Assembly: GCA_030647435.1 (NCBI GenBank)
Contig: JAUSJX010000004.1
Location: 1 to 51,229 of the forward strand
DNA length: 51,229 nt
DNA from: Candidatus Rokuibacteriota bacterium
GTDB taxonomy: Bacteria > Methylomirabilota > Methylomirabilia > Rokubacteriales > CSP1-6
Direction of reading: 5' to 3'
Shown here: one piece after another, positions 1 through 51,229 of the stretch
How positions within the stretch are numbered: the first letter of the stretch is position 1
Layout: each line of letters begins with the position of its first letter
Translations under genes and position numbers: made by a program
The notes under the pieces: generated by a model
Databases searched by the model: none
What the model saw: the letters and a program-made list of their open reading frames with translations, nothing else
Told to the model about the DNA's origin: nothing

Positions 1-319
1 CCCCGGAGGCCGAGCCTCACGGTTGAGAGGCGAAGGCAGCATGGTCCGTCGCATCTGGCTGACGCGGCGGGACACTCCGGCGGGGTGAGAGCGACGGCAC
101 GGTGACCAGGACACGTCGAGCGACTGGAGAAGCCCTCCTCGTCCCACCGCGAAAGCGGCGGAGCCATGTCCAAGCTATAACCAGTGTTCCTGGGAAGTGG
201 GCGGACGGCGAGAGGGTGACGGAGGGGTCCGCAGTAGCGAGGAAGCGGGGTAATGCCCGTGGAGCAAAGGGGCCCTACTGGTGTGCAGTGTCTCCGCCCA
301 CACGGGAGGCAGGGGCGGT

Positions 320-1606
320 ATGACAACAGCGCCCATCAGCCTGCAAGACCTGCAGCGGAGGCTCTACGTCAAGGCGAAGGCCGAGAAGGACTGGCGGTTC
401 TGGGGCCTGTACGTTCATGTGGCCAAGCTGGAGACACTCCACGCGGCGTATGCGCGGGCCAAGCAGGATGACGGCGCGCCGGGTATCGACGGCGTGACGT
501 TCGAGGCCATCGAGGCAGCCGGGGTGGAAGGGTTTCTGGCGCAGCTGCGGGACGAGCTGGTCTCACGCACCTATCGGCCACTACGGAACCGGCGCGTCGC
601 AATTCCGAAAGAGGGCGGCAAGGTCCGCGTCCTGGGGATTCCGGCGATTCGGGACCGCGTGGTGCAAGGGGCGCTCACACTCATCGTGGAGCCGATCTTC
701 GAAGCCGACTTTCACGAGGGGTCGTACGGATATCGACCGAAGCGGACAGCCCAGCAGGCGGTGGACCGAGTGGCCGAGGCCATCGTGCGGCACAAGACGC
801 GGGTGATTGACGTTGATCTCGCGGCGTACTTCGACAGCGTGCGGCACGACCTGCTGCTCGCCAAGGTGGCCCGCCGGGTGAACGACCGAGACATCTTGCA
901 CTTGGTGAAGCTGATGCTGAAAGCCGCTGGGACGCGCGGGGTTCCTCAGGGCGGCGTGCTCTCCCCCCTCCTCAGCAACATCTATCTCACGGAGGTCGAT
1001 GCGATGCTGGAGCGGGCCAAGGCGGTCACGGCCAACGGCACGCACACGTACGTGGAGTACGCGCGCTATGCTGATGACCTGGTGATCCTCGTGCACAATG
1101 ATCGTCGGCAGGACTGGCTGATAGAGGCGGTAAACCGGCGGCTGCGGGAGGAGTTGGCGACACTCGATGTGCAGCTGAACGAGGAGAAGAGCCGGATCGT
1201 GGACCTGACGCGGGGGGAGAGCTTCGGGTTCTTGGGCTTTGACTTCCGGCGTGTCCGCTCGTTGCGGGGGCGCTGGCGGCCGCAGTATACGCCGAAGCAG
1301 AAGAAGCGCACGGCGTTGCTGCAAGCGCTCAAGGCGGTGTTCCGGGGCTTCCGGTCCCAGCGGGTGGAGGTGTTGATCGTCGAGATCAACCCGAAGCTGC
1401 GGGGCTGGGTCCACTACTTCCGGATCGGGCACGCGAGCCGGTGCTTTGCCTTTGTGAGGCAATGGGTCGAGAAGAAGGTCCGGCGCCACTTGATGCGGGC
1501 GAGGAATCGTCGGGGCTTCGGCTGGAAGAGGTGGAGTACGGCGGGGCTCTATGACTCGCTCGGGTTGTTTGCAGACTACCGAGTGCGGTACCTGAGCCGG
1601 GTCTGA
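320..1606 (+). CDS. ltrA: Group II intron reverse transcriptase/maturase
   Basis: This is a 428-residue intron-encoded protein that helps the intron splice and copies it into new DNA sites. The reverse transcriptase domain spans about residues 50-310. It contains PQGGVLSPLLSN at 209-220 and the catalytic YADD at 250-253. A maturase (X/GIIM) domain follows at about 325-420, with the typical LRGWVHYFRIG stretch. There is no C-terminal HNH endonuclease domain, so mobility would rely on nicks or replication forks, as in other En-minus introns. The ATG at 320 was chosen because GGGAGG lies at 304-309; an in-frame GTG at 281 would add 13 residues. The gene appears intact. Confidence 0.9.
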   Translation: MTTAPISLQDLQRRLYVKAKAEKDWRFWGLYVHVAKLETLHAAYARAKQDDGAPGIDGVTFEAIEAAGVEGFLAQLRDELVSRTYRPLRNRRVAIPKEGGKVRVLGIPAIRDRVVQGALTLIVEPIFEADFHEGSYGYRPKRTAQQAVDRVAEAIVRHKTRVIDVDLAAYFDSVRHDLLLAKVARRVNDRDILHLVKLMLKAAGTRGVPQGGVLSPLLSNIYLTEVDAMLERAKAVTANGTHTYVEYARYADDLVILVHNDRRQDWLIEAVNRRLREELATLDVQLNEEKSRIVDLTRGESFGFLGFDFRRVRSLRGRWRPQYTPKQKKRTALLQALKAVFRGFRSQRVEVLIVEINPKLRGWVHYFRIGHASRCFAFVRQWVEKKVRRHLMRARNRRGFGWKRWSTAGLYDSLGLFADYRVRYLSRV

Positions 1607-1657
1607 AAGTGCTCCCAGTCGATAGGTCCCATAACCCATGACGCGAAGCACCCAGGA

Positions 1658-1690
1658 AAGCCCGGTGCCGGAAATCGGCACGCCGGGTTT
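1658..1690 (+). ncRNA. Group II intron domain V hairpin
   Basis: This 33-nt hairpin carries the catalytic AGC at 1659-1661. It forms a lower stem 1658-1666/182-1690 (right arm 1682-1690), with the usual G-U pair opposite the triad. There is an AC bulge at 1680-1681, then a GC upper stem 1667-1670/1676-1679 capped by a GAAA-containing loop at 1671-1675. This matches the conserved domain V layout and places the intron's catalytic core just after the reverse transcriptase stop. The upper stem is one base shorter on the 5' side than in the classical 34-nt form. Confidence 0.75.
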
Positions 1691-1802
1691 GCGGTGGCGG
1701 GGGCTGGAAACGGCTTACGGCAACCCTACACGGGCACGAAGCTGGAAACGGCGGATACAGCCAAGGGGAGCCTACGGAGCTTTGCGCCAGTCCTCGACCC
1801 TA

Positions 1803-1877
1803 CTGAAGACCGCCAAGGCGCTCGGGTTGACGATTCCGCAGTCGTTGCTGGGGCGGGCGGACGAGGTGATTCAGTGA
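1803..1877 (+). pseudogene. 3' remnant of an ABC transporter substrate-binding protein gene
   Basis: The reading frame ending at the TGA at 1875-1877 encodes KTAKALGLTIPQSLL followed by GRADEVIQ. From family knowledge this is the characteristic carboxyl end of ABC_sub_bind (PF04392-type) periplasmic binding proteins. Upstream of about 1803 the same frame reads into intron RNA and loses all similarity. The simplest reading is that the group II intron inserted about 25 codons before the stop of this gene, and that the 5' exon lies outside the window. If the intron still splices, the gene could be functional. Confidence 0.6.
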
Positions 1878-1943
1878 TGGATCGACGGGCTTGCCAGTTG
1901 CGATGCTACGGGCATACCACCACACCCAGAGGAGGGAGTTTCC

Positions 1944-2459
1944 ATGGCCATCCAAACCGCTGACGTCATCATGCCAGGAAATGAGAACGCATTCGAGACC
2001 GGCCGGCGTGGGCAGATATCGTCGATCGCCGAACTCGACGAGTCCTACCGTTGGCTGCTCGAAAAGAACGTTACTGCAACCTTGGCCACGGTCAAGCGAA
2101 ACGGACTGCCCCAACTGACACCGATCTGGGTGGCCCATGATGGCGTCAACATCCTCGTGAACACCAAGAAGGGCCGTCTCAAAGACCGGAACATGCGGGA
2201 GCGGTCAGACGTGGCTATCCTGTGCGTCAATCCGGCGAACCCGTACCACTGGATGGCGATCAACGGCAAGGTCGTGGAGATGATCGAGGAGACCGACCCC
2301 GCGAAGGGCCGCGAGGCCACGGACAATGTGAACGAGCTGGCCCAGCGCTACATCAACACAACACCCTACCCGCTGCGAGATCCCAAGGGCGAAGTGCGCG
2401 TGCTCTTCAAGGTGCGGCCCACATACGTCATGACGTTTGGCCCGCCCCCGACCAGCTGA
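1944..2459 (+). CDS. PPOX-class F420-dependent oxidoreductase-like protein
   Basis: This 171-residue protein has the split-barrel fold of the pyridoxamine-5'-phosphate-oxidase-like superfamily. The segment from about residue 38 (LEKNVTATLATVKRNGLP, then QLTPIWVAHDG) matches the flavin/F420-binding barrel opening. IIaa-type strands follow with VAILCVNPANPYHWMAI, and the C-terminal helix precedes RVLFKVRPTYVMTFG. In related proteins from F420-using bacteria this arrangement binds deazaflavin F420 and reduces small substrates. Cofactor choice cannot be read from sequence alone. The start at 1944 follows a strong GGAGGG site near 1932-1937. The gene stands alone downstream of the intron-disrupted locus. 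Confidence 0.75.
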   Translation: MAIQTADVIMPGNENAFETGRRGQISSIAELDESYRWLLEKNVTATLATVKRNGLPQLTPIWVAHDGVNILVNTKKGRLKDRNMRERSDVAILCVNPANPYHWMAINGKVVEMIEETDPAKGREATDNVNELAQRYINTTPYPLRDPKGEVRVLFKVRPTYVMTFGPPPTS

Positions 2460-2649
2460 GCCGCGCGGCCACAGGGGAACTCAGCAAAAGTAGGGTCACA
2501 GCCGGGATCCAGGTGTGTCATGATGCTGGTGTCTGGCCCGGCTGTTGGTTCATCGCGGACCCCCCTCCTCACCAGACCTCGGCTCTGGTTCCGTCTTCCG
2601 CCTCCCAGAGAGTGCCATTCCCGGCGGGAGTTCTGTTTGGAGGTTTACC

Positions 2650-2931
2650 ATGGCGCATAAAATTTATGTCGGAGGCTTGTCCTTCTCCACGTCGGACGAC
2701 CGCCTGCGTGAGATGTTCGCGGTGGCCGGCGGGGTCGAATCCGCCGCAGTCGTGATGGATCGTGACACGGGTCGCTCGCGCGGATTCGGCTTCGTCGAGA
2801 TGGCGACGGCCGAGCAGGCCGCCGACGCGGTCAAGCAGTTCAATGGCCAGGCCGTGGACGGCCGGACGCTCAAGGTCGAGCTGTCGACTGGTGCGGGCGC
2901 AGGCCGGGGCAGCGGCAGCAGCCGCGGGTAG
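2650..2931 (+). CDS. RRM-domain RNA-binding protein
   Basis: This is a 93-residue single RNA-recognition-motif protein. RNP2 is IYVGGL at residues 5-10 and RNP1 is RGFGFVEM at 44-51; the aromatic residues in both are those that stack on RNA bases. A short Gly/Ser/Arg-rich tail follows at about 81-93. Small bacterial RRM proteins of this form occur in cyanobacteria, proteobacteria and several candidate phyla, often linked to cold or stress, but no role can be assigned here. The start is set by TTTGGAGG ending at 2643. The 190-nt leader after the previous gene shows no riboswitch or clear thermosensor that I can recognise. The next ORF begins 8 nt downstream. Confidence 0.9.
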   Translation: MAHKIYVGGLSFSTSDDRLREMFAVAGGVESAAVVMDRDTGRSRGFGFVEMATAEQAADAVKQFNGQAVDGRTLKVELSTGAGAGRGSGSSRG

Positions 2932-2938
2932 GCGGGAG

Positions 2939-3244
2939 ATGAGTGGACTCATGACGAGCCTCAATGAGCTTCGCGAACAGGGACAGATGACATGGAACGA
3001 GCACGAGCAGGGCTGGATCGGGACGCCGGGGGAGATCCTCGACGCCCTCGCCGCAGACGGCTTCAACGAATGCAAGCGTGAGATGACCTCGAGCCGGCGC
3101 GATTGCCGGCCGGTAGGCGGCGTGTGGCAAGGCGTCAATCCGCTGACCAATTCCGTGGCGTCGCTGATCTGGGTGGCTCGCCCGGCGGCGCAACCGGCCA
3201 CGCTGTTCATCGAGATTGACGGGGAAGCGCTTCCCAGCCTCTAA
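2939..3244 (+). CDS. Hypothetical 101-residue protein
   Basis: I do not recognise a family. The frame starts at an ATG 8 nt after the RRM stop, with GCGGGAG immediately upstream, and ends in a 4-nt convergent overlap with the methyltransferase stop. The protein is soluble-looking, with no signal peptide or membrane span. It has two Cys (in NECKREM and RRDCRP) and a C-terminal beta-like stretch ending LFIEIDGEALPSL. Codon use is like its neighbours and its close position behind the RRM gene suggests co-transcription. An internal ATG at 2951 is an alternative start. Confidence 0.55.
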   Translation: MSGLMTSLNELREQGQMTWNEHEQGWIGTPGEILDALAADGFNECKREMTSSRRDCRPVGGVWQGVNPLTNSVASLIWVARPAAQPATLFIEIDGEALPSL

Positions 3245-3885
3245 CAGAGTGAGGCGGAATCACCGGGGGCGCGCCGCGCCCAGACGGCGTAGAGGGGATC
3301 GCCCCGCCGCGGCGCGTGCTCGAAAGTCTCCACCGCGGCCCAGGCGCGGCCCGGTTCCGCCGAGTCCGCGAAGTAGGCGGTGACGATCTCGACGTGCTCC
3401 TGGTCGTCCGTGACGCGCCAGAGGGCGACGGCCTTGTCGGGGAAGCACCGATTGCTGAAGCTCACGACGAACGGCGCGCCGGGGCGCAGCACCCGGCGGA
3501 TCTCCCGGAAGACTTCGAGCGGCCGCGTGAGGTACTGGACGGCGACTGCGCACATGACCGCGTCGAAGGCCGCAACCGCGAACGGCAGGCCGGGCTCGCG
3601 GTTGAGGTCGTGGACGACGGCGGCGGTAAGCTGCGGGTTCTCGGCCATCTCCACCGCGTTCAAGCCGAGACCGATCACCGTGCCGCCGAAGCTCGCAGGA
3701 AGGTGGCTCCGCCACGACCCCATGAGGTCGAGCACGCGCCCGCCTGTGGGGACGAGCGCCGTGTAGAGTCGCGTGAGAGCTGCGATGGCGCCGTCGTCGA
3801 TGTGGACGACCCGACGCGGGAACGAGTAGAAAGCGGAGTCGTCGCCCTCGTCGAACCGGCGGAAGTCCCGCGCTGAGGTGTCCAC
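3241..3885 (-). CDS. SAM-dependent methyltransferase-like protein
   Basis: This 214-residue protein resembles the class I (Rossmann) methyltransferase fold. Motif I is the stretch RVLDLMGSWRSHLP near residues 50-63. It departs from the usual DxGxGxG and is typical of a divergent methyltransferase-11-like group. FDAVMCAVAVQYLTRP near 108-123 corresponds to the acidic post-motif region, and VLRPGAPFVVSFSNR near 132-146 to the motif after strand 5. The substrate is unknown. Transcription runs away from the small membrane protein gene 15 nt upstream on the same strand and converges with the 101-residue ORF. Confidence 0.75.
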   Translation of the reverse strand: MDTSARDFRRFDEGDDSAFYSFPRRVVHIDDGAIAALTRLYTALVPTGGRVLDLMGSWRSHLPASFGGTVIGLGLNAVEMAENPQLTAAVVHDLNREPGLPFAVAAFDAVMCAVAVQYLTRPLEVFREIRRVLRPGAPFVVSFSNRCFPDKAVALWRVTDDQEHVEIVTAYFADSAEPGRAWAAVETFEHAPRRGDPLYAVWARRAPGDSASLC

Positions 3886-3900
3886 GGCGCTGATTGTAGG

Positions 3901-4107
3901 CTATTGGTCTCTATCGTCCTCTTCGTCGCGGTCCGGACCCTGGGGTCCTCTCCCGTGTCCGACGACGGCCAAGGCAAATGCCAGGGTCAGAACAGCGGTC
4001 GTGATCAGGAAGATGACCATGCCTATCTGGCATCCCGGGTCGCTCCAGGCCTTGCTCATCAGCCAACCAAAGACGATGCCAGCGCCGGCGAACCCTACGT
4101 CCCTCAT
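3901..4107 (-). CDS. Small membrane protein coupled to the sheath gene
   Basis: This is a 68-residue protein with two hydrophobic segments, at about residues 5-17 (GFAGAGIVFGWLM) and 28-50 (MVIFLITTAVLTLAFALAVVG). A strongly acidic tail ends GPDRDEEDDRDQ. Its ATG at 4107-4105 overlaps the sheath gene TGA in an ATGA arrangement, which fixes the start and implies translational coupling. An earlier in-frame ATG at 4173 would give 90 residues but would overlap the sheath gene by 70 nt. I recognise no family. The position suggests it could anchor or accompany the sheath protein at the inner membrane, but that is inference only. Confidence 0.6.
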   Translation of the reverse strand: MRDVGFAGAGIVFGWLMSKAWSDPGCQIGMVIFLITTAVLTLAFALAVVGHGRGPQGPDRDEEDDRDQ

Positions 4108-5297
4108 CGTGCGCCGCGCCGAGCTGAGCGCCGCCGCCGCTTGTGGTGTGACGGCGGTCGATCGGCGGTCCATTGCCCGATGCGGAAAATGACGAACTCG
4201 GACGGTCGCACCACCGCCACGCCGACGACGCAGATGAGCCGCCCCTGGTCGATGTCGGCCTGCGTCATGGTCGAGCGGTCGCACTTCACGAAGAAGGCCT
4301 CTTCCGGCCTGCTGCCGGGCAGCCTGCCGGAGCGCCACTCACTCGTCAGGAAGTCCTCTACCGCGCGCCTGATCTTGGCCCAGAGCGGCTCGGCGTTCGG
4401 CTCGAAGACCGCCCACTGCGTGCCCTTGTCGATCGAGGCCTCGAGATATATGAAGAGGCGGCGGACGTTGACGTACTTCCATTCGGAGTCCGCGCTCAAT
4501 GTCCGCCCGCCCCAGACCCGGAAGTCGCGCGGCGCGAAGGCACGGATGCAGTTGATGGACTCCGAGTTGAGCACCGTCAGCGAAGCCTCGGTGACCTTGT
4601 GGTCGAGCCCGACGGCCAGCTTGACCACCTCGTTCGCCGGCGGCTTGCTCGCGCCTCGGGCGAGATCAACCCGCGCGTAGATGCCGGCGACGAAACCGCT
4701 CGGCGGCAGCGACAGTTCGCGCGCGTTCCTCGGGTCCTTCACGCGTACCCACGGGTAATACAGCGCGGCTTTCGAGGACGTGAGTCCCGCCCGCATCGCG
4801 CGGACGTCTTCGATCGACTGCCCGGGCCCTGAGTCCAGCACGGCGAATCGGTACCGCATCCGCTCCGCGTGCTCGATCAAGACCTTGGCGATCGCTGTTC
4901 CAGTTCCGCCGTCTTCATGCCCGAAGGTCGACCCGGGCGCCGCGACGATCGAGATCTCCTCGGTGGCCTCGAAGCACTTCAACGCCTTCTGGCAGTCGCC
5001 GGCCTTCCACCGAGGAACGCGCGCCACGTAGAGACGACGCCCGCCTTCCTTGAAGAACGCGCGCACGGCATGCCACGTGTAGTTCGACCTGGGGGCGCCG
5101 CCATCGAGCCGTAGCCTCCGGCCGCTGCCATACGTCCGCTCGAAGTCTGCGAGGCTGGTGACGAGGGTCGCCCTCTTGATCGGGCCCTTGTGACAGGGGC
5201 CGATGAACCCGGCGGTGCTGGTCGGTACGCCTTCGATCGGCTTCAGATGGATCGACATCTCTTCGACGTACACGCCCGGCGCGAGATACTCCGGCAT
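4104..5297 (-). CDS. Phage-type contractile tail sheath protein, solitary
   Basis: This 397-residue protein opens with PEYLAPGVYVEE, then KPIEGVPTSTAGFIG, the hallmark N-terminus of phage and extracellular-contractile-injection-system tail sheath proteins. The C-terminal half has the conserved NVRRLFIYLEASI, then GTQWAVFEPN and LWAKIRRAVEDFL segments of the sheath C-terminal domain. These segments interlock subunits around a tail tube. The length is in the family range. There is no tube, baseplate, spike, AAA ATPase or other tail gene nearby. Instead it sits between a lipoprotein gene upstream (60 nt) and a coupled membrane protein gene downstream. The extreme C-terminus is Arg/His-rich. The start follows GGAGG in cacggaggcaccg. 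Confidence 0.88.
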   Translation of the reverse strand: MPEYLAPGVYVEEMSIHLKPIEGVPTSTAGFIGPCHKGPIKRATLVTSLADFERTYGSGRRLRLDGGAPRSNYTWHAVRAFFKEGGRRLYVARVPRWKAGDCQKALKCFEATEEISIVAAPGSTFGHEDGGTGTAIAKVLIEHAERMRYRFAVLDSGPGQSIEDVRAMRAGLTSSKAALYYPWVRVKDPRNARELSLPPSGFVAGIYARVDLARGASKPPANEVVKLAVGLDHKVTEASLTVLNSESINCIRAFAPRDFRVWGGRTLSADSEWKYVNVRRLFIYLEASIDKGTQWAVFEPNAEPLWAKIRRAVEDFLTSEWRSGRLPGSRPEEAFFVKCDRSTMTQADIDQGRLICVVGVAVVRPSEFVIFRIGQWTADRPPSHHKRRRRSARRGAR

Positions 5298-5357
5298 CGG
5301 TGCCTCCGTGGGCCTGTGGTGGTGCTCTGCGATTGTCGACGGCGCGGCCGGACTGGC

Positions 5358-5651
5358 TTACGGCGTGACCGTGTAGCCCTTCGTCTTCATGCACTCCGCG
5401 AAGGGATCCAGGTCGACCATCCGGCTTTGGGTGGCCAGCGGGGCGGGGCCGCCGGAACCGCCGACCCAGACCGCGGTGCCTGTCCACGGGCTGGGGGAAG
5501 CGCCGAGGCAGGCCGCGCCGTCATCGGTCAGCTGCTGGGAAGTCACGCCCTGCTTGTGGTAGCGGGCGGGCCATTGGCTGGGGTCGTTGGCGGCGGCGCA
5601 GCCGCTCAGGAATCCAATGAGCGTGCCTATCGCGAGAGTTCGGCGGATCAT
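5358..5651 (-). CDS. Small lipoprotein
   Basis: This 97-residue protein has a lipoprotein signal peptide: MIRR, a hydrophobic segment and the lipobox LSGC, with Cys18 predicted to be lipidated. The mature part contains two further Cys (in DDGAACLG and FAECMKTKGY) that could pair. The C-terminal FAECMKTKGY is a motif common to short Gram-negative periplasmic lipoproteins. No function is known. It lies 60 nt upstream of the sheath gene on the same strand, so the two may share a transcript, and it diverges from the SRAP gene across about 60 nt. Confidence 0.75.
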   Translation of the reverse strand: MIRRTLAIGTLIGFLSGCAAANDPSQWPARYHKQGVTSQQLTDDGAACLGASPSPWTGTAVWVGGSGGPAPLATQSRMVDLDPFAECMKTKGYTVTP

Positions 5652-5710
5652 GCTGGCCGCGAGTCTAGCAGAGACGGCCGCCGAGCTGCCGGGCGAGTAG
5701 AATACGTGCC

Positions 5711-6208
5711 ATGTGCGGCCGCTACACTCAGACCGCGGCGTTCGACGAGCTGGCCCTCCGCTTCGGCATTACCGTCGAGGACGCGGGCCTCGAAGACCTG
5801 CCGCCGCGCTACAACGTCGCCCCGTCACAATCGGTGCCGATCGTGGTCGCCCACAATGGCGGCCGCCCGCTCGTCATGGCCAAGTGGGGCTTCCACCCCG
5901 TCTGGATGAAGACCAGCAAGCTGGCCCCCATCAACGCGAAGGCGGAGACCGTCGCCAACGCGCCGGAGACGTGCACCATCATCACGACCACGCCCAACGA
6001 CCTCGTGGCCGCGATTCACAACCGGATGCCGGTGATCCTCAAGCGGGACGACGAGGTCCGCTGGACCGACGCGCACGTGACCGACCCGGCGGCGGTGCTG
6101 CCGTGCCTCCGCCCGCTGCCGGCGGAGCTCATGGAGGGGTACCCGGTGTCGACGCTGGTGTCATCGCCCGGAAACGAAGGGCCGCGCCTCGTGCAACCGG
6201 TCAGCTGA
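5711..6208 (+). CDS. SRAP/YedK-HMCES-like protein with internal deletion
   Basis: Full-length SRAP proteins (about 220 residues) crosslink to abasic sites in single-stranded DNA through Cys2. Here MCGRYT keeps Cys2, INAKAE keeps the Asn75 equivalent (YedK Arg77 is Lys), and IHNRMPVIL keeps the active-site His. The protein is only 165 residues. Between AKAETV (ends at 81) and TCTIITT (starts near 87) about 50 residues are missing, including the GFYEW segment with the catalytic Glu (YedK Glu105). The reading frame is intact across the junction, near DNA 5953-5968. It may be a reversal-defective crosslinker or a decaying gene. The HicA gene starts 4 nt after its stop. Confidence 0.88.
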   Translation: MCGRYTQTAAFDELALRFGITVEDAGLEDLPPRYNVAPSQSVPIVVAHNGGRPLVMAKWGFHPVWMKTSKLAPINAKAETVANAPETCTIITTTPNDLVAAIHNRMPVILKRDDEVRWTDAHVTDPAAVLPCLRPLPAELMEGYPVSTLVSSPGNEGPRLVQPVS

Positions 6209-6212
6209 CGCA

Positions 6213-6437
6213 ATGACGAGAATGGACTTGGAGAAGTGGCTCATCCGCAACAACTTCGCGCAGGTTCCTGCGGGCAAGACAAGCCATAAGCAGTTCGTGC
6301 TCGGCACGTGCAAGGTGACGGTGCCGGGTCACGGCTCCAAGGACCTCAGCAAGAAGCATCTCGGCATGATCCTTCGCTCACTGGAGTCCGTCGGCTTCGA
6401 CCGCGCGAAGGTCCGGCGTGAGTGGGGCGATGCCTGA
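6213..6437 (+). CDS. hicA: HicA-like toxin (orphan)
   Basis: This 74-residue protein is HicA-like: a dsRBD-like mRNA-interferase fold. It shows the family order of an N-terminal helix (LEKWLIRNNFAQV), then GKTSHKQF with the catalytic-type His at residue 25, then KVTVPGHGSKDLSKKHLG and a C-terminal helix. HicA toxins cleave mRNA and are normally neutralised by a HicB encoded next to them. No HicB is present: the next gene downstream is a convergent lipoprotein with a stop 1 nt away, and upstream is the SRAP gene. Usual hicA genes are 60-80 codons, so the length is normal. Confidence 0.7.
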   Translation: MTRMDLEKWLIRNNFAQVPAGKTSHKQFVLGTCKVTVPGHGSKDLSKKHLGMILRSLESVGFDRAKVRREWGDA

Positions 6438-6438
6438 A

Positions 6439-6729
6439 TCACAACGGAGGCTGGAGCGCCCACCACCCTCGACTTACCATGCAGCGTTGAAAGAGGCGAT
6501 TCGCGCTGGTTTGTTCCGGCGTCACCGGCCCTTCGAAGTACGTGCGCGGGTCGGTGTTTCCCTCGACTGATCCCACACGCGACTCCGGGCCGCACGCGGA
6601 CAGGGCGCTCTTCATCTCTGTGTTCGATGCGTTCGCCTTGTGCCAGAGGCGATAGTCGGTACCGTAGAGCGAGCACCCAGCAAAGAGCCCGGCGAGCAGC
6701 ATGTAGGCAGCGGGCCTGAGCGCGAGCAT
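6439..6729 (-). CDS. Small lipoprotein
   Basis: This 96-residue protein starts at the ATG behind a strong AAAGGAGG; a longer frame to 6813 is unlikely. The signal peptide MLALRPAAYMLLAGLFAGC carries a lipobox with Cys19. The mature domain has Cys in LSACGPES and FQRCMVSRGWW, similar in layout to the lipoprotein at 5358-5651: two Cys, the second near the C-terminus followed by a Met and a short basic/aromatic end. The role is unknown. It lies downstream of the BNR-repeat gene (24 nt) and is probably in the same transcript. Confidence 0.7.
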   Translation of the reverse strand: MLALRPAAYMLLAGLFAGCSLYGTDYRLWHKANASNTEMKSALSACGPESRVGSVEGNTDPRTYFEGPVTPEQTSANRLFQRCMVSRGWWALQPPL

Positions 6730-6752
6730 GGAAGCCTCCTTTCCCTTGACGG

Positions 6753-7817
6753 TCAACCACAGGCGACCGTGTAGATGTCCTGGACGCCGTCGGGCAGGTG
6801 CTGCTCGGACCACGTCCGGCCGCCGTCCTGGGTGCCGAAGACCTGGCCGCCGCGGCTGACGCAGTAGACCTGGTTGGGATCGGCCCTGTGCAGCGCCACC
6901 GCCATCATGGTGCTCCCGGCCTTGACGCCGTGGTCGAAGCGCGTCCAGGTCTCGCCGACATCCCGGCTGCGATAGAGCGATCCATCCACGCTTCGCGCCG
7001 CGGGGCTCAGGCAGGCGTACAGGTCGCGCGGATCGTGCGGCGACACCAGGATGTCACGGCTGTACGTGAGCGGCGAGAAGCGGCCGATGTCCATGTTCTG
7101 CCAGCTCGCGCCGCGGTCGGCGCTCTGGAACAGGCCCATGCGGACCGCCAGGAACACGGTGCCGGGCCGCGCGGCGCTCACGCACACCGCGTGGCCGTCG
7201 AGCATGCCTTCGAGATGGCTGTCGCTGTCGATCGTACTCTTGAGGTGCGGCAGCTCGGCGAGCTTGAGCAGGTCCGAGCTGCAGTCATCCCACGTCTCGC
7301 CGCCGTCGAGGCTCCGCATGACGCCGCCGACTTCGAGCGCCGCGTACAGCTCCTCGGGCCGGGTGGGATCCGCCACGAGGCGCATCACGCGGCAGACGAA
7401 GGACTTCATCTTGACGCGCTCGGGCTGCGCGGCCTTCGGAAGCCGATGCCAGGTGTCCCCACCGTCGTCGCTCCGGAAGACGCCGACGGGAGAGGTGCCG
7501 GCGTACAGGATGCGGGGATTGGCCGGATGCACGAGGATCGACCAGACTTCGGTGCCGTCATCGGGGAAGCCGAGCCGCTCCCAGTGCTCCCCGCGGTCCG
7601 TGCTCCGGTAGGGGCCGGTCCGGGTGCCGAGATAGACGACGTCCGGGTTCGTCGGGTGGATGGTGATCGCCTGGACGTGAGTCACCTCCGGCAGGCCCTT
7701 GGTCAGCTGCGTCCAGCGGTCGTCGCCGTCCGCGCGCCGGAAGATCCCCCCGAGCGTCTTTGAGCTGGACCGCGCCGCGCCGACGTAGACGTGCGAGGCC
7801 GCCGATGGATTGGTCAT
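6753..7817 (-). CDS. BNR/Asp-box repeat beta-propeller protein
   Basis: This 354-residue protein is built from repeated Asp-boxes (SxDxGxxW). Visible copies are STDRGEHW, SDDGGDTW, SLDGGETW, SADRGASW, SRDVGETW and TQDGGRTW, alternating with strands such as VVYLGT and ILYAGT. This pattern predicts a six- or seven-bladed beta-propeller of the sialidase/VPS10 superfamily. There is no signal peptide and no sialidase FRIP motif, so it is more likely a binding or structural propeller than a glycosidase. Its start follows a weak GGGGG site. It is encoded 10 nt after the VOC-family gene and likely shares its transcript. Confidence 0.82.
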   Translation of the reverse strand: MTNPSAASHVYVGAARSSSKTLGGIFRRADGDDRWTQLTKGLPEVTHVQAITIHPTNPDVVYLGTRTGPYRSTDRGEHWERLGFPDDGTEVWSILVHPANPRILYAGTSPVGVFRSDDGGDTWHRLPKAAQPERVKMKSFVCRVMRLVADPTRPEELYAALEVGGVMRSLDGGETWDDCSSDLLKLAELPHLKSTIDSDSHLEGMLDGHAVCVSAARPGTVFLAVRMGLFQSADRGASWQNMDIGRFSPLTYSRDILVSPHDPRDLYACLSPAARSVDGSLYRSRDVGETWTRFDHGVKAGSTMMAVALHRADPNQVYCVSRGGQVFGTQDGGRTWSEQHLPDGVQDIYTVACG

Positions 7818-7827
7818 GTGTGTCCCC

Positions 7828-8259
7828 CTATGGCCGGAAGTCCGAGGAGCCGACCCAGCCCGTCTCGGAGACGTCGAGCATGACTCCGTCCGGGCCGCTG
7901 TACTTCACCTCGACGTTGCCGTGGCGCTGACTGGACTGTCCCACGCCGAGCGCCTCGTTGACGTCGTCACGGCGCTCGGAGCCGGCGGCTGCCAGCCGCT
8001 CGGCGATCGCCTCGAGACTCTCCACCTGGAAGCCGATATGGTGGATCCCGTAGAAGTCCTTGCCTCGCTCGACTCCCGCCACTGCGTCGTTCTTGAACTT
8101 GAGGATGGCCAGGTTGAGGTCGCCGTCGGTGAGAAAGTAGCCGCTCACGGCGGGATGGTCGACCTGCCCGATCTGCTTCATGCCGAACACATCGGTATAA
8201 AAGCGCGCGGTCTTCTCCGGGTCCTGGGTCGACAGCGCGATGTGCTTGATCTTCGCCAT
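7828..8259 (-). CDS. VOC-family (glyoxalase/dioxygenase fold) protein
   Basis: This 143-residue vicinal-oxygen-chelate protein consists of two beta-alpha-beta-beta-beta modules. Module one begins KIKHIALSTQDPEKTARFY, with a potential metal His early in the strand. Module two begins GIHHIGFQVESLEAI and ends VEVKYSGPDGVMLDVSETG, where Glu/Asp could complete the site. VOC members include glyoxalases, ring-cleaving dioxygenases and epimerases; the substrate cannot be told. The start at 8259 was preferred because GGAGG lies 5-10 nt upstream; the frame extends four codons further to 8271. It is divergent from the TRAP operon. Confidence 0.82.
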   Translation of the reverse strand: MAKIKHIALSTQDPEKTARFYTDVFGMKQIGQVDHPAVSGYFLTDGDLNLAILKFKNDAVAGVERGKDFYGIHHIGFQVESLEAIAERLAAAGSERRDDVNEALGVGQSSQRHGNVEVKYSGPDGVMLDVSETGWVGSSDFRP

Positions 8260-8380
8260 GACGTCCTCCACTGGTCGCGAGTTCGATAGGGTGGCCTATT
8301 TTAGCCCGTCCGCGGCCGCCGCGCATACGATAGACTACCCGCCGCCGGCCCATCGTCCCATCCGCGCAGAGGAGGTGCAC

Positions 8381-9409
8381 ATGCCCAACATCGGGAGATT
8401 CGTACTCGCCGCTCTGGCCGCCGGCATCATCGCCGCCGCCCAGCCCGCGCTCGCCCAGACCACGCTCACGATGTCCTCGTGGGTGTCGCCCCAGCACCAT
8501 CTGACCAGCGTCGTCCTGCAGGGCTGGGCGACCGAGGTCGAGAAGGCCACCAACGGCCGCGTCAAGTTCCAGATGCTGCCCAAGCATCCATCGGCGCCGC
8601 CGGGCACCTTCGACGCGGTCAGGGACGGCCTCGTGGACCTGTCGTACGTCACCGCGAGCTACACGCCGGCGCGGCACATTCTGCCACTCATGGCGGAGCT
8701 GCCGGGCGCCGGCGACACCGCGCTCGTCAACTCGGTTGCCTACTCGCGCATCTACTGGAAGTACTTCGACAAGATCGGCGAGTACAAGGGCGTGAAGCTC
8801 CTGGGCGTGTTCACGCACGGCCCCGGCCAGATGTTCACCAAGCGGCCGGTGGCCGGCATCAACGACGTGCAGGGCCTGAAGATCCGCACCGGCGGCGGCA
8901 TCGCCGAGGCGGTGGCGAAGGCGCTCGGCACCTCCGCCTTCGTGAAGCCGGCGCCCGAGTCCTACGAGCTCCTCAAGGGCGGGGTCGCCGACGGCGTGTT
9001 CTTCCCCCTGGAGTCGATCATTTCGTTCAAGCTCGACACCGTGCTCGAGCAGGCGACGCTGTTCCCGGGCGGGATGTACAGCTCGTCGTTCGGCTTCTTC
9101 ATGAACGAGGACAAGTGGAACAAGCTGTCGAAGGAGGACCAGGCCGCGATCGAGAAGCTCTCCGGCGAGCACATCGCGCGCCTCGCCGGGGCGTCGTGGG
9201 ACGAGGCCGACAAGAAGGGCCTGGAGGCGCTGAAGAAGTCCGGCGTCAAGATCGTCAACGCCAACCCGGCGTTCGTCGCCGAAGTGCAGAAGCGCTCCGC
9301 CCCCATCGTCGACGACTGGATCCAGAAGGCCAGCGCCAAGGGCGTGGACGCCGCCAAGATCCTCGCCGAGTTCCGCGCGGAGCTGAAGAAGGTCGCCGCC
9401 GGCCAGTGA
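8381..9409 (+). CDS. dctP: TRAP transporter substrate-binding protein DctP
   Basis: This 342-residue periplasmic binding protein captures a carboxylate or related solute and delivers it to the DctQM permease. A signal peptide covers residues 1-25, ending PALA before QTTLT. The mature protein has TRAP-P landmarks. SWVSPQHHLTSVVLQGWATE opens the mature chain, then come LPKHPSAPPGTFDAV and QGLKIRTGGG, where the Arg in KIRT is the carboxylate-binding residue in the family. Start: GAGGAGG lies 4-10 nt upstream of the ATG at 8381. The three TRAP genes are tightly arranged with 13-19-nt gaps, so they form one operon. Confidence 0.92.
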   Translation: MPNIGRFVLAALAAGIIAAAQPALAQTTLTMSSWVSPQHHLTSVVLQGWATEVEKATNGRVKFQMLPKHPSAPPGTFDAVRDGLVDLSYVTASYTPARHILPLMAELPGAGDTALVNSVAYSRIYWKYFDKIGEYKGVKLLGVFTHGPGQMFTKRPVAGINDVQGLKIRTGGGIAEAVAKALGTSAFVKPAPESYELLKGGVADGVFFPLESIISFKLDTVLEQATLFPGGMYSSSFGFFMNEDKWNKLSKEDQAAIEKLSGEHIARLAGASWDEADKKGLEALKKSGVKIVNANPAFVAEVQKRSAPIVDDWIQKASAKGVDAAKILAEFRAELKKVAAGQ

Positions 9410-9428
9410 CCGGCCCCGCGGCTAACCA

Positions 9429-9902
9429 GTGACCGCTCCCGCGGCCACATGGGAGCGGCGCGTCGAGGCGCTTCTCGGCGTCGTCGCTTCCGTCATTCTC
9501 CTCGCCATGATGCTCCTCACCTTCGTGGACGTGGTGGCGCGGTACATTTTCAGTCGCCCGGTCCGGGGCGCCTTCGAGATCACCGAGCTGATGCTGCTGG
9601 TGCTGATCTTCGCCGGCCTGCCCCTCGTGTCGTTCACCGACGAGCACGCCCTCATGGATTTCATTGACCGCCTGCTCCCCCCGCGCGCGCAGCGTGCGCT
9701 CGAGGGCCTCGTGCAGGGGGTATCCGGGGCGATCATGTTCCTCCTCGCCTGGCAGGTCTGGCTCAAGGCCGACCGGATCTGGGCCTACCGCGACGCCACC
9801 GACGTCCTGCGCATCGTCTACGGCCCCTTCGTCTACTTCATGGCAGTTTCGATCGGGCTGGCCGGCCTGATTCACCTCTACAAAGTGGTCGAGCGTCGAT
9901 GA
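9429..9902 (+). CDS. dctQ: TRAP transporter small permease DctQ
   Basis: This 157-residue membrane protein has four predicted helices at about residues 13-37, 47-66, 84-105 and 128-150. These match the DctQ subunit that pairs with DctM in Na+-driven TRAP uptake. The second helix includes AFEITELMLLVLIFAGLPL, a conserved DctQ region. It lies between dctP (19 nt) and dctM (13 nt). Confidence 0.9.
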   Translation: MTAPAATWERRVEALLGVVASVILLAMMLLTFVDVVARYIFSRPVRGAFEITELMLLVLIFAGLPLVSFTDEHALMDFIDRLLPPRAQRALEGLVQGVSGAIMFLLAWQVWLKADRIWAYRDATDVLRIVYGPFVYFMAVSIGLAGLIHLYKVVERR

Positions 9903-9915
9903 GTGAAGCCCGCCG

Positions 9916-11214
9916 GTGATCGAGGGGCTCTGCGGCCTCACCGCGATGATGGCGCTCGCCTTCCTGCGCATCCCCATCGCGTACTGCATGGGCATCGTCG
10001 GCATTATCGGCTACGCCTACATGCGCGACTGGAACTGGCTGGTGGCCTCCGCCATGGTGCAGACCAAGATCTACGAGACGGGGCGCAACTACACGCTCTC
10101 GGTGGTGCCGCTCTTCATCCTGATGGGCAACTTCGTCACGCGCGCTGGCATGTCGCAGGAGCTGTTCCGCGCCGCGTACACCTTCATCGGCCACCTGCGC
10201 GGGGGGCTGGCCATGGCGACCGTGTGGGCGTCCGCCGGCTTCGGCGGGATCTGCGGCTCCTCGATCGCCACGGCGGCGACCTTCGCGAAGGTGGCGTACC
10301 CGTCCATGAAGCGCTTCGGCTACTCGGACCGGCTCGCCGCAGGCGTCGTCGCCGGCGGCGGCACGCTCGGCATCATGATCCCGCCGTCGACCATCATGGT
10401 GATCTACGGCGTCTTCACCGAGACCAACATCGGCAAGCTGTTTGCCGCCGGGATCCTGCCCGGCATTCTCGGCGCCTTCCTGCTCTGCGGCGCAGTCCGG
10501 TACATGACCTGGCGCGATCCGGCTTCGGGCCCGCCGGGCGAACGCTCGACTTGGCGCGAGCGCCTGCTCGCTCTCAAGGACGTGTGGGCGGTGGCGGTGC
10601 TGTTCATCTTCGTGATGGGCGGCATCTACGTCGGCTTCTTCACCGCCACCGAGGGCGCGGCCATGGGCGCCTTCGGGGCCATGGTGTTCGCCCTGTGGCG
10701 GCGCGCGCTCACCTGGCGGACGCTCTACGCGTCGCTCCTCGAGAGCGCCCGCACCACGTCCATGCTGTTCATGATCCTGATCGGCGCGCTGATCTTCGCG
10801 GAGTTCGTCAATATCACGACGATGCCGGCGGACCTCAAGGGCTGGGTGACGCGCTTCAACCTGAGCCCGACGATGGTGGTGGCGGCGATCTGCGCGGTCT
10901 ACGTGGTGCTCGGCACGGCGATGGAGGAGCTGTCGATGATCCTGCTCACGATCCCGGTGTTCTTCCCGGTGATCGTCCAGCTGGGGTTCGACCCCGTCTG
11001 GTTCGGCATCATCATCGTGTGCGTGGTCGAGATCGGCCTGATCAGCCCGCCGGTCGGGATGAACATGTTCGTCCTCAAGACGCTGCTGCCCGAGGTGAGC
11101 ACCGGGACCGTCTTCAGCGGCGTGCTGCCGTTCATGTGGGCCGACGTGCTGCGTCTCGCCATCCTGGTCGCGTTTCCCTGGATCTCGCTCTGGCTGCCGA
11201 GCATGATGCGCTGA
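9916..11214 (+). CDS. dctM: TRAP transporter large permease DctM
   Basis: This 432-residue protein belongs to the ion-transporter superfamily and has about 12 membrane segments. It forms the Na+/solute transport path of the TRAP system. Conserved DctM features are SVVPLFILMGNFVTRAG near residue 57, the AGFGGICGSSIATAATFAKV segment and the GGTLGIMIPPSTIMVIYG signature near 150. GLISPPVGMNMFVLK near 375 is the second pseudo-repeat counterpart. Translation probably starts at the GTG at 9916, as no closer ATG fits. The operon ends here and converges with the MFS gene 19 nt away. Confidence 0.93.
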   Translation: MIEGLCGLTAMMALAFLRIPIAYCMGIVGIIGYAYMRDWNWLVASAMVQTKIYETGRNYTLSVVPLFILMGNFVTRAGMSQELFRAAYTFIGHLRGGLAMATVWASAGFGGICGSSIATAATFAKVAYPSMKRFGYSDRLAAGVVAGGGTLGIMIPPSTIMVIYGVFTETNIGKLFAAGILPGILGAFLLCGAVRYMTWRDPASGPPGERSTWRERLLALKDVWAVAVLFIFVMGGIYVGFFTATEGAAMGAFGAMVFALWRRALTWRTLYASLLESARTTSMLFMILIGALIFAEFVNITTMPADLKGWVTRFNLSPTMVVAAICAVYVVLGTAMEELSMILLTIPVFFPVIVQLGFDPVWFGIIIVCVVEIGLISPPVGMNMFVLKTLLPEVSTGTVFSGVLPFMWADVLRLAILVAFPWISLWLPSMMR

Positions 11215-11232
11215 AGGGCGACAATCTCCCCC

Positions 11233-12483
11233 TCAGCGAGTGAGGAGCGCCGGGCGCCGGAACAACGTGACGGCGAGCGGGCCGAGCGCCAGCGCGCCGC
11301 CCACCACGTTGAGGATGGCGAAGCCCCACACGCCGAGGATCATCCCGCCGGCGGCGGATCCGAGGGCGCCCATCAAGCCCATGAAGAGGTCGGCGAAGCC
11401 CTGGATCGACGGTCGCTCCGCCGGCGTCAGTGCGTCGGTCAGCAGCGCGCTCCCGGCCACGAACGCCAGGTTCCAGCCCACGCCGTTCAGGAAGAGCGCG
11501 AGGATGACCAGGACGCGGTCGGTGCCCGGGGCGAGTCCCGCCAGCAGGACGGCGACAATCAGAATCACGGCGCCGGCCCCGATCATCAGCAGCCGTCCGA
11601 AGCGGTCGCACAGCCAGCCCGATAGCGGCGACGTGACATACATGCCGGCCAAGTGAAAGGACACGGCCAGCCCGATCGTCTGCACGTGATGTCCCTGGTC
11701 GTGGAGGTAGAGGGGTGACGTGGAGGTCGTGCTGATCATCACGAACTGGCTGATCGAGAGCGTCGCCAGCGCGATCTGCACTCGGACATCTCCGAGGATC
11801 GCGCCGAGCCGGCGGGCTTGGCCGGCGGGCCGGCCCGCGTCGACGATTGCCTGGCTGTGGCGCGCGATCGCCAGCGGATCGGGCCGCAGGAACACCTCGA
11901 TCAGGAGCGACGCCAGCGCGTAGCTGCCCACGGCGATGAGGAACGCGCTCGCCACGGACGAGACCCCGAGAAGAGCGCCGAGGCGCAGGGCCGGGGCCAT
12001 CAGGTTCGGCCCGATGATCGAGCCGATCGTCGAGCCCCACACGATCAGCCCCATCGCGCGGCCGCGCTGCGCGGGCGACGTGACGTCGGCGGCGGCGTAG
12101 CGGGCGAGGAGGTTGGAGGTGCTCGCGATCCCGAAGAGCGCCATCCCGCCGAGCAGCAGCCAGAAGCTGCCGACCGCCACGCCCATCATGGCGAGGAGAG
12201 AACCGATGACGGCGAGGCCATAGCCCAGCGCCAGGCCCGGCCGGCGCCCCGAACGGTTCATCAGGCGGGCGAGCGGCCAGCTCGCGAGTGCGGTACCCAG
12301 AGCCCCGACGGCGATCGGCAGGCCCGACCAGGTATTCGTCCCGGTGATGCTGGCCGCCACGATGCTGCCGACCGCCAGCCCGATCGACTGCCCGGTGCTC
12401 CCGCAGACCTGCGCCACGAACAGCGTGGCCATCAGCTTGCCGCGGACGGATGCACCGCCCGACGTCGTTGTCAGTGGGTTCAT
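11233..12483 (-). CDS. MFS transporter
   Basis: This 416-residue major-facilitator protein has 12 predicted helices. The loop motif LMNRSGRRPG between TM2 and TM3 corresponds to MFS motif A, and its counterpart in the second half is LCDRFGRLLM. The substrate is unknown. It ends in the convergent junction with dctM. Its start is 9 nt after the CoA-transferase stop, so it is likely the second gene of a CoA-transferase/MFS operon and may export or import a related acid. The start at 12483 removes an upstream frame that is antisense to nothing but overlaps the CoA transferase. Confidence 0.85.
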   Translation of the reverse strand: MNPLTTTSGGASVRGKLMATLFVAQVCGSTGQSIGLAVGSIVAASITGTNTWSGLPIAVGALGTALASWPLARLMNRSGRRPGLALGYGLAVIGSLLAMMGVAVGSFWLLLGGMALFGIASTSNLLARYAAADVTSPAQRGRAMGLIVWGSTIGSIIGPNLMAPALRLGALLGVSSVASAFLIAVGSYALASLLIEVFLRPDPLAIARHSQAIVDAGRPAGQARRLGAILGDVRVQIALATLSISQFVMISTTSTSPLYLHDQGHHVQTIGLAVSFHLAGMYVTSPLSGWLCDRFGRLLMIGAGAVILIVAVLLAGLAPGTDRVLVILALFLNGVGWNLAFVAGSALLTDALTPAERPSIQGFADLFMGLMGALGSAAGGMILGVWGFAILNVVGGALALGPLAVTLFRRPALLTR

Positions 12484-12491
12484 CCGGCGGA

Positions 12492-13700
12492 TCAGACGAT
12501 CCCGCGCGTTCTCAGGTCGGCCACGCCGGCCAACGACAGACCGAGTACCTCTCCCAGCACTTCGTCGGTGTGCTGTCCGGCGAGCGGCGGGGGCGTGGTC
12601 ACGGGCTCCGAGGCCGACAGCCGTATCGGACAGCCGGGGACACGGAACCGCCCCCGGGTGGGATGGTCGATCGTCACAATGGCGTCGCGGGCGTTCAGGT
12701 GCGGGTCGTCCAGCACCTCGGCCGTGTCCAGGACGGCGCCGCACGGCACGCCGGCCTTGGCGAGCGTGGCCATCACCTCGCGCTTTGAGCGCGCGCCCGT
12801 CCACGCCCGCGCGATCTCGTTGAGGGCGTCGACATGCCGCCAGCGCGTCGGCGCGTCCACGCAGCGGGGGTCGCTGAGGAGATCCTTCCGGCCGATGGCG
12901 CGGGCAAAGTCGGACCACATACCCTGGTTCATCGGCTGCACGTAGATGTACACGTAGTCGTTCGGTCCACCCGGCGCGCACGCGTAGAGGCCGTCCGGGA
13001 CGGCGCCCGGCGGCGCGTTGTTTCCCCGCCGCCCGGTCGGCTTGCCGTCGCGGTAGTGCGCGACGTAGCGCTGGCGGATCAGGTTGGCCACCGCCTCCTG
13101 CATCGACACCTCGACCACCTGGCCTCTGCCGGTCCGCGCCCGCTCGATATGCGCGGCCATGATGCCGGCCGCCATGTGCACGCCCGCCCCGCTATCGCCG
13201 ATATTGGCGCCGCAGAGCACGGGCTCGCGGTCAGCAAAGCCGGTGACGCTCATCACGCCGCCCGTCGCCTGGGCGATCATGTCGAAGCTCTTGTACTCGT
13301 GGTACGGCCCCGAGAGGCCGAAGCCCTTGAGCCTCGCGAAGATGATGCGCGGGTTGACGGCGCGAAGCACATCCCAGCCCAGCCCCAGCCTTTCCATGAG
13401 GCCCGGCGCGAAGTTCTCGACCACCACGTCCGCGCGCTCGGCCATCTTGAGGAAAAGCGTACGGCCCTCAGGGTGCTTGAGATCTATCGTGACGCTGCGC
13501 TTGTTGGCGTTGAAGAGCAGGAAGAACATCGCGTCGAGCCCGGGCACCTCCGGGCGGTTCCGGCGCGACTGCTCGCCGCCGATGGGCTCGATCTTGATGA
13601 TGTCGGCGCCGAGCCAGCCCAGGAGCTGCGTGCACGATGTGCCGGCCTCGAACTGCGTCAAGTCCAGGATGCGGATGCCCGCCAGCGCGCCCTCGCTCAT
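12492..13700 (-). CDS. CaiB/BaiF family (type III) CoA transferase
   Basis: This 402-residue family III CoA transferase moves CoA between acyl groups through an Asp-linked intermediate. The N-terminus GIRILDLTQFEAG is followed by LLGWLGADIIKIEPIGGEQS, and then by NKRSVTIDLKHPEG with the conserved Lys. FDMIAQATGGVMSVTGF carries the catalytic-type Asp just after the KSF, and DSGAGVHMAAGIMAA follows. The C-terminal GVPCGAVLDTAEVLDDP is also typical. The substrate could be a carnitine-like, aromatic or dicarboxylic acid. It is divergent (85 nt) from the enolase-superfamily operon and precedes an MFS carrier. Confidence 0.92.
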   Translation of the reverse strand: MSEGALAGIRILDLTQFEAGTSCTQLLGWLGADIIKIEPIGGEQSRRNRPEVPGLDAMFFLLFNANKRSVTIDLKHPEGRTLFLKMAERADVVVENFAPGLMERLGLGWDVLRAVNPRIIFARLKGFGLSGPYHEYKSFDMIAQATGGVMSVTGFADREPVLCGANIGDSGAGVHMAAGIMAAHIERARTGRGQVVEVSMQEAVANLIRQRYVAHYRDGKPTGRRGNNAPPGAVPDGLYACAPGGPNDYVYIYVQPMNQGMWSDFARAIGRKDLLSDPRCVDAPTRWRHVDALNEIARAWTGARSKREVMATLAKAGVPCGAVLDTAEVLDDPHLNARDAIVTIDHPTRGRFRVPGCPIRLSASEPVTTPPPLAGQHTDEVLGEVLGLSLAGVADLRTRGIV

Positions 13701-13733
13701 GGATGCCTCTCTCCTCTTCGAGTGCGGGAGTAT

Positions 13734-13750
13734 CGAATCGCGCCGAATCG
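13734..13750. promoter_or_regulatory. Direct repeat in a divergent promoter region
   Basis: The heptamer CGAATCG occurs at 13734-13740 and 13744-13750, exactly 10 bp apart, in the 85-bp gap between the CoA transferase and the enolase-superfamily gene. A one-turn spacing would let a regulator bind the same DNA face twice. There is no other evidence that this is an operator. Confidence 0.25.
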
Positions 13751-13785
13751 TATCACGGCTCCCGGATTCTGGTAGAGTCGCGGGC

Positions 13786-14937
13786 ATGCGTGTCAAAGGA
13801 GTCACGACATTTCTGGCCGACCTCGGCGGCGGCAAAAACCTGCTCTTCGTCAAGGTCGAGACGGAGGCGGGTCCGCACGGATGGGGCGAGTGCTACACCC
13901 AGGCCGACCGCGACGCGAGCATCGTCGCCCATGTCGAAGCGCTCGGCCGCTACCTGGTCGGACGCGACGCCTCGCACATCACGCACTTCGTCCACATGGC
14001 ATACAACGACTTCGCGGCCAAGCGCGGGGCGATGGATTTCTGGAGCGCGGTCAGCGGGCTCGAGCAGGCGCTTTGGGACATCGCCGGCAAGCGCCATGGT
14101 GTCCCGGTGCACGCGCTGCTGGGCGGGCCGTGCCGCGAGCGCATCCGCGTGTACGCCAACGGCTGGTACGGCCACGGGAAGTCGCCCGCCGAGTACGCGG
14201 CGCTGGCGCACGATACGGTCGGCCGCGGGTTCACCGCGCTCAAGTTCGATCCGTTTCCCGGCCCGTGGCGCAGCCATATCTCACGGGAGGCCGAGGAGCA
14301 GGCCGTGGCCACGGTGGCCGCCGTGCGCGAGGCCGTCGGGCCCGAGGTGGATCTCCTGATCGAGGTGCACCGCCGGCTGGCGCCCATGCACGCTGTCCGC
14401 GTCGCCCGCGCGATTACGCCCTACCGGCCGTTCTGGTACGAGGAGCCCGTCTCCTCGACAAATTTGGAATCGCTGGCCGAGTGCCGCCGGCAGATCGGAA
14501 TTCCCGTCGTGACCGGAGAGGAGCTGTACACGCGCGCGGAATTCCGCCGCGTTTTCGAGCTGCGCGCCGCGGACATCATCAATCCCGATGTCTGCAACTG
14601 CGGCGGCATCCTGGAGCTCCGCGCGATCGCCCAGATGGCCGAGCCCTCGTTCGTGACGGTCGCGCCCCACAACTACAACAGCACCACGGTGGGGCTCGCC
14701 GCGACGCTCCAGGTCTCGGCCGCCATCCCGAACTTTCTCATCACCGAGTACTTCGTGAACTTCGAGGCTCGCGGGCGCGAGATCGCCCGCCCCGGTTTCG
14801 CGGTGCGCGACGGCTACATCACCGTCCCCCAGGACCCCGGTCTCGGCATCGATCTGGACGAAGCGGCGCTCGCGCGCTTCCCCGGCCGCCGGCTTCCGCC
14901 GCGCTCGCTGCCCTCTCCGGCCGACGAAAGGCCATAG
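13786..14937 (+). CDS. Mandelate racemase/muconate lactonizing enzyme family protein
   Basis: This 383-residue enolase-superfamily enzyme has a capping domain at about 1-125 and a TIM barrel at about 126-350. A possible base Lys lies at 153 in ALKFDP. The likely metal ligands are Glu193 (in LIEVHRR), Glu219/220 (FWYEEP) and Glu245 (VVTGEE). His195 and His295 (VAPHNYNS) could be acid/base catalysts. A His two residues after the first ligand is a feature of galactonate/gluconate-dehydratase-like members, so sugar-acid dehydration is a fair guess. ATG 13786 is the first start after the divergent promoter. It heads an operon with LLM and aminotransferase genes. Confidence 0.88.
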   Translation: MRVKGVTTFLADLGGGKNLLFVKVETEAGPHGWGECYTQADRDASIVAHVEALGRYLVGRDASHITHFVHMAYNDFAAKRGAMDFWSAVSGLEQALWDIAGKRHGVPVHALLGGPCRERIRVYANGWYGHGKSPAEYAALAHDTVGRGFTALKFDPFPGPWRSHISREAEEQAVATVAAVREAVGPEVDLLIEVHRRLAPMHAVRVARAITPYRPFWYEEPVSSTNLESLAECRRQIGIPVVTGEELYTRAEFRRVFELRAADIINPDVCNCGGILELRAIAQMAEPSFVTVAPHNYNSTTVGLAATLQVSAAIPNFLITEYFVNFEARGREIARPGFAVRDGYITVPQDPGLGIDLDEAALARFPGRRLPPRSLPSPADERP

Positions 14938-14960
14938 GGGCGAGGAGAGAGGACACCGAC

Positions 14961-16124
14961 ATGATCACCAAGTTCTCGAACGTCTATGCGGGACATATCG
15001 ACCTGGGCGACATGGGCCAGCTGGCCACGCCCGCCAACGAGCGCCGGTATCCGAACGAGCGCCTCGTCTCCGTCTTCGCGAAGGCCGAGGCTATCGCGCG
15101 GTGCATGGACGAGCACGGGTACCACACCCTCTGGTTGGCCGAGCACCACTTCCAGCACGAGGGCTACGAGTGCATTCCCAACATCATGATGGTCGCCGTC
15201 CACCTGGCCCATCTGACGTCGCGCCTGCGCATCGGCTGCGGGTTCAACATCGCTCCCATGTGGCACCCGCTCAGGCTGGCGGAAGACTTCGCCACCGCGG
15301 ACATCCTCACCGGCGGGCGCACCGTCTTCGGCGTGGGCCGCGGGTACCACACTCGCGAGGTCGAGACGTTCGGCGCGCCGATGCTCGACGCCGAGGCCAA
15401 CCGCGATCTCTTCGAGGAGCAGGTGGACATCGTCATGAAGGCGTTTCGCTCGGAGTCCTTCTCGCACCAGGGCAAGCACTACACCCTGCCGCCCGCCGTG
15501 CCGTATCGCGGCTACGAGCTGAAGGAGATCACCCTGGTGCCGCGGCCGCTCCGCCAGCCGGTCGAATGCTGGCAGCCGGTCGTGAGCGCCGGCGCCCGCG
15601 GGCTCGACTTCATGATGAAGCACCGCATCAAGGGGCTGATCGGCGGCGGCGCGGCGACGATGGCGGAGAAGTCGATCTACGCCTATCAGGACGCCGCGCA
15701 GCGCGCCGGGCTCGACTATGCCCTCGGCGAGGGTCTGAGCCTCGGCATCTTCTACCACCTGGCGGACTCCCGCGAGCGGGCCGTCCGCGAGATCACGCCG
15801 TGGTACGAGGAGCACGTCAAGATGTTCGGCCCGCTGGGCTTCGTGCCGGGAATCACGCCGGCGCAGCTCGAGGCGTCGACGCGCCGCGGCGGCTGGAGCG
15901 CCGCCGGTGTCCCGACCGTCGAGGACTACATGAAGGTCGGCGCCTGGTTCGCCGGCCCGCCCGAGGAGCTGATCGCCTACCTGCGATCGCTCGAGGAGAA
16001 GTTTCCCGGCCTCGAGTATGTGCACCTGAGCAACAGCATGGGCATGCCAAAGGACGCGATGCTGGAACAGATCGCCAGGCTCGGCAAGGACGTGCTGCCG
16101 AAGTTCACAGCCCAAGCGGCGTGA
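14961..16124 (+). CDS. LLM-class flavin-dependent oxidoreductase
   Basis: This 387-residue protein is of the bacterial luciferase-like TIM-barrel fold and probably uses FMN or F420. Recognisable features are YHTLWLAEHHF near residue 54, SRLRIGCGFNIAPMWHPLRL (about 87-106) and the TGGRTVFGVGRGYHTRE strand-loop near 115. Large LLM members of this length are often monooxygenases acting on organic substrates. It lies 23 nt after the enolase-superfamily gene, with GAGGAGAGAGG upstream. Its stop overlaps the start of the aminotransferase gene, so they are co-expressed. Confidence 0.9.
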   Translation: MITKFSNVYAGHIDLGDMGQLATPANERRYPNERLVSVFAKAEAIARCMDEHGYHTLWLAEHHFQHEGYECIPNIMMVAVHLAHLTSRLRIGCGFNIAPMWHPLRLAEDFATADILTGGRTVFGVGRGYHTREVETFGAPMLDAEANRDLFEEQVDIVMKAFRSESFSHQGKHYTLPPAVPYRGYELKEITLVPRPLRQPVECWQPVVSAGARGLDFMMKHRIKGLIGGGAATMAEKSIYAYQDAAQRAGLDYALGEGLSLGIFYHLADSRERAVREITPWYEEHVKMFGPLGFVPGITPAQLEASTRRGGWSAAGVPTVEDYMKVGAWFAGPPEELIAYLRSLEEKFPGLEYVHLSNSMGMPKDAMLEQIARLGKDVLPKFTAQAA

Positions 16125-17326
16125 CGAGCCCCGGGGAGTTGGCGGCGCTCTGGCCGCTCGATCGCGGCGTCGCGTTCCTGAATCACGGCTCGTACGGCGC
16201 GTGCCCGACCGAGGTCCTCCGACACCAGGCGGCGCTCCGCGCTGAGATGGAGGCGGAACCGGTCCGCTTCCTGGGACGCGAGCTGGACGGCCGCCTCGAC
16301 GCCGCGCGCGAGGCGCTCGCCGCCTTCGTGGGCGCCGATCCCGACGATTTCGCCTTCATCACCAATGCAACGTCCGGCGTCAACGCCGTGCTCCGGTCGC
16401 TTACGCTCTCGGCAGGCGACGAGCTGCTCACGACGGACCACGCCTATGCCGCCTGCCGGAACACGCTGGACTACGTCGCCGGTCGGAGCGGCGCGCGGGT
16501 CAACGTCGCCGTCGTCCCGTTCCCCGTCAGCTCGAAGGAGGCCGTCGTGGACGCGGTCCTGGCGAAGGTGACGCCGCGGACCCGCCTGGCGCTCCTCGAC
16601 CACATCACGAGCCCCACCGGGCTCATCCTGCCCATCGAGCGGCTCGTCGCCGAGCTTGCGCGCCGCGGCGTCGAGACGCTGGTGGACGGCGCGCATGCGC
16701 CCGGCATGGTGCCGCTCGACCTCCGCACGCTGGGGGCGACGTACTACAGCGCCAACTGTCACAAGTGGCTCTGCGCGCCGAAGGGCTCGGCGTTCCTCTG
16801 GGTGCGGCGCGACCGCCAGGCCGACATCCGCCCGCTGACGATCAGCCACGGCGCGACGGCCGTGCGGCCGGGCCGCTCGCGCTTCCGGCTCGAGTTCGAC
16901 TGGACGGGTACCCAGGACCCGACGGCGTGGCTGACGGTGCCGAAGGCGATCGAATACCTTGGCGGCCTGATCCCGGGCGGGTGGCCGGCCGTGATGGCGC
17001 GCAACCGCGCGCTTACGCTCGAGGCGCGCCGGCTTCTCTGCGCCGCCGCCGGCACGCCACCACCGTGTCCCGACCAGATGCTCGGCTCGCTCGCCAGCGT
17101 TATCCTGCCCGACAGCACGACCACCGAGACCGGATGGCGGGTGCGTGATCCGATCCAGGGGCGGCTCTTCGACGGCTGGGGCATCGAGGTGCCGATCATG
17201 CGCTGGCCCGCCGCGCCCCGGCGGCTTCTCAGGATCTCCGCTCAGCTCTACAACACGCCCGACCAGTACGCCCGGCTGGCTGACGCCCTCGGCAAGGAGC
17301 TGGCCGCCGAGCGCGCGTCGATCTAG
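16121..17326 (+). CDS. Class V aminotransferase / isopenicillin-N-epimerase-like protein
   Basis: This 401-residue PLP enzyme of fold type I resembles CefD-like epimerases. It begins with FLNHGSYGACP, typical for the group. The PLP aspartate is Asp189 in LVDGAHAPG and the Schiff-base lysine is Lys215 in SANCHKWLCAPKG. It may rearrange or cleave an amino acid or amine, but the substrate is unknown. Translation starts at GTG 16121 and overlaps the LLM stop as GTGA, which indicates coupling. It is the last gene of the operon and converges with the SDR gene 50 nt away. Confidence 0.88.
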   Translation: MTSPGELAALWPLDRGVAFLNHGSYGACPTEVLRHQAALRAEMEAEPVRFLGRELDGRLDAAREALAAFVGADPDDFAFITNATSGVNAVLRSLTLSAGDELLTTDHAYAACRNTLDYVAGRSGARVNVAVVPFPVSSKEAVVDAVLAKVTPRTRLALLDHITSPTGLILPIERLVAELARRGVETLVDGAHAPGMVPLDLRTLGATYYSANCHKWLCAPKGSAFLWVRRDRQADIRPLTISHGATAVRPGRSRFRLEFDWTGTQDPTAWLTVPKAIEYLGGLIPGGWPAVMARNRALTLEARRLLCAAAGTPPPCPDQMLGSLASVILPDSTTTETGWRVRDPIQGRLFDGWGIEVPIMRWPAAPRRLLRISAQLYNTPDQYARLADALGKELAAERASI

Positions 17327-17376
17327 CGGACGACGACCGGCTTCCTCGAGGGCGGCGCCGGCGCGTCGCCCGGCGC

Positions 17377-18153
17377 TTAGTGCATCACGAGGCCGCCGTC
17401 GACGCTGAGGGCCTGGCCGGTCATGTAGCCCGACCGCGGCCCCGCGAGGAAGGCGACCACGTGGGCCACGTCTTCCGGCTTCTCCATGCGTCCGAGAGGC
17501 ACCTGGGCCGCGCGGTGGCGGGTGAACTCTTCCGCCGTCATGCCCAGGAGCGCGCCCTGCTCCTTCGACACTTGCGACCACATGTCGGTCTCGACGTAGC
17601 CGGGGCAGACGCAGTTCACGCGGATGCCGTCGGCGGCGTGAGCGAGGGCGAGGCTCTTGGTCATGCTGACGACGGCGGCCTTGCTGGCATTGTAGGGAAG
17701 GTTGGTCTTGCTGCCGATCTTGCCCGCCATGGACGCCAGGCTGACGATGCTGCCGCTCTTCTGCGCGATCATCGCCGGCAGCACCGCCTGGCTGGCGAAG
17801 AACACCGCCTTGGCGTTGATGGTCATGATCGCGTCCCAGTGGTCCTCGGTGACGTCGAGGGTCGCGGCGGCGCGATAGATGCCGGCGTTGTTGACGAGGA
17901 TGTCGATGCGCCCGAATTCGGCCTTGGCGCGGTCCACCATGGCGCGCAGGTCGGCGCGCGAGGTTACGTCGGTCGGCGCCACGACGGCACGCCGCCCGAG
18001 CGCGCCTACCTCCTCAGCGGTGCGCTTGGCCCCGGCCTGGTCCAGCTCGGCGATGACGACGTCGGCGCCCTGACGCGCCAGCTCAAGAGCGGTGGCGCGG
18101 CCGATGCCGCGGCCCGCGCCGGTGACGATGGCGACCTGTCCCTTGAGTTCCAT
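17377..18153 (-). CDS. SDR family oxidoreductase
   Basis: This 258-residue classical short-chain dehydrogenase has the cofactor motif TGAGRGIG at residues 11-18, NNAG at 88-91 and the active site Tyr154/Lys158 in YNASK. The C-terminal GQALSVDGG is typical of FabG-like enzymes. The acidic residue after strand 2 (AELD near 35-38) suggests NAD rather than NADP. It follows two acyl-CoA dehydrogenase genes by 8 nt, so it may oxidise a 3-hydroxyacyl-CoA made downstream of them in a beta-oxidation-like route. Confidence 0.92.
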   Translation of the reverse strand: MELKGQVAIVTGAGRGIGRATALELARQGADVVIAELDQAGAKRTAEEVGALGRRAVVAPTDVTSRADLRAMVDRAKAEFGRIDILVNNAGIYRAAATLDVTEDHWDAIMTINAKAVFFASQAVLPAMIAQKSGSIVSLASMAGKIGSKTNLPYNASKAAVVSMTKSLALAHAADGIRVNCVCPGYVETDMWSQVSKEQGALLGMTAEEFTRHRAAQVPLGRMEKPEDVAHVVAFLAGPRSGYMTGQALSVDGGLVMH

Positions 18154-18161
18154 GGCGGACG

Positions 18162-19403
18162 CTAGCGGGCGCCGGTCGGGAGCTGGTCGAAGGGCAGGTC
18201 GCGGTCCACGCGCACGTCCTGCGGCAGACCGAGCACGCGCTCGGCGATGATGTTGCGAAGGATCTCGTCGGTGCCCGCGGCGATGCGCCCGCCCGGCGAG
18301 GTGAGGAGCGACTCCTGGAAGGCGGCCCGCAGCGGCGCCGTGTCCTTGTCCATAATCACGCCGCCCATGTCGAGCAGATCCATGGCGAAGGAGGCGATCT
18401 CCTGCGCCTTGGGCGCGTTGACGAGCTTGCCGATGGAGTTCTCCGGGCCCGGCGTCTCGCCGCGCGAGAGCGCGGTCATGGTGCGGAAGCGCGTGAGGCG
18501 GACGCCCTGGGTCTTCACGTAGAGATCGGCCAGCCGCTCGCGGACGGCCGCGTTGGCGATGGCGGGGCCGTCTTCGAGCGAGACCGAGCGGGCCAGGCCG
18601 AAGATCTCCTCGAAGTCAGGACCGCGGAGATCGCCCGAGGCGAGGCGCTCGTTCATGAGCGTGGTGATGGCCACGCCCCAGCCGGCGCCCACGGCCCCGA
18701 GCCGCTGGCTGTCCGGGATGCGCACGTCGGTGAAGTAGACCTCGTTGAAGTGGGACGCGCCCGAGATCTGCTTGATGCGCCGGGTCTCGATGCCCGGCGA
18801 CTTCATGGACAGGAAGAAGAACGTGAGGCCCTTGTGCTTGACCGTCTTGGGATCGCTGCGCGCCACCAGGATGCCCCAGTCCGCCCAGTGCGCGCCCGAT
18901 GTCCAGATCTTCTGCCCGTTGATCACCCACTCGTCGCCGTCGCGCTGGGCGCGCGTGCGCAGGCCGGCCAGATCGGAGCCGGCGCCCGGCTCGGAGAAGA
19001 GCTGGCACCACACCTCGTCGCCGCACAGGGCGGCCGGCGCGTAGCGCCGCTTCTGCGCGTCGGTGCCGTAGGTGAACAGCGTGGGCATGCACATGCCGAG
19101 CCCGATCTCGAAGTAGCCGCGCGGCACGAGATAGCGCGACTCCTCCTGCGAGTAGATCACCTGGTAGATCGGAGACAGGGCGCGCCCGCCCGACTCGACC
19201 GGCCAGTGGAGCGCGGCGAAGCCGGCCTCGGCTTTCTTGTGCTGGAATGCTTTGGCGCGCTCGAAGCCGTCATAGCCGTCGCGGCCCGAGTAGCGGCTCT
19301 GCCAGGTCTCGAAGGCGCCGCTTTTGGTCTCTGCGTTCGCCCCGAGCCACTGGCGGGCCTCGGCTCGAAAAGCGGCTTCTTCTCGCGTGTCGTCGAAATC
19401 CAC
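18162..19403 (-). CDS. Acyl-CoA dehydrogenase (larger subunit of a tandem pair)
   Basis: This 413-residue FAD enzyme of the acyl-CoA dehydrogenase family desaturates an acyl-CoA at the alpha-beta bond. The signature WCQLFSEPGAGSDLAG near residue 130 and KIWTSGAHWADW near 165 are diagnostic. GRIAAGTDEILRNIIAERVL near the end is the C-terminal FAD-contacting helix. It starts at a GTG at 19403, with an AGGAGAT site overlapping the upstream gene's stop. It forms a pair with the 371-residue homologue encoded 9 nt upstream, an arrangement seen in heteromeric ACADs of sterol side-chain and related pathways. Confidence 0.93.
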   Translation of the reverse strand: MDFDDTREEAAFRAEARQWLGANAETKSGAFETWQSRYSGRDGYDGFERAKAFQHKKAEAGFAALHWPVESGGRALSPIYQVIYSQEESRYLVPRGYFEIGLGMCMPTLFTYGTDAQKRRYAPAALCGDEVWCQLFSEPGAGSDLAGLRTRAQRDGDEWVINGQKIWTSGAHWADWGILVARSDPKTVKHKGLTFFFLSMKSPGIETRRIKQISGASHFNEVYFTDVRIPDSQRLGAVGAGWGVAITTLMNERLASGDLRGPDFEEIFGLARSVSLEDGPAIANAAVRERLADLYVKTQGVRLTRFRTMTALSRGETPGPENSIGKLVNAPKAQEIASFAMDLLDMGGVIMDKDTAPLRAAFQESLLTSPGGRIAAGTDEILRNIIAERVLGLPQDVRVDRDLPFDQLPTGAR

Positions 19404-19412
19404 GGTGATCTC

Positions 19413-20528
19413 CTAGGCGGCGCCGGCTTGAAGCCGCGTCACCAGCAAATCTTTCCAGCGGCGGGCGCTGCCCAGCATGAGGGCGGTGAGCTTGGCGCGC
19501 CGGTAGTGCAGGTGGCAGTCGAACTCCCAGGTGAAGCCCATGCCGCCATGCACCTGAATGTTCTCTTTGGCGTTTTGGTAGTAGGCCTCGCTGGCCGCCA
19601 CGCGTGCGGTTGCGGCGGCCACCGGAAGCTCGGGCGCATCCTTCGAGAGCGCCCAGGCGCCGTAGTAGGCGTTCGACCGCGCCAGCTCGACGGCCACGTA
19701 CATGTCGGCCAGCTTGTGCTTGATGGCCTGGAAGGAGGCGATCTGCCGCCCGAACGCGAAGCGGCCGAGCGCGCATTCCCGTGCCATGTCAAGCGCCGCC
19801 TGCGCGCCGCCGAGCTGTTCGAAGGCCACGAGCACGGCCGCGCGGTCGAGCAGCCGCTCCACGAGCGGCCAACCAGCGGAGGGAGCGCCGAGTGGCTCAG
19901 CCGCGGCGCTGTCGAAGACCAGCCGGGCGTGGGAGCGCGTGGGGTCCACGGTGGTGACATGAGTGCGAGCGACGCCTAGTCCTTTGAGATCCACAAGGAA
20001 GAGACCGGCGGGTCCGCCGGCTGTTTCAGAGGCCACCACCACGGCGAAGTCCGCCACGTCGCCGTCCATTACGGGGATCTTCGTGCCGCTCACGCGCCCG
20101 CCGTCGGCGCGCGTCGTGATATTGCCAGGCGTCGCCACCTGCGGGCCCTCGGCCAGCGCGAAACAACCGATCGCTTCTCCCTGGGCGATGCGCGGCAGCC
20201 AGCGCTTCTTCTGGGCTGGGCTGCCCGCGAGCAGCAGGGCCTCGGCGGCGAGGTAGATCGTCGAGGAGAAGGGCGTCGGCGCGAGGCTCCGGCCCAGCTC
20301 TTCGGCGAGGACGCACAGCTCGAGGTAACCGAAGCCGGCGCCGCCGTGGGTCTCCGGGATGGCGGTGCCCATCCAGCCCATCTCAGCCATCCCCCGCCAC
20401 AACTCGGCGTCATACGGCGCGGCGCCCTCGAGGATGCGCCGGACGCGGGCGGAGGAGGCGTGCTCGGCAAGGAACTTCCGCGCCTGGTCGCGCAACGATC
20501 TCTGATCCGGCGAGAAATCGAAGTTCAC
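19413..20528 (-). CDS. Acyl-CoA dehydrogenase (shorter subunit of a tandem pair)
   Basis: This 371-residue acyl-CoA dehydrogenase family protein has an N-terminal helical domain (FSPDQRSLRDQARKFL) and MGWMGTAIPETHGGAGFGY. The C-terminal segment QVHGGMGFTWEFDCHLHYRR carries the Glu often used as catalytic base in FadE-type partners. The FAD-site signature of its neighbour (FSEPGAGSD) is replaced by FALAEGPQ and is much weaker. This fits an alpha/beta division of labour in which each subunit supplies part of the FAD or substrate site. It starts at a GTG at 20528 and is the first gene of the three-gene operon. Confidence 0.9.
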   Translation of the reverse strand: MNFDFSPDQRSLRDQARKFLAEHASSARVRRILEGAAPYDAELWRGMAEMGWMGTAIPETHGGAGFGYLELCVLAEELGRSLAPTPFSSTIYLAAEALLLAGSPAQKKRWLPRIAQGEAIGCFALAEGPQVATPGNITTRADGGRVSGTKIPVMDGDVADFAVVVASETAGGPAGLFLVDLKGLGVARTHVTTVDPTRSHARLVFDSAAAEPLGAPSAGWPLVERLLDRAAVLVAFEQLGGAQAALDMARECALGRFAFGRQIASFQAIKHKLADMYVAVELARSNAYYGAWALSKDAPELPVAAATARVAASEAYYQNAKENIQVHGGMGFTWEFDCHLHYRRAKLTALMLGSARRWKDLLVTRLQAGAA

Positions 20529-20695
20529 GGCGCGAGGATCATACGGTATCCGCGGGCTCGACGCCAGCCGGACCCGGGGGCGCCGCGGCGCCGGCGCGCT
20601 CCGTTCACCACGCCCGGCGGCGCCGCCCGGCTATACTGGCATGATCGAGCGAGCGCAGGGCTCGCCGCGCAACAGGGGACCCCAGGAGAATCTCG

Positions 20696-21634
20696 ATGAC
20701 GACGCTCACGCCCGCGTTCAAGCAGATCGCGTCAGGACTACGCTTTCCCGAGGGTCCCGTGGCGATGCCGGACGGCTCCGTCATCCTGGTCGAGATCGAG
20801 CGCCAGACGCTCTCACGCGTCACGCCCGACGGGAAGACCCACGTGATCGCCCAGCTCGGCGGCGGCCCGAACGGCGCGGCGATGGGTCCGGGCGGCAAGA
20901 TCTACGTGACCAATAACGGCGGGCTCAAGTTCGTCGAGCGGCCGGGCAAGCTGTTTCCGGTTCTCCAGGCCGATGACTACACCGGGGGCAGCATCCAGAT
21001 CGTGGATCCCGAGACCGGCAAGTTCGACACGCTCTACGATCGCTGCGACGGCCAGAAGCTCAAGGGGCCGAACGACCTTGTGTTCGACGGCGCCGGCGGG
21101 TTCTGGTTCACCGACCTCGGCAAGACGCGCGAGCGCGACAGCGACCGCGGTGTCGTCTACTACGCCAAGGCCGACGGGTCCTTGATCCGCGAGGCGATCT
21201 TCCCGCTCGAGCGTCCGAACGGGATCGGGCTTTCGCCGGACGAGAAGACGCTCTACGTCGTCGAGACGCCGACGGCGCGCTGCTGGTCCTTCCGGCTCTC
21301 GGCCCCGGGCGAGATCGAGTCCGCGAACGGACCGTACCGGGGCGAGAAGGGCAAGGTCGTCTTCGGGCTCGGCGGCTATCAGATGTTCGATTCGCTGGCG
21401 GTGGACGGCGAGGGCCATGTCTGCGTGGCAACCTTGATCACGGGCGCCGTCAGCGACATCTGGCCGGATGGCAGCCGCGTCGACCAGTACATGCTGCCCG
21501 ACATGATGGTCACGAACGTCTGCTTCGGCGGCCGTGACCTGCGAACCGCGTACGCGACGCTGTCGATGGGCGGCACCCTCGTGTCGTTCGAGTGGCCGCG
21601 CCCCGGGCTGCCGCTGCGCCACCTCAACCGCTAG
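20696..21634 (+). CDS. SMP-30/gluconolactonase/LRE family protein
   Basis: This 312-residue six-bladed beta-propeller lactonase-like protein contains FPEGPVAMPDGSVILVEIER near residue 17, where the Glu and Asn after it provide the metal site in the family. It also has NDLVFDGAGGFWFTDLGKTR near 125 and PNGIGLSPDEKTLYVVET near 180. Typical members hydrolyse sugar or other lactones with a divalent metal. There is no signal peptide, so it is cytoplasmic. The start at 20696 follows AGGAGAAT. It is divergent from the acyl-CoA dehydrogenase operon. Confidence 0.88.
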   Translation: MTTLTPAFKQIASGLRFPEGPVAMPDGSVILVEIERQTLSRVTPDGKTHVIAQLGGGPNGAAMGPGGKIYVTNNGGLKFVERPGKLFPVLQADDYTGGSIQIVDPETGKFDTLYDRCDGQKLKGPNDLVFDGAGGFWFTDLGKTRERDSDRGVVYYAKADGSLIREAIFPLERPNGIGLSPDEKTLYVVETPTARCWSFRLSAPGEIESANGPYRGEKGKVVFGLGGYQMFDSLAVDGEGHVCVATLITGAVSDIWPDGSRVDQYMLPDMMVTNVCFGGRDLRTAYATLSMGGTLVSFEWPRPGLPLRHLNR

Positions 21635-21644
21635 CCGGGTAGCC

Positions 21645-21740
21645 GGGGTCAGGTCTTGAATTGCTACATTGCGGAGCGAGATCTCTCGCGATTGGCCGAG
21701 GACAGGCGGCGTGAAATGTCGTAATGCAAGACCTGACCCC
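21645..21740. repeat. REP-like palindromic element
   Basis: The outer inverted repeat reads GGGGTCAGGTCTTG at 21645-21658 and its complement CAAGACCTGACCCC at 21727-21740, a perfect 14-bp match. Partial similarity continues inward (AATTGCTAC versus CATTAC). A second hairpin, GCGAGATCTCTCGC, lies near 21675-21690. An approximately 96-bp palindrome between two genes is the shape of REP/BIME units mobilised by RAYT-type transposases, although no transposase gene is in the window. Confidence 0.65.
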
Positions 21741-21758
21741 GATCATTATCGACGTCCC

Positions 21759-23015
21759 TTGACCCTGGCCGCGTTCCGCGTCCGCAGCTTCCGCTTCCAG
21801 TGGCCCGCCGACCTGCTCACGTCGCTGGCGTTCGAGATGGAGACGGTCATCCTGGGCTGGTACGTCCTGGTGCAGACCGGCTCGGTGCTCCTGCTCACCG
21901 CGTTCGGCTCGCTGCTGTTCCTGGGCACTCTCCTCGCGCCGATGTACGGGGTGCTGGGCGACCGGCTCGGCGGCCGGGCGATGCTGACCGCGATGCGCGC
22001 GGTCTACGCTGTCCTGGCCGCGCTCCTCACGATCCTGAGCCTGACGGGGAGCCTGACACCCGTGTGGGTGTTCGCTATCGCAACGCTCGTCGGCCTCGTC
22101 CGCCCAAACGATCTCGTGCTCCGGAACTCGCTCATCGGCGAAACGATTCCGTCGCAGCACCTGATGGGCGCCGTGGGCCTGTCCCGCGCCACCATGGATT
22201 CCGCCCGCGTGGCCGGCGCGCTCGCCGGCGCGGGCCTCTCCACCGTCCTCGGCATCGGGCCCGCCTACCTCCTCATTACGACACTCTATCTCACGAGCGG
22301 CGCGCTGACGTTCGGCGTGGCGCGAAGACATCCGGTGCCTGATCCGGGTGAAGCGCCGCGCGCGGTCTCTCCGGGCGTCACGACCGTCGCGATGTCCAGC
22401 CCCTCGAGCGGCCGTGATCTCAAGGACGGCCTCCTCCACGTTCTGCGGACGCCTGCGCTGCTCGCCCCGATGTGGCTGGCGTTTCTGATCAACCTCACCG
22501 CCTACCCCGTTTCAAACGGCCTCCTGCCCTATGTCGCCAAGAACATCTACCTCGTTGACGCCAGGGGCCTGGGGTGGCTCGTTGCCGGTTTCGCGTTCGG
22601 CGGTCTCCTGGGTTCGATCGCCACGGTCGCGACCGGCGGGCCGCGCCGCCCTGAGCGCTCCATGCTCGTCTGCACGGCGATCTGGTACGCCGTATTGCTC
22701 GGCTTCGGCCACGCCGGGAGCCTGGGCGCGGGGCTCATCGCGCTCGTGCTCGCCGGCTTCGTCCAGAACGTGGCGATGATCTCGATGACCGCCAGCTTGC
22801 TCGCCGCTGCGGGCAACCGGTTCCGGGCGCGGGTCATGGGCGTGCGGACGCTCGCGGTCTACGGCCTGCCGCTGGGATTGATGGCCGCGGGCGCCCTGAT
22901 CGATCTCATCGGCTTTCCGCTGACAATCAGTGCCTTATCCGTTGTCGGCCTGGTGTTCACCCTCCTCATCGCTATCAGGTGGCGACAAAGCTTGTGGCGA
23001 TTGACTTCGCTCTGA
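21759..23015 (+). CDS. MFS transporter (EntS/enterobactin-exporter-like)
   Basis: This roughly 418-residue major facilitator has 12 predicted membrane segments. The N-terminus LAAFRVRSFRFQWPADLL resembles the MFS_3/EntS group, and LGDRLGGRAM is motif A. No clear ATG is available after the palindromic repeat. The in-frame TTG at 21759 keeps the expected N-terminus, whereas an ATG at 21669 lies inside the repeat and would add 30 unlikely residues. The native start may therefore have been changed by insertion of the repeat. The substrate is unknown. Confidence 0.8.
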   Translation: MTLAAFRVRSFRFQWPADLLTSLAFEMETVILGWYVLVQTGSVLLLTAFGSLLFLGTLLAPMYGVLGDRLGGRAMLTAMRAVYAVLAALLTILSLTGSLTPVWVFAIATLVGLVRPNDLVLRNSLIGETIPSQHLMGAVGLSRATMDSARVAGALAGAGLSTVLGIGPAYLLITTLYLTSGALTFGVARRHPVPDPGEAPRAVSPGVTTVAMSSPSSGRDLKDGLLHVLRTPALLAPMWLAFLINLTAYPVSNGLLPYVAKNIYLVDARGLGWLVAGFAFGGLLGSIATVATGGPRRPERSMLVCTAIWYAVLLGFGHAGSLGAGLIALVLAGFVQNVAMISMTASLLAAAGNRFRARVMGVRTLAVYGLPLGLMAAGALIDLIGFPLTISALSVVGLVFTLLIAIRWRQSLWRLTSL

Positions 23016-23069
23016 CGCCGCGGTAGAAGAGCGGTCGAAACGAAGCCTCAGCCAGTCAGGAGCGTCACC

Positions 23070-23969
23070 ATGAAATTCGGCATCTGGATTCCCAACTGCA
23101 GGCACCTGGCCACGCCGGACATCATCCGGGGCGCGGCCGTCAGGGCCGAGCAGCTCGGCTACGACTCCGTCTGGGTCAGCGATCACGTCGTCGTGCCGAA
23201 CGCGAACGTCGTCAACTTCGGCGAGACGATCTTCGACCCGCTCGTGACGCTTGCGGTGATCGCGGGGGTGACCAGCCGGGTGCGGCTCGGCACCACGGTG
23301 CTCATCGTCCCGTACCGCAACGCGGTCGTCACGGCCAAGATGATCTCCTCGCTCGACGCGCTGAGCGGCGGGCGGGTCGTGTTCGGAGTCGGCGCGGGCT
23401 GGGTGGCCGCCGAGAGCGCCATCCTGGGTGTACCCTTCGCGGAGCGCGGCGTCATGACCGACGAGTACCTCGAGGCCATGCAGGAGCTCTGGACGAAGCA
23501 GGCTCCGTCATTTGCCGGAAAGTACACGCAGTTCAGCGGGCTCACGTTCGAGCCCAAGCCCCTGCAGAAGCCGCACCCGCCGATCTGGGTCGGGGGGCAC
23601 AGCCGGGCCGCGCTGCGCCGCACCGCCCAGTTCGGCGCCGCCTGGCATCCGATCAATCGTTCGCCGGAGGAGCTGCGGGCCGGCCGGGCCGAGCTGGCGC
23701 GACTCTGCCAGGCGCGGGGCCGCACCCTGCCTCCCGCGCTCACGCTTCGCAACGACGTCCGCATCGTTGGCCCCGGTCAGGCTGTGCCGGTTTCCACCCA
23801 TGGCGGCCGCGTGCTCGCGGGCGAGCCGGCACGCCTGGTCGATCAGATCGCGGAGCTGGTCGACTGCGGAGTTGAGCACCTGGTCCTCGAGTTCCTCGCC
23901 GCTGACGGCCCCGAGCTGGACGAGCAGATGGCCGTCTTCGCCGAGCGCGTGCGGCCCAAGCTCGCCTGA
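23070..23969 (+). CDS. LLM-class F420-dependent oxidoreductase
   Basis: This 299-residue TIM-barrel protein of the luciferase-like family resembles the TIGR03619-type F420 group. Features are MKFGIWIPNC at the start and YDSVWVSDHVVVP near 31-43. SRVRLGTTVLIVPYRN lies near 69-84 and LSGGRVVFGVGAGW near 96-109. KPHPPIWVGGHSRAALRR follows near 167. The presence of LLM and PPOX proteins together suggests that the host makes F420, but no F420 biosynthesis gene is in the window. The start follows CAGGAGCG, 10 nt before the ATG. Confidence 0.88.
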   Translation: MKFGIWIPNCRHLATPDIIRGAAVRAEQLGYDSVWVSDHVVVPNANVVNFGETIFDPLVTLAVIAGVTSRVRLGTTVLIVPYRNAVVTAKMISSLDALSGGRVVFGVGAGWVAAESAILGVPFAERGVMTDEYLEAMQELWTKQAPSFAGKYTQFSGLTFEPKPLQKPHPPIWVGGHSRAALRRTAQFGAAWHPINRSPEELRAGRAELARLCQARGRTLPPALTLRNDVRIVGPGQAVPVSTHGGRVLAGEPARLVDQIAELVDCGVEHLVLEFLAADGPELDEQMAVFAERVRPKLA

Positions 23970-23984
23970 TCGCGTAAATCCGCG

Positions 23985-24803
23985 TCAGTAGTACACCGCC
24001 CGCCCGGCGCCCCCGGTGGCCACGACGAGCTCGCCCGTGACGGCCCAGGCCTTGTCCGAAGCCAGGAATGCCGTGAGGTAGGCGATCTCGGCTGCGTCCA
24101 CCATGCGGCCGATGGCGTTGCCGCGCGGGGAATCGTCGGCGAAGTCGCGTTTCTCGACGTCCTCGGGAGCGATGCCCAGCTCGGCGGCCCGGGCGGCCAG
24201 CAGGCGCGGGGTGCGCTCCGTGCGCGTCACGCCTGGGTGAATGCAGTTGACCGTGATCCCGTAGCGACCCAGCTGGACGGCCAGGGTCTTGGTGAAGTGG
24301 ACGAGGGAGGTGTTGCGCGCGCCGCCGCTCAGGTTCCCGGCGTTGCGCGCGTTGGTCCCGCTGATATTAATGATGCGGCCCCACCCCTGCTCCTTCATGT
24401 AGGGGATGGCGGCGCGGGCACAGCGCAGCGCCCCCACGTACTTCACGTTGAAGTCGTGCAGCAGATCCTCGTCAATTACGGATTCGATGGGGCCGGTCGC
24501 GGTGGCCGAGCCGCCCGGCGGAGAGCCGCTGTTCACCAGGATGTGCAGCCCGCCCAGCTGTGCGGCCGCCTGGGCGACCATCGCGTCCACCTGCGCCTTG
24601 CTGGTGACATCGGCCACCAGCGGGATGATGCGGCGTCCCGTGTCGGCGGCCAGCTCCCGCGCCGTCGCGTCGAGCCGCTCTTTCGTCCGCGCCACGATCG
24701 CGACATCCGCCCCTTCGCGGGCCAGCTCTCGCGCGATGGCCTTGCCGATGCCCAGGCTGCCCCCGGTCACGATCGCGTGCTTGTCTCGAAGCCCCAGATC
24801 CAT
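23985..24803 (-). CDS. SDR-fold protein lacking the catalytic Tyr/Lys
   Basis: This 272-residue short-chain-dehydrogenase-fold protein has TGGSLGIG at residues 13-20 for cofactor binding. The NNAG motif is replaced by NSGS at 91-94. The position of YxxxK reads GGARN (160-164), so both the catalytic Tyr and Lys appear absent; the neighbouring LVHFTKTLA aligns with ALVNLTK of normal members. It may be a divergent SDR subgroup with another catalytic arrangement, or may bind without catalysis. It is the third gene of an operon with a hydratase and an amidohydrolase, 38 nt downstream of the former. Confidence 0.85.
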   Translation of the reverse strand: MDLGLRDKHAIVTGGSLGIGKAIARELAREGADVAIVARTKERLDATARELAADTGRRIIPLVADVTSKAQVDAMVAQAAAQLGGLHILVNSGSPPGGSATATGPIESVIDEDLLHDFNVKYVGALRCARAAIPYMKEQGWGRIINISGTNARNAGNLSGGARNTSLVHFTKTLAVQLGRYGITVNCIHPGVTRTERTPRLLAARAAELGIAPEDVEKRDFADDSPRGNAIGRMVDAAEIAYLTAFLASDKAWAVTGELVVATGGAGRAVYY

Positions 24804-24841
24804 GCGGTGACCTCCCGTCCTGCCCCTGTGAAGTCTCGGCG

Positions 24842-25642
24842 CTACAGCGCGACCTCGAGCGTTGCCTCGCCGAGGCCGTCGATGGCGAAGCGCACGCGGT
24901 CGCCGGGCGCCGGGAACTTGGTGGTAATGCTGCTGCCCGTCATCACGATCATCCCGCGATGGAGCATGCGGCCGTGGCGGTTGAGGAGATTCGCCAGCCA
25001 CGCCACGGCTTCGAGGGGGTGGCCGAGCGCATCGCCGGTTTTGCCCTGGCCCCCGGGCTGATCGTTGATCCAGCAGCGTGTCACCGCGCCCTCGAGGTCG
25101 ACGCCGCGCCACTCCGTCACCGGCGCCCCGAGGACGACCCCGCCGTTCCAGGTGTTCTGGGCCACGAGGGTGAAGGCGTCGAGCGTCTTGTAGTCGGCGC
25201 CGCCGTCCTCGACCAGCTCGAAGGCAGGCAGGCACGCGGCGACCCGGCCGGCCACGGACGCGCGCGTCCAGGGCGAGCCGCTCGCCGGCAGATCGTCAGC
25301 GAGACGGACCGCCACCTCGAACTCGACGCCCAGGTGGTGATACGCGGTTAGTTCGATCCGGGCCGGCGAGGGATGCACGACCTTCGAGAAGATGGCGCCG
25401 GCGGCGGGCTGGTCCACCCCGGTCATCTGCTGCATCGCCTTCGAGGTCAGCGCGATCTTCCAGCCGGCGATCTCGCCCCGCCCGGCCTCGGCCATGAGCC
25501 GGTGGAGCGCGTCCTGGATGTGATAGGCATCGTCGAGCGGCGCCGCCCGGAGGGCGGGGTCGAGCGGGCGGTACCGTGTGCGCGACTGGTGCACCTCCAA
25601 GAAGGCACGGGCGGTAGCGTCGATCGTCTCAGGCGTCAGCAT
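24842..25642 (-). CDS. 2-keto-4-pentenoate hydratase-like (FAH superfamily) protein
   Basis: This 266-residue protein is of the MhpD/HpcG type, which adds water to 2-hydroxydienoates during meta-cleavage of aromatics. Typical features are IAGWKIALTSKAMQQMTGVD near 57-76, the metal-binding GVEFEVAVRL near 105-114, and WNGGVVLGAPVTEWRGVDL near 164-182. The last is followed by GDALGHPLEAVAWLANLL. FAH-type metal ligands (Glu, Glu, and a Lys/Asp) are present. Its neighbours are an amidohydrolase-fold protein upstream (16 nt) and an SDR downstream. This makes a ring-fission pathway plausible, though no ring-cleaving dioxygenase is next to it. Confidence 0.88.
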   Translation of the reverse strand: MLTPETIDATARAFLEVHQSRTRYRPLDPALRAAPLDDAYHIQDALHRLMAEAGRGEIAGWKIALTSKAMQQMTGVDQPAAGAIFSKVVHPSPARIELTAYHHLGVEFEVAVRLADDLPASGSPWTRASVAGRVAACLPAFELVEDGGADYKTLDAFTLVAQNTWNGGVVLGAPVTEWRGVDLEGAVTRCWINDQPGGQGKTGDALGHPLEAVAWLANLLNRHGRMLHRGMIVMTGSSITTKFPAPGDRVRFAIDGLGEATLEVAL

Positions 25643-25658
25643 CTGTTTCCTCCAATGT

Positions 25659-26564
25659 CTACTCGAGCCCGAACACCCGGGCGGCGTTGCCGTAGAGCCA
25701 CTTCTCCTTGACGGAGTCCTTGAGCGGCAGCTCGAGGTACTCCCGGATCAGCGTCTCGTGCGGCTGCCCGACGAGGTCCGCCGAGAGCCCGACCAGGACC
25801 TTGTCCTGGATGAGCGTGTTGCCAAACTGCATCAGCATCTCCCATCCCGAGCCGGGCTGGCCGAGGTACTTGGCGCGGTGGGCGGAGGTGTCGAGGTAGA
25901 GCTTCGGATGGCGACGGACCAGCGCGACCATCTCGTTCACCCACGGCCAGCCCCCGAGGCCGCCGATGATCGTCAGCTCGGGGAAGTCGATGGCCACCTG
26001 GTCGAGGTGCCTCGGGTGGCCGAGATCGTACGGCCGGTCGGTCGCGTAGTTCATGGAAGAATAGACGCGCACGGGGATGTCCAGCTCGGCGGCCTTGGTG
26101 TAGAGCGGGTAGAACCGCCGATCGCTGGCCGGGATGCCGTCCACGAGGGCCGAGACCCCGAGGGCCCGGAAGCCCTGCTCGCGCACCCGGCGCTCCAGCT
26201 CGCGGACGCCGCGCATGCGGTCGTACGCGCTGATGCGGGCGAGGCCGATGAAGCGGTCCGGGTAGTCGCGCAGCAGCTCGGCCGCTTCGTCGTTGGTCGT
26301 CCCGAAGGGTACGGCCCGCACGATGCCGGCGCGCTCGAGCAGCTCGACGTAGACGGAGAGCTCTGTCGCCGGCCGCGCGTCGCCGCCGTCCCGGCGCGAG
26401 CGGAAGATGCGCCCGTAGTTGGCCATGCCGTAGCCGGCCGGTCGTTCGGCCCCCGACGTGCCCGATGTCGCGCTCGGTGCCGCCGTCGGTGGGCCGGCTG
26501 CGGGAGCCGCGCCGTCAGCGGCCGCGCGTTTCGGGACGCTGCACTCCATGTCGATCACTCGCAT
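25659..26564 (-). CDS. Amidohydrolase-2-like protein with missing metal ligands
   Basis: This 301-residue TIM-barrel protein is of the ACMSD/amidohydrolase_2 type, with conserved blocks YPDRFIGLARI, LGVSALVDG, RHLDQVAIDFPELTIIGG, PWVNEM and KLYLDTSA. The N-terminal HxH or ExH metal motif reads DMECS instead. The His expected in the strand-5 position is replaced in YSSMN, and the usual GHxG reads GGLGGWPW. An Asp remains in LSADL near the end. An Ala/Pro/Ser-rich insertion lies at about 12-45. The start at 26564 fits GGAGGA at 26573-26578. It is the first gene of the amidohydrolase/hydratase/SDR operon. Confidence 0.82.
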   Translation of the reverse strand: MRVIDMECSVPKRAAADGAAPAAGPPTAAPSATSGTSGAERPAGYGMANYGRIFRSRRDGGDARPATELSVYVELLERAGIVRAVPFGTTNDEAAELLRDYPDRFIGLARISAYDRMRGVRELERRVREQGFRALGVSALVDGIPASDRRFYPLYTKAAELDIPVRVYSSMNYATDRPYDLGHPRHLDQVAIDFPELTIIGGLGGWPWVNEMVALVRRHPKLYLDTSAHRAKYLGQPGSGWEMLMQFGNTLIQDKVLVGLSADLVGQPHETLIREYLELPLKDSVKEKWLYGNAARVFGLE

Positions 26565-26663
26565 GAGCATCTCCTCCCAGGGGATTCTAACCGAGAGAGG
26601 AGGCCCCCAAACGGTGCTATCGTGGCACGGCAATCGCGGTGACCACACCTCGGGAGGATGACG

Positions 26664-27416
26664 ATGCCGGTATTCACGCGTCCTGATGCCGAAATCCACT
26701 ACGAAGTCCACGGGTCTGGCTATCCGCTGCTGCTCTTTGCGCCGGGCGGCCTGCGCTCGCAGCTCGAGTTCTGGCGCCACAGCCCGGGCAATCCCGATGC
26801 CCCGCCGCCGTGGATGAATCCCATGGTCGATCTTGCCGGCCGGTTCACCGTGATCGGCATGGATCAGCGCAACGCGGGCAGCTCGCGCGGGACGGTGACG
26901 GCGACCCACGGCTGGCACACGTACGCCGGCGATCACCTGGCGTTGATGGACCATCTCGGCCATCGCCGCTTCCACGTCATGGGCGGATGCATCGGTGCCA
27001 CCTTCTGCCTGACGCTGTGCGAGATGGCGCCCGAGCGAATCACCGCCGCCGTGCTCCAGAACCCGATCGGCCTGCACGAGAACCGGGACACTTGGGACGA
27101 CGGTGTCCGCGGCTTTGCCAAGACCATGCTGGCGCGCGATCCCACGCTGACCGAGGACACCATTCAGAAGTTCGGTCACAACATGTTCGGCGGCGACTTC
27201 GTCTTCTCGGTGAGCCGGGAGTTCGTCCGTCGCTGCCGCACGCCGCTCCTGCTGCAGCCCGGCGTCGACAAGCCGCACCCGGCCGAGACCAGCGCCGAGA
27301 TCGCCCGATTAGCCCCCAATCTCGAGATTCAGAAGGACTGGCGTGGCCCGACGCATCTCACCGAGTCGATCCGCTGGGTCACCGACTTCCTGACCCGAAA
27401 CATGCCTAAAGCATGA
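26664..27416 (+). CDS. Alpha/beta hydrolase with Cys nucleophile
   Basis: This 250-residue alpha/beta hydrolase has an oxyanion-hole loop near FAPGGLRS (residues 26-33). The nucleophile elbow reads GGCIG at residues 107-111, so Cys109 replaces the usual Ser. GMDQRNAGSS precedes the elbow. Near the end, GVDKPHP and PTHLTE contain candidate Asp and His of the triad. Cys nucleophiles are known in dienelactone hydrolases and some others. The start at ATG 26664 is favoured because GGGAGG lies 6 nt upstream; the ATG at 26658 is too close to it. The stop overlaps the next gene's ATG (ATGA). Confidence 0.85.
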   Translation: MPVFTRPDAEIHYEVHGSGYPLLLFAPGGLRSQLEFWRHSPGNPDAPPPWMNPMVDLAGRFTVIGMDQRNAGSSRGTVTATHGWHTYAGDHLALMDHLGHRRFHVMGGCIGATFCLTLCEMAPERITAAVLQNPIGLHENRDTWDDGVRGFAKTMLARDPTLTEDTIQKFGHNMFGGDFVFSVSREFVRRCRTPLLLQPGVDKPHPAETSAEIARLAPNLEIQKDWRGPTHLTESIRWVTDFLTRNMPKA

Positions 27417-28753
27417 ACGACGCCCTGACCGGCCAGACCGTCGAGCTGCTGCAGCAGATGATCCGCAACCAGTGCGTGAACGACGGCAGCGTCGCATCCG
27501 GCCAGGAGGTGCGCACCACCGACCTGCTTCGCACGTACCTCGAAGGCAGCGGCCTCGACCTCGAGGTCTACGAGCCTGACGGAGCGCCGGGCCGCAAGAG
27601 CCTCGTCGCCCGCATCGAGGGGACTGATCCGGCCGCGCCGACTCTCTGCCTGATGGGGCACACCGATGTCGTGCCCGTGACGCCCGCGACCTGGACGCGG
27701 GATCCCTTCGGGGGCGAGCTGGTGAACGGCGAGGTGTGGGGGCGCGGCGCGATCGACATGCTGAACCTTACCGCTTCCCAGGCCGTCGCCCTCAAAGCGC
27801 TGGCCCGGCGCGGGTGGCGGCCGCGCGGCACGCTGGTCTATCTGGCGTGCGCCGACGAGGAGGCCGGCGGCGCGCTCGGCGCCGGGCACGTGTGCAAGCG
27901 TCACTGGGATGCGCTCCGGGCGGACTACCTGTTGACCGAGAACGGCGGGACCGTCAGCTCGCACGGCGACGAGCTGAACGTCACCGTGCACGTCGGCGAG
28001 AAGGGCGTGGCGTGGCGCCGGCTGCGCGTCAAGGGCACGCCCGGACACGGCTCGATGCCGTACGGTGCGGACAACGCGCTCGTCAAGGCAGCGCACGTGG
28101 TCAGCCGCCTGGCGGACTACCGCCCGGCGCCGTACGTGGACGATCTGTGGACCGCCTTCGTCGCCTCGCTCAGCCTCGACCCGGCTTTGAAGGCCGCCCT
28201 GGTCGATCCCTCTCGCGTGGACGAGACCATCGCCAAGCTCTCCCCGGACATGGCGAAATTCGCGTGGTCGGCCACGCACACCACGTTTTCGCCGAACATG
28301 TGCCGCGCCGGCGTGAAGACCAACGTCATCCCCGACGTCGTCGACATCGAGGTCGATATCCGCACCATACCCGGCGACAACGAGGACGAGGTGCGCCGGC
28401 ACATCGACAAAGCCCTCGGCGACCTGTCGGAAGAGGTGAAGATCGAGAAGCTCTTCTCCAAGCAGGCATCCGTGTCGCCCACGGGGACACCGCTCTGGGA
28501 CGTCCTGGGTCGGGTCGTCGACGGGCATTACCCGGGCGCGAAGCTCCTGCCGCGCATGATCGTCGGGTTCACGGACGCGCCCTACTTCCGCGAGCACGGC
28601 GCGGTCGCCTACGGCTTCGGCCTGTTCTCGCGGGCCTTGACGGCCGAGGCGATGTCGAGCCGCTTCCACGGCAACGACGAGCGTGTCGATGTGGAATCGC
28701 TGGCGCTCACCACGCAGGCCTGGCTCGACACCTGCGAGCTGTTCCTCGGGTAG
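27413..28753 (+). CDS. M20 family metallopeptidase (ArgE/DapE/ACY1-like)
   Basis: This 446-residue di-zinc peptidase or deacylase has ligand and catalytic residues in MGHTDVVPV (His83, Asp85), GRGAIDMLN (Asp115), CADEEAGG (Glu149/Glu150) and a C-terminal His in YGFGLFSR and FHGNDERVDV. The middle dimerisation domain spans about 195-330. Members remove acyl or amino-acid groups from N-acylated substrates. It is translationally coupled to the Cys-nucleophile hydrolase, so the two may act on one compound. It ends 338 nt before a convergent regulator gene. Confidence 0.9.
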   Translation: MNDALTGQTVELLQQMIRNQCVNDGSVASGQEVRTTDLLRTYLEGSGLDLEVYEPDGAPGRKSLVARIEGTDPAAPTLCLMGHTDVVPVTPATWTRDPFGGELVNGEVWGRGAIDMLNLTASQAVALKALARRGWRPRGTLVYLACADEEAGGALGAGHVCKRHWDALRADYLLTENGGTVSSHGDELNVTVHVGEKGVAWRRLRVKGTPGHGSMPYGADNALVKAAHVVSRLADYRPAPYVDDLWTAFVASLSLDPALKAALVDPSRVDETIAKLSPDMAKFAWSATHTTFSPNMCRAGVKTNVIPDVVDIEVDIRTIPGDNEDEVRRHIDKALGDLSEEVKIEKLFSKQASVSPTGTPLWDVLGRVVDGHYPGAKLLPRMIVGFTDAPYFREHGAVAYGFGLFSRALTAEAMSSRFHGNDERVDVESLALTTQAWLDTCELFLG

Positions 28754-29090
28754 TCCCTGACGCCCGGACGTTAAAGGGAGCCACTCTGATAGCCGCACGA
28801 GGGCTATTGAGGCGTTGATCGGCCGTCAGCCGAGATCGACCCCGAAGGTCAGTCGGTTCGACGTCGGTGGTTACGGCCCCCCGCAACCAAACAACCAAGG
28901 GGTTAGCGACTGATCGCTAACCCTTTGGTTGTCTCTGCTAACGGATTGCTAACTGGTGATGCGGTTGGATCGAGTTGGCAAGACGTGATCGTCGTTCAAA
29001 TCGACCGTTCCAACGAGGAGCCGATTGGCCTCCGCCGACCCGCCCAGACGGGGATGGCGCCTCAACGAGCGGCCTCTGTGCAGTGCGTTC
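28754..29090. other. Intergenic region between convergent genes
   Basis: No gene could be supported in this gap. It contains the strong hairpin at 28891-28932 and short repeats of the string gctaac near 28915-28952. There are no typical terminator T-runs. A sequence at 28850-28880 resembling a tRNA T-loop (GGTTCGA) has no matching stems. Confidence 0.5.
28891..28932. repeat. 19-bp inverted repeat, possible bidirectional terminator
   Basis: The arms 28891-28909 (acaaccaaggggttagcga) and 28914-28932 (tcgctaaccctttggttgt) are complementary over 19 bp with a single G-T wobble, and they enclose a 4-nt loop (CTGA). The position is between two convergent genes. It could end transcription from both sides without a T-run, or be an attachment or regulatory site. 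Its AT-content is higher than that of its surroundings. Confidence 0.6.
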
Positions 29091-31796
29091 TCACATTGCG
29101 GGAAGATCGGTGAACTGCTCGCGCGCACGGGCGATCGCCTGCTCGAGCGTCATCGCCGCGCCCTCCGACCAGACCGCGTCGGCGGTCGCCGCGTCGAGTT
29201 GCGCGCGCGCTGCGACGACGGCGCGGTCGAAGGTGCCGCGGTCGCTGGCCGAGCACCCGAGACTGTGCGCGCGGCGCCGCGCATCGGCCGCAGCCAGCAA
29301 GCTCAGCGCGGCCGGCGCCCGGCCGCGCGCGGCGACCGCCCCGGCCAGGTTCTCCAGGCTCGTGGCGATGCCCGGCTCGTCGTGCGTCTCCGCGTACAGC
29401 GCCAGGCTGTCCTGGAAGAAGCGCGCGGCTCGCGCCACGTCACCGTGCGCCAAGGCCGCCCCGCCGAGCTGATTGAGCCGCGGTGCAAGCTCGTCCTTGG
29501 CGTCCTTCTCGCGCAGCAAGCCCAGGCCCTGGTCGCCGACCGTCCGCGCGTGCTCGTGGTCGCCTGCCTCGTGCGAGGCCAGGGCGAAACCGATCAATGA
29601 CTTCGCCAGGCAGAACCCGTCGTTCATCTCACGGAACCGAGCCACGCTGGCCTCGTAAAAGTTCCGCGCCCGCGCGTGGTCCCGCCGGTGGTGCGCGACG
29701 CCGCCGAGGCTCCGGAGCGCAGTCGCGATGGCGTGGTTATCATCGAGCTCCTCGGCCAGCCGGAGGCTCTTGCTGTACAGGGCTTCCGCCGGACCGAAAT
29801 CGCCCTCCGCCGTGAGGACGCCTCCCAGGTTGTCGAGCGCATGCGACAGGCCCCGCCTGTCTTCGATCGCTTCGAAGAGGGGCACGCTCTCCTCGAGTAG
29901 CGACCGCGCGCTGGCGAGGTCCCCGTCGGCGCTGACCATCTCGGCCAGGTTGTTCAGCGCGTGCGCGGTGCCGCGCTGGTCGGCGAGCTCCCGAAACAAT
30001 GCGAGACTCTCCGCCACGAGCGCCTTGCCTCGCGCGCGGTCGCCGAGGGTACGCGTGGTGTCGCCGAGGTGGTCGAGCGCTTCCGCGATCCCGCGTTTAT
30101 CACCCAGCTCACGCCACACCGCGAGCCCCTGGGTTTGGAGATCGATCGTTTTCGCGAACTCGCTCCAACGCGCCCGCAGGTGGGCCGCCCCGTCGAACAC
30201 CCTGGCGAGCGCGCGCCGACTCACGGGCGTGACGGCGGAAGCCGGCAAGTCGTGGGCGCGCGCCAGCAGCTCATCGAGCCACTCGCGTCCCTCGCGCAGG
30301 TATCCGTGCGTGTCCCAGAACATCCACAGCGCGCTCCCGAGACGGAGCGCCGGCTCCGTCTCTTCGCGATCGAGGGACCAGCGCAACGCCGCCCGCAGGT
30401 TATCGTGGTCCGCCTCGAGCCGCTTCAGCCAAGAGACCTGCTCGGAGCCCCGCAAGCGGGGCTCCGCATCCTCCGCGAAGCCGAGATAGAAGTCGCGATG
30501 ATGATCGCGCACGACCTGGCCTTCGGCCGTCTCCATGAGCTTCTCGAGGCCGTATTGTCGGATGGTCTCGAGCAAGCGATAGCGTGGGTCGCTGCCCTGG
30601 CCGTCTGTCAGGCAGAGCGACTTATCCACCAACCGACCGAGCAAATCGACAATGTCGTAGCGGTCGACACCATCGCCCACGCACACAGCCGCCGCCGCTT
30701 CCAGTGTCCAGCCACCGACGAACACCGACACGCGCCGGAACAGCCCGCGCTCGGCCTCAGAGAGCAGGCCGTAGCTCCAGTCGATCAGGCCACGCAGCGT
30801 CTGGTGCCGCGGCAGCGCGGTGCGACTGCCCCCCGTCAACAGACGGAAGCGCTCGTCCAGATGCGCGGTGATCTGTTGGACGGACAGTGTGCGTACGCGC
30901 GCCGCCGCCAGCTCGAGTGCGAGGGGAATGCCGTCCAGCCGCTGACAGATCTGCACCACAGCGGGCGCGGTGCCATCCGTGAGAGTGAAGTCGAGCTTCA
31001 CGGCGGCGGCGCGGTCGACGAAAAGCCGGATCGCCTCATACTCCGTGAGGCGCTCGAGTGGTGGCAAGTGACCCGAGTCGGGTAGGGATAGGGGTGGGAC
31101 GCGGAAGGTGACCTCGCCCGTCAGGCCGAGCGCCTCGCGGCTGGTTGACAGGATCTTCACTTCCGGGCAGCCGCGCAGCAGCGCGTCCGAGAGGCGGGCG
31201 CACGCGTCGATCAGGTGCTCGCAGTTGTCGAAGAGCAACAGCACGCGCTTCGGACGGAGATGGTCGACCAGCGTCGTGACCAGCGGGCGGCCGCCCGCCT
31301 CCTCGCGCGCGCCGAGCGTCGTGGCGAGGACCTGGGGCACGAGCGCAGGGTCGGCCTGCGGCGCGAACTCGACCAGCCACACGCCGTCGGGATACTCGTC
31401 CAAGAGGCTGGCGGCGATCTCCAGGGAGAGGCGCGTCTTGCCGCTGCCGCCGGGCCCCGTGACCGTGAGCAGATGCGTCTCAGCCAGCAAGCGCTTCGCC
31501 TCCGCGATCACGCGTTCACGCCCGATGAAGGTCGTGAGCTGTCTCGGCAGGTTGTTGGGGACCACCTCCAGCGACGTGAGCGCGGGAAACGTGTCCGGCA
31601 GATCCTGCGCGACCACTTGGTAGATGTGCTCCGCGCGCGCGAGATCGCGCAGGCGATGAAGGCCGAGATCGCGCAGCTCCACGAGGGATGCCGGGTCGTT
31701 ACGGACGAGCTCCTGCGTGGCGCTCGATAGGAGGATCTGCCCGCCGTGCGCGACGGACAGCACCCGCGCCGTGTGGCTGAGGGTGAGCCCGGACAC
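29091..31796 (-). CDS. ATPase-TPR portion of a split cyclase-type regulator
   Basis: This 901-residue frame carries the bulk of a MalT/AfsR-like STAND regulator. It starts inside the cyclase domain (GLTLSHTARVLSVAHGGQI). It then has an NB-ARC-like ATPase with Walker A GPGGSGKT at 114-121 and Walker B-like RVLLLFDNCEH near 178-188. The winged-helix-like region follows at about 300-420. The C-terminal half holds many TPR-type repeats, including LGDTTRTLGDRARGKALVAE, LNNLAEMVSADGDLASARSL and LDNLGGVLTAEGDFGPAEAL. No DNA-binding domain is visible at the end. The ATG/GTG at 31796 is probably not a true start; the domain continues in another frame upstream. Confidence 0.8.
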   Translation of the reverse strand: MSGLTLSHTARVLSVAHGGQILLSSATQELVRNDPASLVELRDLGLHRLRDLARAEHIYQVVAQDLPDTFPALTSLEVVPNNLPRQLTTFIGRERVIAEAKRLLAETHLLTVTGPGGSGKTRLSLEIAASLLDEYPDGVWLVEFAPQADPALVPQVLATTLGAREEAGGRPLVTTLVDHLRPKRVLLLFDNCEHLIDACARLSDALLRGCPEVKILSTSREALGLTGEVTFRVPPLSLPDSGHLPPLERLTEYEAIRLFVDRAAAVKLDFTLTDGTAPAVVQICQRLDGIPLALELAAARVRTLSVQQITAHLDERFRLLTGGSRTALPRHQTLRGLIDWSYGLLSEAERGLFRRVSVFVGGWTLEAAAAVCVGDGVDRYDIVDLLGRLVDKSLCLTDGQGSDPRYRLLETIRQYGLEKLMETAEGQVVRDHHRDFYLGFAEDAEPRLRGSEQVSWLKRLEADHDNLRAALRWSLDREETEPALRLGSALWMFWDTHGYLREGREWLDELLARAHDLPASAVTPVSRRALARVFDGAAHLRARWSEFAKTIDLQTQGLAVWRELGDKRGIAEALDHLGDTTRTLGDRARGKALVAESLALFRELADQRGTAHALNNLAEMVSADGDLASARSLLEESVPLFEAIEDRRGLSHALDNLGGVLTAEGDFGPAEALYSKSLRLAEELDDNHAIATALRSLGGVAHHRRDHARARNFYEASVARFREMNDGFCLAKSLIGFALASHEAGDHEHARTVGDQGLGLLREKDAKDELAPRLNQLGGAALAHGDVARAARFFQDSLALYAETHDEPGIATSLENLAGAVAARGRAPAALSLLAAADARRRAHSLGCSASDRGTFDRAVVAARAQLDAATADAVWSEGAAMTLEQAIARAREQFTDLPAM

Positions 31797-32143
31797 ACAT
31801 ACTCGCCGGGCTTGTGCTCACCCGCATGGAGGTCGGCCGTGCCCGTATGCAGGGCCATGCGGACCCGGATCGGGCCCGTCTCGCCCCACAGCTCGGCAGC
31901 GAGCGCGCGCTGCGCGGCGAGCGCGGCCGCCACACCCTCCGATGCGGTGTGGAAGGCGGCGCAGAACGCGTCCCCGACAATCTGGAAGACGTAGCCGCCG
32001 GTCAACTCGATCGCCTGGTGGAGCAGCCCGTGATGGCGGACCAGGGCGCCCTTCATCGGCTCGGGATGCTGCTGCCAGAGCCTCGTGCTGCCCTCGATGT
32101 CCGTGAAGAGGAAGGTGACCGTGCCTGTGGGAAGAGACGACAT
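31508..32143 (-). CDS. Class III adenylate/guanylate cyclase portion of the split regulator
   Basis: The coding part is residues 1-115, i.e. about 31795-32143; beyond that the frame is out of phase and meaningless. Residues 1-70 show the cyclase homology domain, FLFTDIEGSTRLW with Asp15 and VGDAFCAAF with Asp58, both metal ligands. RVRMALHTGTADLHAGEY follows. The usual LNRAARV is LSHTARV in the other frame, so the ribose-contacting Asn may be lost and cyclase activity is uncertain. The true product would be about 1016 residues. Confidence 0.7.
   Translation of the reverse strand: MSSLPTGTVTFLFTDIEGSTRLWQQHPEPMKGALVRHHGLLHQAIELTGGYVFQIVGDAFCAAFHTASEGVAAALAAQRALAAELWGETGPIRVRMALHTGTADLHAGEHKPGEYVCPGSPSATRRGCCPSRTAGRSSYRAPRRSSSVTTRHPSWSCAISAFIACAISRARSTSTKWSRRICRTRFPRSRRWRWSPTTCRDSSRPSSGVNA
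31793..31799. other. Frameshift at a CA/TG dinucleotide run
   Basis: On the coding (minus) strand TGTGTGT here throws the reading frame from GEYV (cyclase domain) out of phase with GLTLSH. Removing one TG gives GEYVSGLTLSHTARV, the expected sequence. The interval 29091-32143 minus 2 nt is divisible by three (1017 codons including the stop). It could be a slippage mutation, a phase-variable site or an assembly error. Confidence 0.65.
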
Positions 32144-32660
32144 GTTTATGCCCTCGCCCTCCGCGCTATGCGGGTCACTCTATCAGATCGGCGGTTCGCC
32201 CGGGCCTGCCAACGCCCTGGCGTGACGCAGGGGTATCGGCGCGGCCATGGCGCCGGAGTACTCCAGGGCGCGGCCCTTGCCCCGCCCACGTATCGACCTC
32301 GTGACGCCAGCACACCGTGCTGTGACAAGGCAACGAGGCCAGTTTCTCCCCGGCCACACCCACCTGGCACCCGGCATGGCACAGTGCGACGACCTCGAAG
32401 GCGATCAGGGCAGTGCCTTCGCCCTATGACGCTGAGCGAATCTGCGCCGCCGCTGGGGCGTGGGCAAGCAACGGGCGGAAAGGGGCCGTGCCGGAGCCGG
32501 TGGGGAACGGAGGGAATGAAGCCAAGTCTACGTTAGGTCGATCCAGTAGATTTCCGGGGCGTGTAGCATTCTGCATATCCAGCCCCCGCAACCAGCCAAA
32601 ATCCCGGAGCCAAAACGGATCTCGGAGGTTTGGTGTGTCTCGTGGAACGATGTAGATTCG
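32144..32660. other. Intergenic region of about 0.5 kb
   Basis: This lies between the regulator gene and an LLM oxidoreductase gene on the same strand. All frames longer than 60 codons here look random. The stretch near 32470-32520 is purine-rich and faintly resembles group II intron RNA, but no domain V or reverse transcriptase is present, so I make no call. Confidence 0.4.
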
Positions 32661-33542
32661 TCAGGTCTGGAGGTCACCCACCGCCGCGGACAGGGCTTGG
32701 AGCTCGGCGCGCCAGGACGCCGGCGGGGCCACCGGACGCACGACGAACTTGGTGAAGCCGACGCCAATGAAGCGCTCGAGAAGCTGACGCAGAGCTGGCA
32801 ATCCCACCGGCGTGAGCTCGAGGGCTCGGGGGCGGCGGGCGGTCATGATGCGCGCGGTCGCCGGGTCGATGGGCTCGCGAGCGTAGCCGATGCTCATGCC
32901 GAAGTGCTCGGGGCTGATCGAGCGCCCGGCGTTGACCGCCGCTTCGTCGATCACCACGCGCCCCGCCGCCGCCTCTTCCGGCGTGCAGAGCGACGGCAGC
33001 CAGCCGTCGGACAATCGGCCGCAGCGTTCGAGCGCCGCGGGCACCGTGCCGCCCAGCCAGACTTCGAGCGGCTGCTGCACCGGCAGCGGCGAGAGCTTGA
33101 CGTCGTGGAAGCTGCCGGCGGGGCCGTCGTGGCTCACCGTTTCACCGGCCCACAAGCGCCGCAAGAGCGGCAGCGCCTCGTCGATGAACGCGCCGCGGTG
33201 CTTGGGTTCGACGCCGATGGCCTCGCGCTCCGGCGCGTACGTGAGTCCGGGCACCAGCGTTACCAGGAGCCGCCCTCTGCACAGGACGTCGAGGCTCGCG
33301 AGCTGCTTGGCAAGCCGCAGCACGTTGCGTCCCGGCAAGAGCATCGTGGTCCCGAGCTTCACCCTCGGATTGCTCGCCGCCGCCCAGGCGAGGCCCACCA
33401 CGGGATCGATCACGGGGCCGGTCAGCACCTCCGAGAGCCACAGAGAATCGAACCCCAGCTCATCGATCGCCGTCACGAGCTCGGCCAGCGCCTCCGGTGT
33501 AGCGGAAGCTCCTGCGGCGCCCACCCCAATGCGGATCTTCAT
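32661..33542 (-). CDS. LLM-class F420/flavin-dependent oxidoreductase
   Basis: This 293-residue luciferase-like TIM-barrel protein begins MKIRIGVGAAG. It contains LGFDSLWLSEVLTGP near residue 32, NPRVKLGTTMLLPGRNVLRL near 58-77 and CRGRLLVTLVPGL near 88. LPVQQPLEVWLGGTVPAALE lies near 152. Like the gene at 23070-23969 it probably uses F420 or FMN. The substrate is unknown. It is monocistronic as far as can be seen, with a 225-nt divergent region before the HEAT-like gene. Confidence 0.88.
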   Translation of the reverse strand: MKIRIGVGAAGASATPEALAELVTAIDELGFDSLWLSEVLTGPVIDPVVGLAWAAASNPRVKLGTTMLLPGRNVLRLAKQLASLDVLCRGRLLVTLVPGLTYAPEREAIGVEPKHRGAFIDEALPLLRRLWAGETVSHDGPAGSFHDVKLSPLPVQQPLEVWLGGTVPAALERCGRLSDGWLPSLCTPEEAAAGRVVIDEAAVNAGRSISPEHFGMSIGYAREPIDPATARIMTARRPRALELTPVGLPALRQLLERFIGVGFTKFVVRPVAPPASWRAELQALSAAVGDLQT

Positions 33543-33767
33543 GGAGCGATTCTAGCCCGTTTCCTTCGAGAGCGTCCGGCCGTATCGTCCCAGTCGTTGT
33601 CGTCCTTCAGATCGACGGGACGTACGAGCGTAGCGTGCACCCTGGTCTCGTTCATCTATGATGCCTCCGACGCCTTTTCATCCGGCGCCTCGCTTGACAC
33701 GATTTCTCCCCGTGTGTCATTGTTCTTCATCTCTTTCGAACCAACTTACACGCTGAAGGAGTGACAT

Positions 33768-34526
33768 ATGCGCGATGATAACGAAAGCCCTCCGAGCGCA
33801 TCTGATGACTTGCGCGGGACGGAGAGGAGACGCGCCCGGCCGCCGGACAGTCCGGCCGGCATCCTGCTGCAGAATTTCCTTGTCGCCATGAACGCGGTCG
33901 GGGAGGACGCGGAGGACAGCTACCGTCGAGCCTTGGCGGACCTCCGGAAGCGAGCTGATCTCGCCTTGGTCGAAATCGCCCGCGCGCAGAACGACTGCGA
34001 TCGGCACGACTACCCGACGCGTTGGGTGCACGTTCATGCGGCGGCAGAGCTCCGGCACCCCGCCGCGCTACCGTTCCTGCTTGACCTGGTCCTCACTCCG
34101 ATTCCACCGGAAGAAGCCCCGGATCCCCATTCGTATTCGACCGTCGCCGAAGAGACGATTCTGCGTACGACCGCGGTGGAGGGGATCGGCTACCTCGCCA
34201 AGGAACGCCGGGAAGCGATCGAGGCGCTCTTCGAATGCCTCAAGCAGCCTTCCCTGTCCATCCGACGTGCCGCGGTCCAGTCGCTTCTCAAGACGTCGCG
34301 CGGACGAAGCCTCCGCTCGCGCATCGCCAACGCGTTGCCGGAGGATCAGCGATTCCTGCTTGATCTGAAAGCGCTCGAAGTCAGTGACGTTCCCCAGATC
34401 AAGCGGCCGCAGCGTCACCTCAGCAAGACGGGCGGCCGGGCGGGCATCGCTCCCGCTCCGAGCCTGCCCGGCGACGAGCCCCGAACTGAGCAGGCCCGGA
34501 AACCGGGACCAACGAGGAAGGGGTGA
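33768..34526 (+). CDS. HEAT-repeat-like hypothetical protein
   Basis: This 252-residue protein belongs to no family I can name. The middle, residues 85-200, looks like HEAT-type helical repeats: HVHAAAELRHPAALPFLLDL, AVEGIGYLAKERREAIEALF and SIRRAAVQSLLKTSRG. The N-terminus (1-40) and C-terminus (205-252) are polar and likely disordered. Such proteins often act as scaffolds. The start at 33768 follows GAAGGAG. The HExxH protein gene starts 4 nt downstream, so the two form an operon. Confidence 0.65.
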   Translation: MRDDNESPPSASDDLRGTERRRARPPDSPAGILLQNFLVAMNAVGEDAEDSYRRALADLRKRADLALVEIARAQNDCDRHDYPTRWVHVHAAAELRHPAALPFLLDLVLTPIPPEEAPDPHSYSTVAEETILRTTAVEGIGYLAKERREAIEALFECLKQPSLSIRRAAVQSLLKTSRGRSLRSRIANALPEDQRFLLDLKALEVSDVPQIKRPQRHLSKTGGRAGIAPAPSLPGDEPRTEQARKPGPTRKG

Positions 34527-34530
34527 GCTC

Positions 34531-35202
34531 ATGGCGACGTGCACCGTACCGACCATCCCGGACAAGACGGTAACCGGCGACAGCCTCTATGGTCCACGGG
34601 CTTGCTGGCAGGCGTTCATCGATTGGGCCTGGTACGCCCATGGATTTCAGAAGAACTATTGGGACGATGGGTTCGGATACGAGGACTGCTGCAACACCGA
34701 CCTGCCGCTGGCCCGCATCTTCGGGGCGATGTGGTTGCTCAACTACTCGGCCGACGACTACTGGAACGAGGATTGGAGCAACAACGCCCTGCACTGGGGT
34801 CGCCGCTACGTGCGGGACCAGATCAACGATTTGCGATCACTCTGTGGGGACGGCACCGCGATCGCTCGGTCCGTATCCGGGCACGTGGAGCTCTACCTTG
34901 GCTGTTTTTATTCGAAAGACTGCGCCGGCCGCGCCGAGACACTCATCCACGAGTCGCGCCATCTCGGTGGCAAGCCGCACGACGCAAACTTTCCCGCGGG
35001 TTCCGTGTTCGGTGCCGGCAAGAGTGGGGCCGATTCGACCTGGGGCTACGAAGGGGCGTGGATGTACGGCGCGCTGTATCTCTGGTGGTTCTATGCCGAC
35101 GGGCGCCGCACGACCTGGGCGCTCCGCCAGGCCGCTCGCCAGCGCGCCAATCTCGTCATCGACAACGCCTTTGCCACGCACCCTGGGTTCACGATCTCGT
35201 AG
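34531..35202 (+). CDS. HExxH protein, possible aspzincin-like metallopeptidase
   Basis: This 223-residue protein contains HESRH at residues 140-144, the zinc-binding HExxH motif preceded by a helix (AGRAETLI). D168 and the motif STWGYEG (169-175) follow at a distance that resembles the GTxDxxYG end of M35-type aspzincins. This would supply the third ligand. The protein is rich in Trp and Tyr and has Cys at 4, 25, 53, 54, 105, 125 and 131. No signal peptide is seen. I cannot assign a named family, and the zincin idea rests on the motif alone. It starts 4 nt after the HEAT-like gene with AGGAAGGGGTGAG as a ribosome site. Confidence 0.65.
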   Translation: MATCTVPTIPDKTVTGDSLYGPRACWQAFIDWAWYAHGFQKNYWDDGFGYEDCCNTDLPLARIFGAMWLLNYSADDYWNEDWSNNALHWGRRYVRDQINDLRSLCGDGTAIARSVSGHVELYLGCFYSKDCAGRAETLIHESRHLGGKPHDANFPAGSVFGAGKSGADSTWGYEGAWMYGALYLWWFYADGRRTTWALRQAARQRANLVIDNAFATHPGFTIS

Positions 35203-35333
35203 CGGGGTGGAGGGATCTCTTCGGCTCAGGTTGAAGGGGCAACTTCGAGGCTAGCAGCTTCAGGTCCTGCGCGTTCACGACGTCTCCGAGCCTCGAAGCC
35301 GGGCCGGACGATGCGAGACGGTTCGACCGCGCC

Positions 35334-36584
35334 GTGACGAGGCTCCGCAGGCCGAAGACGCCAAGCTACCGCTGGGTCATCGTCTCGACCCTGTCCGTGA
35401 CCGAGACGATCTCGTGGGGCATCCTCTATTACGCCTTCGGTATCCTCCTGGCCCCGATGGAGCGGGAGATGGGCTGGTCGCGCGCCCAGAGCACGGCGGC
35501 CTTCTCCATCGCGCTGCTCGTGTCGGCTATCTTCGCCGTCCCCGTCGGGCGCTGGGTCGATCGCGGCGGCGCCCGCTTCATGATGACGCTCGGCTCGTGC
35601 GCGGGCGCCGCGCTCATGGTGGCCTGGGCGCGCGTCGAGAGCCTGCCCGCCCTGTACCTCATCTGGGCGGCCGTCGGCGTGACGATGGCGGCCGTGCTGT
35701 ACGAGCCGGCGTTCGCCGTCCTCGCCAAGTGGTTCGTGCACGACCGCGAGCGCGGCTTCACCATCCTGACGCTCGCGGCCGGACTCGCCAGCACGATCTT
35801 CAATCCGATCGCGAGCTTGCTGGCCGCCTCGCTCGGATGGCGGCAGGCGGTGCTGGTGCTGGCGGCCATCCTCGGAGCGACGACGATCCCGATGCACGCC
35901 ATCCTGCTGCGCGGCGGCCCGGCCGACGAGGGCAAACCGGCGCGCGAGGCCACCGCTCGGCGAGAAGCCGTCGGGCCGTCTGACGTCAACGCCCGGGCGG
36001 CGCTACGGACTGCCACCTTCTGGTTCCTGGCCCTCGCATTCCTGATCCAGTCGTTCGCGCACGCCGGCATCAGCCTGCACTCCGTCCCCATGCTGATCGA
36101 GTGGGGCTACAAGCCGACCTTCGCGGCGACCGTGATCGGTTTGGTGGGCGCGATGCAGGTCCTCGGCCGGCTGGTGTTCGCGCCGCTGCGCACGCGTCTG
36201 TCGGCGCGCGCGGTGACGATGCTGATCCTCGCGTGCCAGAGCGTGGCCTTCCTCATCTTGTGGGGCGTGCCCGGCGTCGTCGGCCTCTTCGCCTTCGTGG
36301 CCTTTTTCGGAATCAGCAATGGCATGGCCACTCTCGTGCGGGCGTCGCTTGTCGCCGAGCTGTGGGGCCGCACGCACTACGGCGCCATCGCGGGCGCGCT
36401 GTCGGTGTGGTCGACGCTGGCCCGCGCGGCCGCGCCGCTGAGCATCGGCCTCGCCTACTTGGCGTGGGGAGGCTACGGGCCGATTCTCCTCACGCTGGCG
36501 ATCCTATCCGCGCTGGCCGTGCTGTCGGCCGGTCGGGCGCTGAGCGTCGCGCCCTCCGCGCTCTCGCCCTCGAAGCCCGCCTGA
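35334..36584 (+). CDS. MFS transporter (OFA-like)
   Basis: This 416-residue major facilitator has 12 predicted helices. Motif A appears as GRWVDRGGAR near residues 69-78. The opening SVTETISWGILYYAFGILLA, with EMGWSR after it, resembles the OFA (oxalate/formate antiporter) and monocarboxylate branch. It starts at a GTG at 35334, as no ATG fits the first helix. The substrate is unknown. A 49-nt gap separates it from the nucleotidyltransferase gene. Confidence 0.82.
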   Translation: MTRLRRPKTPSYRWVIVSTLSVTETISWGILYYAFGILLAPMEREMGWSRAQSTAAFSIALLVSAIFAVPVGRWVDRGGARFMMTLGSCAGAALMVAWARVESLPALYLIWAAVGVTMAAVLYEPAFAVLAKWFVHDRERGFTILTLAAGLASTIFNPIASLLAASLGWRQAVLVLAAILGATTIPMHAILLRGGPADEGKPAREATARREAVGPSDVNARAALRTATFWFLALAFLIQSFAHAGISLHSVPMLIEWGYKPTFAATVIGLVGAMQVLGRLVFAPLRTRLSARAVTMLILACQSVAFLILWGVPGVVGLFAFVAFFGISNGMATLVRASLVAELWGRTHYGAIAGALSVWSTLARAAAPLSIGLAYLAWGGYGPILLTLAILSALAVLSAGRALSVAPSALSPSKPA

Positions 36585-36632
36585 TCCACAGTTCTCTTAT
36601 CGCTTGCCGTGTTACGCTCGCCCGAGGTGAGC

Positions 36633-37097
36633 ATGCCGAACCTCTTCGAGGAATTTCGCACCATTGTGGCCGCCCTCGGCGCCGCTCAGGTGCCTTACGC
36701 GATCTGCGGGGGAATCGCGATGTCTATCCACGCGCGCCCGAGGGCAACCATCGACATCGACCTCCTGGCGCCGCCGGCCGCCGTCGCGTCGCTCGTCGAT
36801 GCGCTCTTGCCGTGCGGGTTCGTTCGACGCGAGCGGACACCGACGCGATTCGCCGAGGACGAGGTCGTGATGCATCGGCTCACCAAGATTGTCCCCGGGG
36901 ACCCAGAGGTGCTTCTGCTCGACGTGATCGAGGTCCGGCCAGGCGCGACCGAGCGCGCATGGCAGACGCGCATCAACACCGAATGGGAGGGACAGTCCGT
37001 GACGGTGGTCTCACGCGCCGGGCTGATCGGACTCAAGCGGCTGCGAGGCTCGCCACAGGACATCGCCGACATCGCTTTGCTCGAGGAGCAGGAGTGA
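36633..37097 (+). CDS. MNT/AbiEii-type nucleotidyltransferase-fold protein
   Basis: This 154-residue protein has the minimal nucleotidyltransferase core: GGIAMSIHARPRATIDIDLL at 26-45. Gly-Gly, Asp41 and Asp43 are in the GG...DxD pattern that binds metal and nucleotide. A third acidic residue may be Asp84 or Glu86 in VLLLDVIEV. The tail has the helix GLIGLKRLRGSPQDIADIAL, typical of DUF6036/AbiEii-like proteins. Similar enzymes are toxins or antitoxins that adenylylate or pyrimidylate tRNA or partner proteins. The start at 36633 has GAGGTGAG upstream. The stop overlaps the next gene (GTGA). Confidence 0.75.
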   Translation: MPNLFEEFRTIVAALGAAQVPYAICGGIAMSIHARPRATIDIDLLAPPAAVASLVDALLPCGFVRRERTPTRFAEDEVVMHRLTKIVPGDPEVLLLDVIEVRPGATERAWQTRINTEWEGQSVTVVSRAGLIGLKRLRGSPQDIADIALLEEQE

Positions 37098-37363
37098 CCC
37101 CCGCTGAACGGGCCGTGCTGGCGACCTCCCAGGCACGCGACCTATGTCTGTCGCTTCACCGGGCGTTCGTCGGCCCGCGGGCCCTCGAATGCCTCCGCGC
37201 GGATCAGGCCGTCCTGCTGACGCCGGCGGAGCTGCGGGTCGCGCTTGGTCTGGCGTGGGCCGCGCGGGACCTCACCTTGGTGCGCAGCGCGCTCGCGAGC
37301 CTCTCGGCCGACCGCATCGGTGCCGATCCCGCCCTGTCGGCATTTCGCGACGTCACCCGATGA
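37094..37363 (+). CDS. Small protein coupled to the nucleotidyltransferase
   Basis: This 89-residue protein is translated from a GTG that overlaps the nucleotidyltransferase stop as GTGA, so its start is well supported. It is almost all helical (AERAVLATSQARDLCLSLHR, then LRADQAVLLTPAELRVALGL and ARDLTLVRSALASL). It has no domain I recognise. The context, a tiny partner coupled to an NTase, resembles toxin-antitoxin or conflict modules. The gap to the topoisomerase VI B gene is 46 nt, so the two NTase-pair genes and the topoisomerase genes could share a transcript. Confidence 0.65.
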   Translation: MTPAERAVLATSQARDLCLSLHRAFVGPRALECLRADQAVLLTPAELRVALGLAWAARDLTLVRSALASLSADRIGADPALSAFRDVTR

Positions 37364-37409
37364 CTTTAAAGGAGCGCCCGCGAGCACAGGTCTGATATCA
37401 AAGAAGGAG

Positions 37410-39341
37410 ATGGCCACCGCACTCGCCAAGGCCCCGACCGCAGAACCGAAAGCCACCGAGCCGAAAACGTCCGTATCCGCCGCCGAGATGGGCGCCCGCC
37501 AGCGGGACATCTCCGTTTCCGAGTTCTTCACCAAGAACCGCCACCTGCTCGGCTTCGACAATCCCCGGAAGGCCCTCCTCACCTGCGTCAAGGAAGCCGT
37601 CGACAACGCGCTCGACGCGGCCGAGGAAGCGGGCATCCTGCCGGAGGTCGTCGTCACGCTGGAGGTCGTGCCGAGCAACGGAGAGGCGCCGCCGCCTGCC
37701 AGCCAGGCGACCCGCTTCCGCGTTACCGTCATCGACAACGGCCCCGGCATCGTCCGCCACCAGATTCCGCCGATCTTCGCCAAGCTCCTCTACGGCTCGA
37801 AGTTCCACCGCCTGCGCATGAGCCGGGGACAACAGGGGATCGGGATCTCCGCGGCCGGCATGTACGCCCAGCTGACGACCGGCAAGCCGGTGCAGATCAT
37901 CTCGCGCACCAGCGCGCGCGGCGCGGCCCACTACTTCGAAGTCCAGATCGACACCAAGAAGAACGAGCCCAGGATCTTCGAGAACAAGAAGATCGGCTGG
38001 GACCACCCACGCGGCACGCAGGTGACGCTCGAGATCGAGGGGCGCTATCAGAAAGGCCGCGCCTCGGTGGACGAGTTCCTCGAGCAGGTCGGCATCGCCA
38101 ATCCGCACGTGAAGCTCGTCTACCATACGCCGGAGGGGGAGACCCGGGAGTATCCGCGGACGATCGACGAGCTGCCGCCCCAGCCCCGCGAGATCAAGCC
38201 GCATCCCTACGGCATCGAGTTCGGAATTTTGCTGAGAATGCTCCACGACACCCGGAGCCACTGGCTCTCGGGGTTTCTCTCGGGCGATTTCAGCCGCGTC
38301 TCCCCGGCCGTCGCCCAGGAGATTTGCAAGACGGCCAAGCTGTCGGCGAACGCGCGTCCGCGAAATATCCACGGCACGGACGCCGAGGCGCTCTACAAAG
38401 CCATCCAGGCGACCAAGATCATGGCGCCGCCGTCGAACTGCATCTCGCCCATCGGCGAGAAGGCGATCCTCCACGGGCTCTACAAGCAAATCAAAGGCGA
38501 GTTCTACACGGCGGTGACCCGGCCGCCGTCCGTGTACCGCGGCAACCCGTTCATCATCGAGGCTGGATTGGCCTACGGCAAGGGACCGGATCAGGCGAAG
38601 GGTAGCCCGGAAGCGCCAGCGGCCCCGCTGGCCGAGGGCGAGCAGCGGGACGACGACAGCGAGCTGGCCCGCGTGATTCGCTACGCCAACCGCGTCCCGC
38701 TGCTCTACCAGCAGTCGGCCTGCGCGACCTACAAGGCCGCGCTCGAGACCGCGTGGCGGAACTACGGTATCGCCCAGTCCAGGGGCGCGCTCCCGGCCGG
38801 CCCCATGGTGATCTTCGTCCACATGGCCTCGGTCTGGGTGCCGTTCACCAGCGAGTCGAAGGAAGCGATCGCCGACTACGACGAGATCCGCAAGGATATC
38901 AAGCTCGCGCTGCAGGAATGCGGGCGCCGCCTCGGCATGTTCCTGCGGCGGCGCGAGCGGGCCAAGAGCGAGTTCCGCCGGCGCAACATTTTCGAGCTCT
39001 ACATCGAAGAGGTCGTGGAGGCCTGCGCCCGGCTGAAGGGCGGCAAGCTGTCCAAGGAAAAGCTCAAGGCCCAGCTGGAGAAGATCGCCGCGAAGCGGAC
39101 CGGCGGCGCCAAGACCGACGCGATCCTGGACCGCCACAGCGGCCCGGAAGGCCTCCCACACTCGATCATCGTCACCCCCGAAGGCCCCGAAGGGGAGGCG
39201 CCGGTGTTGCCGGGCGCCGAGCCGAGCGCAGTCGCACCGCCCGAAGTGCCCAAGCCGGCCAAGACGGCAAAGCGCAAAGTGAAGGCGGCCAAACGTAAGA
39301 CGAAGCCGCCGAAGCACAAGAAGAAGAAAAAGAAGAAATAA
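37410..39341 (+). CDS. top6B: DNA topoisomerase VI subunit B
   Basis: This 643-residue ATPase subunit of a type IIB topoisomerase has the GHKL fold. The N-box is KEAVDNALDA with Glu62/Asp65/Asn66, the nucleotide-binding IDNGPGI lies at 108-114, and the G-loop GQQGIGISAAGM is at 140-151. The helix-two-turn-helix and transducer domains follow, to about 590. The C-terminus (about 600-643) is a Lys-rich tail ending KHKKKKKKK, which might bind DNA. A charged linker lies near 389-412. Start: GAAGGAG lies just upstream of ATG 37410. Its gene ends 2 nt before subunit A. Topoisomerase VI is a standard archaeal enzyme and occurs only sporadically in bacteria. Confidence 0.95.
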   Translation: MATALAKAPTAEPKATEPKTSVSAAEMGARQRDISVSEFFTKNRHLLGFDNPRKALLTCVKEAVDNALDAAEEAGILPEVVVTLEVVPSNGEAPPPASQATRFRVTVIDNGPGIVRHQIPPIFAKLLYGSKFHRLRMSRGQQGIGISAAGMYAQLTTGKPVQIISRTSARGAAHYFEVQIDTKKNEPRIFENKKIGWDHPRGTQVTLEIEGRYQKGRASVDEFLEQVGIANPHVKLVYHTPEGETREYPRTIDELPPQPREIKPHPYGIEFGILLRMLHDTRSHWLSGFLSGDFSRVSPAVAQEICKTAKLSANARPRNIHGTDAEALYKAIQATKIMAPPSNCISPIGEKAILHGLYKQIKGEFYTAVTRPPSVYRGNPFIIEAGLAYGKGPDQAKGSPEAPAAPLAEGEQRDDDSELARVIRYANRVPLLYQQSACATYKAALETAWRNYGIAQSRGALPAGPMVIFVHMASVWVPFTSESKEAIADYDEIRKDIKLALQECGRRLGMFLRRRERAKSEFRRRNIFELYIEEVVEACARLKGGKLSKEKLKAQLEKIAAKRTGGAKTDAILDRHSGPEGLPHSIIVTPEGPEGEAPVLPGAEPSAVAPPEVPKPAKTAKRKVKAAKRKTKPPKHKKKKKKK

Positions 39342-39343
39342 CA

Positions 39344-40450
39344 ATGGCGAAGGCAAAGGCGAAGAAGCCCGGAGCGGTCGAGAGGAAGCTGATCAGTGTG
39401 GCGGACGCGGTGATCACCGCCGCCGAACGCAGCAAGGACCCCACGCTGTCGATCCCCGTGCGCAGCCTCGCCAACATCCACTTCAACGAGAAGCGCGGCA
39501 TCATCGAGATGGGCAAGCGGAAGCAAGCGCGCACGTTCTTCAACGTGGGGATGGCGAAGAAGTTCATGCAGACGGTGCTGGTGGCCGATGCCCTGTCCGA
39601 ACTGCAGCGGGCCGACCTCACGACGTCGCTCAGGGAGATCTACTACCGAACCAAGCACACGATGAAGGACTCGCACGAGAACACGTTCGATAACCAGAAC
39701 GAATCCGACCCCCTCATTGAGGACCTCGAAGTCTCGCTGGCGGCGCTTCGCGAAGAGCTCCACGTGCGCGCCGAGAACGCCGGCAGCATCGTGGGGCCCG
39801 TTGTTTTCGGCGACGACGGCGACCGCGTGGACTGCGCGCGCCTGGGCAAGGGCGGCTACTCGGTGCCTTCCATCGTCGAGCCCGATTTCATCGAGATCCG
39901 GCGCTGCACGGCGGACTTCGTCCTGCTCGTCGAGAAGGGCACCCAGTGGAACCGCCTCTCCGAGGACAAGTTCTGGCGCCGCTACAACTGCGTCCTCCTG
40001 ACCGGCAACGGCCAGCCGCCCCGAGGCGTCCGGCGCCTGGCCCGTCGCCTCCACGAGGAATACAAGATTCCCGTGTACGTCCTCGTCGACAACGACCCGT
40101 GGGGCTACTACATCTACTCGGTCGTCAAGCAGGGGTCGATCAACCTCGCGTTCGAGAGCGAGCGGATGGCCATTCCCAAGGCCAAGTTCATCGGCCTCTC
40201 CAGCGCCGACCCCGACGCCTACGGCCTGCCGCGCAACGTCGGCATCAAGCTCAACGACAAAGACATCAGCCGGGCCAAGGAGCTACTCAAGTACCGCTGG
40301 TTTCAGAAGAAGCCGTGGCAGGAAGAGATCAAGCGGATGCTCGCGAGCGGGCTCAAGTACGAGCTCGACGCGCTCGCCAACAAGGACTTCCGCTACCTGA
40401 CCAAGACCTACCTGCCCAGAAAGCTCAAAGAGGAAGACTGGCTGGACTAG
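39344..40450 (+). CDS. top6A: DNA topoisomerase VI subunit A (Spo11-like)
   Basis: This 368-residue DNA-cleaving subunit is homologous to Spo11. The 5Y-CAP domain has the catalytic tyrosine in LREIYYRTKH (Tyr100 or Tyr101). The Toprim domain provides LLVEKGT with Glu197 and VLVDNDPWGYYIY with Asp249/Asp251, which bind Mg2+. The C-terminal LPRKLKEEDWLD is usual. With subunit B it would relax and decatenate DNA using ATP. It is encoded 2 nt after B, so the two must be co-translated. It converges with the phosphofructokinase gene and overlaps it by 4 nt. Confidence 0.96.
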   Translation: MAKAKAKKPGAVERKLISVADAVITAAERSKDPTLSIPVRSLANIHFNEKRGIIEMGKRKQARTFFNVGMAKKFMQTVLVADALSELQRADLTTSLREIYYRTKHTMKDSHENTFDNQNESDPLIEDLEVSLAALREELHVRAENAGSIVGPVVFGDDGDRVDCARLGKGGYSVPSIVEPDFIEIRRCTADFVLLVEKGTQWNRLSEDKFWRRYNCVLLTGNGQPPRGVRRLARRLHEEYKIPVYVLVDNDPWGYYIYSVVKQGSINLAFESERMAIPKAKFIGLSSADPDAYGLPRNVGIKLNDKDISRAKELLKYRWFQKKPWQEEIKRMLASGLKYELDALANKDFRYLTKTYLPRKLKEEDWLD

Positions 40451-41793
40451 CGCGAGTCATCGGATTTTGGGGTGCTCGAACCCCTGCACGGCGAGGCGGT
40501 GTCCGCGGGCACGGAGGCCGGGCTGATGTCGAGCGGCGGCGGCTCCAGCTGGACCAGCGGCTCGAACTCCTCGCGGAACTGCTGGAGGGACAGGCCCGCG
40601 GTGGCCGCGAACTTCGCCAGCTCGTGCGGGTCGTCGAAGTCGTCGCGGCGCAGGCGGAGCATGTAGCGCCGGGCGATCGCGTAGCGGGTGGAGTGGATAT
40701 CCACCAGCCGGATGCGCGCCCGCCCCGTCGCCGGGTCGAGCATGCCCTCGAACGGGACGGGCACGAAGTGGCCACCCTGCATGGAGATCACGACGGCGTT
40801 CCCCCCGGCGAGGAGGTACTTGGCGGCGCAGTACCCGAGGTCGCGCGTGTACTCCATGTCGAGGGGAATGGGATCGGCGCAGCGGAGCTCGTAGCCGATG
40901 TTCTTGGCCACCAGGGTGGTCTTGAGGCCGAACTGCGCGAGCCGCTTCTGGACCGCGGCCTTGAGGATCTCGCCGATGTTGACCTCGGCGATGCGCACGT
41001 GCCCGTGGGCGTCCCGCTCCACATCCTCGAGCTGGGCGAGGTCGCCGGGGTCGAGGTCGAGCACGACACCCTCGGCGATCATGGCGACGCCGTCGCGGCG
41101 CCCGTAGCTCAGGCGCTTGATGATGGCGCCGGCCAGGGTGTCGACGAGGGTCTTGAGGCGGATGGGCTGGCCCGCAAACTCCTCGGGGATGAGGGTGAGG
41201 GTGGCCCCCGCCGCCTTGCCGATGCCGAGCGCGAGGTGGCCGGCCTTGCGGCCCATGGCGATCACGAAGTACCAGCGCGAGGTGGTTCGGGCGTCCACCA
41301 TGAGGTTCTTCACGATCTCGACCCCGTAGTGCCTGGCCGTCTGGAAGCCGAAGGTGTCCACGTGGGCGGGCAGGTCGAGGTCGTTGTCGATGGTCTTGGG
41401 CACGTGTACGACGCGGATGCGGCGCTCGGCGCGCTGCTCGACCTTCATGGCCGAGAAGGCGGTGTCGTCTCCCCCGATGGTGATGAGCTGCGACACGTTG
41501 AGCCGCAGCAGCGAGATCACCACATTCTCCAGGTGCTGGGGATCCACGGTCGGGTTGGCGCGGGAGATGCCGATGTGCGAGCCCCCCCGGAAGTGGATGC
41601 GGCTGACGGTCTCGATGGTGAGCGGGGTCACGTGGTCGACGTCGCCGTGCATGATCCACTCGAAGCCGTCACGGACCCCGATGACTTCCACGTCCTCCAG
41701 GCACGCCCGGATGGTGGCCGCGCTGATCACGCTGTTGATACCGGGGGCCGGGCCCCCGCCGACGAGGATGGCGAGCTTCTTGTGCTGGGTCAC
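40447..41793 (-). CDS. 6-phosphofructokinase, probable PPi-dependent
   Basis: This 448-residue PfkA-family kinase has the G-rich loop GGGPAPGIN at 12-20. GGDDT at 107-111 carries Asp110, and PKTIDND at 132-138 carries Lys133 and the catalytic Asp. The Asp plus Lys pair at these two positions is the signature of pyrophosphate-dependent enzymes; ATP-dependent ones have Gly at both. The substrate site includes RHYGVEIVKNL and MGRKAGHLALG. The C-terminus is longer and low in complexity. The start is a GTG at 41793. It runs opposite to topoisomerase VI. Confidence 0.88.
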   Translation of the reverse strand: MTQHKKLAILVGGGPAPGINSVISAATIRACLEDVEVIGVRDGFEWIMHGDVDHVTPLTIETVSRIHFRGGSHIGISRANPTVDPQHLENVVISLLRLNVSQLITIGGDDTAFSAMKVEQRAERRIRVVHVPKTIDNDLDLPAHVDTFGFQTARHYGVEIVKNLMVDARTTSRWYFVIAMGRKAGHLALGIGKAAGATLTLIPEEFAGQPIRLKTLVDTLAGAIIKRLSYGRRDGVAMIAEGVVLDLDPGDLAQLEDVERDAHGHVRIAEVNIGEILKAAVQKRLAQFGLKTTLVAKNIGYELRCADPIPLDMEYTRDLGYCAAKYLLAGGNAVVISMQGGHFVPVPFEGMLDPATGRARIRLVDIHSTRYAIARRYMLRLRRDDFDDPHELAKFAATAGLSLQQFREEFEPLVQLEPPPLDISPASVPADTASPCRGSSTPKSDDSR

Positions 41794-41867
41794 GGCGAGT
41801 GCCTCCGGCGGCCGCCCGGCCGCCCGATGTCCATGTTCCCGCGAGCCCGGGGGTCCGCGATGCCCTG

Positions 41868-42038
41868 TCAGTAGTGTGGCGGCAGTTGGAGCGTGGGCCC
41901 GTCAGGCGCGTCTGGCTCAGCTTCGCGCCACAGTTTCAGCTTATAGAGATCTTCAGGCGATATCTGGCGATTCGCGACCCGATCGAAGAGGTGCTGGCGG
42001 AGAACTGGTGGAAGATGGGTCCACCGAATCTTCGGCAT
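41868..42038 (-). CDS. 56-codon gene coupled to the RHH regulator gene
   Basis: A frame of 56 codons starts at ATG 42038-42036, sharing its A with the TGA stop of the RHH gene (TGATG), and ends at TGA 41870-41868. The product begins MPKIRWTHLPPVLRQHLFDR and contains RQISPEDLYKLKLWREAEPD. It then ends GPTLQLPPHY. It is compositionally protein-like (charged, helical), and I faintly recall similar short partners of RHH proteins whose chain goes on with a WYKDFG-type stretch, so this copy may be truncated. A toxin role is possible but unproven. Confidence 0.6.
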   Translation of the reverse strand: MPKIRWTHLPPVLRQHLFDRVANRQISPEDLYKLKLWREAEPDAPDGPTLQLPPHY

Positions 42039-42304
42039 CAATCACTGAATGTCATCCGCGCGAGTTCTTCCTTCAACCGCTGCCGCTCAGCAGAATCCCT
42101 AGATTGAGTAAGTCGGCTCACGAGCGAAAAGAAACGTTCCTTCTCGGCTTCCTTGGACTGAAGGCCGGCCTCGATCAGATCCACGAGTACGCGATTGGCG
42201 CTTGTCTTCCGAGTCTTGGCCAAAGCGCGCACACGCTTGGCAATACCGGTGGGGATTGACACGCTTTGGCGAACAGATCTTTCTATTTCAGCCATGTCGG
42301 TCAT
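42038..42304 (-). CDS. Ribbon-helix-helix (CopG/Arc-like) protein
   Basis: This 88-residue protein has an RHH fold near the N-terminus: RQSVSIPTGIAKRVRALAKT (strand and helix A), followed by KTSANRVLVDLIEAGLQS (helix B). The C-terminal helices (EKERFFSLVSRLTQSRDSAE) probably bind a partner. Members of this group are typically autorepressing antitoxins. The ATG at 42304 is chosen; the ATG at 42295 is an alternative, and neither has a strong ribosome site. The operator-like direct repeats just upstream, and the coupled 56-codon gene downstream, support a two-gene module. Confidence 0.65.
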   Translation of the reverse strand: MTDMAEIERSVRQSVSIPTGIAKRVRALAKTRKTSANRVLVDLIEAGLQSKEAEKERFFSLVSRLTQSRDSAERQRLKEELARMTFSD

Positions 42305-42316
42305 GCTACACCATTG

Positions 42317-42334
42317 TGCACCAGTTTGCACCAG
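42317..42334. promoter_or_regulatory. Direct repeats upstream of the RHH gene (possible operator)
   Basis: The octamer TGCACCAG occurs at 42317-42324 and 42327-42334, with a 10-bp repeat unit, starting 13 nt before the RHH start. RHH dimers bind such tandem half-sites on one DNA face, so autoregulation is likely but unproven. Confidence 0.45.
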
Positions 42335-42359
42335 GGCCAGAGTGTGGCCGGTGACGAGA

Positions 42360-43538
42360 TCAGCACATGAGCCAGTCGCCGTAGGTGCCGCGGATGGGCT
42401 TGCCCTCGGCGAAGCGCGAGAGACGGAAGGCGGGGAGGTCGGGATGGCCGCCCGGCCCCTCGGTGACGAGGGCGGCCATCATTTCGCCCACCGCCGGCGA
42501 GAGCTTGAAGCCGTGACCCGAGAAGCCCACGGCCACGTAGCTCCCCTCCGGCCCGACGCGGTCCAGGATCGGGTGCCAGTCGGGCGTGACGTCGAAGCAG
42601 CCGGCGTAGCCGCGGGCGATGCGCCCTTCCTCGAGGACGGGGAAGCGATGGCTCACGCGCGCGAGGGCCTCCGTGGACTCGTCGAGGCTCACGCCCTCCT
42701 TGTAGCGGTCGGGGTCGGCGAGGTCGTGGGACTCCTCGGCGTCGAGGCCCCCCACGAGGATGTGCTCGCCCAGCTCGGGCCGGGTGTAGATATTGGTCAC
42801 GAAGTCATAGACCATGGGGTGCGGCCGCCGGGCCGCCTCCGGCCAGGTGACGATGTTGATCTTGTGGCGGCATACCGTGATCGGGATCTCGAGGCCCACC
42901 ATCGCGCCGATGCGCGCGCCCCAGAGGCCGGCGGCGTTGACCACTCGGGGCGCGTGGATCTCGCCCTTGGTGGTCCGCACGCCGGTGACGTGGCCGCCCT
43001 GCGTGAGAACGGTCAGGACCTCCGCGTCCTCCAGGACCCGCGCGCCGCGCTCGCGGGCCGCCCGCGCGAAGCCCTGGGCGGTCTCGGCGGGGTTGCAGTA
43101 GCCAGAGTCCGGCTCGTAGCACCCGGCCGTCAGGTCCTCGGTACGGAGCCGGGGCTCGATCTCGCGCATCTCGGCGGGCGACACCAGCCGGGTCCCGATG
43201 CCGACCCCGCGCTGGAGCGCCACCGAGGCCTCCATGGGTGCGCGCATCCGCTCGTCCACGCCGAGCAGATAGCCCGTGCGCCGGAAGCCGCACGAGCCGC
43301 CGCCGGTCAGCGCCTCGAAGCGCTGGAAGACGTCGAGCGAGAAGCGGATCATCCGGCAGGTCTCGGCCGTGGTGTAGTGCTGGCGCACGCAGGCCGAGCT
43401 CTTCCCCGTGCCGCCCGAGGCGACGGAGCTCTTGTCGACGACGATGACGTCGCGCAGCCCGCGAGCGGCCAGGTGGAAGGCGATGCTCGTCCCGGTGACC
43501 CCGCCCCCGATGATCACAACGTCGGCCGTAAGCGCCAT
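42360..43538 (-). CDS. FAD-dependent oxidoreductase (DAO family)
   Basis: This 392-residue flavoprotein is of the D-amino-acid oxidase/sarcosine oxidase beta family. The dinucleotide-binding motif is VIIGGGVTGTS near residues 8-18. The next marker, KSSVASGGTGKSSACVRQHY, sits near 36-55, where glycine- or sarcosine-oxidase members contact FAD. Near the C-terminus, VAVGFSGHGFKLSPAVGEMM is conserved. Likely substrates are N-methylated or D-amino acids or related amines. The start at ATG 43538 has GGGAGGAG upstream. It is the only gene of its strand near here. Confidence 0.9.
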   Translation of the reverse strand: MALTADVVIIGGGVTGTSIAFHLAARGLRDVIVVDKSSVASGGTGKSSACVRQHYTTAETCRMIRFSLDVFQRFEALTGGGSCGFRRTGYLLGVDERMRAPMEASVALQRGVGIGTRLVSPAEMREIEPRLRTEDLTAGCYEPDSGYCNPAETAQGFARAARERGARVLEDAEVLTVLTQGGHVTGVRTTKGEIHAPRVVNAAGLWGARIGAMVGLEIPITVCRHKINIVTWPEAARRPHPMVYDFVTNIYTRPELGEHILVGGLDAEESHDLADPDRYKEGVSLDESTEALARVSHRFPVLEEGRIARGYAGCFDVTPDWHPILDRVGPEGSYVAVGFSGHGFKLSPAVGEMMAALVTEGPGGHPDLPAFRLSRFAEGKPIRGTYGDWLMC

Positions 43539-43729
43539 GAGCTCCTCCCGAAGCAGGATTCTACCGCCGCCGGGCGCGGGGGGCCCGGGAGTTCTCGCGG
43601 CCGTCACTTCAGGCTACGCGTTGACAGGTGGTCTGTTCCAAGCGTGAAGGGTGGGCCGAAGCAACCGGCGAAGGCCTCGGCCACCTCCGGGTCTGCCGGG
43701 ATATACTCGGGCCCGGGGGACGGGGCCGC

Positions 43730-44983
43730 ATGCCAACTGCCACGCGCGAGTTCCAGGTGATGGTGAAGCCCGGGGGCGCTATCTGCAACCTGGACTGCAC
43801 CTACTGCTACTACCTCGTCAAGGACGAGCTCTACCCCGGAGGCGGGCCTCGCCGGATGTCCGACGACGTGCTGGAGCGCTACATCGTCCAGCACCTGGAG
43901 GCCTGCCCGATTCCCCTGGTCTCTTTCGCCTGGCACGGGGGCGAGCCCACCATCCTGGGGCTCGACTACTTCCGGAAGATTCTCGCGCTCCAGCGAAAGC
44001 ACCAGCCGCCGGACCGCCGCTGTGTCAACGGGATTCAGACCAACGGCACCCTGATCGACGAGGCATGGGCGAAATTCCTGGCCGCCGAGGGTTTCTACGT
44101 TGGACTGAGCCTCGACGGCCCGGCCGATCTCCACGATCGGCACCGGGTGACCAAGGGACAGCGCCCGAGCCACCGGGAGACGATGCGCGCGCTCCGCCTC
44201 CTCCAGCAGCACGACGTCCGGCACGACGTCCTCTGCGTCGTCCACGCCGACAACGCGCGCCACCCCACGCGCGTCTACCGCTTCTTCAAGGACGCAGGCG
44301 TCAGGTACCTCCAGTTCCTGCCGCTGGTCGAACGGCGTCTCGACGGGACGGTGAGCGAGCGGACGGTGCCTGCCGAGGCCTACGGGAAGTTCATGTGCGA
44401 GGTGTTTGATGAGTGGGTGCGGCACGACGTCCGCCGCATCAGCATCCAGGCCTTCGACGAGGCGCTCCGGCCGGCGCTGGGGATCGAGCACGCCCTCTGC
44501 ATCGTGCGCGAGACCTGCGGGGACGTGCCCGTGGTCGAGCACACCGGCGACTTCTACTCCTGTGACCACTTCGTCAACCCCGGCCACCGGCTCGGCAACA
44601 TCTGCGAGACCCACTTGGCCGATCTCGTCGAGAGTCCCGCCCAGCGGGCGTTCGGCGACGCCAAACGCGACACGCTCCCCCGTTACTGCCGCGAGTGCGA
44701 TGTCCGCGCCTGGTGCAACGGCGGGTGTCCCAAAGACCGCCTCATCCAGACCCCGGACGGCGAGCCGGGACTCAACTACCTCTGCCAGGGCTTTCAGCGG
44801 TTCTTCCGCCACACACGGCCCTACTGGCAACAGGCGGCAGCGCTCATCCGTGTCGGGCGCCCACTCGAGGCCCTCATGGAGCAGGTGCGGACGGCCGACG
44901 CGCAGGCCCGCGCGCGGGCCGGCCGCAACGATCCCTGCCCGTGCGGCAGCGGCCGCAAGTTCAAGCGCTGCTGCTTCCGGTAG
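43730..44983 (+). CDS. Radical SAM SPASM maturase (anSME-like) with SEC-C tail
   Basis: This 417-residue radical SAM enzyme resembles anaerobic sulfatase-maturating enzymes. The [4Fe-4S] motif is Cys19-x3-Cys23-x2-Cys26 (CNLDCTYC). SPASM-type cysteines follow in CIVRETC, FYSCD (with the catalytic-type Asp), YCRECDVRAWCNGGC and YLCQGF, enough for two auxiliary clusters. The C-terminus CPCGSGRKFKRCC is a SEC-C zinc motif that can bind nucleic acid or protein. AnSMEs oxidise a Cys or Ser to formylglycine, but no sulfatase gene is in view. The start at 43730 is 35 codons inside a longer frame. A second radical SAM gene starts 8 nt after. Confidence 0.9.
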   Translation: MPTATREFQVMVKPGGAICNLDCTYCYYLVKDELYPGGGPRRMSDDVLERYIVQHLEACPIPLVSFAWHGGEPTILGLDYFRKILALQRKHQPPDRRCVNGIQTNGTLIDEAWAKFLAAEGFYVGLSLDGPADLHDRHRVTKGQRPSHRETMRALRLLQQHDVRHDVLCVVHADNARHPTRVYRFFKDAGVRYLQFLPLVERRLDGTVSERTVPAEAYGKFMCEVFDEWVRHDVRRISIQAFDEALRPALGIEHALCIVRETCGDVPVVEHTGDFYSCDHFVNPGHRLGNICETHLADLVESPAQRAFGDAKRDTLPRYCRECDVRAWCNGGCPKDRLIQTPDGEPGLNYLCQGFQRFFRHTRPYWQQAAALIRVGRPLEALMEQVRTADAQARARAGRNDPCPCGSGRKFKRCCFR

Positions 44984-44991
44984 TTCTAGCA

Positions 44992-46446
44992 ATGCGTGTC
45001 CTGCTCGTCTACTGGAACCCGTCGCGAGAGCTCATGGTCGCTCCGCCCATCGGCCTCGCCTACGTGGCGACCGCGACCCGCCAGGCGGGCCACGAGGTCG
45101 ACCTCCTGGACCTCGTCGGGAGTGAGCGGCCGCTCGGGGATCTCCGGGAACGCCTCGCTGCCTCGGCGCCGGACGTCGTCGGCATCTCGATCCGCAACAT
45201 CGACAACGTCGTCTGCCAGCGCACGACCTGGCACCTGGAGGGGGCCGGCCGCCTCGCGGCTGTGGTCCGCGAGTCGTGCGGCGCCCGGATCGTCCTGGGA
45301 GGGCCCGCCGTCTCCATCCTCGGGGCCGGGGTGCTGGGACACGTCGACGGCGACTTCGCGGTCGTGGGCGAGGGCGAGGCGGTGTTCCCGCGCCTGCTGT
45401 CCGCGATCGAATCGGGACGGCCCGCCACCGAGATCCCGGGGGTCTGCGCCCGCGTGGGCGACGCCATCCTCACCACGAAGCCCGCGAGGCTCCCCCACTT
45501 CGGCGCCTCCGGGATGGAGGAATGGATCGACTGGAGGGCCTACGGGCACATGGGGGCGACGTGGCCGATCCAAACCAAGCGCGGCTGCCCCCTTGCGTGC
45601 AGCTACTGCGCCTATCCCATGGTGGAAGGCCGCGCCGCCCGACTGCGATCGCCCGCGGACGTCGCGGACGAGATCGAGCGCGTCCGGGCCCGGCTGCGAC
45701 CGCGCGCCTTCGAGTTCGTGGATTCCACCTTCAACGTGCCCCCGCAGCACGCAGAGGCGGTGTGCGGGGAGATCCTGCGCCGCCGTCTGCGGGTGCCGTT
45801 GACCGCGATGGGCATCAACCCGTTGGGCGCCTCGGAGCGGCTGTTCGCGCTCATGCGCCGGGCCGGCTTCAACTCGATGATGATCACGCCGGAGGCGGCC
45901 AGCGAGAGGATGCTCCGCAGCCTGTGCAAGGGCTTCGGCGTCGAGGAGATCCGGACCACCGCGCGTCTCGCCCGCGCCTCAGGTATCACCAGCATGTGGT
46001 TCTTCATGGTTGGCGGGCCCGGAGAGACCCGGGAGACGGTCAATGAGACGATGTCGTTCGTCGAGCGGTACCTCGACGGGCCCAACTGCGTCAGCATCGT
46101 CACGACGGGGGTCCGCGTGCTCCCGGGCACGGCGCTCGCGCGCGATGCAGTGCGCGAGGGCGCCATCGCCGCGGATCGCGATCTGGCCAAGCCCACCTTC
46201 TACCTCTCCTCGCAGGTCGATGAAGAGTGGGTCCTGGGCCGAATCAACCAGGCGATGCGACGGTGCCCGGCGATCGTGCACGCGGCGGAGGAGGGCACGT
46301 CGACGTACGAGCGCGTGATGGACCGCGCCCTGGCGATGGCCGGGGTGGCGCCGCCGTACTGGCGGTTTCTCCCGTTACTGCTTCGGGTGCCGCCCGTGCG
46401 GGTGCTCCGACGGCGCCGTCCTCCGCTGGGCAGGTCGGGGCCATGA
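44992..46446 (+). CDS. B12-binding-domain radical SAM enzyme
   Basis: This 484-residue protein has an N-terminal cobalamin-binding-like Rossmann domain (about 1-150: MRVLLVYWNPSRE, then PPIGLAYVATATRQAGHEVD, IVLGGP and VVGEGEA). A radical SAM domain at about 190-420 has GCPLACSYC, with Cys199, Cys203 and Cys206. The canonical DxHxxG cobalamin ligand motif is absent, as in many class B members. Such enzymes often methylate unactivated carbons or make unusual bonds. It follows the anSME-like gene by 8 nt. The C-terminal end is Arg/Pro-rich. Confidence 0.9.
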   Translation: MRVLLVYWNPSRELMVAPPIGLAYVATATRQAGHEVDLLDLVGSERPLGDLRERLAASAPDVVGISIRNIDNVVCQRTTWHLEGAGRLAAVVRESCGARIVLGGPAVSILGAGVLGHVDGDFAVVGEGEAVFPRLLSAIESGRPATEIPGVCARVGDAILTTKPARLPHFGASGMEEWIDWRAYGHMGATWPIQTKRGCPLACSYCAYPMVEGRAARLRSPADVADEIERVRARLRPRAFEFVDSTFNVPPQHAEAVCGEILRRRLRVPLTAMGINPLGASERLFALMRRAGFNSMMITPEAASERMLRSLCKGFGVEEIRTTARLARASGITSMWFFMVGGPGETRETVNETMSFVERYLDGPNCVSIVTTGVRVLPGTALARDAVREGAIAADRDLAKPTFYLSSQVDEEWVLGRINQAMRRCPAIVHAAEEGTSTYERVMDRALAMAGVAPPYWRFLPLLLRVPPVRVLRRRRPPLGRSGP

Positions 46447-46583
46447 GAGAGGTTCGGGACCCCTGGCGGCGTCTACGCTCTCGGCACAATTGCGGTCGTA
46501 GACTCGGCTACACTACGCGCCATCATGCCCGCGCTGCCCTTCGGTGAGCGGGATTCCCCGGTCCGGGGGCGCTGCGAGACGCC

Positions 46584-48194
46584 GTGAACGACGCGCCCCT
46601 CGGCTCCGAGCACAAGTGGGCCATTACCTTCTCCGTGATGCTCGTCACGGTCATGCAGGTGCTCGACACCAGCATCACCAACGTCGCGCTCCCCCACATG
46701 CAGGGGTCATTCTCCGCCAGCATCGATGAGATGTCGTGGGTCATCACCTCGTACCTGGCCGCCAACGCGGTGGTGATCCCGGCCAGCGGTTGGCTGACGG
46801 CTGTTTTCGGTCGGCGTCGATTCTTTCTCATCTGCACGGTCACCTTCACCGCCAGCTCGTTCCTCTCCGGCATCGCGCCCAATCTCGAGTTCCTCGTGCT
46901 CATGCGCATCCTGCAGGGTCTCGGTGGCGGGGCCGTCATCCCCATGGCCCAGGCCGTGATGTGGGAGATCTTCCCGCTCGAGGAGCGGGGCACCGCCATG
47001 GCGGTGTGGGGCACCGGCATCATGCTGGCGCCCATCCTGGGCCCGACGGTGGGCGGCTACATCACGGACAACTGGTCGTGGCGCTGGATCTTCTACATCA
47101 ACCTGCCCATCGGCATCCTCGCCTACTTCATGGTCAGCGCGTTCCTGTTCGACGCGCCGTTTCACCGCCGGCCCCGCCGCATCGATGTGGCCGGCATCGT
47201 CCTCATGGTCGTGGGTTTTGGCTGCCTCCAACTCGTCCTCGACCTCGGTGAGCGGAGCGACTGGTTCGACTCCACGCTGGTCCTGATGTGCGCCGTGCTC
47301 GCCGCGTGTATGCTGGCCGGCTTCGTGATCCGGGAGCTCATGGCCGCCGAGCCCATCTTGGACCTCACCGTCTTCGGGGACCGCAACTTCGGCCTCGGCA
47401 CGCTGGCCATCTTCCTGGTGGGTCTGGGATTCAACTCGAGCCTGCTCCTCCTGGCGCTCTACACGCAGACGATCCTCGGGTACGACGCGTGGACGGCGGG
47501 GCTCACCCTGGCTCCGGGTGGGTTCGGCACCATGATCGCGCTCATGATCTCCGGACGCCTCGTGTCGCGCATGGACCAGCGCCTTATGCTGGCCGGGGGC
47601 TGCACGCTGGCCGCGGTGGCTCTCTTCTTCATGACCCGCGTTACTCCCACCATCGACTTCTGGAACCTCGCCTGGCCGCGCTTCCTCCAGGGGTTTTCCC
47701 AGGGCTTCATCTTCGTGCCGCTCCAGGCCCTGACCCTCGCCACCATCCCGACGGAGCGGCTGGGCAATTCGACGGCCGCCTACAATGTCGCCCGCAATAT
47801 CGGCGGAAGCAGGGGTGTTGCGCTGGTGACGACGCTCCTGGCGCGACGGAGTCAGGTCCACCAGGCCACGCTGACGATCCACCTCCACCAGTGGAGCTTC
47901 GAGATGGCGGAGCGGCTGCGCATGTGGACCGGCCACTTCGTGAACCATGGCGCCGACACGTTCACTGCCAATCGGCAGGCCATGGCCATGCTGTACCGCG
48001 AGACGGTGACGCAGGCGAACATCCTGTCGTATGCCGATGACTTCTGGCTTCTCCTCGCCGTCTACTCCTCCGTCCTGCTCCTGATCCCCTTCATGCGGCG
48101 GGTTCGCTCCGGCCGGGGGGCGCGCGGCCGGCGCAGCGCGGAGGGGAGCGAATCGGGCGCGCGAGACCCCGGACTACCCGCCCCGGCCGAGTGA
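46584..48194 (+). CDS. MFS DHA2-family drug exporter (EmrB/QacA-like)
   Basis: This 536-residue protein has 14 predicted membrane segments of the DHA2 drug:H+ antiporter family. Motif C, GPTVGGYITDNWSWRWIFYI, lies near residue 153 and the N-terminal LDTSITNVALPHMQGSF is characteristic. Motif A is GWLTAVFGRRRF near 68. The C-terminal tail is Arg/Gly-rich. The start is the GTG at 46584. A 137-nt gap separates it from the radical SAM gene in the same direction, so co-transcription is plausible. It may export the product of those enzymes or a foreign compound. Confidence 0.92.
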   Translation: MNDAPLGSEHKWAITFSVMLVTVMQVLDTSITNVALPHMQGSFSASIDEMSWVITSYLAANAVVIPASGWLTAVFGRRRFFLICTVTFTASSFLSGIAPNLEFLVLMRILQGLGGGAVIPMAQAVMWEIFPLEERGTAMAVWGTGIMLAPILGPTVGGYITDNWSWRWIFYINLPIGILAYFMVSAFLFDAPFHRRPRRIDVAGIVLMVVGFGCLQLVLDLGERSDWFDSTLVLMCAVLAACMLAGFVIRELMAAEPILDLTVFGDRNFGLGTLAIFLVGLGFNSSLLLLALYTQTILGYDAWTAGLTLAPGGFGTMIALMISGRLVSRMDQRLMLAGGCTLAAVALFFMTRVTPTIDFWNLAWPRFLQGFSQGFIFVPLQALTLATIPTERLGNSTAAYNVARNIGGSRGVALVTTLLARRSQVHQATLTIHLHQWSFEMAERLRMWTGHFVNHGADTFTANRQAMAMLYRETVTQANILSYADDFWLLLAVYSSVLLLIPFMRRVRSGRGARGRRSAEGSESGARDPGLPAPAE

Positions 48195-48324
48195 GCTCCG
48201 GCGGGTCGATCCAGGCGGGACGCCACGGGGGGCGGGTCACGGCCGGCGACGGCATCTTCGCGACATTCGCTGGCTGTGACCGGGTGTTCTGTTACCGACG
48301 CTCTATGCCGACTACGCGCTCTGC

Positions 48325-49053
48325 CTATCGTAAAGGCCGTCGAGCGGATCGCGTCGGAGCCGCAAATACCGATGATCGTCTCTTTGCGGTGGTGCATTCC
48401 TCGATCTTCTCGATGAGTTCGGTGGTGCCGAAGGGCTTCGCGATGACCGGCCATCCCGTGTCCCGGAGACTGGACATCTCGAATCCCGACATGAGCAAGA
48501 TCTTCACCTTGGGGCGAAGGTCGAGCACACGTCGAGCGAGCTCTCGACCGTCCATCAACGGCATGACCACGTCCACGAGCAGGAGATCAATGTCACCCGG
48601 CCGTTGCCTGGCCAGCCGGATCGCTTCGACCGGATCGTCAGTGAAGAGGACGAGATATTCCGCGGACCCTAGAATGTCCCGCGCCAAAGAGCCTACGCTG
48701 CGATCATCGTCGACAACCAGGATCGTGAGAACACGCAGCGCCGGCGAGTGCTTGTCATTGCCTGGGAGAAGGGCGGCGGGCGTCTTCTTGAGGAAGAGGA
48801 AGACTGGACCGTCGTCATCCGTTCGCCATACGATCGCTCGGGCGTCGACGGGGCACCCCTGGGGCGGGTTGAGATGCAGCGTCACAAGCGAAGCGTCTTC
48901 CAGCCGCTCCCCGAGGCGCAGCTTGACCCCGAATTGACTCACGTCAATCGTCTCGCCGTGCAGCACCCGATCGTCCAGCTCCACGACCACCGGCCAGTTG
49001 ACCTTGGTCCGTGGGCGGCGACGCGACTCCGGCCGCGGCAATTTGACGCGCAT
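48325..49053 (-). CDS. PilZ-receiver response regulator
   Basis: This 242-residue two-domain signalling protein has an N-terminal PilZ domain with an Arg-rich RxxxR start (residues 10-15) and DVSQFG at 38-43. These are the c-di-GMP-binding motifs. The receiver domain spans about 109-225, with acidic pocket Asp115-Asp117, phosphoacceptor Asp161 in LLLVDVVMP and the conserved VIAKPFG Lys. No histidine kinase lies nearby. The start at 49053 was chosen; the frame extends to 49101, adding 16 residues, and the GAGGGA site upstream of 49053 is modest. Confidence 0.85.
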   Translation of the reverse strand: MRVKLPRPESRRRPRTKVNWPVVVELDDRVLHGETIDVSQFGVKLRLGERLEDASLVTLHLNPPQGCPVDARAIVWRTDDDGPVFLFLKKTPAALLPGNDKHSPALRVLTILVVDDDRSVGSLARDILGSAEYLVLFTDDPVEAIRLARQRPGDIDLLLVDVVMPLMDGRELARRVLDLRPKVKILLMSGFEMSSLRDTGWPVIAKPFGTTELIEKIEECTTAKRRSSVFAAPTRSARRPLR

Positions 49054-49304
49054 GATAGTTCCCTCGTTGTCTTTGGGTAGCAAGCGACGTACCGTCTTCA
49101 CCGGATGATGGACATGCCACAGAATCCGCTACTTGTGGAGCACTCAAGGAGGCCGCCACGCTTCTATGTGGCGCTTGTCGTCACCTCACCGACGGATTTT
49201 GGAGAGTCAGTGCTTTTCAAGCGGGTGCGGGTAGTGGCACCATGGGGCCCGACGGCCGCAGCGCAGCGCCACCCGCGGCCAACTCCGGCACGCTAGGAGA
49301 TCCC

Positions 49305-50972
49305 ATGCGCGGTAGACAGATCCTGATGGAAAGCCTCATCGCTCAGGGCGTAAGCTACATCTTTGGCAATCCGGGGACGACTGAGAGCCCCGTGATCGAC
49401 AGCCTGCTCGACTACCCCCAACTCAACTACATCGTGACTCTCCACGAGGGGGTGGCCGTGGGCGCGGCCAGCTACTACGCGCAGGCCAGCGGCAAGACGG
49501 GCTTCGTGAACGTCCACGTGGCGCCTGGGCTCGGCAACGCCATCGGCATGATGTACAACGCCCTCAAGGCGGGCGCTCCCATTGTCGTCACCGCCGGGCA
49601 GCAGGACACGCGCATGCGTCTCCGCGATCCCCTGCTGGGGCACGATCTCGCGGCCATGGCGGCCCCGGTGACGAAGTGGAGTGTCCAAGCCGAGCGAGCC
49701 GACGAGCTGCCCCTGCTCCTACATCGCGCGTTCAAAGTGGCGAACGATCCGCCCGCTGGTCCTGTGTTCGTGGCCCTGCCCATCGACGTCTTGGAGCAGG
49801 AGTCGGAGAACGAGCCCGTGGCTCCCGGCAAGCTGCACCGGGCGGGCCCCGCGGCGCCCGCTGGAGTCGCTGAGGCCGCAGCCCTCTTGGCCGGCCGGCA
49901 GAGCCCCGTCATCGTCGTCGGGGACGAGGTGGCACGTTTCGGAGCGGGAGCCGAGGTCGTGGCGCTGGCCGAGGCGCTGGGAGCCGCGATCTGGACCGAA
50001 GGCATTCGCATACACGCTTCCGTGCCCAGCAACCATCCCAACTTCCGGCTGGCGCTCGGATTCGACGCCCTGTCGATCCGGAAGGCGCTCGAGGGTGCCG
50101 ATGCCGTTCTGCTCGTCGGCGGCCCCTTCTTTGAAGAGGTGTGGTTCTCGCCTGGGTCTCCGTTCCCCAAGGATGCGGCCGTGATCCAGGTCGAGGCCTC
50201 GTCACAGCGGCTGGCGTACAACTACGGCGTGAAGGTGGGACTGATTGGTGATCCGAAGGCCACGCTCGCGGCGCTGCGGGCCGATGTGAATGGCAAGGCT
50301 TCGGCCGGATACCGTGAGGCGGCCGCGCGGCGCAATCAGGCGCTCAAGTCGCTCAAGGACGGCGACGCCGCGGCCCAACGAGCCCGCGCTCAGAAGCGCT
50401 GGGACAACACCCCCATCTCTATGCCCCGGCTCATGGCCGACATCGCTTCGGCGTTGCCAGCCGACGCCATCGTGGTGGACGAGGCGATCACGGCCGGCCC
50501 CGATCTCGCCCGCACGCTGAGCTTCAGCAAGCCGGGCGACTACTTTGGAGCGCGGGGCGGCGGCATCGGACAAGCTCTGCCGGGGGCTCTCGGCGTCAAG
50601 GTCGCGTGCCCCGACCGGCCCGTCGTGGCCATCTCGGGCGACGGCTCGTCCATGTACAGCATCCAGGCCCTGTGGACGGCCGCCCACCACGATTTGCCCA
50701 TCGTGTTCGTCATCCTCAACAACGGTGAGTACCGCATCCTCAAGCACAACATGGACGTGTACCGGCAGCGCTTTGGGGCCAAGCCCGATCGCCCCTACCT
50801 CCACATGGATCTGGGGCAGCCGAGGCTGGGCTTCCTCGATCTCGCCCGCGGGCTTGGGCTCTCGGCGGAGCGCATCACGAGACCCGGTGAGTTGACCGGC
50901 GCCCTGTCACGAGCCATCGCGGCGAAACGTCCACATCTGATCGAAGTCGTCATCGAGGCCAAGCCGGTCTAG
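49305..50972 (+). CDS. ThDP-dependent enzyme (benzoylformate decarboxylase/ALS-like)
   Basis: This 555-residue thiamine-diphosphate enzyme is of the acetolactate-synthase/benzoylformate-decarboxylase family. Near the N-terminus it has FGNPGTTESP (20-29), where benzoylformate decarboxylase has NPGSNE, and the ThDP-activating Glu48 in TLHEGVA. NVHVAPGLGN holds a His matching the decarboxylase His70. The C-terminal GDGSSMYSIQALW is the ThDP/Mg motif. Probable activity is decarboxylation or carboligation of an aromatic or branched 2-oxo acid. The start at ATG 49305 follows TAGGAG. Confidence 0.9.
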   Translation: MRGRQILMESLIAQGVSYIFGNPGTTESPVIDSLLDYPQLNYIVTLHEGVAVGAASYYAQASGKTGFVNVHVAPGLGNAIGMMYNALKAGAPIVVTAGQQDTRMRLRDPLLGHDLAAMAAPVTKWSVQAERADELPLLLHRAFKVANDPPAGPVFVALPIDVLEQESENEPVAPGKLHRAGPAAPAGVAEAAALLAGRQSPVIVVGDEVARFGAGAEVVALAEALGAAIWTEGIRIHASVPSNHPNFRLALGFDALSIRKALEGADAVLLVGGPFFEEVWFSPGSPFPKDAAVIQVEASSQRLAYNYGVKVGLIGDPKATLAALRADVNGKASAGYREAAARRNQALKSLKDGDAAAQRARAQKRWDNTPISMPRLMADIASALPADAIVVDEAITAGPDLARTLSFSKPGDYFGARGGGIGQALPGALGVKVACPDRPVVAISGDGSSMYSIQALWTAAHHDLPIVFVILNNGEYRILKHNMDVYRQRFGAKPDRPYLHMDLGQPRLGFLDLARGLGLSAERITRPGELTGALSRAIAAKRPHLIEVVIEAKPV

Positions 50973-51000
50973 GCCGGATTATGCGTGAAGACAGGCGCCA

Positions 51001-51081
51001 CCCTCACCCCGACCCTCTCCCTCTCCGAGGGAGAGGGAGCCGTTTCGATCCCCTCGCCCCCGGAGAGGGACAGGGTGAGGG
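51001..51081. repeat. GC-rich nested palindromic repeat
   Basis: The outer arms CCCTCACCC at 51001-51009 and GGGTGAGGG at 51073-51081 are perfect inverted repeats; extended similarity reaches about 19 bp with two mismatches. Inside, ccctctccctc (51013-51023) and gagggagaggg (51027-51037) form an 11-bp hairpin with a 3-nt loop. This family of intergenic repeats is frequent in high-GC bacteria, and here it sits 28 nt after the ThDP-enzyme gene, where it could end transcription. Confidence 0.6.
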
Positions 51082-51229
51082 GGCGCAGAGGACGCGGAAC
51101 ACGCGTTCGTGAATAGCGGTCGTATGCCGCTCCGCGGCCGGAGATCGGAAAGTAACATTGTGCGAGGACGGGGGATCGGTTAGGGTGCCCGCGGATGTGT
51201 CGGGTCGAGAAGGCCGACCGTTCAATGGT
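51082..51229. other. Terminal non-coding stretch
   Basis: No credible gene, RNA or repeat was recognised in the last 148 bases; frames on the minus strand here lack family features. The next gene probably begins outside the window. Confidence 0.35.

Follow-up and report, generated by a model that had tools for sequence, protein, structure and literature searches.

Contractile sheaths in known systems

The sheaths of known eCIS and contractile injection systems (CIS), such as the solved structures 9ezm (Halogeometricum borinquense) and 8bky (Streptomyces coelicolor) or the Pvc2 and Afp2 proteins, are encoded in clusters that also contain genes for tube, baseplate, cap and ATPase. In R-type particles, N- and C-terminal strands mesh the sheath subunits, and a helix grips the tube (PMC6088184). 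When produced alone, without tube or baseplate, the T4 and phiKZ sheath proteins form irreversibly contracted polysheaths, and the C. difficile diffocin sheath CD1363 stays monomeric, with no self-assembly (PMC6088184).

One-domain chromosomal sheaths are also known from both bacteria and archaea. The accessible part of PMC9230969 models such 'type 1' sheaths from Acidobacteria Mor1 (410 aa), Bathyarchaeota (321 aa) and Lokiarchaeota (369 aa), and discusses prophage origin or mis-binning; gene neighbourhoods and orphan status are not treated in that part. A search of open-access papers found no description of orphan sheaths.

The locus described here lies in a 51,229-nucleotide stretch of a Candidatus Rokuibacteriota contig (JAUSJX010000004.1), hereafter the window. 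Its sheath resembles eCIS and CIS sheaths in whole-core sequence, in fold, and in the N-terminal, subtilisin-like and C-terminal segments, and it shares the size class and one-domain architecture of the 'type 1' sheaths modelled in the accessible part of PMC9230969. In contrast to the known eCIS and CIS sheaths, it is accompanied by none of the partner genes searched for. It also lacks the inserted outer domain found in most sampled relatives, although Pvc2 and Afp2 (354-355 aa) are likewise short.

A solo sheath gene of the eCIS type

The first-pass annotation had reported a sheath gene with no tail gene adjacent, and this is borne out: none of the neighbouring ORFs is a tail gene. The region (3901-5651) holds the following features, the 5358-5651 ORF lying upstream of the sheath on the same strand, as had been stated:

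3901..4107, minus strand: gene for a 68-aa membrane protein, conserved in relatives without a sheath (genome comparison)
4104..5297, minus strand: solo tail-sheath gene of eCIS type encoding 397 aa, reduced to a minimal one-domain core (matches in Pfam, PHROG, PDB and Foldseek; ortholog in G002)
5303..5307, minus strand: ribosome-binding site GGAGG, 5 nt upstream of the ATG of the sheath gene (direct sequence reading)
5358..5651, minus strand: 97-aa lipoprotein-like ORF with a MIRRTLAIGTLIGFLSGC lipobox, ending 60 bp upstream of the sheath (sequence and comparison)

The sheath ORF is a single intact frame. In a Pfam scan, its product belongs to both Phage_sheath_1 (E 3.5e-17; 63.2 bits for a curated cut-off of 31.4) and Phage_sheath_1C (E 8.5e-13; 48.7 bits for a cut-off of 26.9), with no match to the profile of TssC, the T6SS sheath. 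PHROG_23, a tail sheath family, is matched over the full length (E 1e-56). The nearest solved structures are the CIS sheaths 9ezm (E 5.6e-101) and 8bky (E 4e-94), which again come out on top in a Foldseek search with the AlphaFold model, a model of moderate quality (pLDDT 65.6) that is too weak for interface analysis. A subtilisin-like domain (residues ~101-267) is followed by a C-terminal domain (~269-373), without the inserted outer domain. Promoter, terminator and Rfam scans gave no match.

The protein is 56-61% identical to sheaths within three eCIS clusters (L002-L004), whereas the best phage matches reach 24-30%; judged by these relatives, it is of the eCIS type rather than a phage tail sheath. 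A phage or prophage origin was rejected, given the far weaker phage relatives and the lack of any viral contig encoding it. A mis-binned contig was rejected as well, as the flanks are syntenic with those of a genome of the same genus (G001), with a DNA identity of ~94% across a large part of the window.

Search for the missing machine

The first-pass annotation had proposed searching the genome for other eCIS genes. This search, run on the 5.79-Mb assembly (98.5% complete), recovered a single sheath gene, and genome-wide neither a PF06841 inner tube, nor Baseplate_J, nor a gp25-like gene. The same searches were positive for tube, Baseplate_J and gp25 in two eCIS genomes of the same class (G034 and G041), used as positive controls. 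At the locus itself, no AAA ATPase and no cap/terminator (DUF4255-like) gene was recognised by eye among the neighbouring ORFs. Three components of a complete contractile injection system, the tube, the Baseplate J-like and the gp25-like proteins, are thus each missing. The sheath protein belongs to a known family and stands outside any contractile injection system; it is not counted in one because tube and baseplate were looked for and not found. A sheath match alone must not count as an injection system.

Conservation of the sheath

Within the genus, a second genome (G002) carries an ortholog of 386 aa, 82% identical and also solo. Between the two genes, dS is 0.30 and dN 0.093 (dN/dS 0.30), the ratio falling to 0.16 in residues 301-380. 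These values indicate that the gene is under purifying selection, that is, constraint rather than neutral decay. Of 71 columns conserved across 20 eCIS sheaths, the window sheath keeps 93%, as does that of G002; the eCIS sheaths themselves keep 83-100% in a leave-one-out comparison. The most constrained region contains a long C-terminal helix (303-322) in the AlphaFold model (pLDDT 65.6), and the terminal regions are also kept. A clade-conserved stretch at 236-258 is altered in both the window and the G002 sheaths, and these shared changes may mark a changed surface.

The distribution is patchy: the sheath occurs in two of the five genomes of the genus, and is absent from G001, the closest relative examined. 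No further solo sheath was found among 95 genomes of the class.

Locus history and the overlap with the 68-aa gene

The first-pass annotation had pointed out an ATGA overlap tying the sheath to the 68-residue ORF. The overlap is real, the sheath stop TGA (4104-4106) sharing bases with the start ATG of the downstream frame. Its origin can be reconstructed from three genomes. In G002, the sheath is flanked by a molybdopterin oxidoreductase on one side and a CBAH-family acylase on the other. In G001, the syntenic flanks run SRAP, acylase, 68-aa gene and methyltransferase, with neither sheath nor lipoprotein. Two features of the window come from these alignments:

4104..4110, no strand: deletion scar TCATCGT, a 7-bp microhomology carrying the ATGA stop/start overlap
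4104..4143, minus strand: last 13 sheath codons, encoding the basic tail RRRRSARRGAR, a relic 3' end of a CBAH-family acylase gene

In G001, a copy of TCATCGT marks each end of a segment of ~1.13 kb that holds most of the acylase gene, and for this reason the comparison indicates that the window lineage lost the acylase by deletion between the 7-bp repeats. The ~40 bp at 4104..4143 match the acylase 3' end of G001 at 97.5% identity and are homologous to that of G002, whose sheath protein does not have the basic tail. Loss of the acylase would have run the sheath frame through this remnant into the start codon of the 68-aa gene. On this three-genome reconstruction, the overlap is a deletion scar and not an old translational coupling.

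Upstream, the homology between the window and G002 stops at 5317, just past the ribosome-binding site, so that the sheath start and the GGAGG site are the last upstream sequence in common. Downstream, the acylase 3' end directly follows the sheath in both, at the place where the eCIS locus L003 has its tube gene; therefore, the 3' side would already have been tube-less before the two lineages split. Most simply, G001 lost its sheath; independent sheath insertions beside the same acylase in the window and G002 lineages would be a less simple alternative.

Many other segments, from 171 bp to several kb, are missing from the window lineage when window positions 4104-25000 are aligned with G001 contig C199. 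Flanking-match overlaps of 5-7 bp occur at several junctions (4104-4110, 5959-5965, 6202-6208 and 20636-20640), a pattern suggestive of microhomology deletions. One of them has shortened the SRAP gene (5711-6208) to 165 aa, compared to 224 aa in G001, and because of this internal deletion (5959-5965) the activity of the product is doubtful. A group II intron reverse transcriptase/maturase (RVT_1 and GIIM) is encoded at 281-1606, 2.5 kb from the sheath; Rfam gave no intron match at gathering score in window positions 1-12000.

Solo sheaths in other lineages

Solo sheaths of ~318-397 aa, without the inserted outer domain, were also found at six other loci:

L005: Bathyarchaeota MAG, solo sheath
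L006: Desulfospira joergensenii (Desulfobacteraceae), solo sheath
L058 (G176): another genome of the family of Desulfospira joergensenii, solo sheath
L008: alphaproteobacterial MAG, 12-kb contig, solo sheath
L010: Nocardioides limicola, solo sheath
L094 (G272): second Nocardioides genome, 6.3-kb contig, solo sheath, 52% identical, with different neighbours

The eCIS sheaths of the same sample measure 422-785 aa, and short sheaths do exist in working machines (Pvc2, 355 aa). The tube was not found in any of the four solo-sheath genomes tested for it (G095-G098), nor Baseplate_J in any of the five tested for that gene. The other solo-sheath genomes searched for gp25 lacked it, except for one gene in Desulfospira, which was rejected as a sheath partner since it is part of a T6SS cluster.

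Solo sheaths are scattered over a maximum-likelihood tree, with six state changes, at least four of which are forced by well-supported branches; the branches of the Nocardioides and alphaproteobacterial sequences are long, which makes their positions uncertain. On this tree, solo sheaths are polyphyletic among eCIS sheaths.

Two further Nocardioides genomes hold sheath fragments, a frame of 105 aa (L095, G362) and one of 177 aa that contains a stop (L096, G264), which are apparently decaying sheaths, unlike the intact solo genes. Orphan eCIS tubes (PF06841, ~150 aa) were also observed, on contig C179 of G002 (L025:733-1617) and contig C37 of G080 (L092:5008-5888), with no sheath in either cluster. 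Each is preceded by a 126-136-aa protein without a Pfam family; these partners are 40% identical and the tubes 36%. Orphan tube and partner look like a second, tube-based orphan module.

Alternative explanations

The first-pass annotation had offered two readings, an envelope-attached structure and a domesticated fragment of an injection system. The former, in which lipoprotein, sheath and 68-aa membrane protein would form one unit, was suggested by their common strand and close spacing (60 bp and the ATGA overlap). It is nevertheless the least probable explanation of all. The three-gene order is kept neither in G002, where neither small gene lies beside the sheath, nor in G001. No lipoprotein homolog was found in 12 relatives, which leaves the window's own genome as the only one of the 13 searched in which this gene was detected, whereas the 68-aa gene is present in three genomes (G001, G004 and G006) that all lack a detectable sheath, and the overlap itself is the deletion scar described above. 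The annotation had itself named lack of conservation of the two neighbours with the sheath as evidence against its idea, and such is the case. Both are bystanders, and the 68-aa protein is not a dedicated sheath partner. Compared by eye, small lipoprotein-like proteins encoded at window positions 6439-6738 and at L008:8894-9226 have ends (FQRCMVSRGW and ASFCMRTKGY) resembling the motif of the window lipoprotein (FAECMKTKGY), possibly a widespread lipoprotein family.

The main rival, though a rather unlikely one, is a slow relic: the sheath would be the last piece of a lost eCIS, now functionless and on its way out. Its patchy distribution fits, including the lack of a sheath at the corresponding position in G001, as do the many deletions of the window lineage relative to G001 and the fact that sheaths do decay, as the Nocardioides fragments illustrate. 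A relic is, however, hard to reconcile with intact ORFs preceded by good ribosome-binding sites in both species, with a dN/dS of 0.30 at a dS of 0.30, with a retention of conserved sites inside the eCIS range, and with a loss of the tube on the 3' side that predates the split between the window and G002 lineages. Very unlikely is a dispersed machine, whose sheath, tube and other parts would cooperate from separate loci: the orphan tube of G002, beside its conserved 136-aa partner, speaks for it, but tube, Baseplate_J and gp25 are all missing from the window's genome, and Baseplate_J and gp25 from G002. Even less probable is interference, in which a free minimal sheath would co-assemble with, and spoil, the contractile machines of other cells or of phages, or act as a decoy. 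The conservation of the core assembly regions is compatible with such a role, and a defence-like gene might well show patchy, repeated origins; inspection by eye of the surroundings of the solo loci, however, revealed neither a defence nor a mobile island linked to them, and the literature search yielded no such case.

A proposed function for the orphan sheath itself

On balance, these comparisons favour the reading of the gene as an orphan eCIS sheath that has been domesticated and is probably retained for a role independent of the machine. The second reading of the first-pass annotation, a domesticated fragment, thus gains support from the eCIS type of the protein, its isolation in the genome, the purifying selection, and its solo state in G002 beside the same acylase that is a relic in the window. 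The sleeve protein probably has its own job because an intact gene persists without a machine, and does so independently elsewhere, in bacteria and an archaeon. The gene would have outlived the loss of the remaining injection-system cluster, or been transferred alone, and would have been retained as useful without the machine.

As for the form of the orphan protein, the core appears to keep both the N- and the C-terminal regions through which subunits interlock, together with the helix that grips the tube in pyocin, if helix 303-322 is indeed equivalent to the pyocin attachment helix, as we infer from the model. Without a tube and baseplate to template the extended state, the protein could assemble directly into a short, contracted-type cytoplasmic polysheath, which would be a passive tubule or scaffold, not an injector. 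Such a tube-less polymer is favoured because both termini and helix 303-322 are kept, and because T4 and phiKZ sheaths form polysheaths. The diffocin sheath, which does not self-assemble, and the altered stretch at 236-258 speak against the favoured reading, as does the patchy distribution. The polysheath is given roughly half the credence of the functional orphan reading itself. The T4 and phiKZ polysheaths show the state proposed here, a sheath protein with neither tube nor baseplate; they were seen with the partners absent, whereas the tube-less state of the window sheath is a natural genetic condition.

Sheaths have been thought of only as part of an injector. If sheath genes of several origins are under selection with neither tube nor baseplate, the sheath polymer must be useful in itself, and it may be, as a tentative proposal, that sheaths have separately and more than once been released from injectors in bacteria and archaea, stripped to their core, and kept as autonomous polymers of the cytoplasm that took on a new role.

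Follow-up and report, generated by a model that had tools for sequence, protein, structure and literature searches.

An in-frame deletion in the SRAP gene of a Candidatus Rokuibacteriota bacterium, probably an incipient pseudogene

Introduction

The product of a SRAP gene normally caps base-less sites in DNA. Can it still do so when the gene has lost its catalytic segment and kept its reading frame? This question is raised by a gene in the window, the whole 51,229-nucleotide stretch of a Candidatus Rokuibacteriota contig that was analysed. The original prediction had noticed that the protein keeps the crosslinking Cys and lacks the segment with the catalytic Glu, and it offered three fates: an irreversible trap for abasic sites, a dominant inhibitor, or a decaying protein. 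The gene and its parts are as follows.

5648..5710, + strand: upstream stretch, probably the promoter region, near-unchanged in the sister species G001
5711..6208, + strand: SRAP (PF02586) gene, 165 aa, internally shortened, the sole SRAP gene of the genome
5711..5956, + strand: retained N-terminal part, residues 1-82, with Cys2 and Asn75
about 5957..5962, + strand: deletion junction, where 177 bp (59 codons) of G001 are absent
5960..6205, + strand: retained C-terminal part, residues 84-165, with the active-site His103 (HNRMP)

Results

The shortened SRAP was found where it had been predicted: an ORF fills 5711-6208 of the + strand exactly and encodes 165 aa with no internal stop. It matched the Pfam SRAP profile in two stretches (profile positions 1-88 and 147-213 of 214) with no match between them. 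The whole protein scored E 1.6e-37 and 129.6 bits (cut-off 27.1), which assigns it to PF02586 by descent; the resemblance is not due to chance. In a phmmer search of solved-structure sequences, the protein aligned with residues 1-83 and 142-222 of E. coli YedK. Like YedK and HMCES, it has Cys2, Asn75, the active-site His and the sequence of both retained parts. Unlike YedK, it is without residues 84-141, including Glu105, and is predicted by modelling to fall short of the SRAP fold.

The residues that had been reported as kept are indeed present. Cys2 directly follows the initiator Met (M1-C2), N75 and H103 (His160 of YedK) occupy invariant columns of the SRAP alignment, and every further invariant column outside the gap is conserved too. 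GFYEW with the catalytic Glu105 is absent, as had been claimed, and the gap takes with it 13 nearly invariant positions: F87, R95, C96, G102, F103, Y104, E105, W106, P117, F128, A131, G132 and L133. The loss itself was correctly recognised and its junction lies within the predicted interval of 5930-5990; its size had been underestimated at about 50 residues, since ~58 are missing relative to YedK and exactly 59 codons relative to G001 (224 vs 165 aa).

Full-length SRAPs with GFYEW are encoded by G001, G002 and G004 of the same genus (224, 225 and 225 aa), and the window protein is shortened by comparison with all three. A fourth genome of the genus, G003 (78% complete), gave no SRAP match. The nearest relative is G001, with ~94% DNA identity on both sides of the gap, 88% protein identity in both retained parts, and a HicA-like gene near SRAP in both genomes. 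A 73-base match spanning the upstream stretch and the start of the ORF is 97% identical. Because the intact relatives all carry the missing segment, we take the change to be a deletion on the lineage of the window.

Relatives were searched for the same shortened form, as the original prediction had proposed, and none of those covered carries it. SRAP is present in 14 of the 95 genomes of the phylum that were examined, and the internal in-frame gap occurs only in that of the window; other odd SRAPs in the phylum are a match split over two frames (G093) and partial matches (G079, G084). Of 117 distinct SRAP ORFs carrying the motifs on both flanks, 116 retain the Glu segment and the exception is the window's own. 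In 59 SRAP loci from genome contigs, a regular expression found the Glu motif in 53; L059 has a variant form, and L017, L036, L040, L056 and L060 have no complete SRAP frame. Both scans (59 loci, 117 ORFs) depend on recognisable motifs and are biased to that extent. Four of the five incomplete loci have SRAP frames that stop early on MAG contigs, at 142 (L036), 93 (L040), 72 (L056) and 45 (L060) aa from the start, and are perhaps other decaying or misassembled copies.

The same form was not found among 80 of 205 viral relatives, in a scan whose three patterns included GFYEW, a bias against Glu-less forms, nor among the 40 listed of 264 plasmid records. One plasmid record, H40, aligns across the junction and was rejected, its annotated CDS being a fragment of only ~82 aa. 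At the level of titles and abstract openings, the literature held nothing on point about a truncated or pseudogenised SRAP.

The deletion is read from the assembly sequence, and the genome is a draft of 176 contigs with several indels relative to G001 in this region. A contig misjoined or strain-collapsed over a gene that is really full-length would look similar. We consider such an assembly or binning artefact unlikely. Misjoins in a k-mer graph typically need more shared sequence than a few bases, and the two deletion edges share just a few, a CGCC match seen near both of them in G001. Furthermore, the reading frame is preserved across the junction, and the contig runs colinear with G001 for kilobases (6446-11215, 94.8% identity). 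A Pfam profile search of the genome (98.5% complete, 2.1% contamination) returned a single SRAP match, with no second fragment elsewhere.

Between 4104 and 6446, the window differs from G001 by several gene-sized changes. Two features were relevant here.

4104..4143, + strand: relic (3' end, 40 bp) of a choloylglycine-hydrolase-family gene
6213..6437, + strand: HicA-like gene, starting 4 bases past the SRAP stop

The hydrolase gene is present in G001, G002 and G004 and absent from the genome of the window, with no match in G000 or G003; the junction of its loss carries a 7-bp TCATCGT match. Adjoining the relic is ~1.5 kb with a tail-sheath-like gene and a 97-aa ORF, where G001 has a few bases. 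The window also lacks two genes of G001, one of 183 aa that separates SRAP from HicA and a peroxiredoxin-like one of 184 aa beyond HicA, but the outgroups polarise only the hydrolase loss, and these two could be G001 gains. In G002 and G004 the neighbours of SRAP differ from those in the window. Such turnover of genes at the locus is in keeping with a decaying SRAP.

Several other features of the locus were recorded. The phage tail-sheath-like gene (4104-5297, - strand; Phage_sheath_1 and Phage_sheath_1C) stands alone, and its end overlaps the hydrolase relic. The HicA-like gene occurs in 2 of the 5 genus genomes, with dN/dS of 0.03 between the window and G001 (8 silent and 1 replacing change in 74 codons); by eye, the ORF lists show no evident HicB adjoining it in either. 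A 441-aa ORF at 281-1606 (+ strand) resembles, again by eye, the reverse transcriptase of a group II intron. In G001, an AhpC/TSA-type peroxiredoxin gene (L083, 6148-6702, - strand) has a TGA in frame at the expected reactive Cys (FTPT-U-TKEL). Reading it as a broken gene was rejected, given that this is its single in-frame TGA and stands at that position. With the TGA read as Sec, the AhpC-TSA match is full-length (E 7e-30), and a stem on the 3' side of the TGA does only slightly better than shuffled sequences (z -1.7); from its sequence, the product is likely a selenoprotein.

We obtained two structural models from the same 20 sequences, which differed in whether the window SRAP or the intact L003 SRAP of G004 came first; the intact protein was thus not that of the nearer G001. 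The L003 model was confident (pLDDT 92.0, pTM 0.90), with YedK 6kbz_D as its best PDB match (E 1.6e-20, TM 0.86). The window model reached a pLDDT of 71.0 and a pTM of 0.54 and matched nothing in the PDB at E<=0.001, its top hit being again 6kbz_D at E 0.066 (TM 0.38, rmsd 12.7); with VIA-align its Z was at most 2.8 (HMCES; rmsd 5.8, 100 aligned). In the L003 model, the residues lost from the window protein (84-142) hold a helix (85-93) and 4 of the 12 listed strands (95-100, 102-107, 116-122 and 128-135). The models suggest that the fold is probably gone, although a shortened sequence may score poorly for technical reasons when it is aligned with intact relatives, so that a low score does not prove misfolding.

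The prediction of an irreversible trap agrees with part of the known chemistry. In a study of YedK, the E105Q DPC showed no exchange after 24 h (PMC9436759). The same study reports that, in crosslinking by E105A and E105Q, the slow phase lags wild type by a factor of at least 1000, so that Glu105 is needed for crosslink formation and not for reversal only (PMC9436759). These mutants are otherwise complete proteins, unlike the window SRAP. Taken together, the slow-phase defect and the missing exchange imply that losing Glu105 alone would mainly block formation, and reversal secondarily. An irreversible trap at abasic sites is therefore, in our analysis, unlikely, because crosslink formation depends on Glu105 and the fold has probably been lost as well.

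To ask the broader question of whether the short protein has any function, as a slow, non-reversing trap, as an inhibitor, or as a remnant that binds DNA or protein, we also considered the pattern of substitutions. Between the window and G001, dN/dS of SRAP was 0.32 over 165 shared codons, the highest of the eight genes compared; the seven other nearby genes gave 0.03-0.23, and the five remaining pairings of the four SRAPs in the genus gave 0.15-0.19. When changes were polarised with G002 and G004 as outgroups, the window branch received 4 silent and 5 replacing ones, the G001 branch received 6 silent and 7 replacing ones, and 9 were ambiguous; one multi-change G001 codon was counted base by base and lists a passing stop. 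The window branch is thus no more relaxed than the branch of the intact gene. Under neutrality, ~25 replacing changes and 0.9 stops would be expected on the branch, and 5 to 9 replacing changes were observed. By a simple Poisson reckoning, which assumes that half of dS falls on each branch, at most about 0.30-0.56 of the branch was neutral; with a dS of 0.08 instead of 0.134 the result is not significant (P 0.08). With far fewer replacing changes than neutral, SRAP appears to have been constrained for most of the window branch. Since the deletion, the gene has acquired neither a stop nor a frameshift. Either the deletion is, in all likelihood, recent, or constraint persists on the short form; these sequences fit both.

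Constraint across the branch as a whole would suit a protein that retains a function, as would the preserved frame and upstream region, the retained Cys2, Asn75, His103 and other invariant columns, and the YedK E105Q adduct described above. Against this stand the need for Glu105 in forming the crosslink, the loss of four core strands, a model short of the SRAP fold, and the fact that no relative, among the SRAP-bearing phylum genomes and the 117 ORFs, has kept the form. We regard retained function as improbable. Its most specific version, a naturally occurring mini-SRAP that would adopt an alternative fold or a swapped dimer and make slow, non-reversing abasic-site crosslinks without Glu105, seems very improbable.

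Compact SRAPs with catalytic motifs do exist (L059, 184 aa; L012, 203 aa; L008, 207 aa), but that the window protein belongs to an established compact-fold subfamily and carries no lesion is scarcely credible, since all three keep the Glu segment, the same gap was seen in none of the phylum genomes or ORFs surveyed, and both retained parts are so close to a full-length sister. The smallest of the three, L059 (2650-3201), is a Chloroflexi SRAP ~40 residues below the usual length; it had been a candidate for the same short form and was rejected because HFYEW is present, as is HHRMP.

Discussion

We favour a recent in-frame loss-of-function deletion in an ordinary SRAP gene, giving an incipient pseudogene, and put its probability at roughly 0.78. 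Of the three predicted fates, decay is the best supported, because the form is unique, four core strands are lost, the model collapses and a neighbouring gene was deleted on the same lineage; nothing supports a dominant inhibitor.

We propose that a YedK/HMCES-type gene suffered one 177-bp deletion on the lineage of the window, after the split from the sister species. This would have removed GFYEW with the catalytic Glu, one helix and four core strands in a single step. The product is most likely unfolded, as the models suggest, and would not crosslink abasic sites efficiently. The gene may still be open since the deletion was a multiple of three and, as we infer, recent.

Such a decaying gene would be one example of SRAP loss, that is, ordinary gene loss and not a new enzyme. 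That SRAP is dispensable in this phylum agrees with its presence in so few genomes, 81 of the 95 having no match. If the short form were active after all, it would show, as an experiment of nature, what portion of the SRAP fold a protein requires in order to hold an abasic site.
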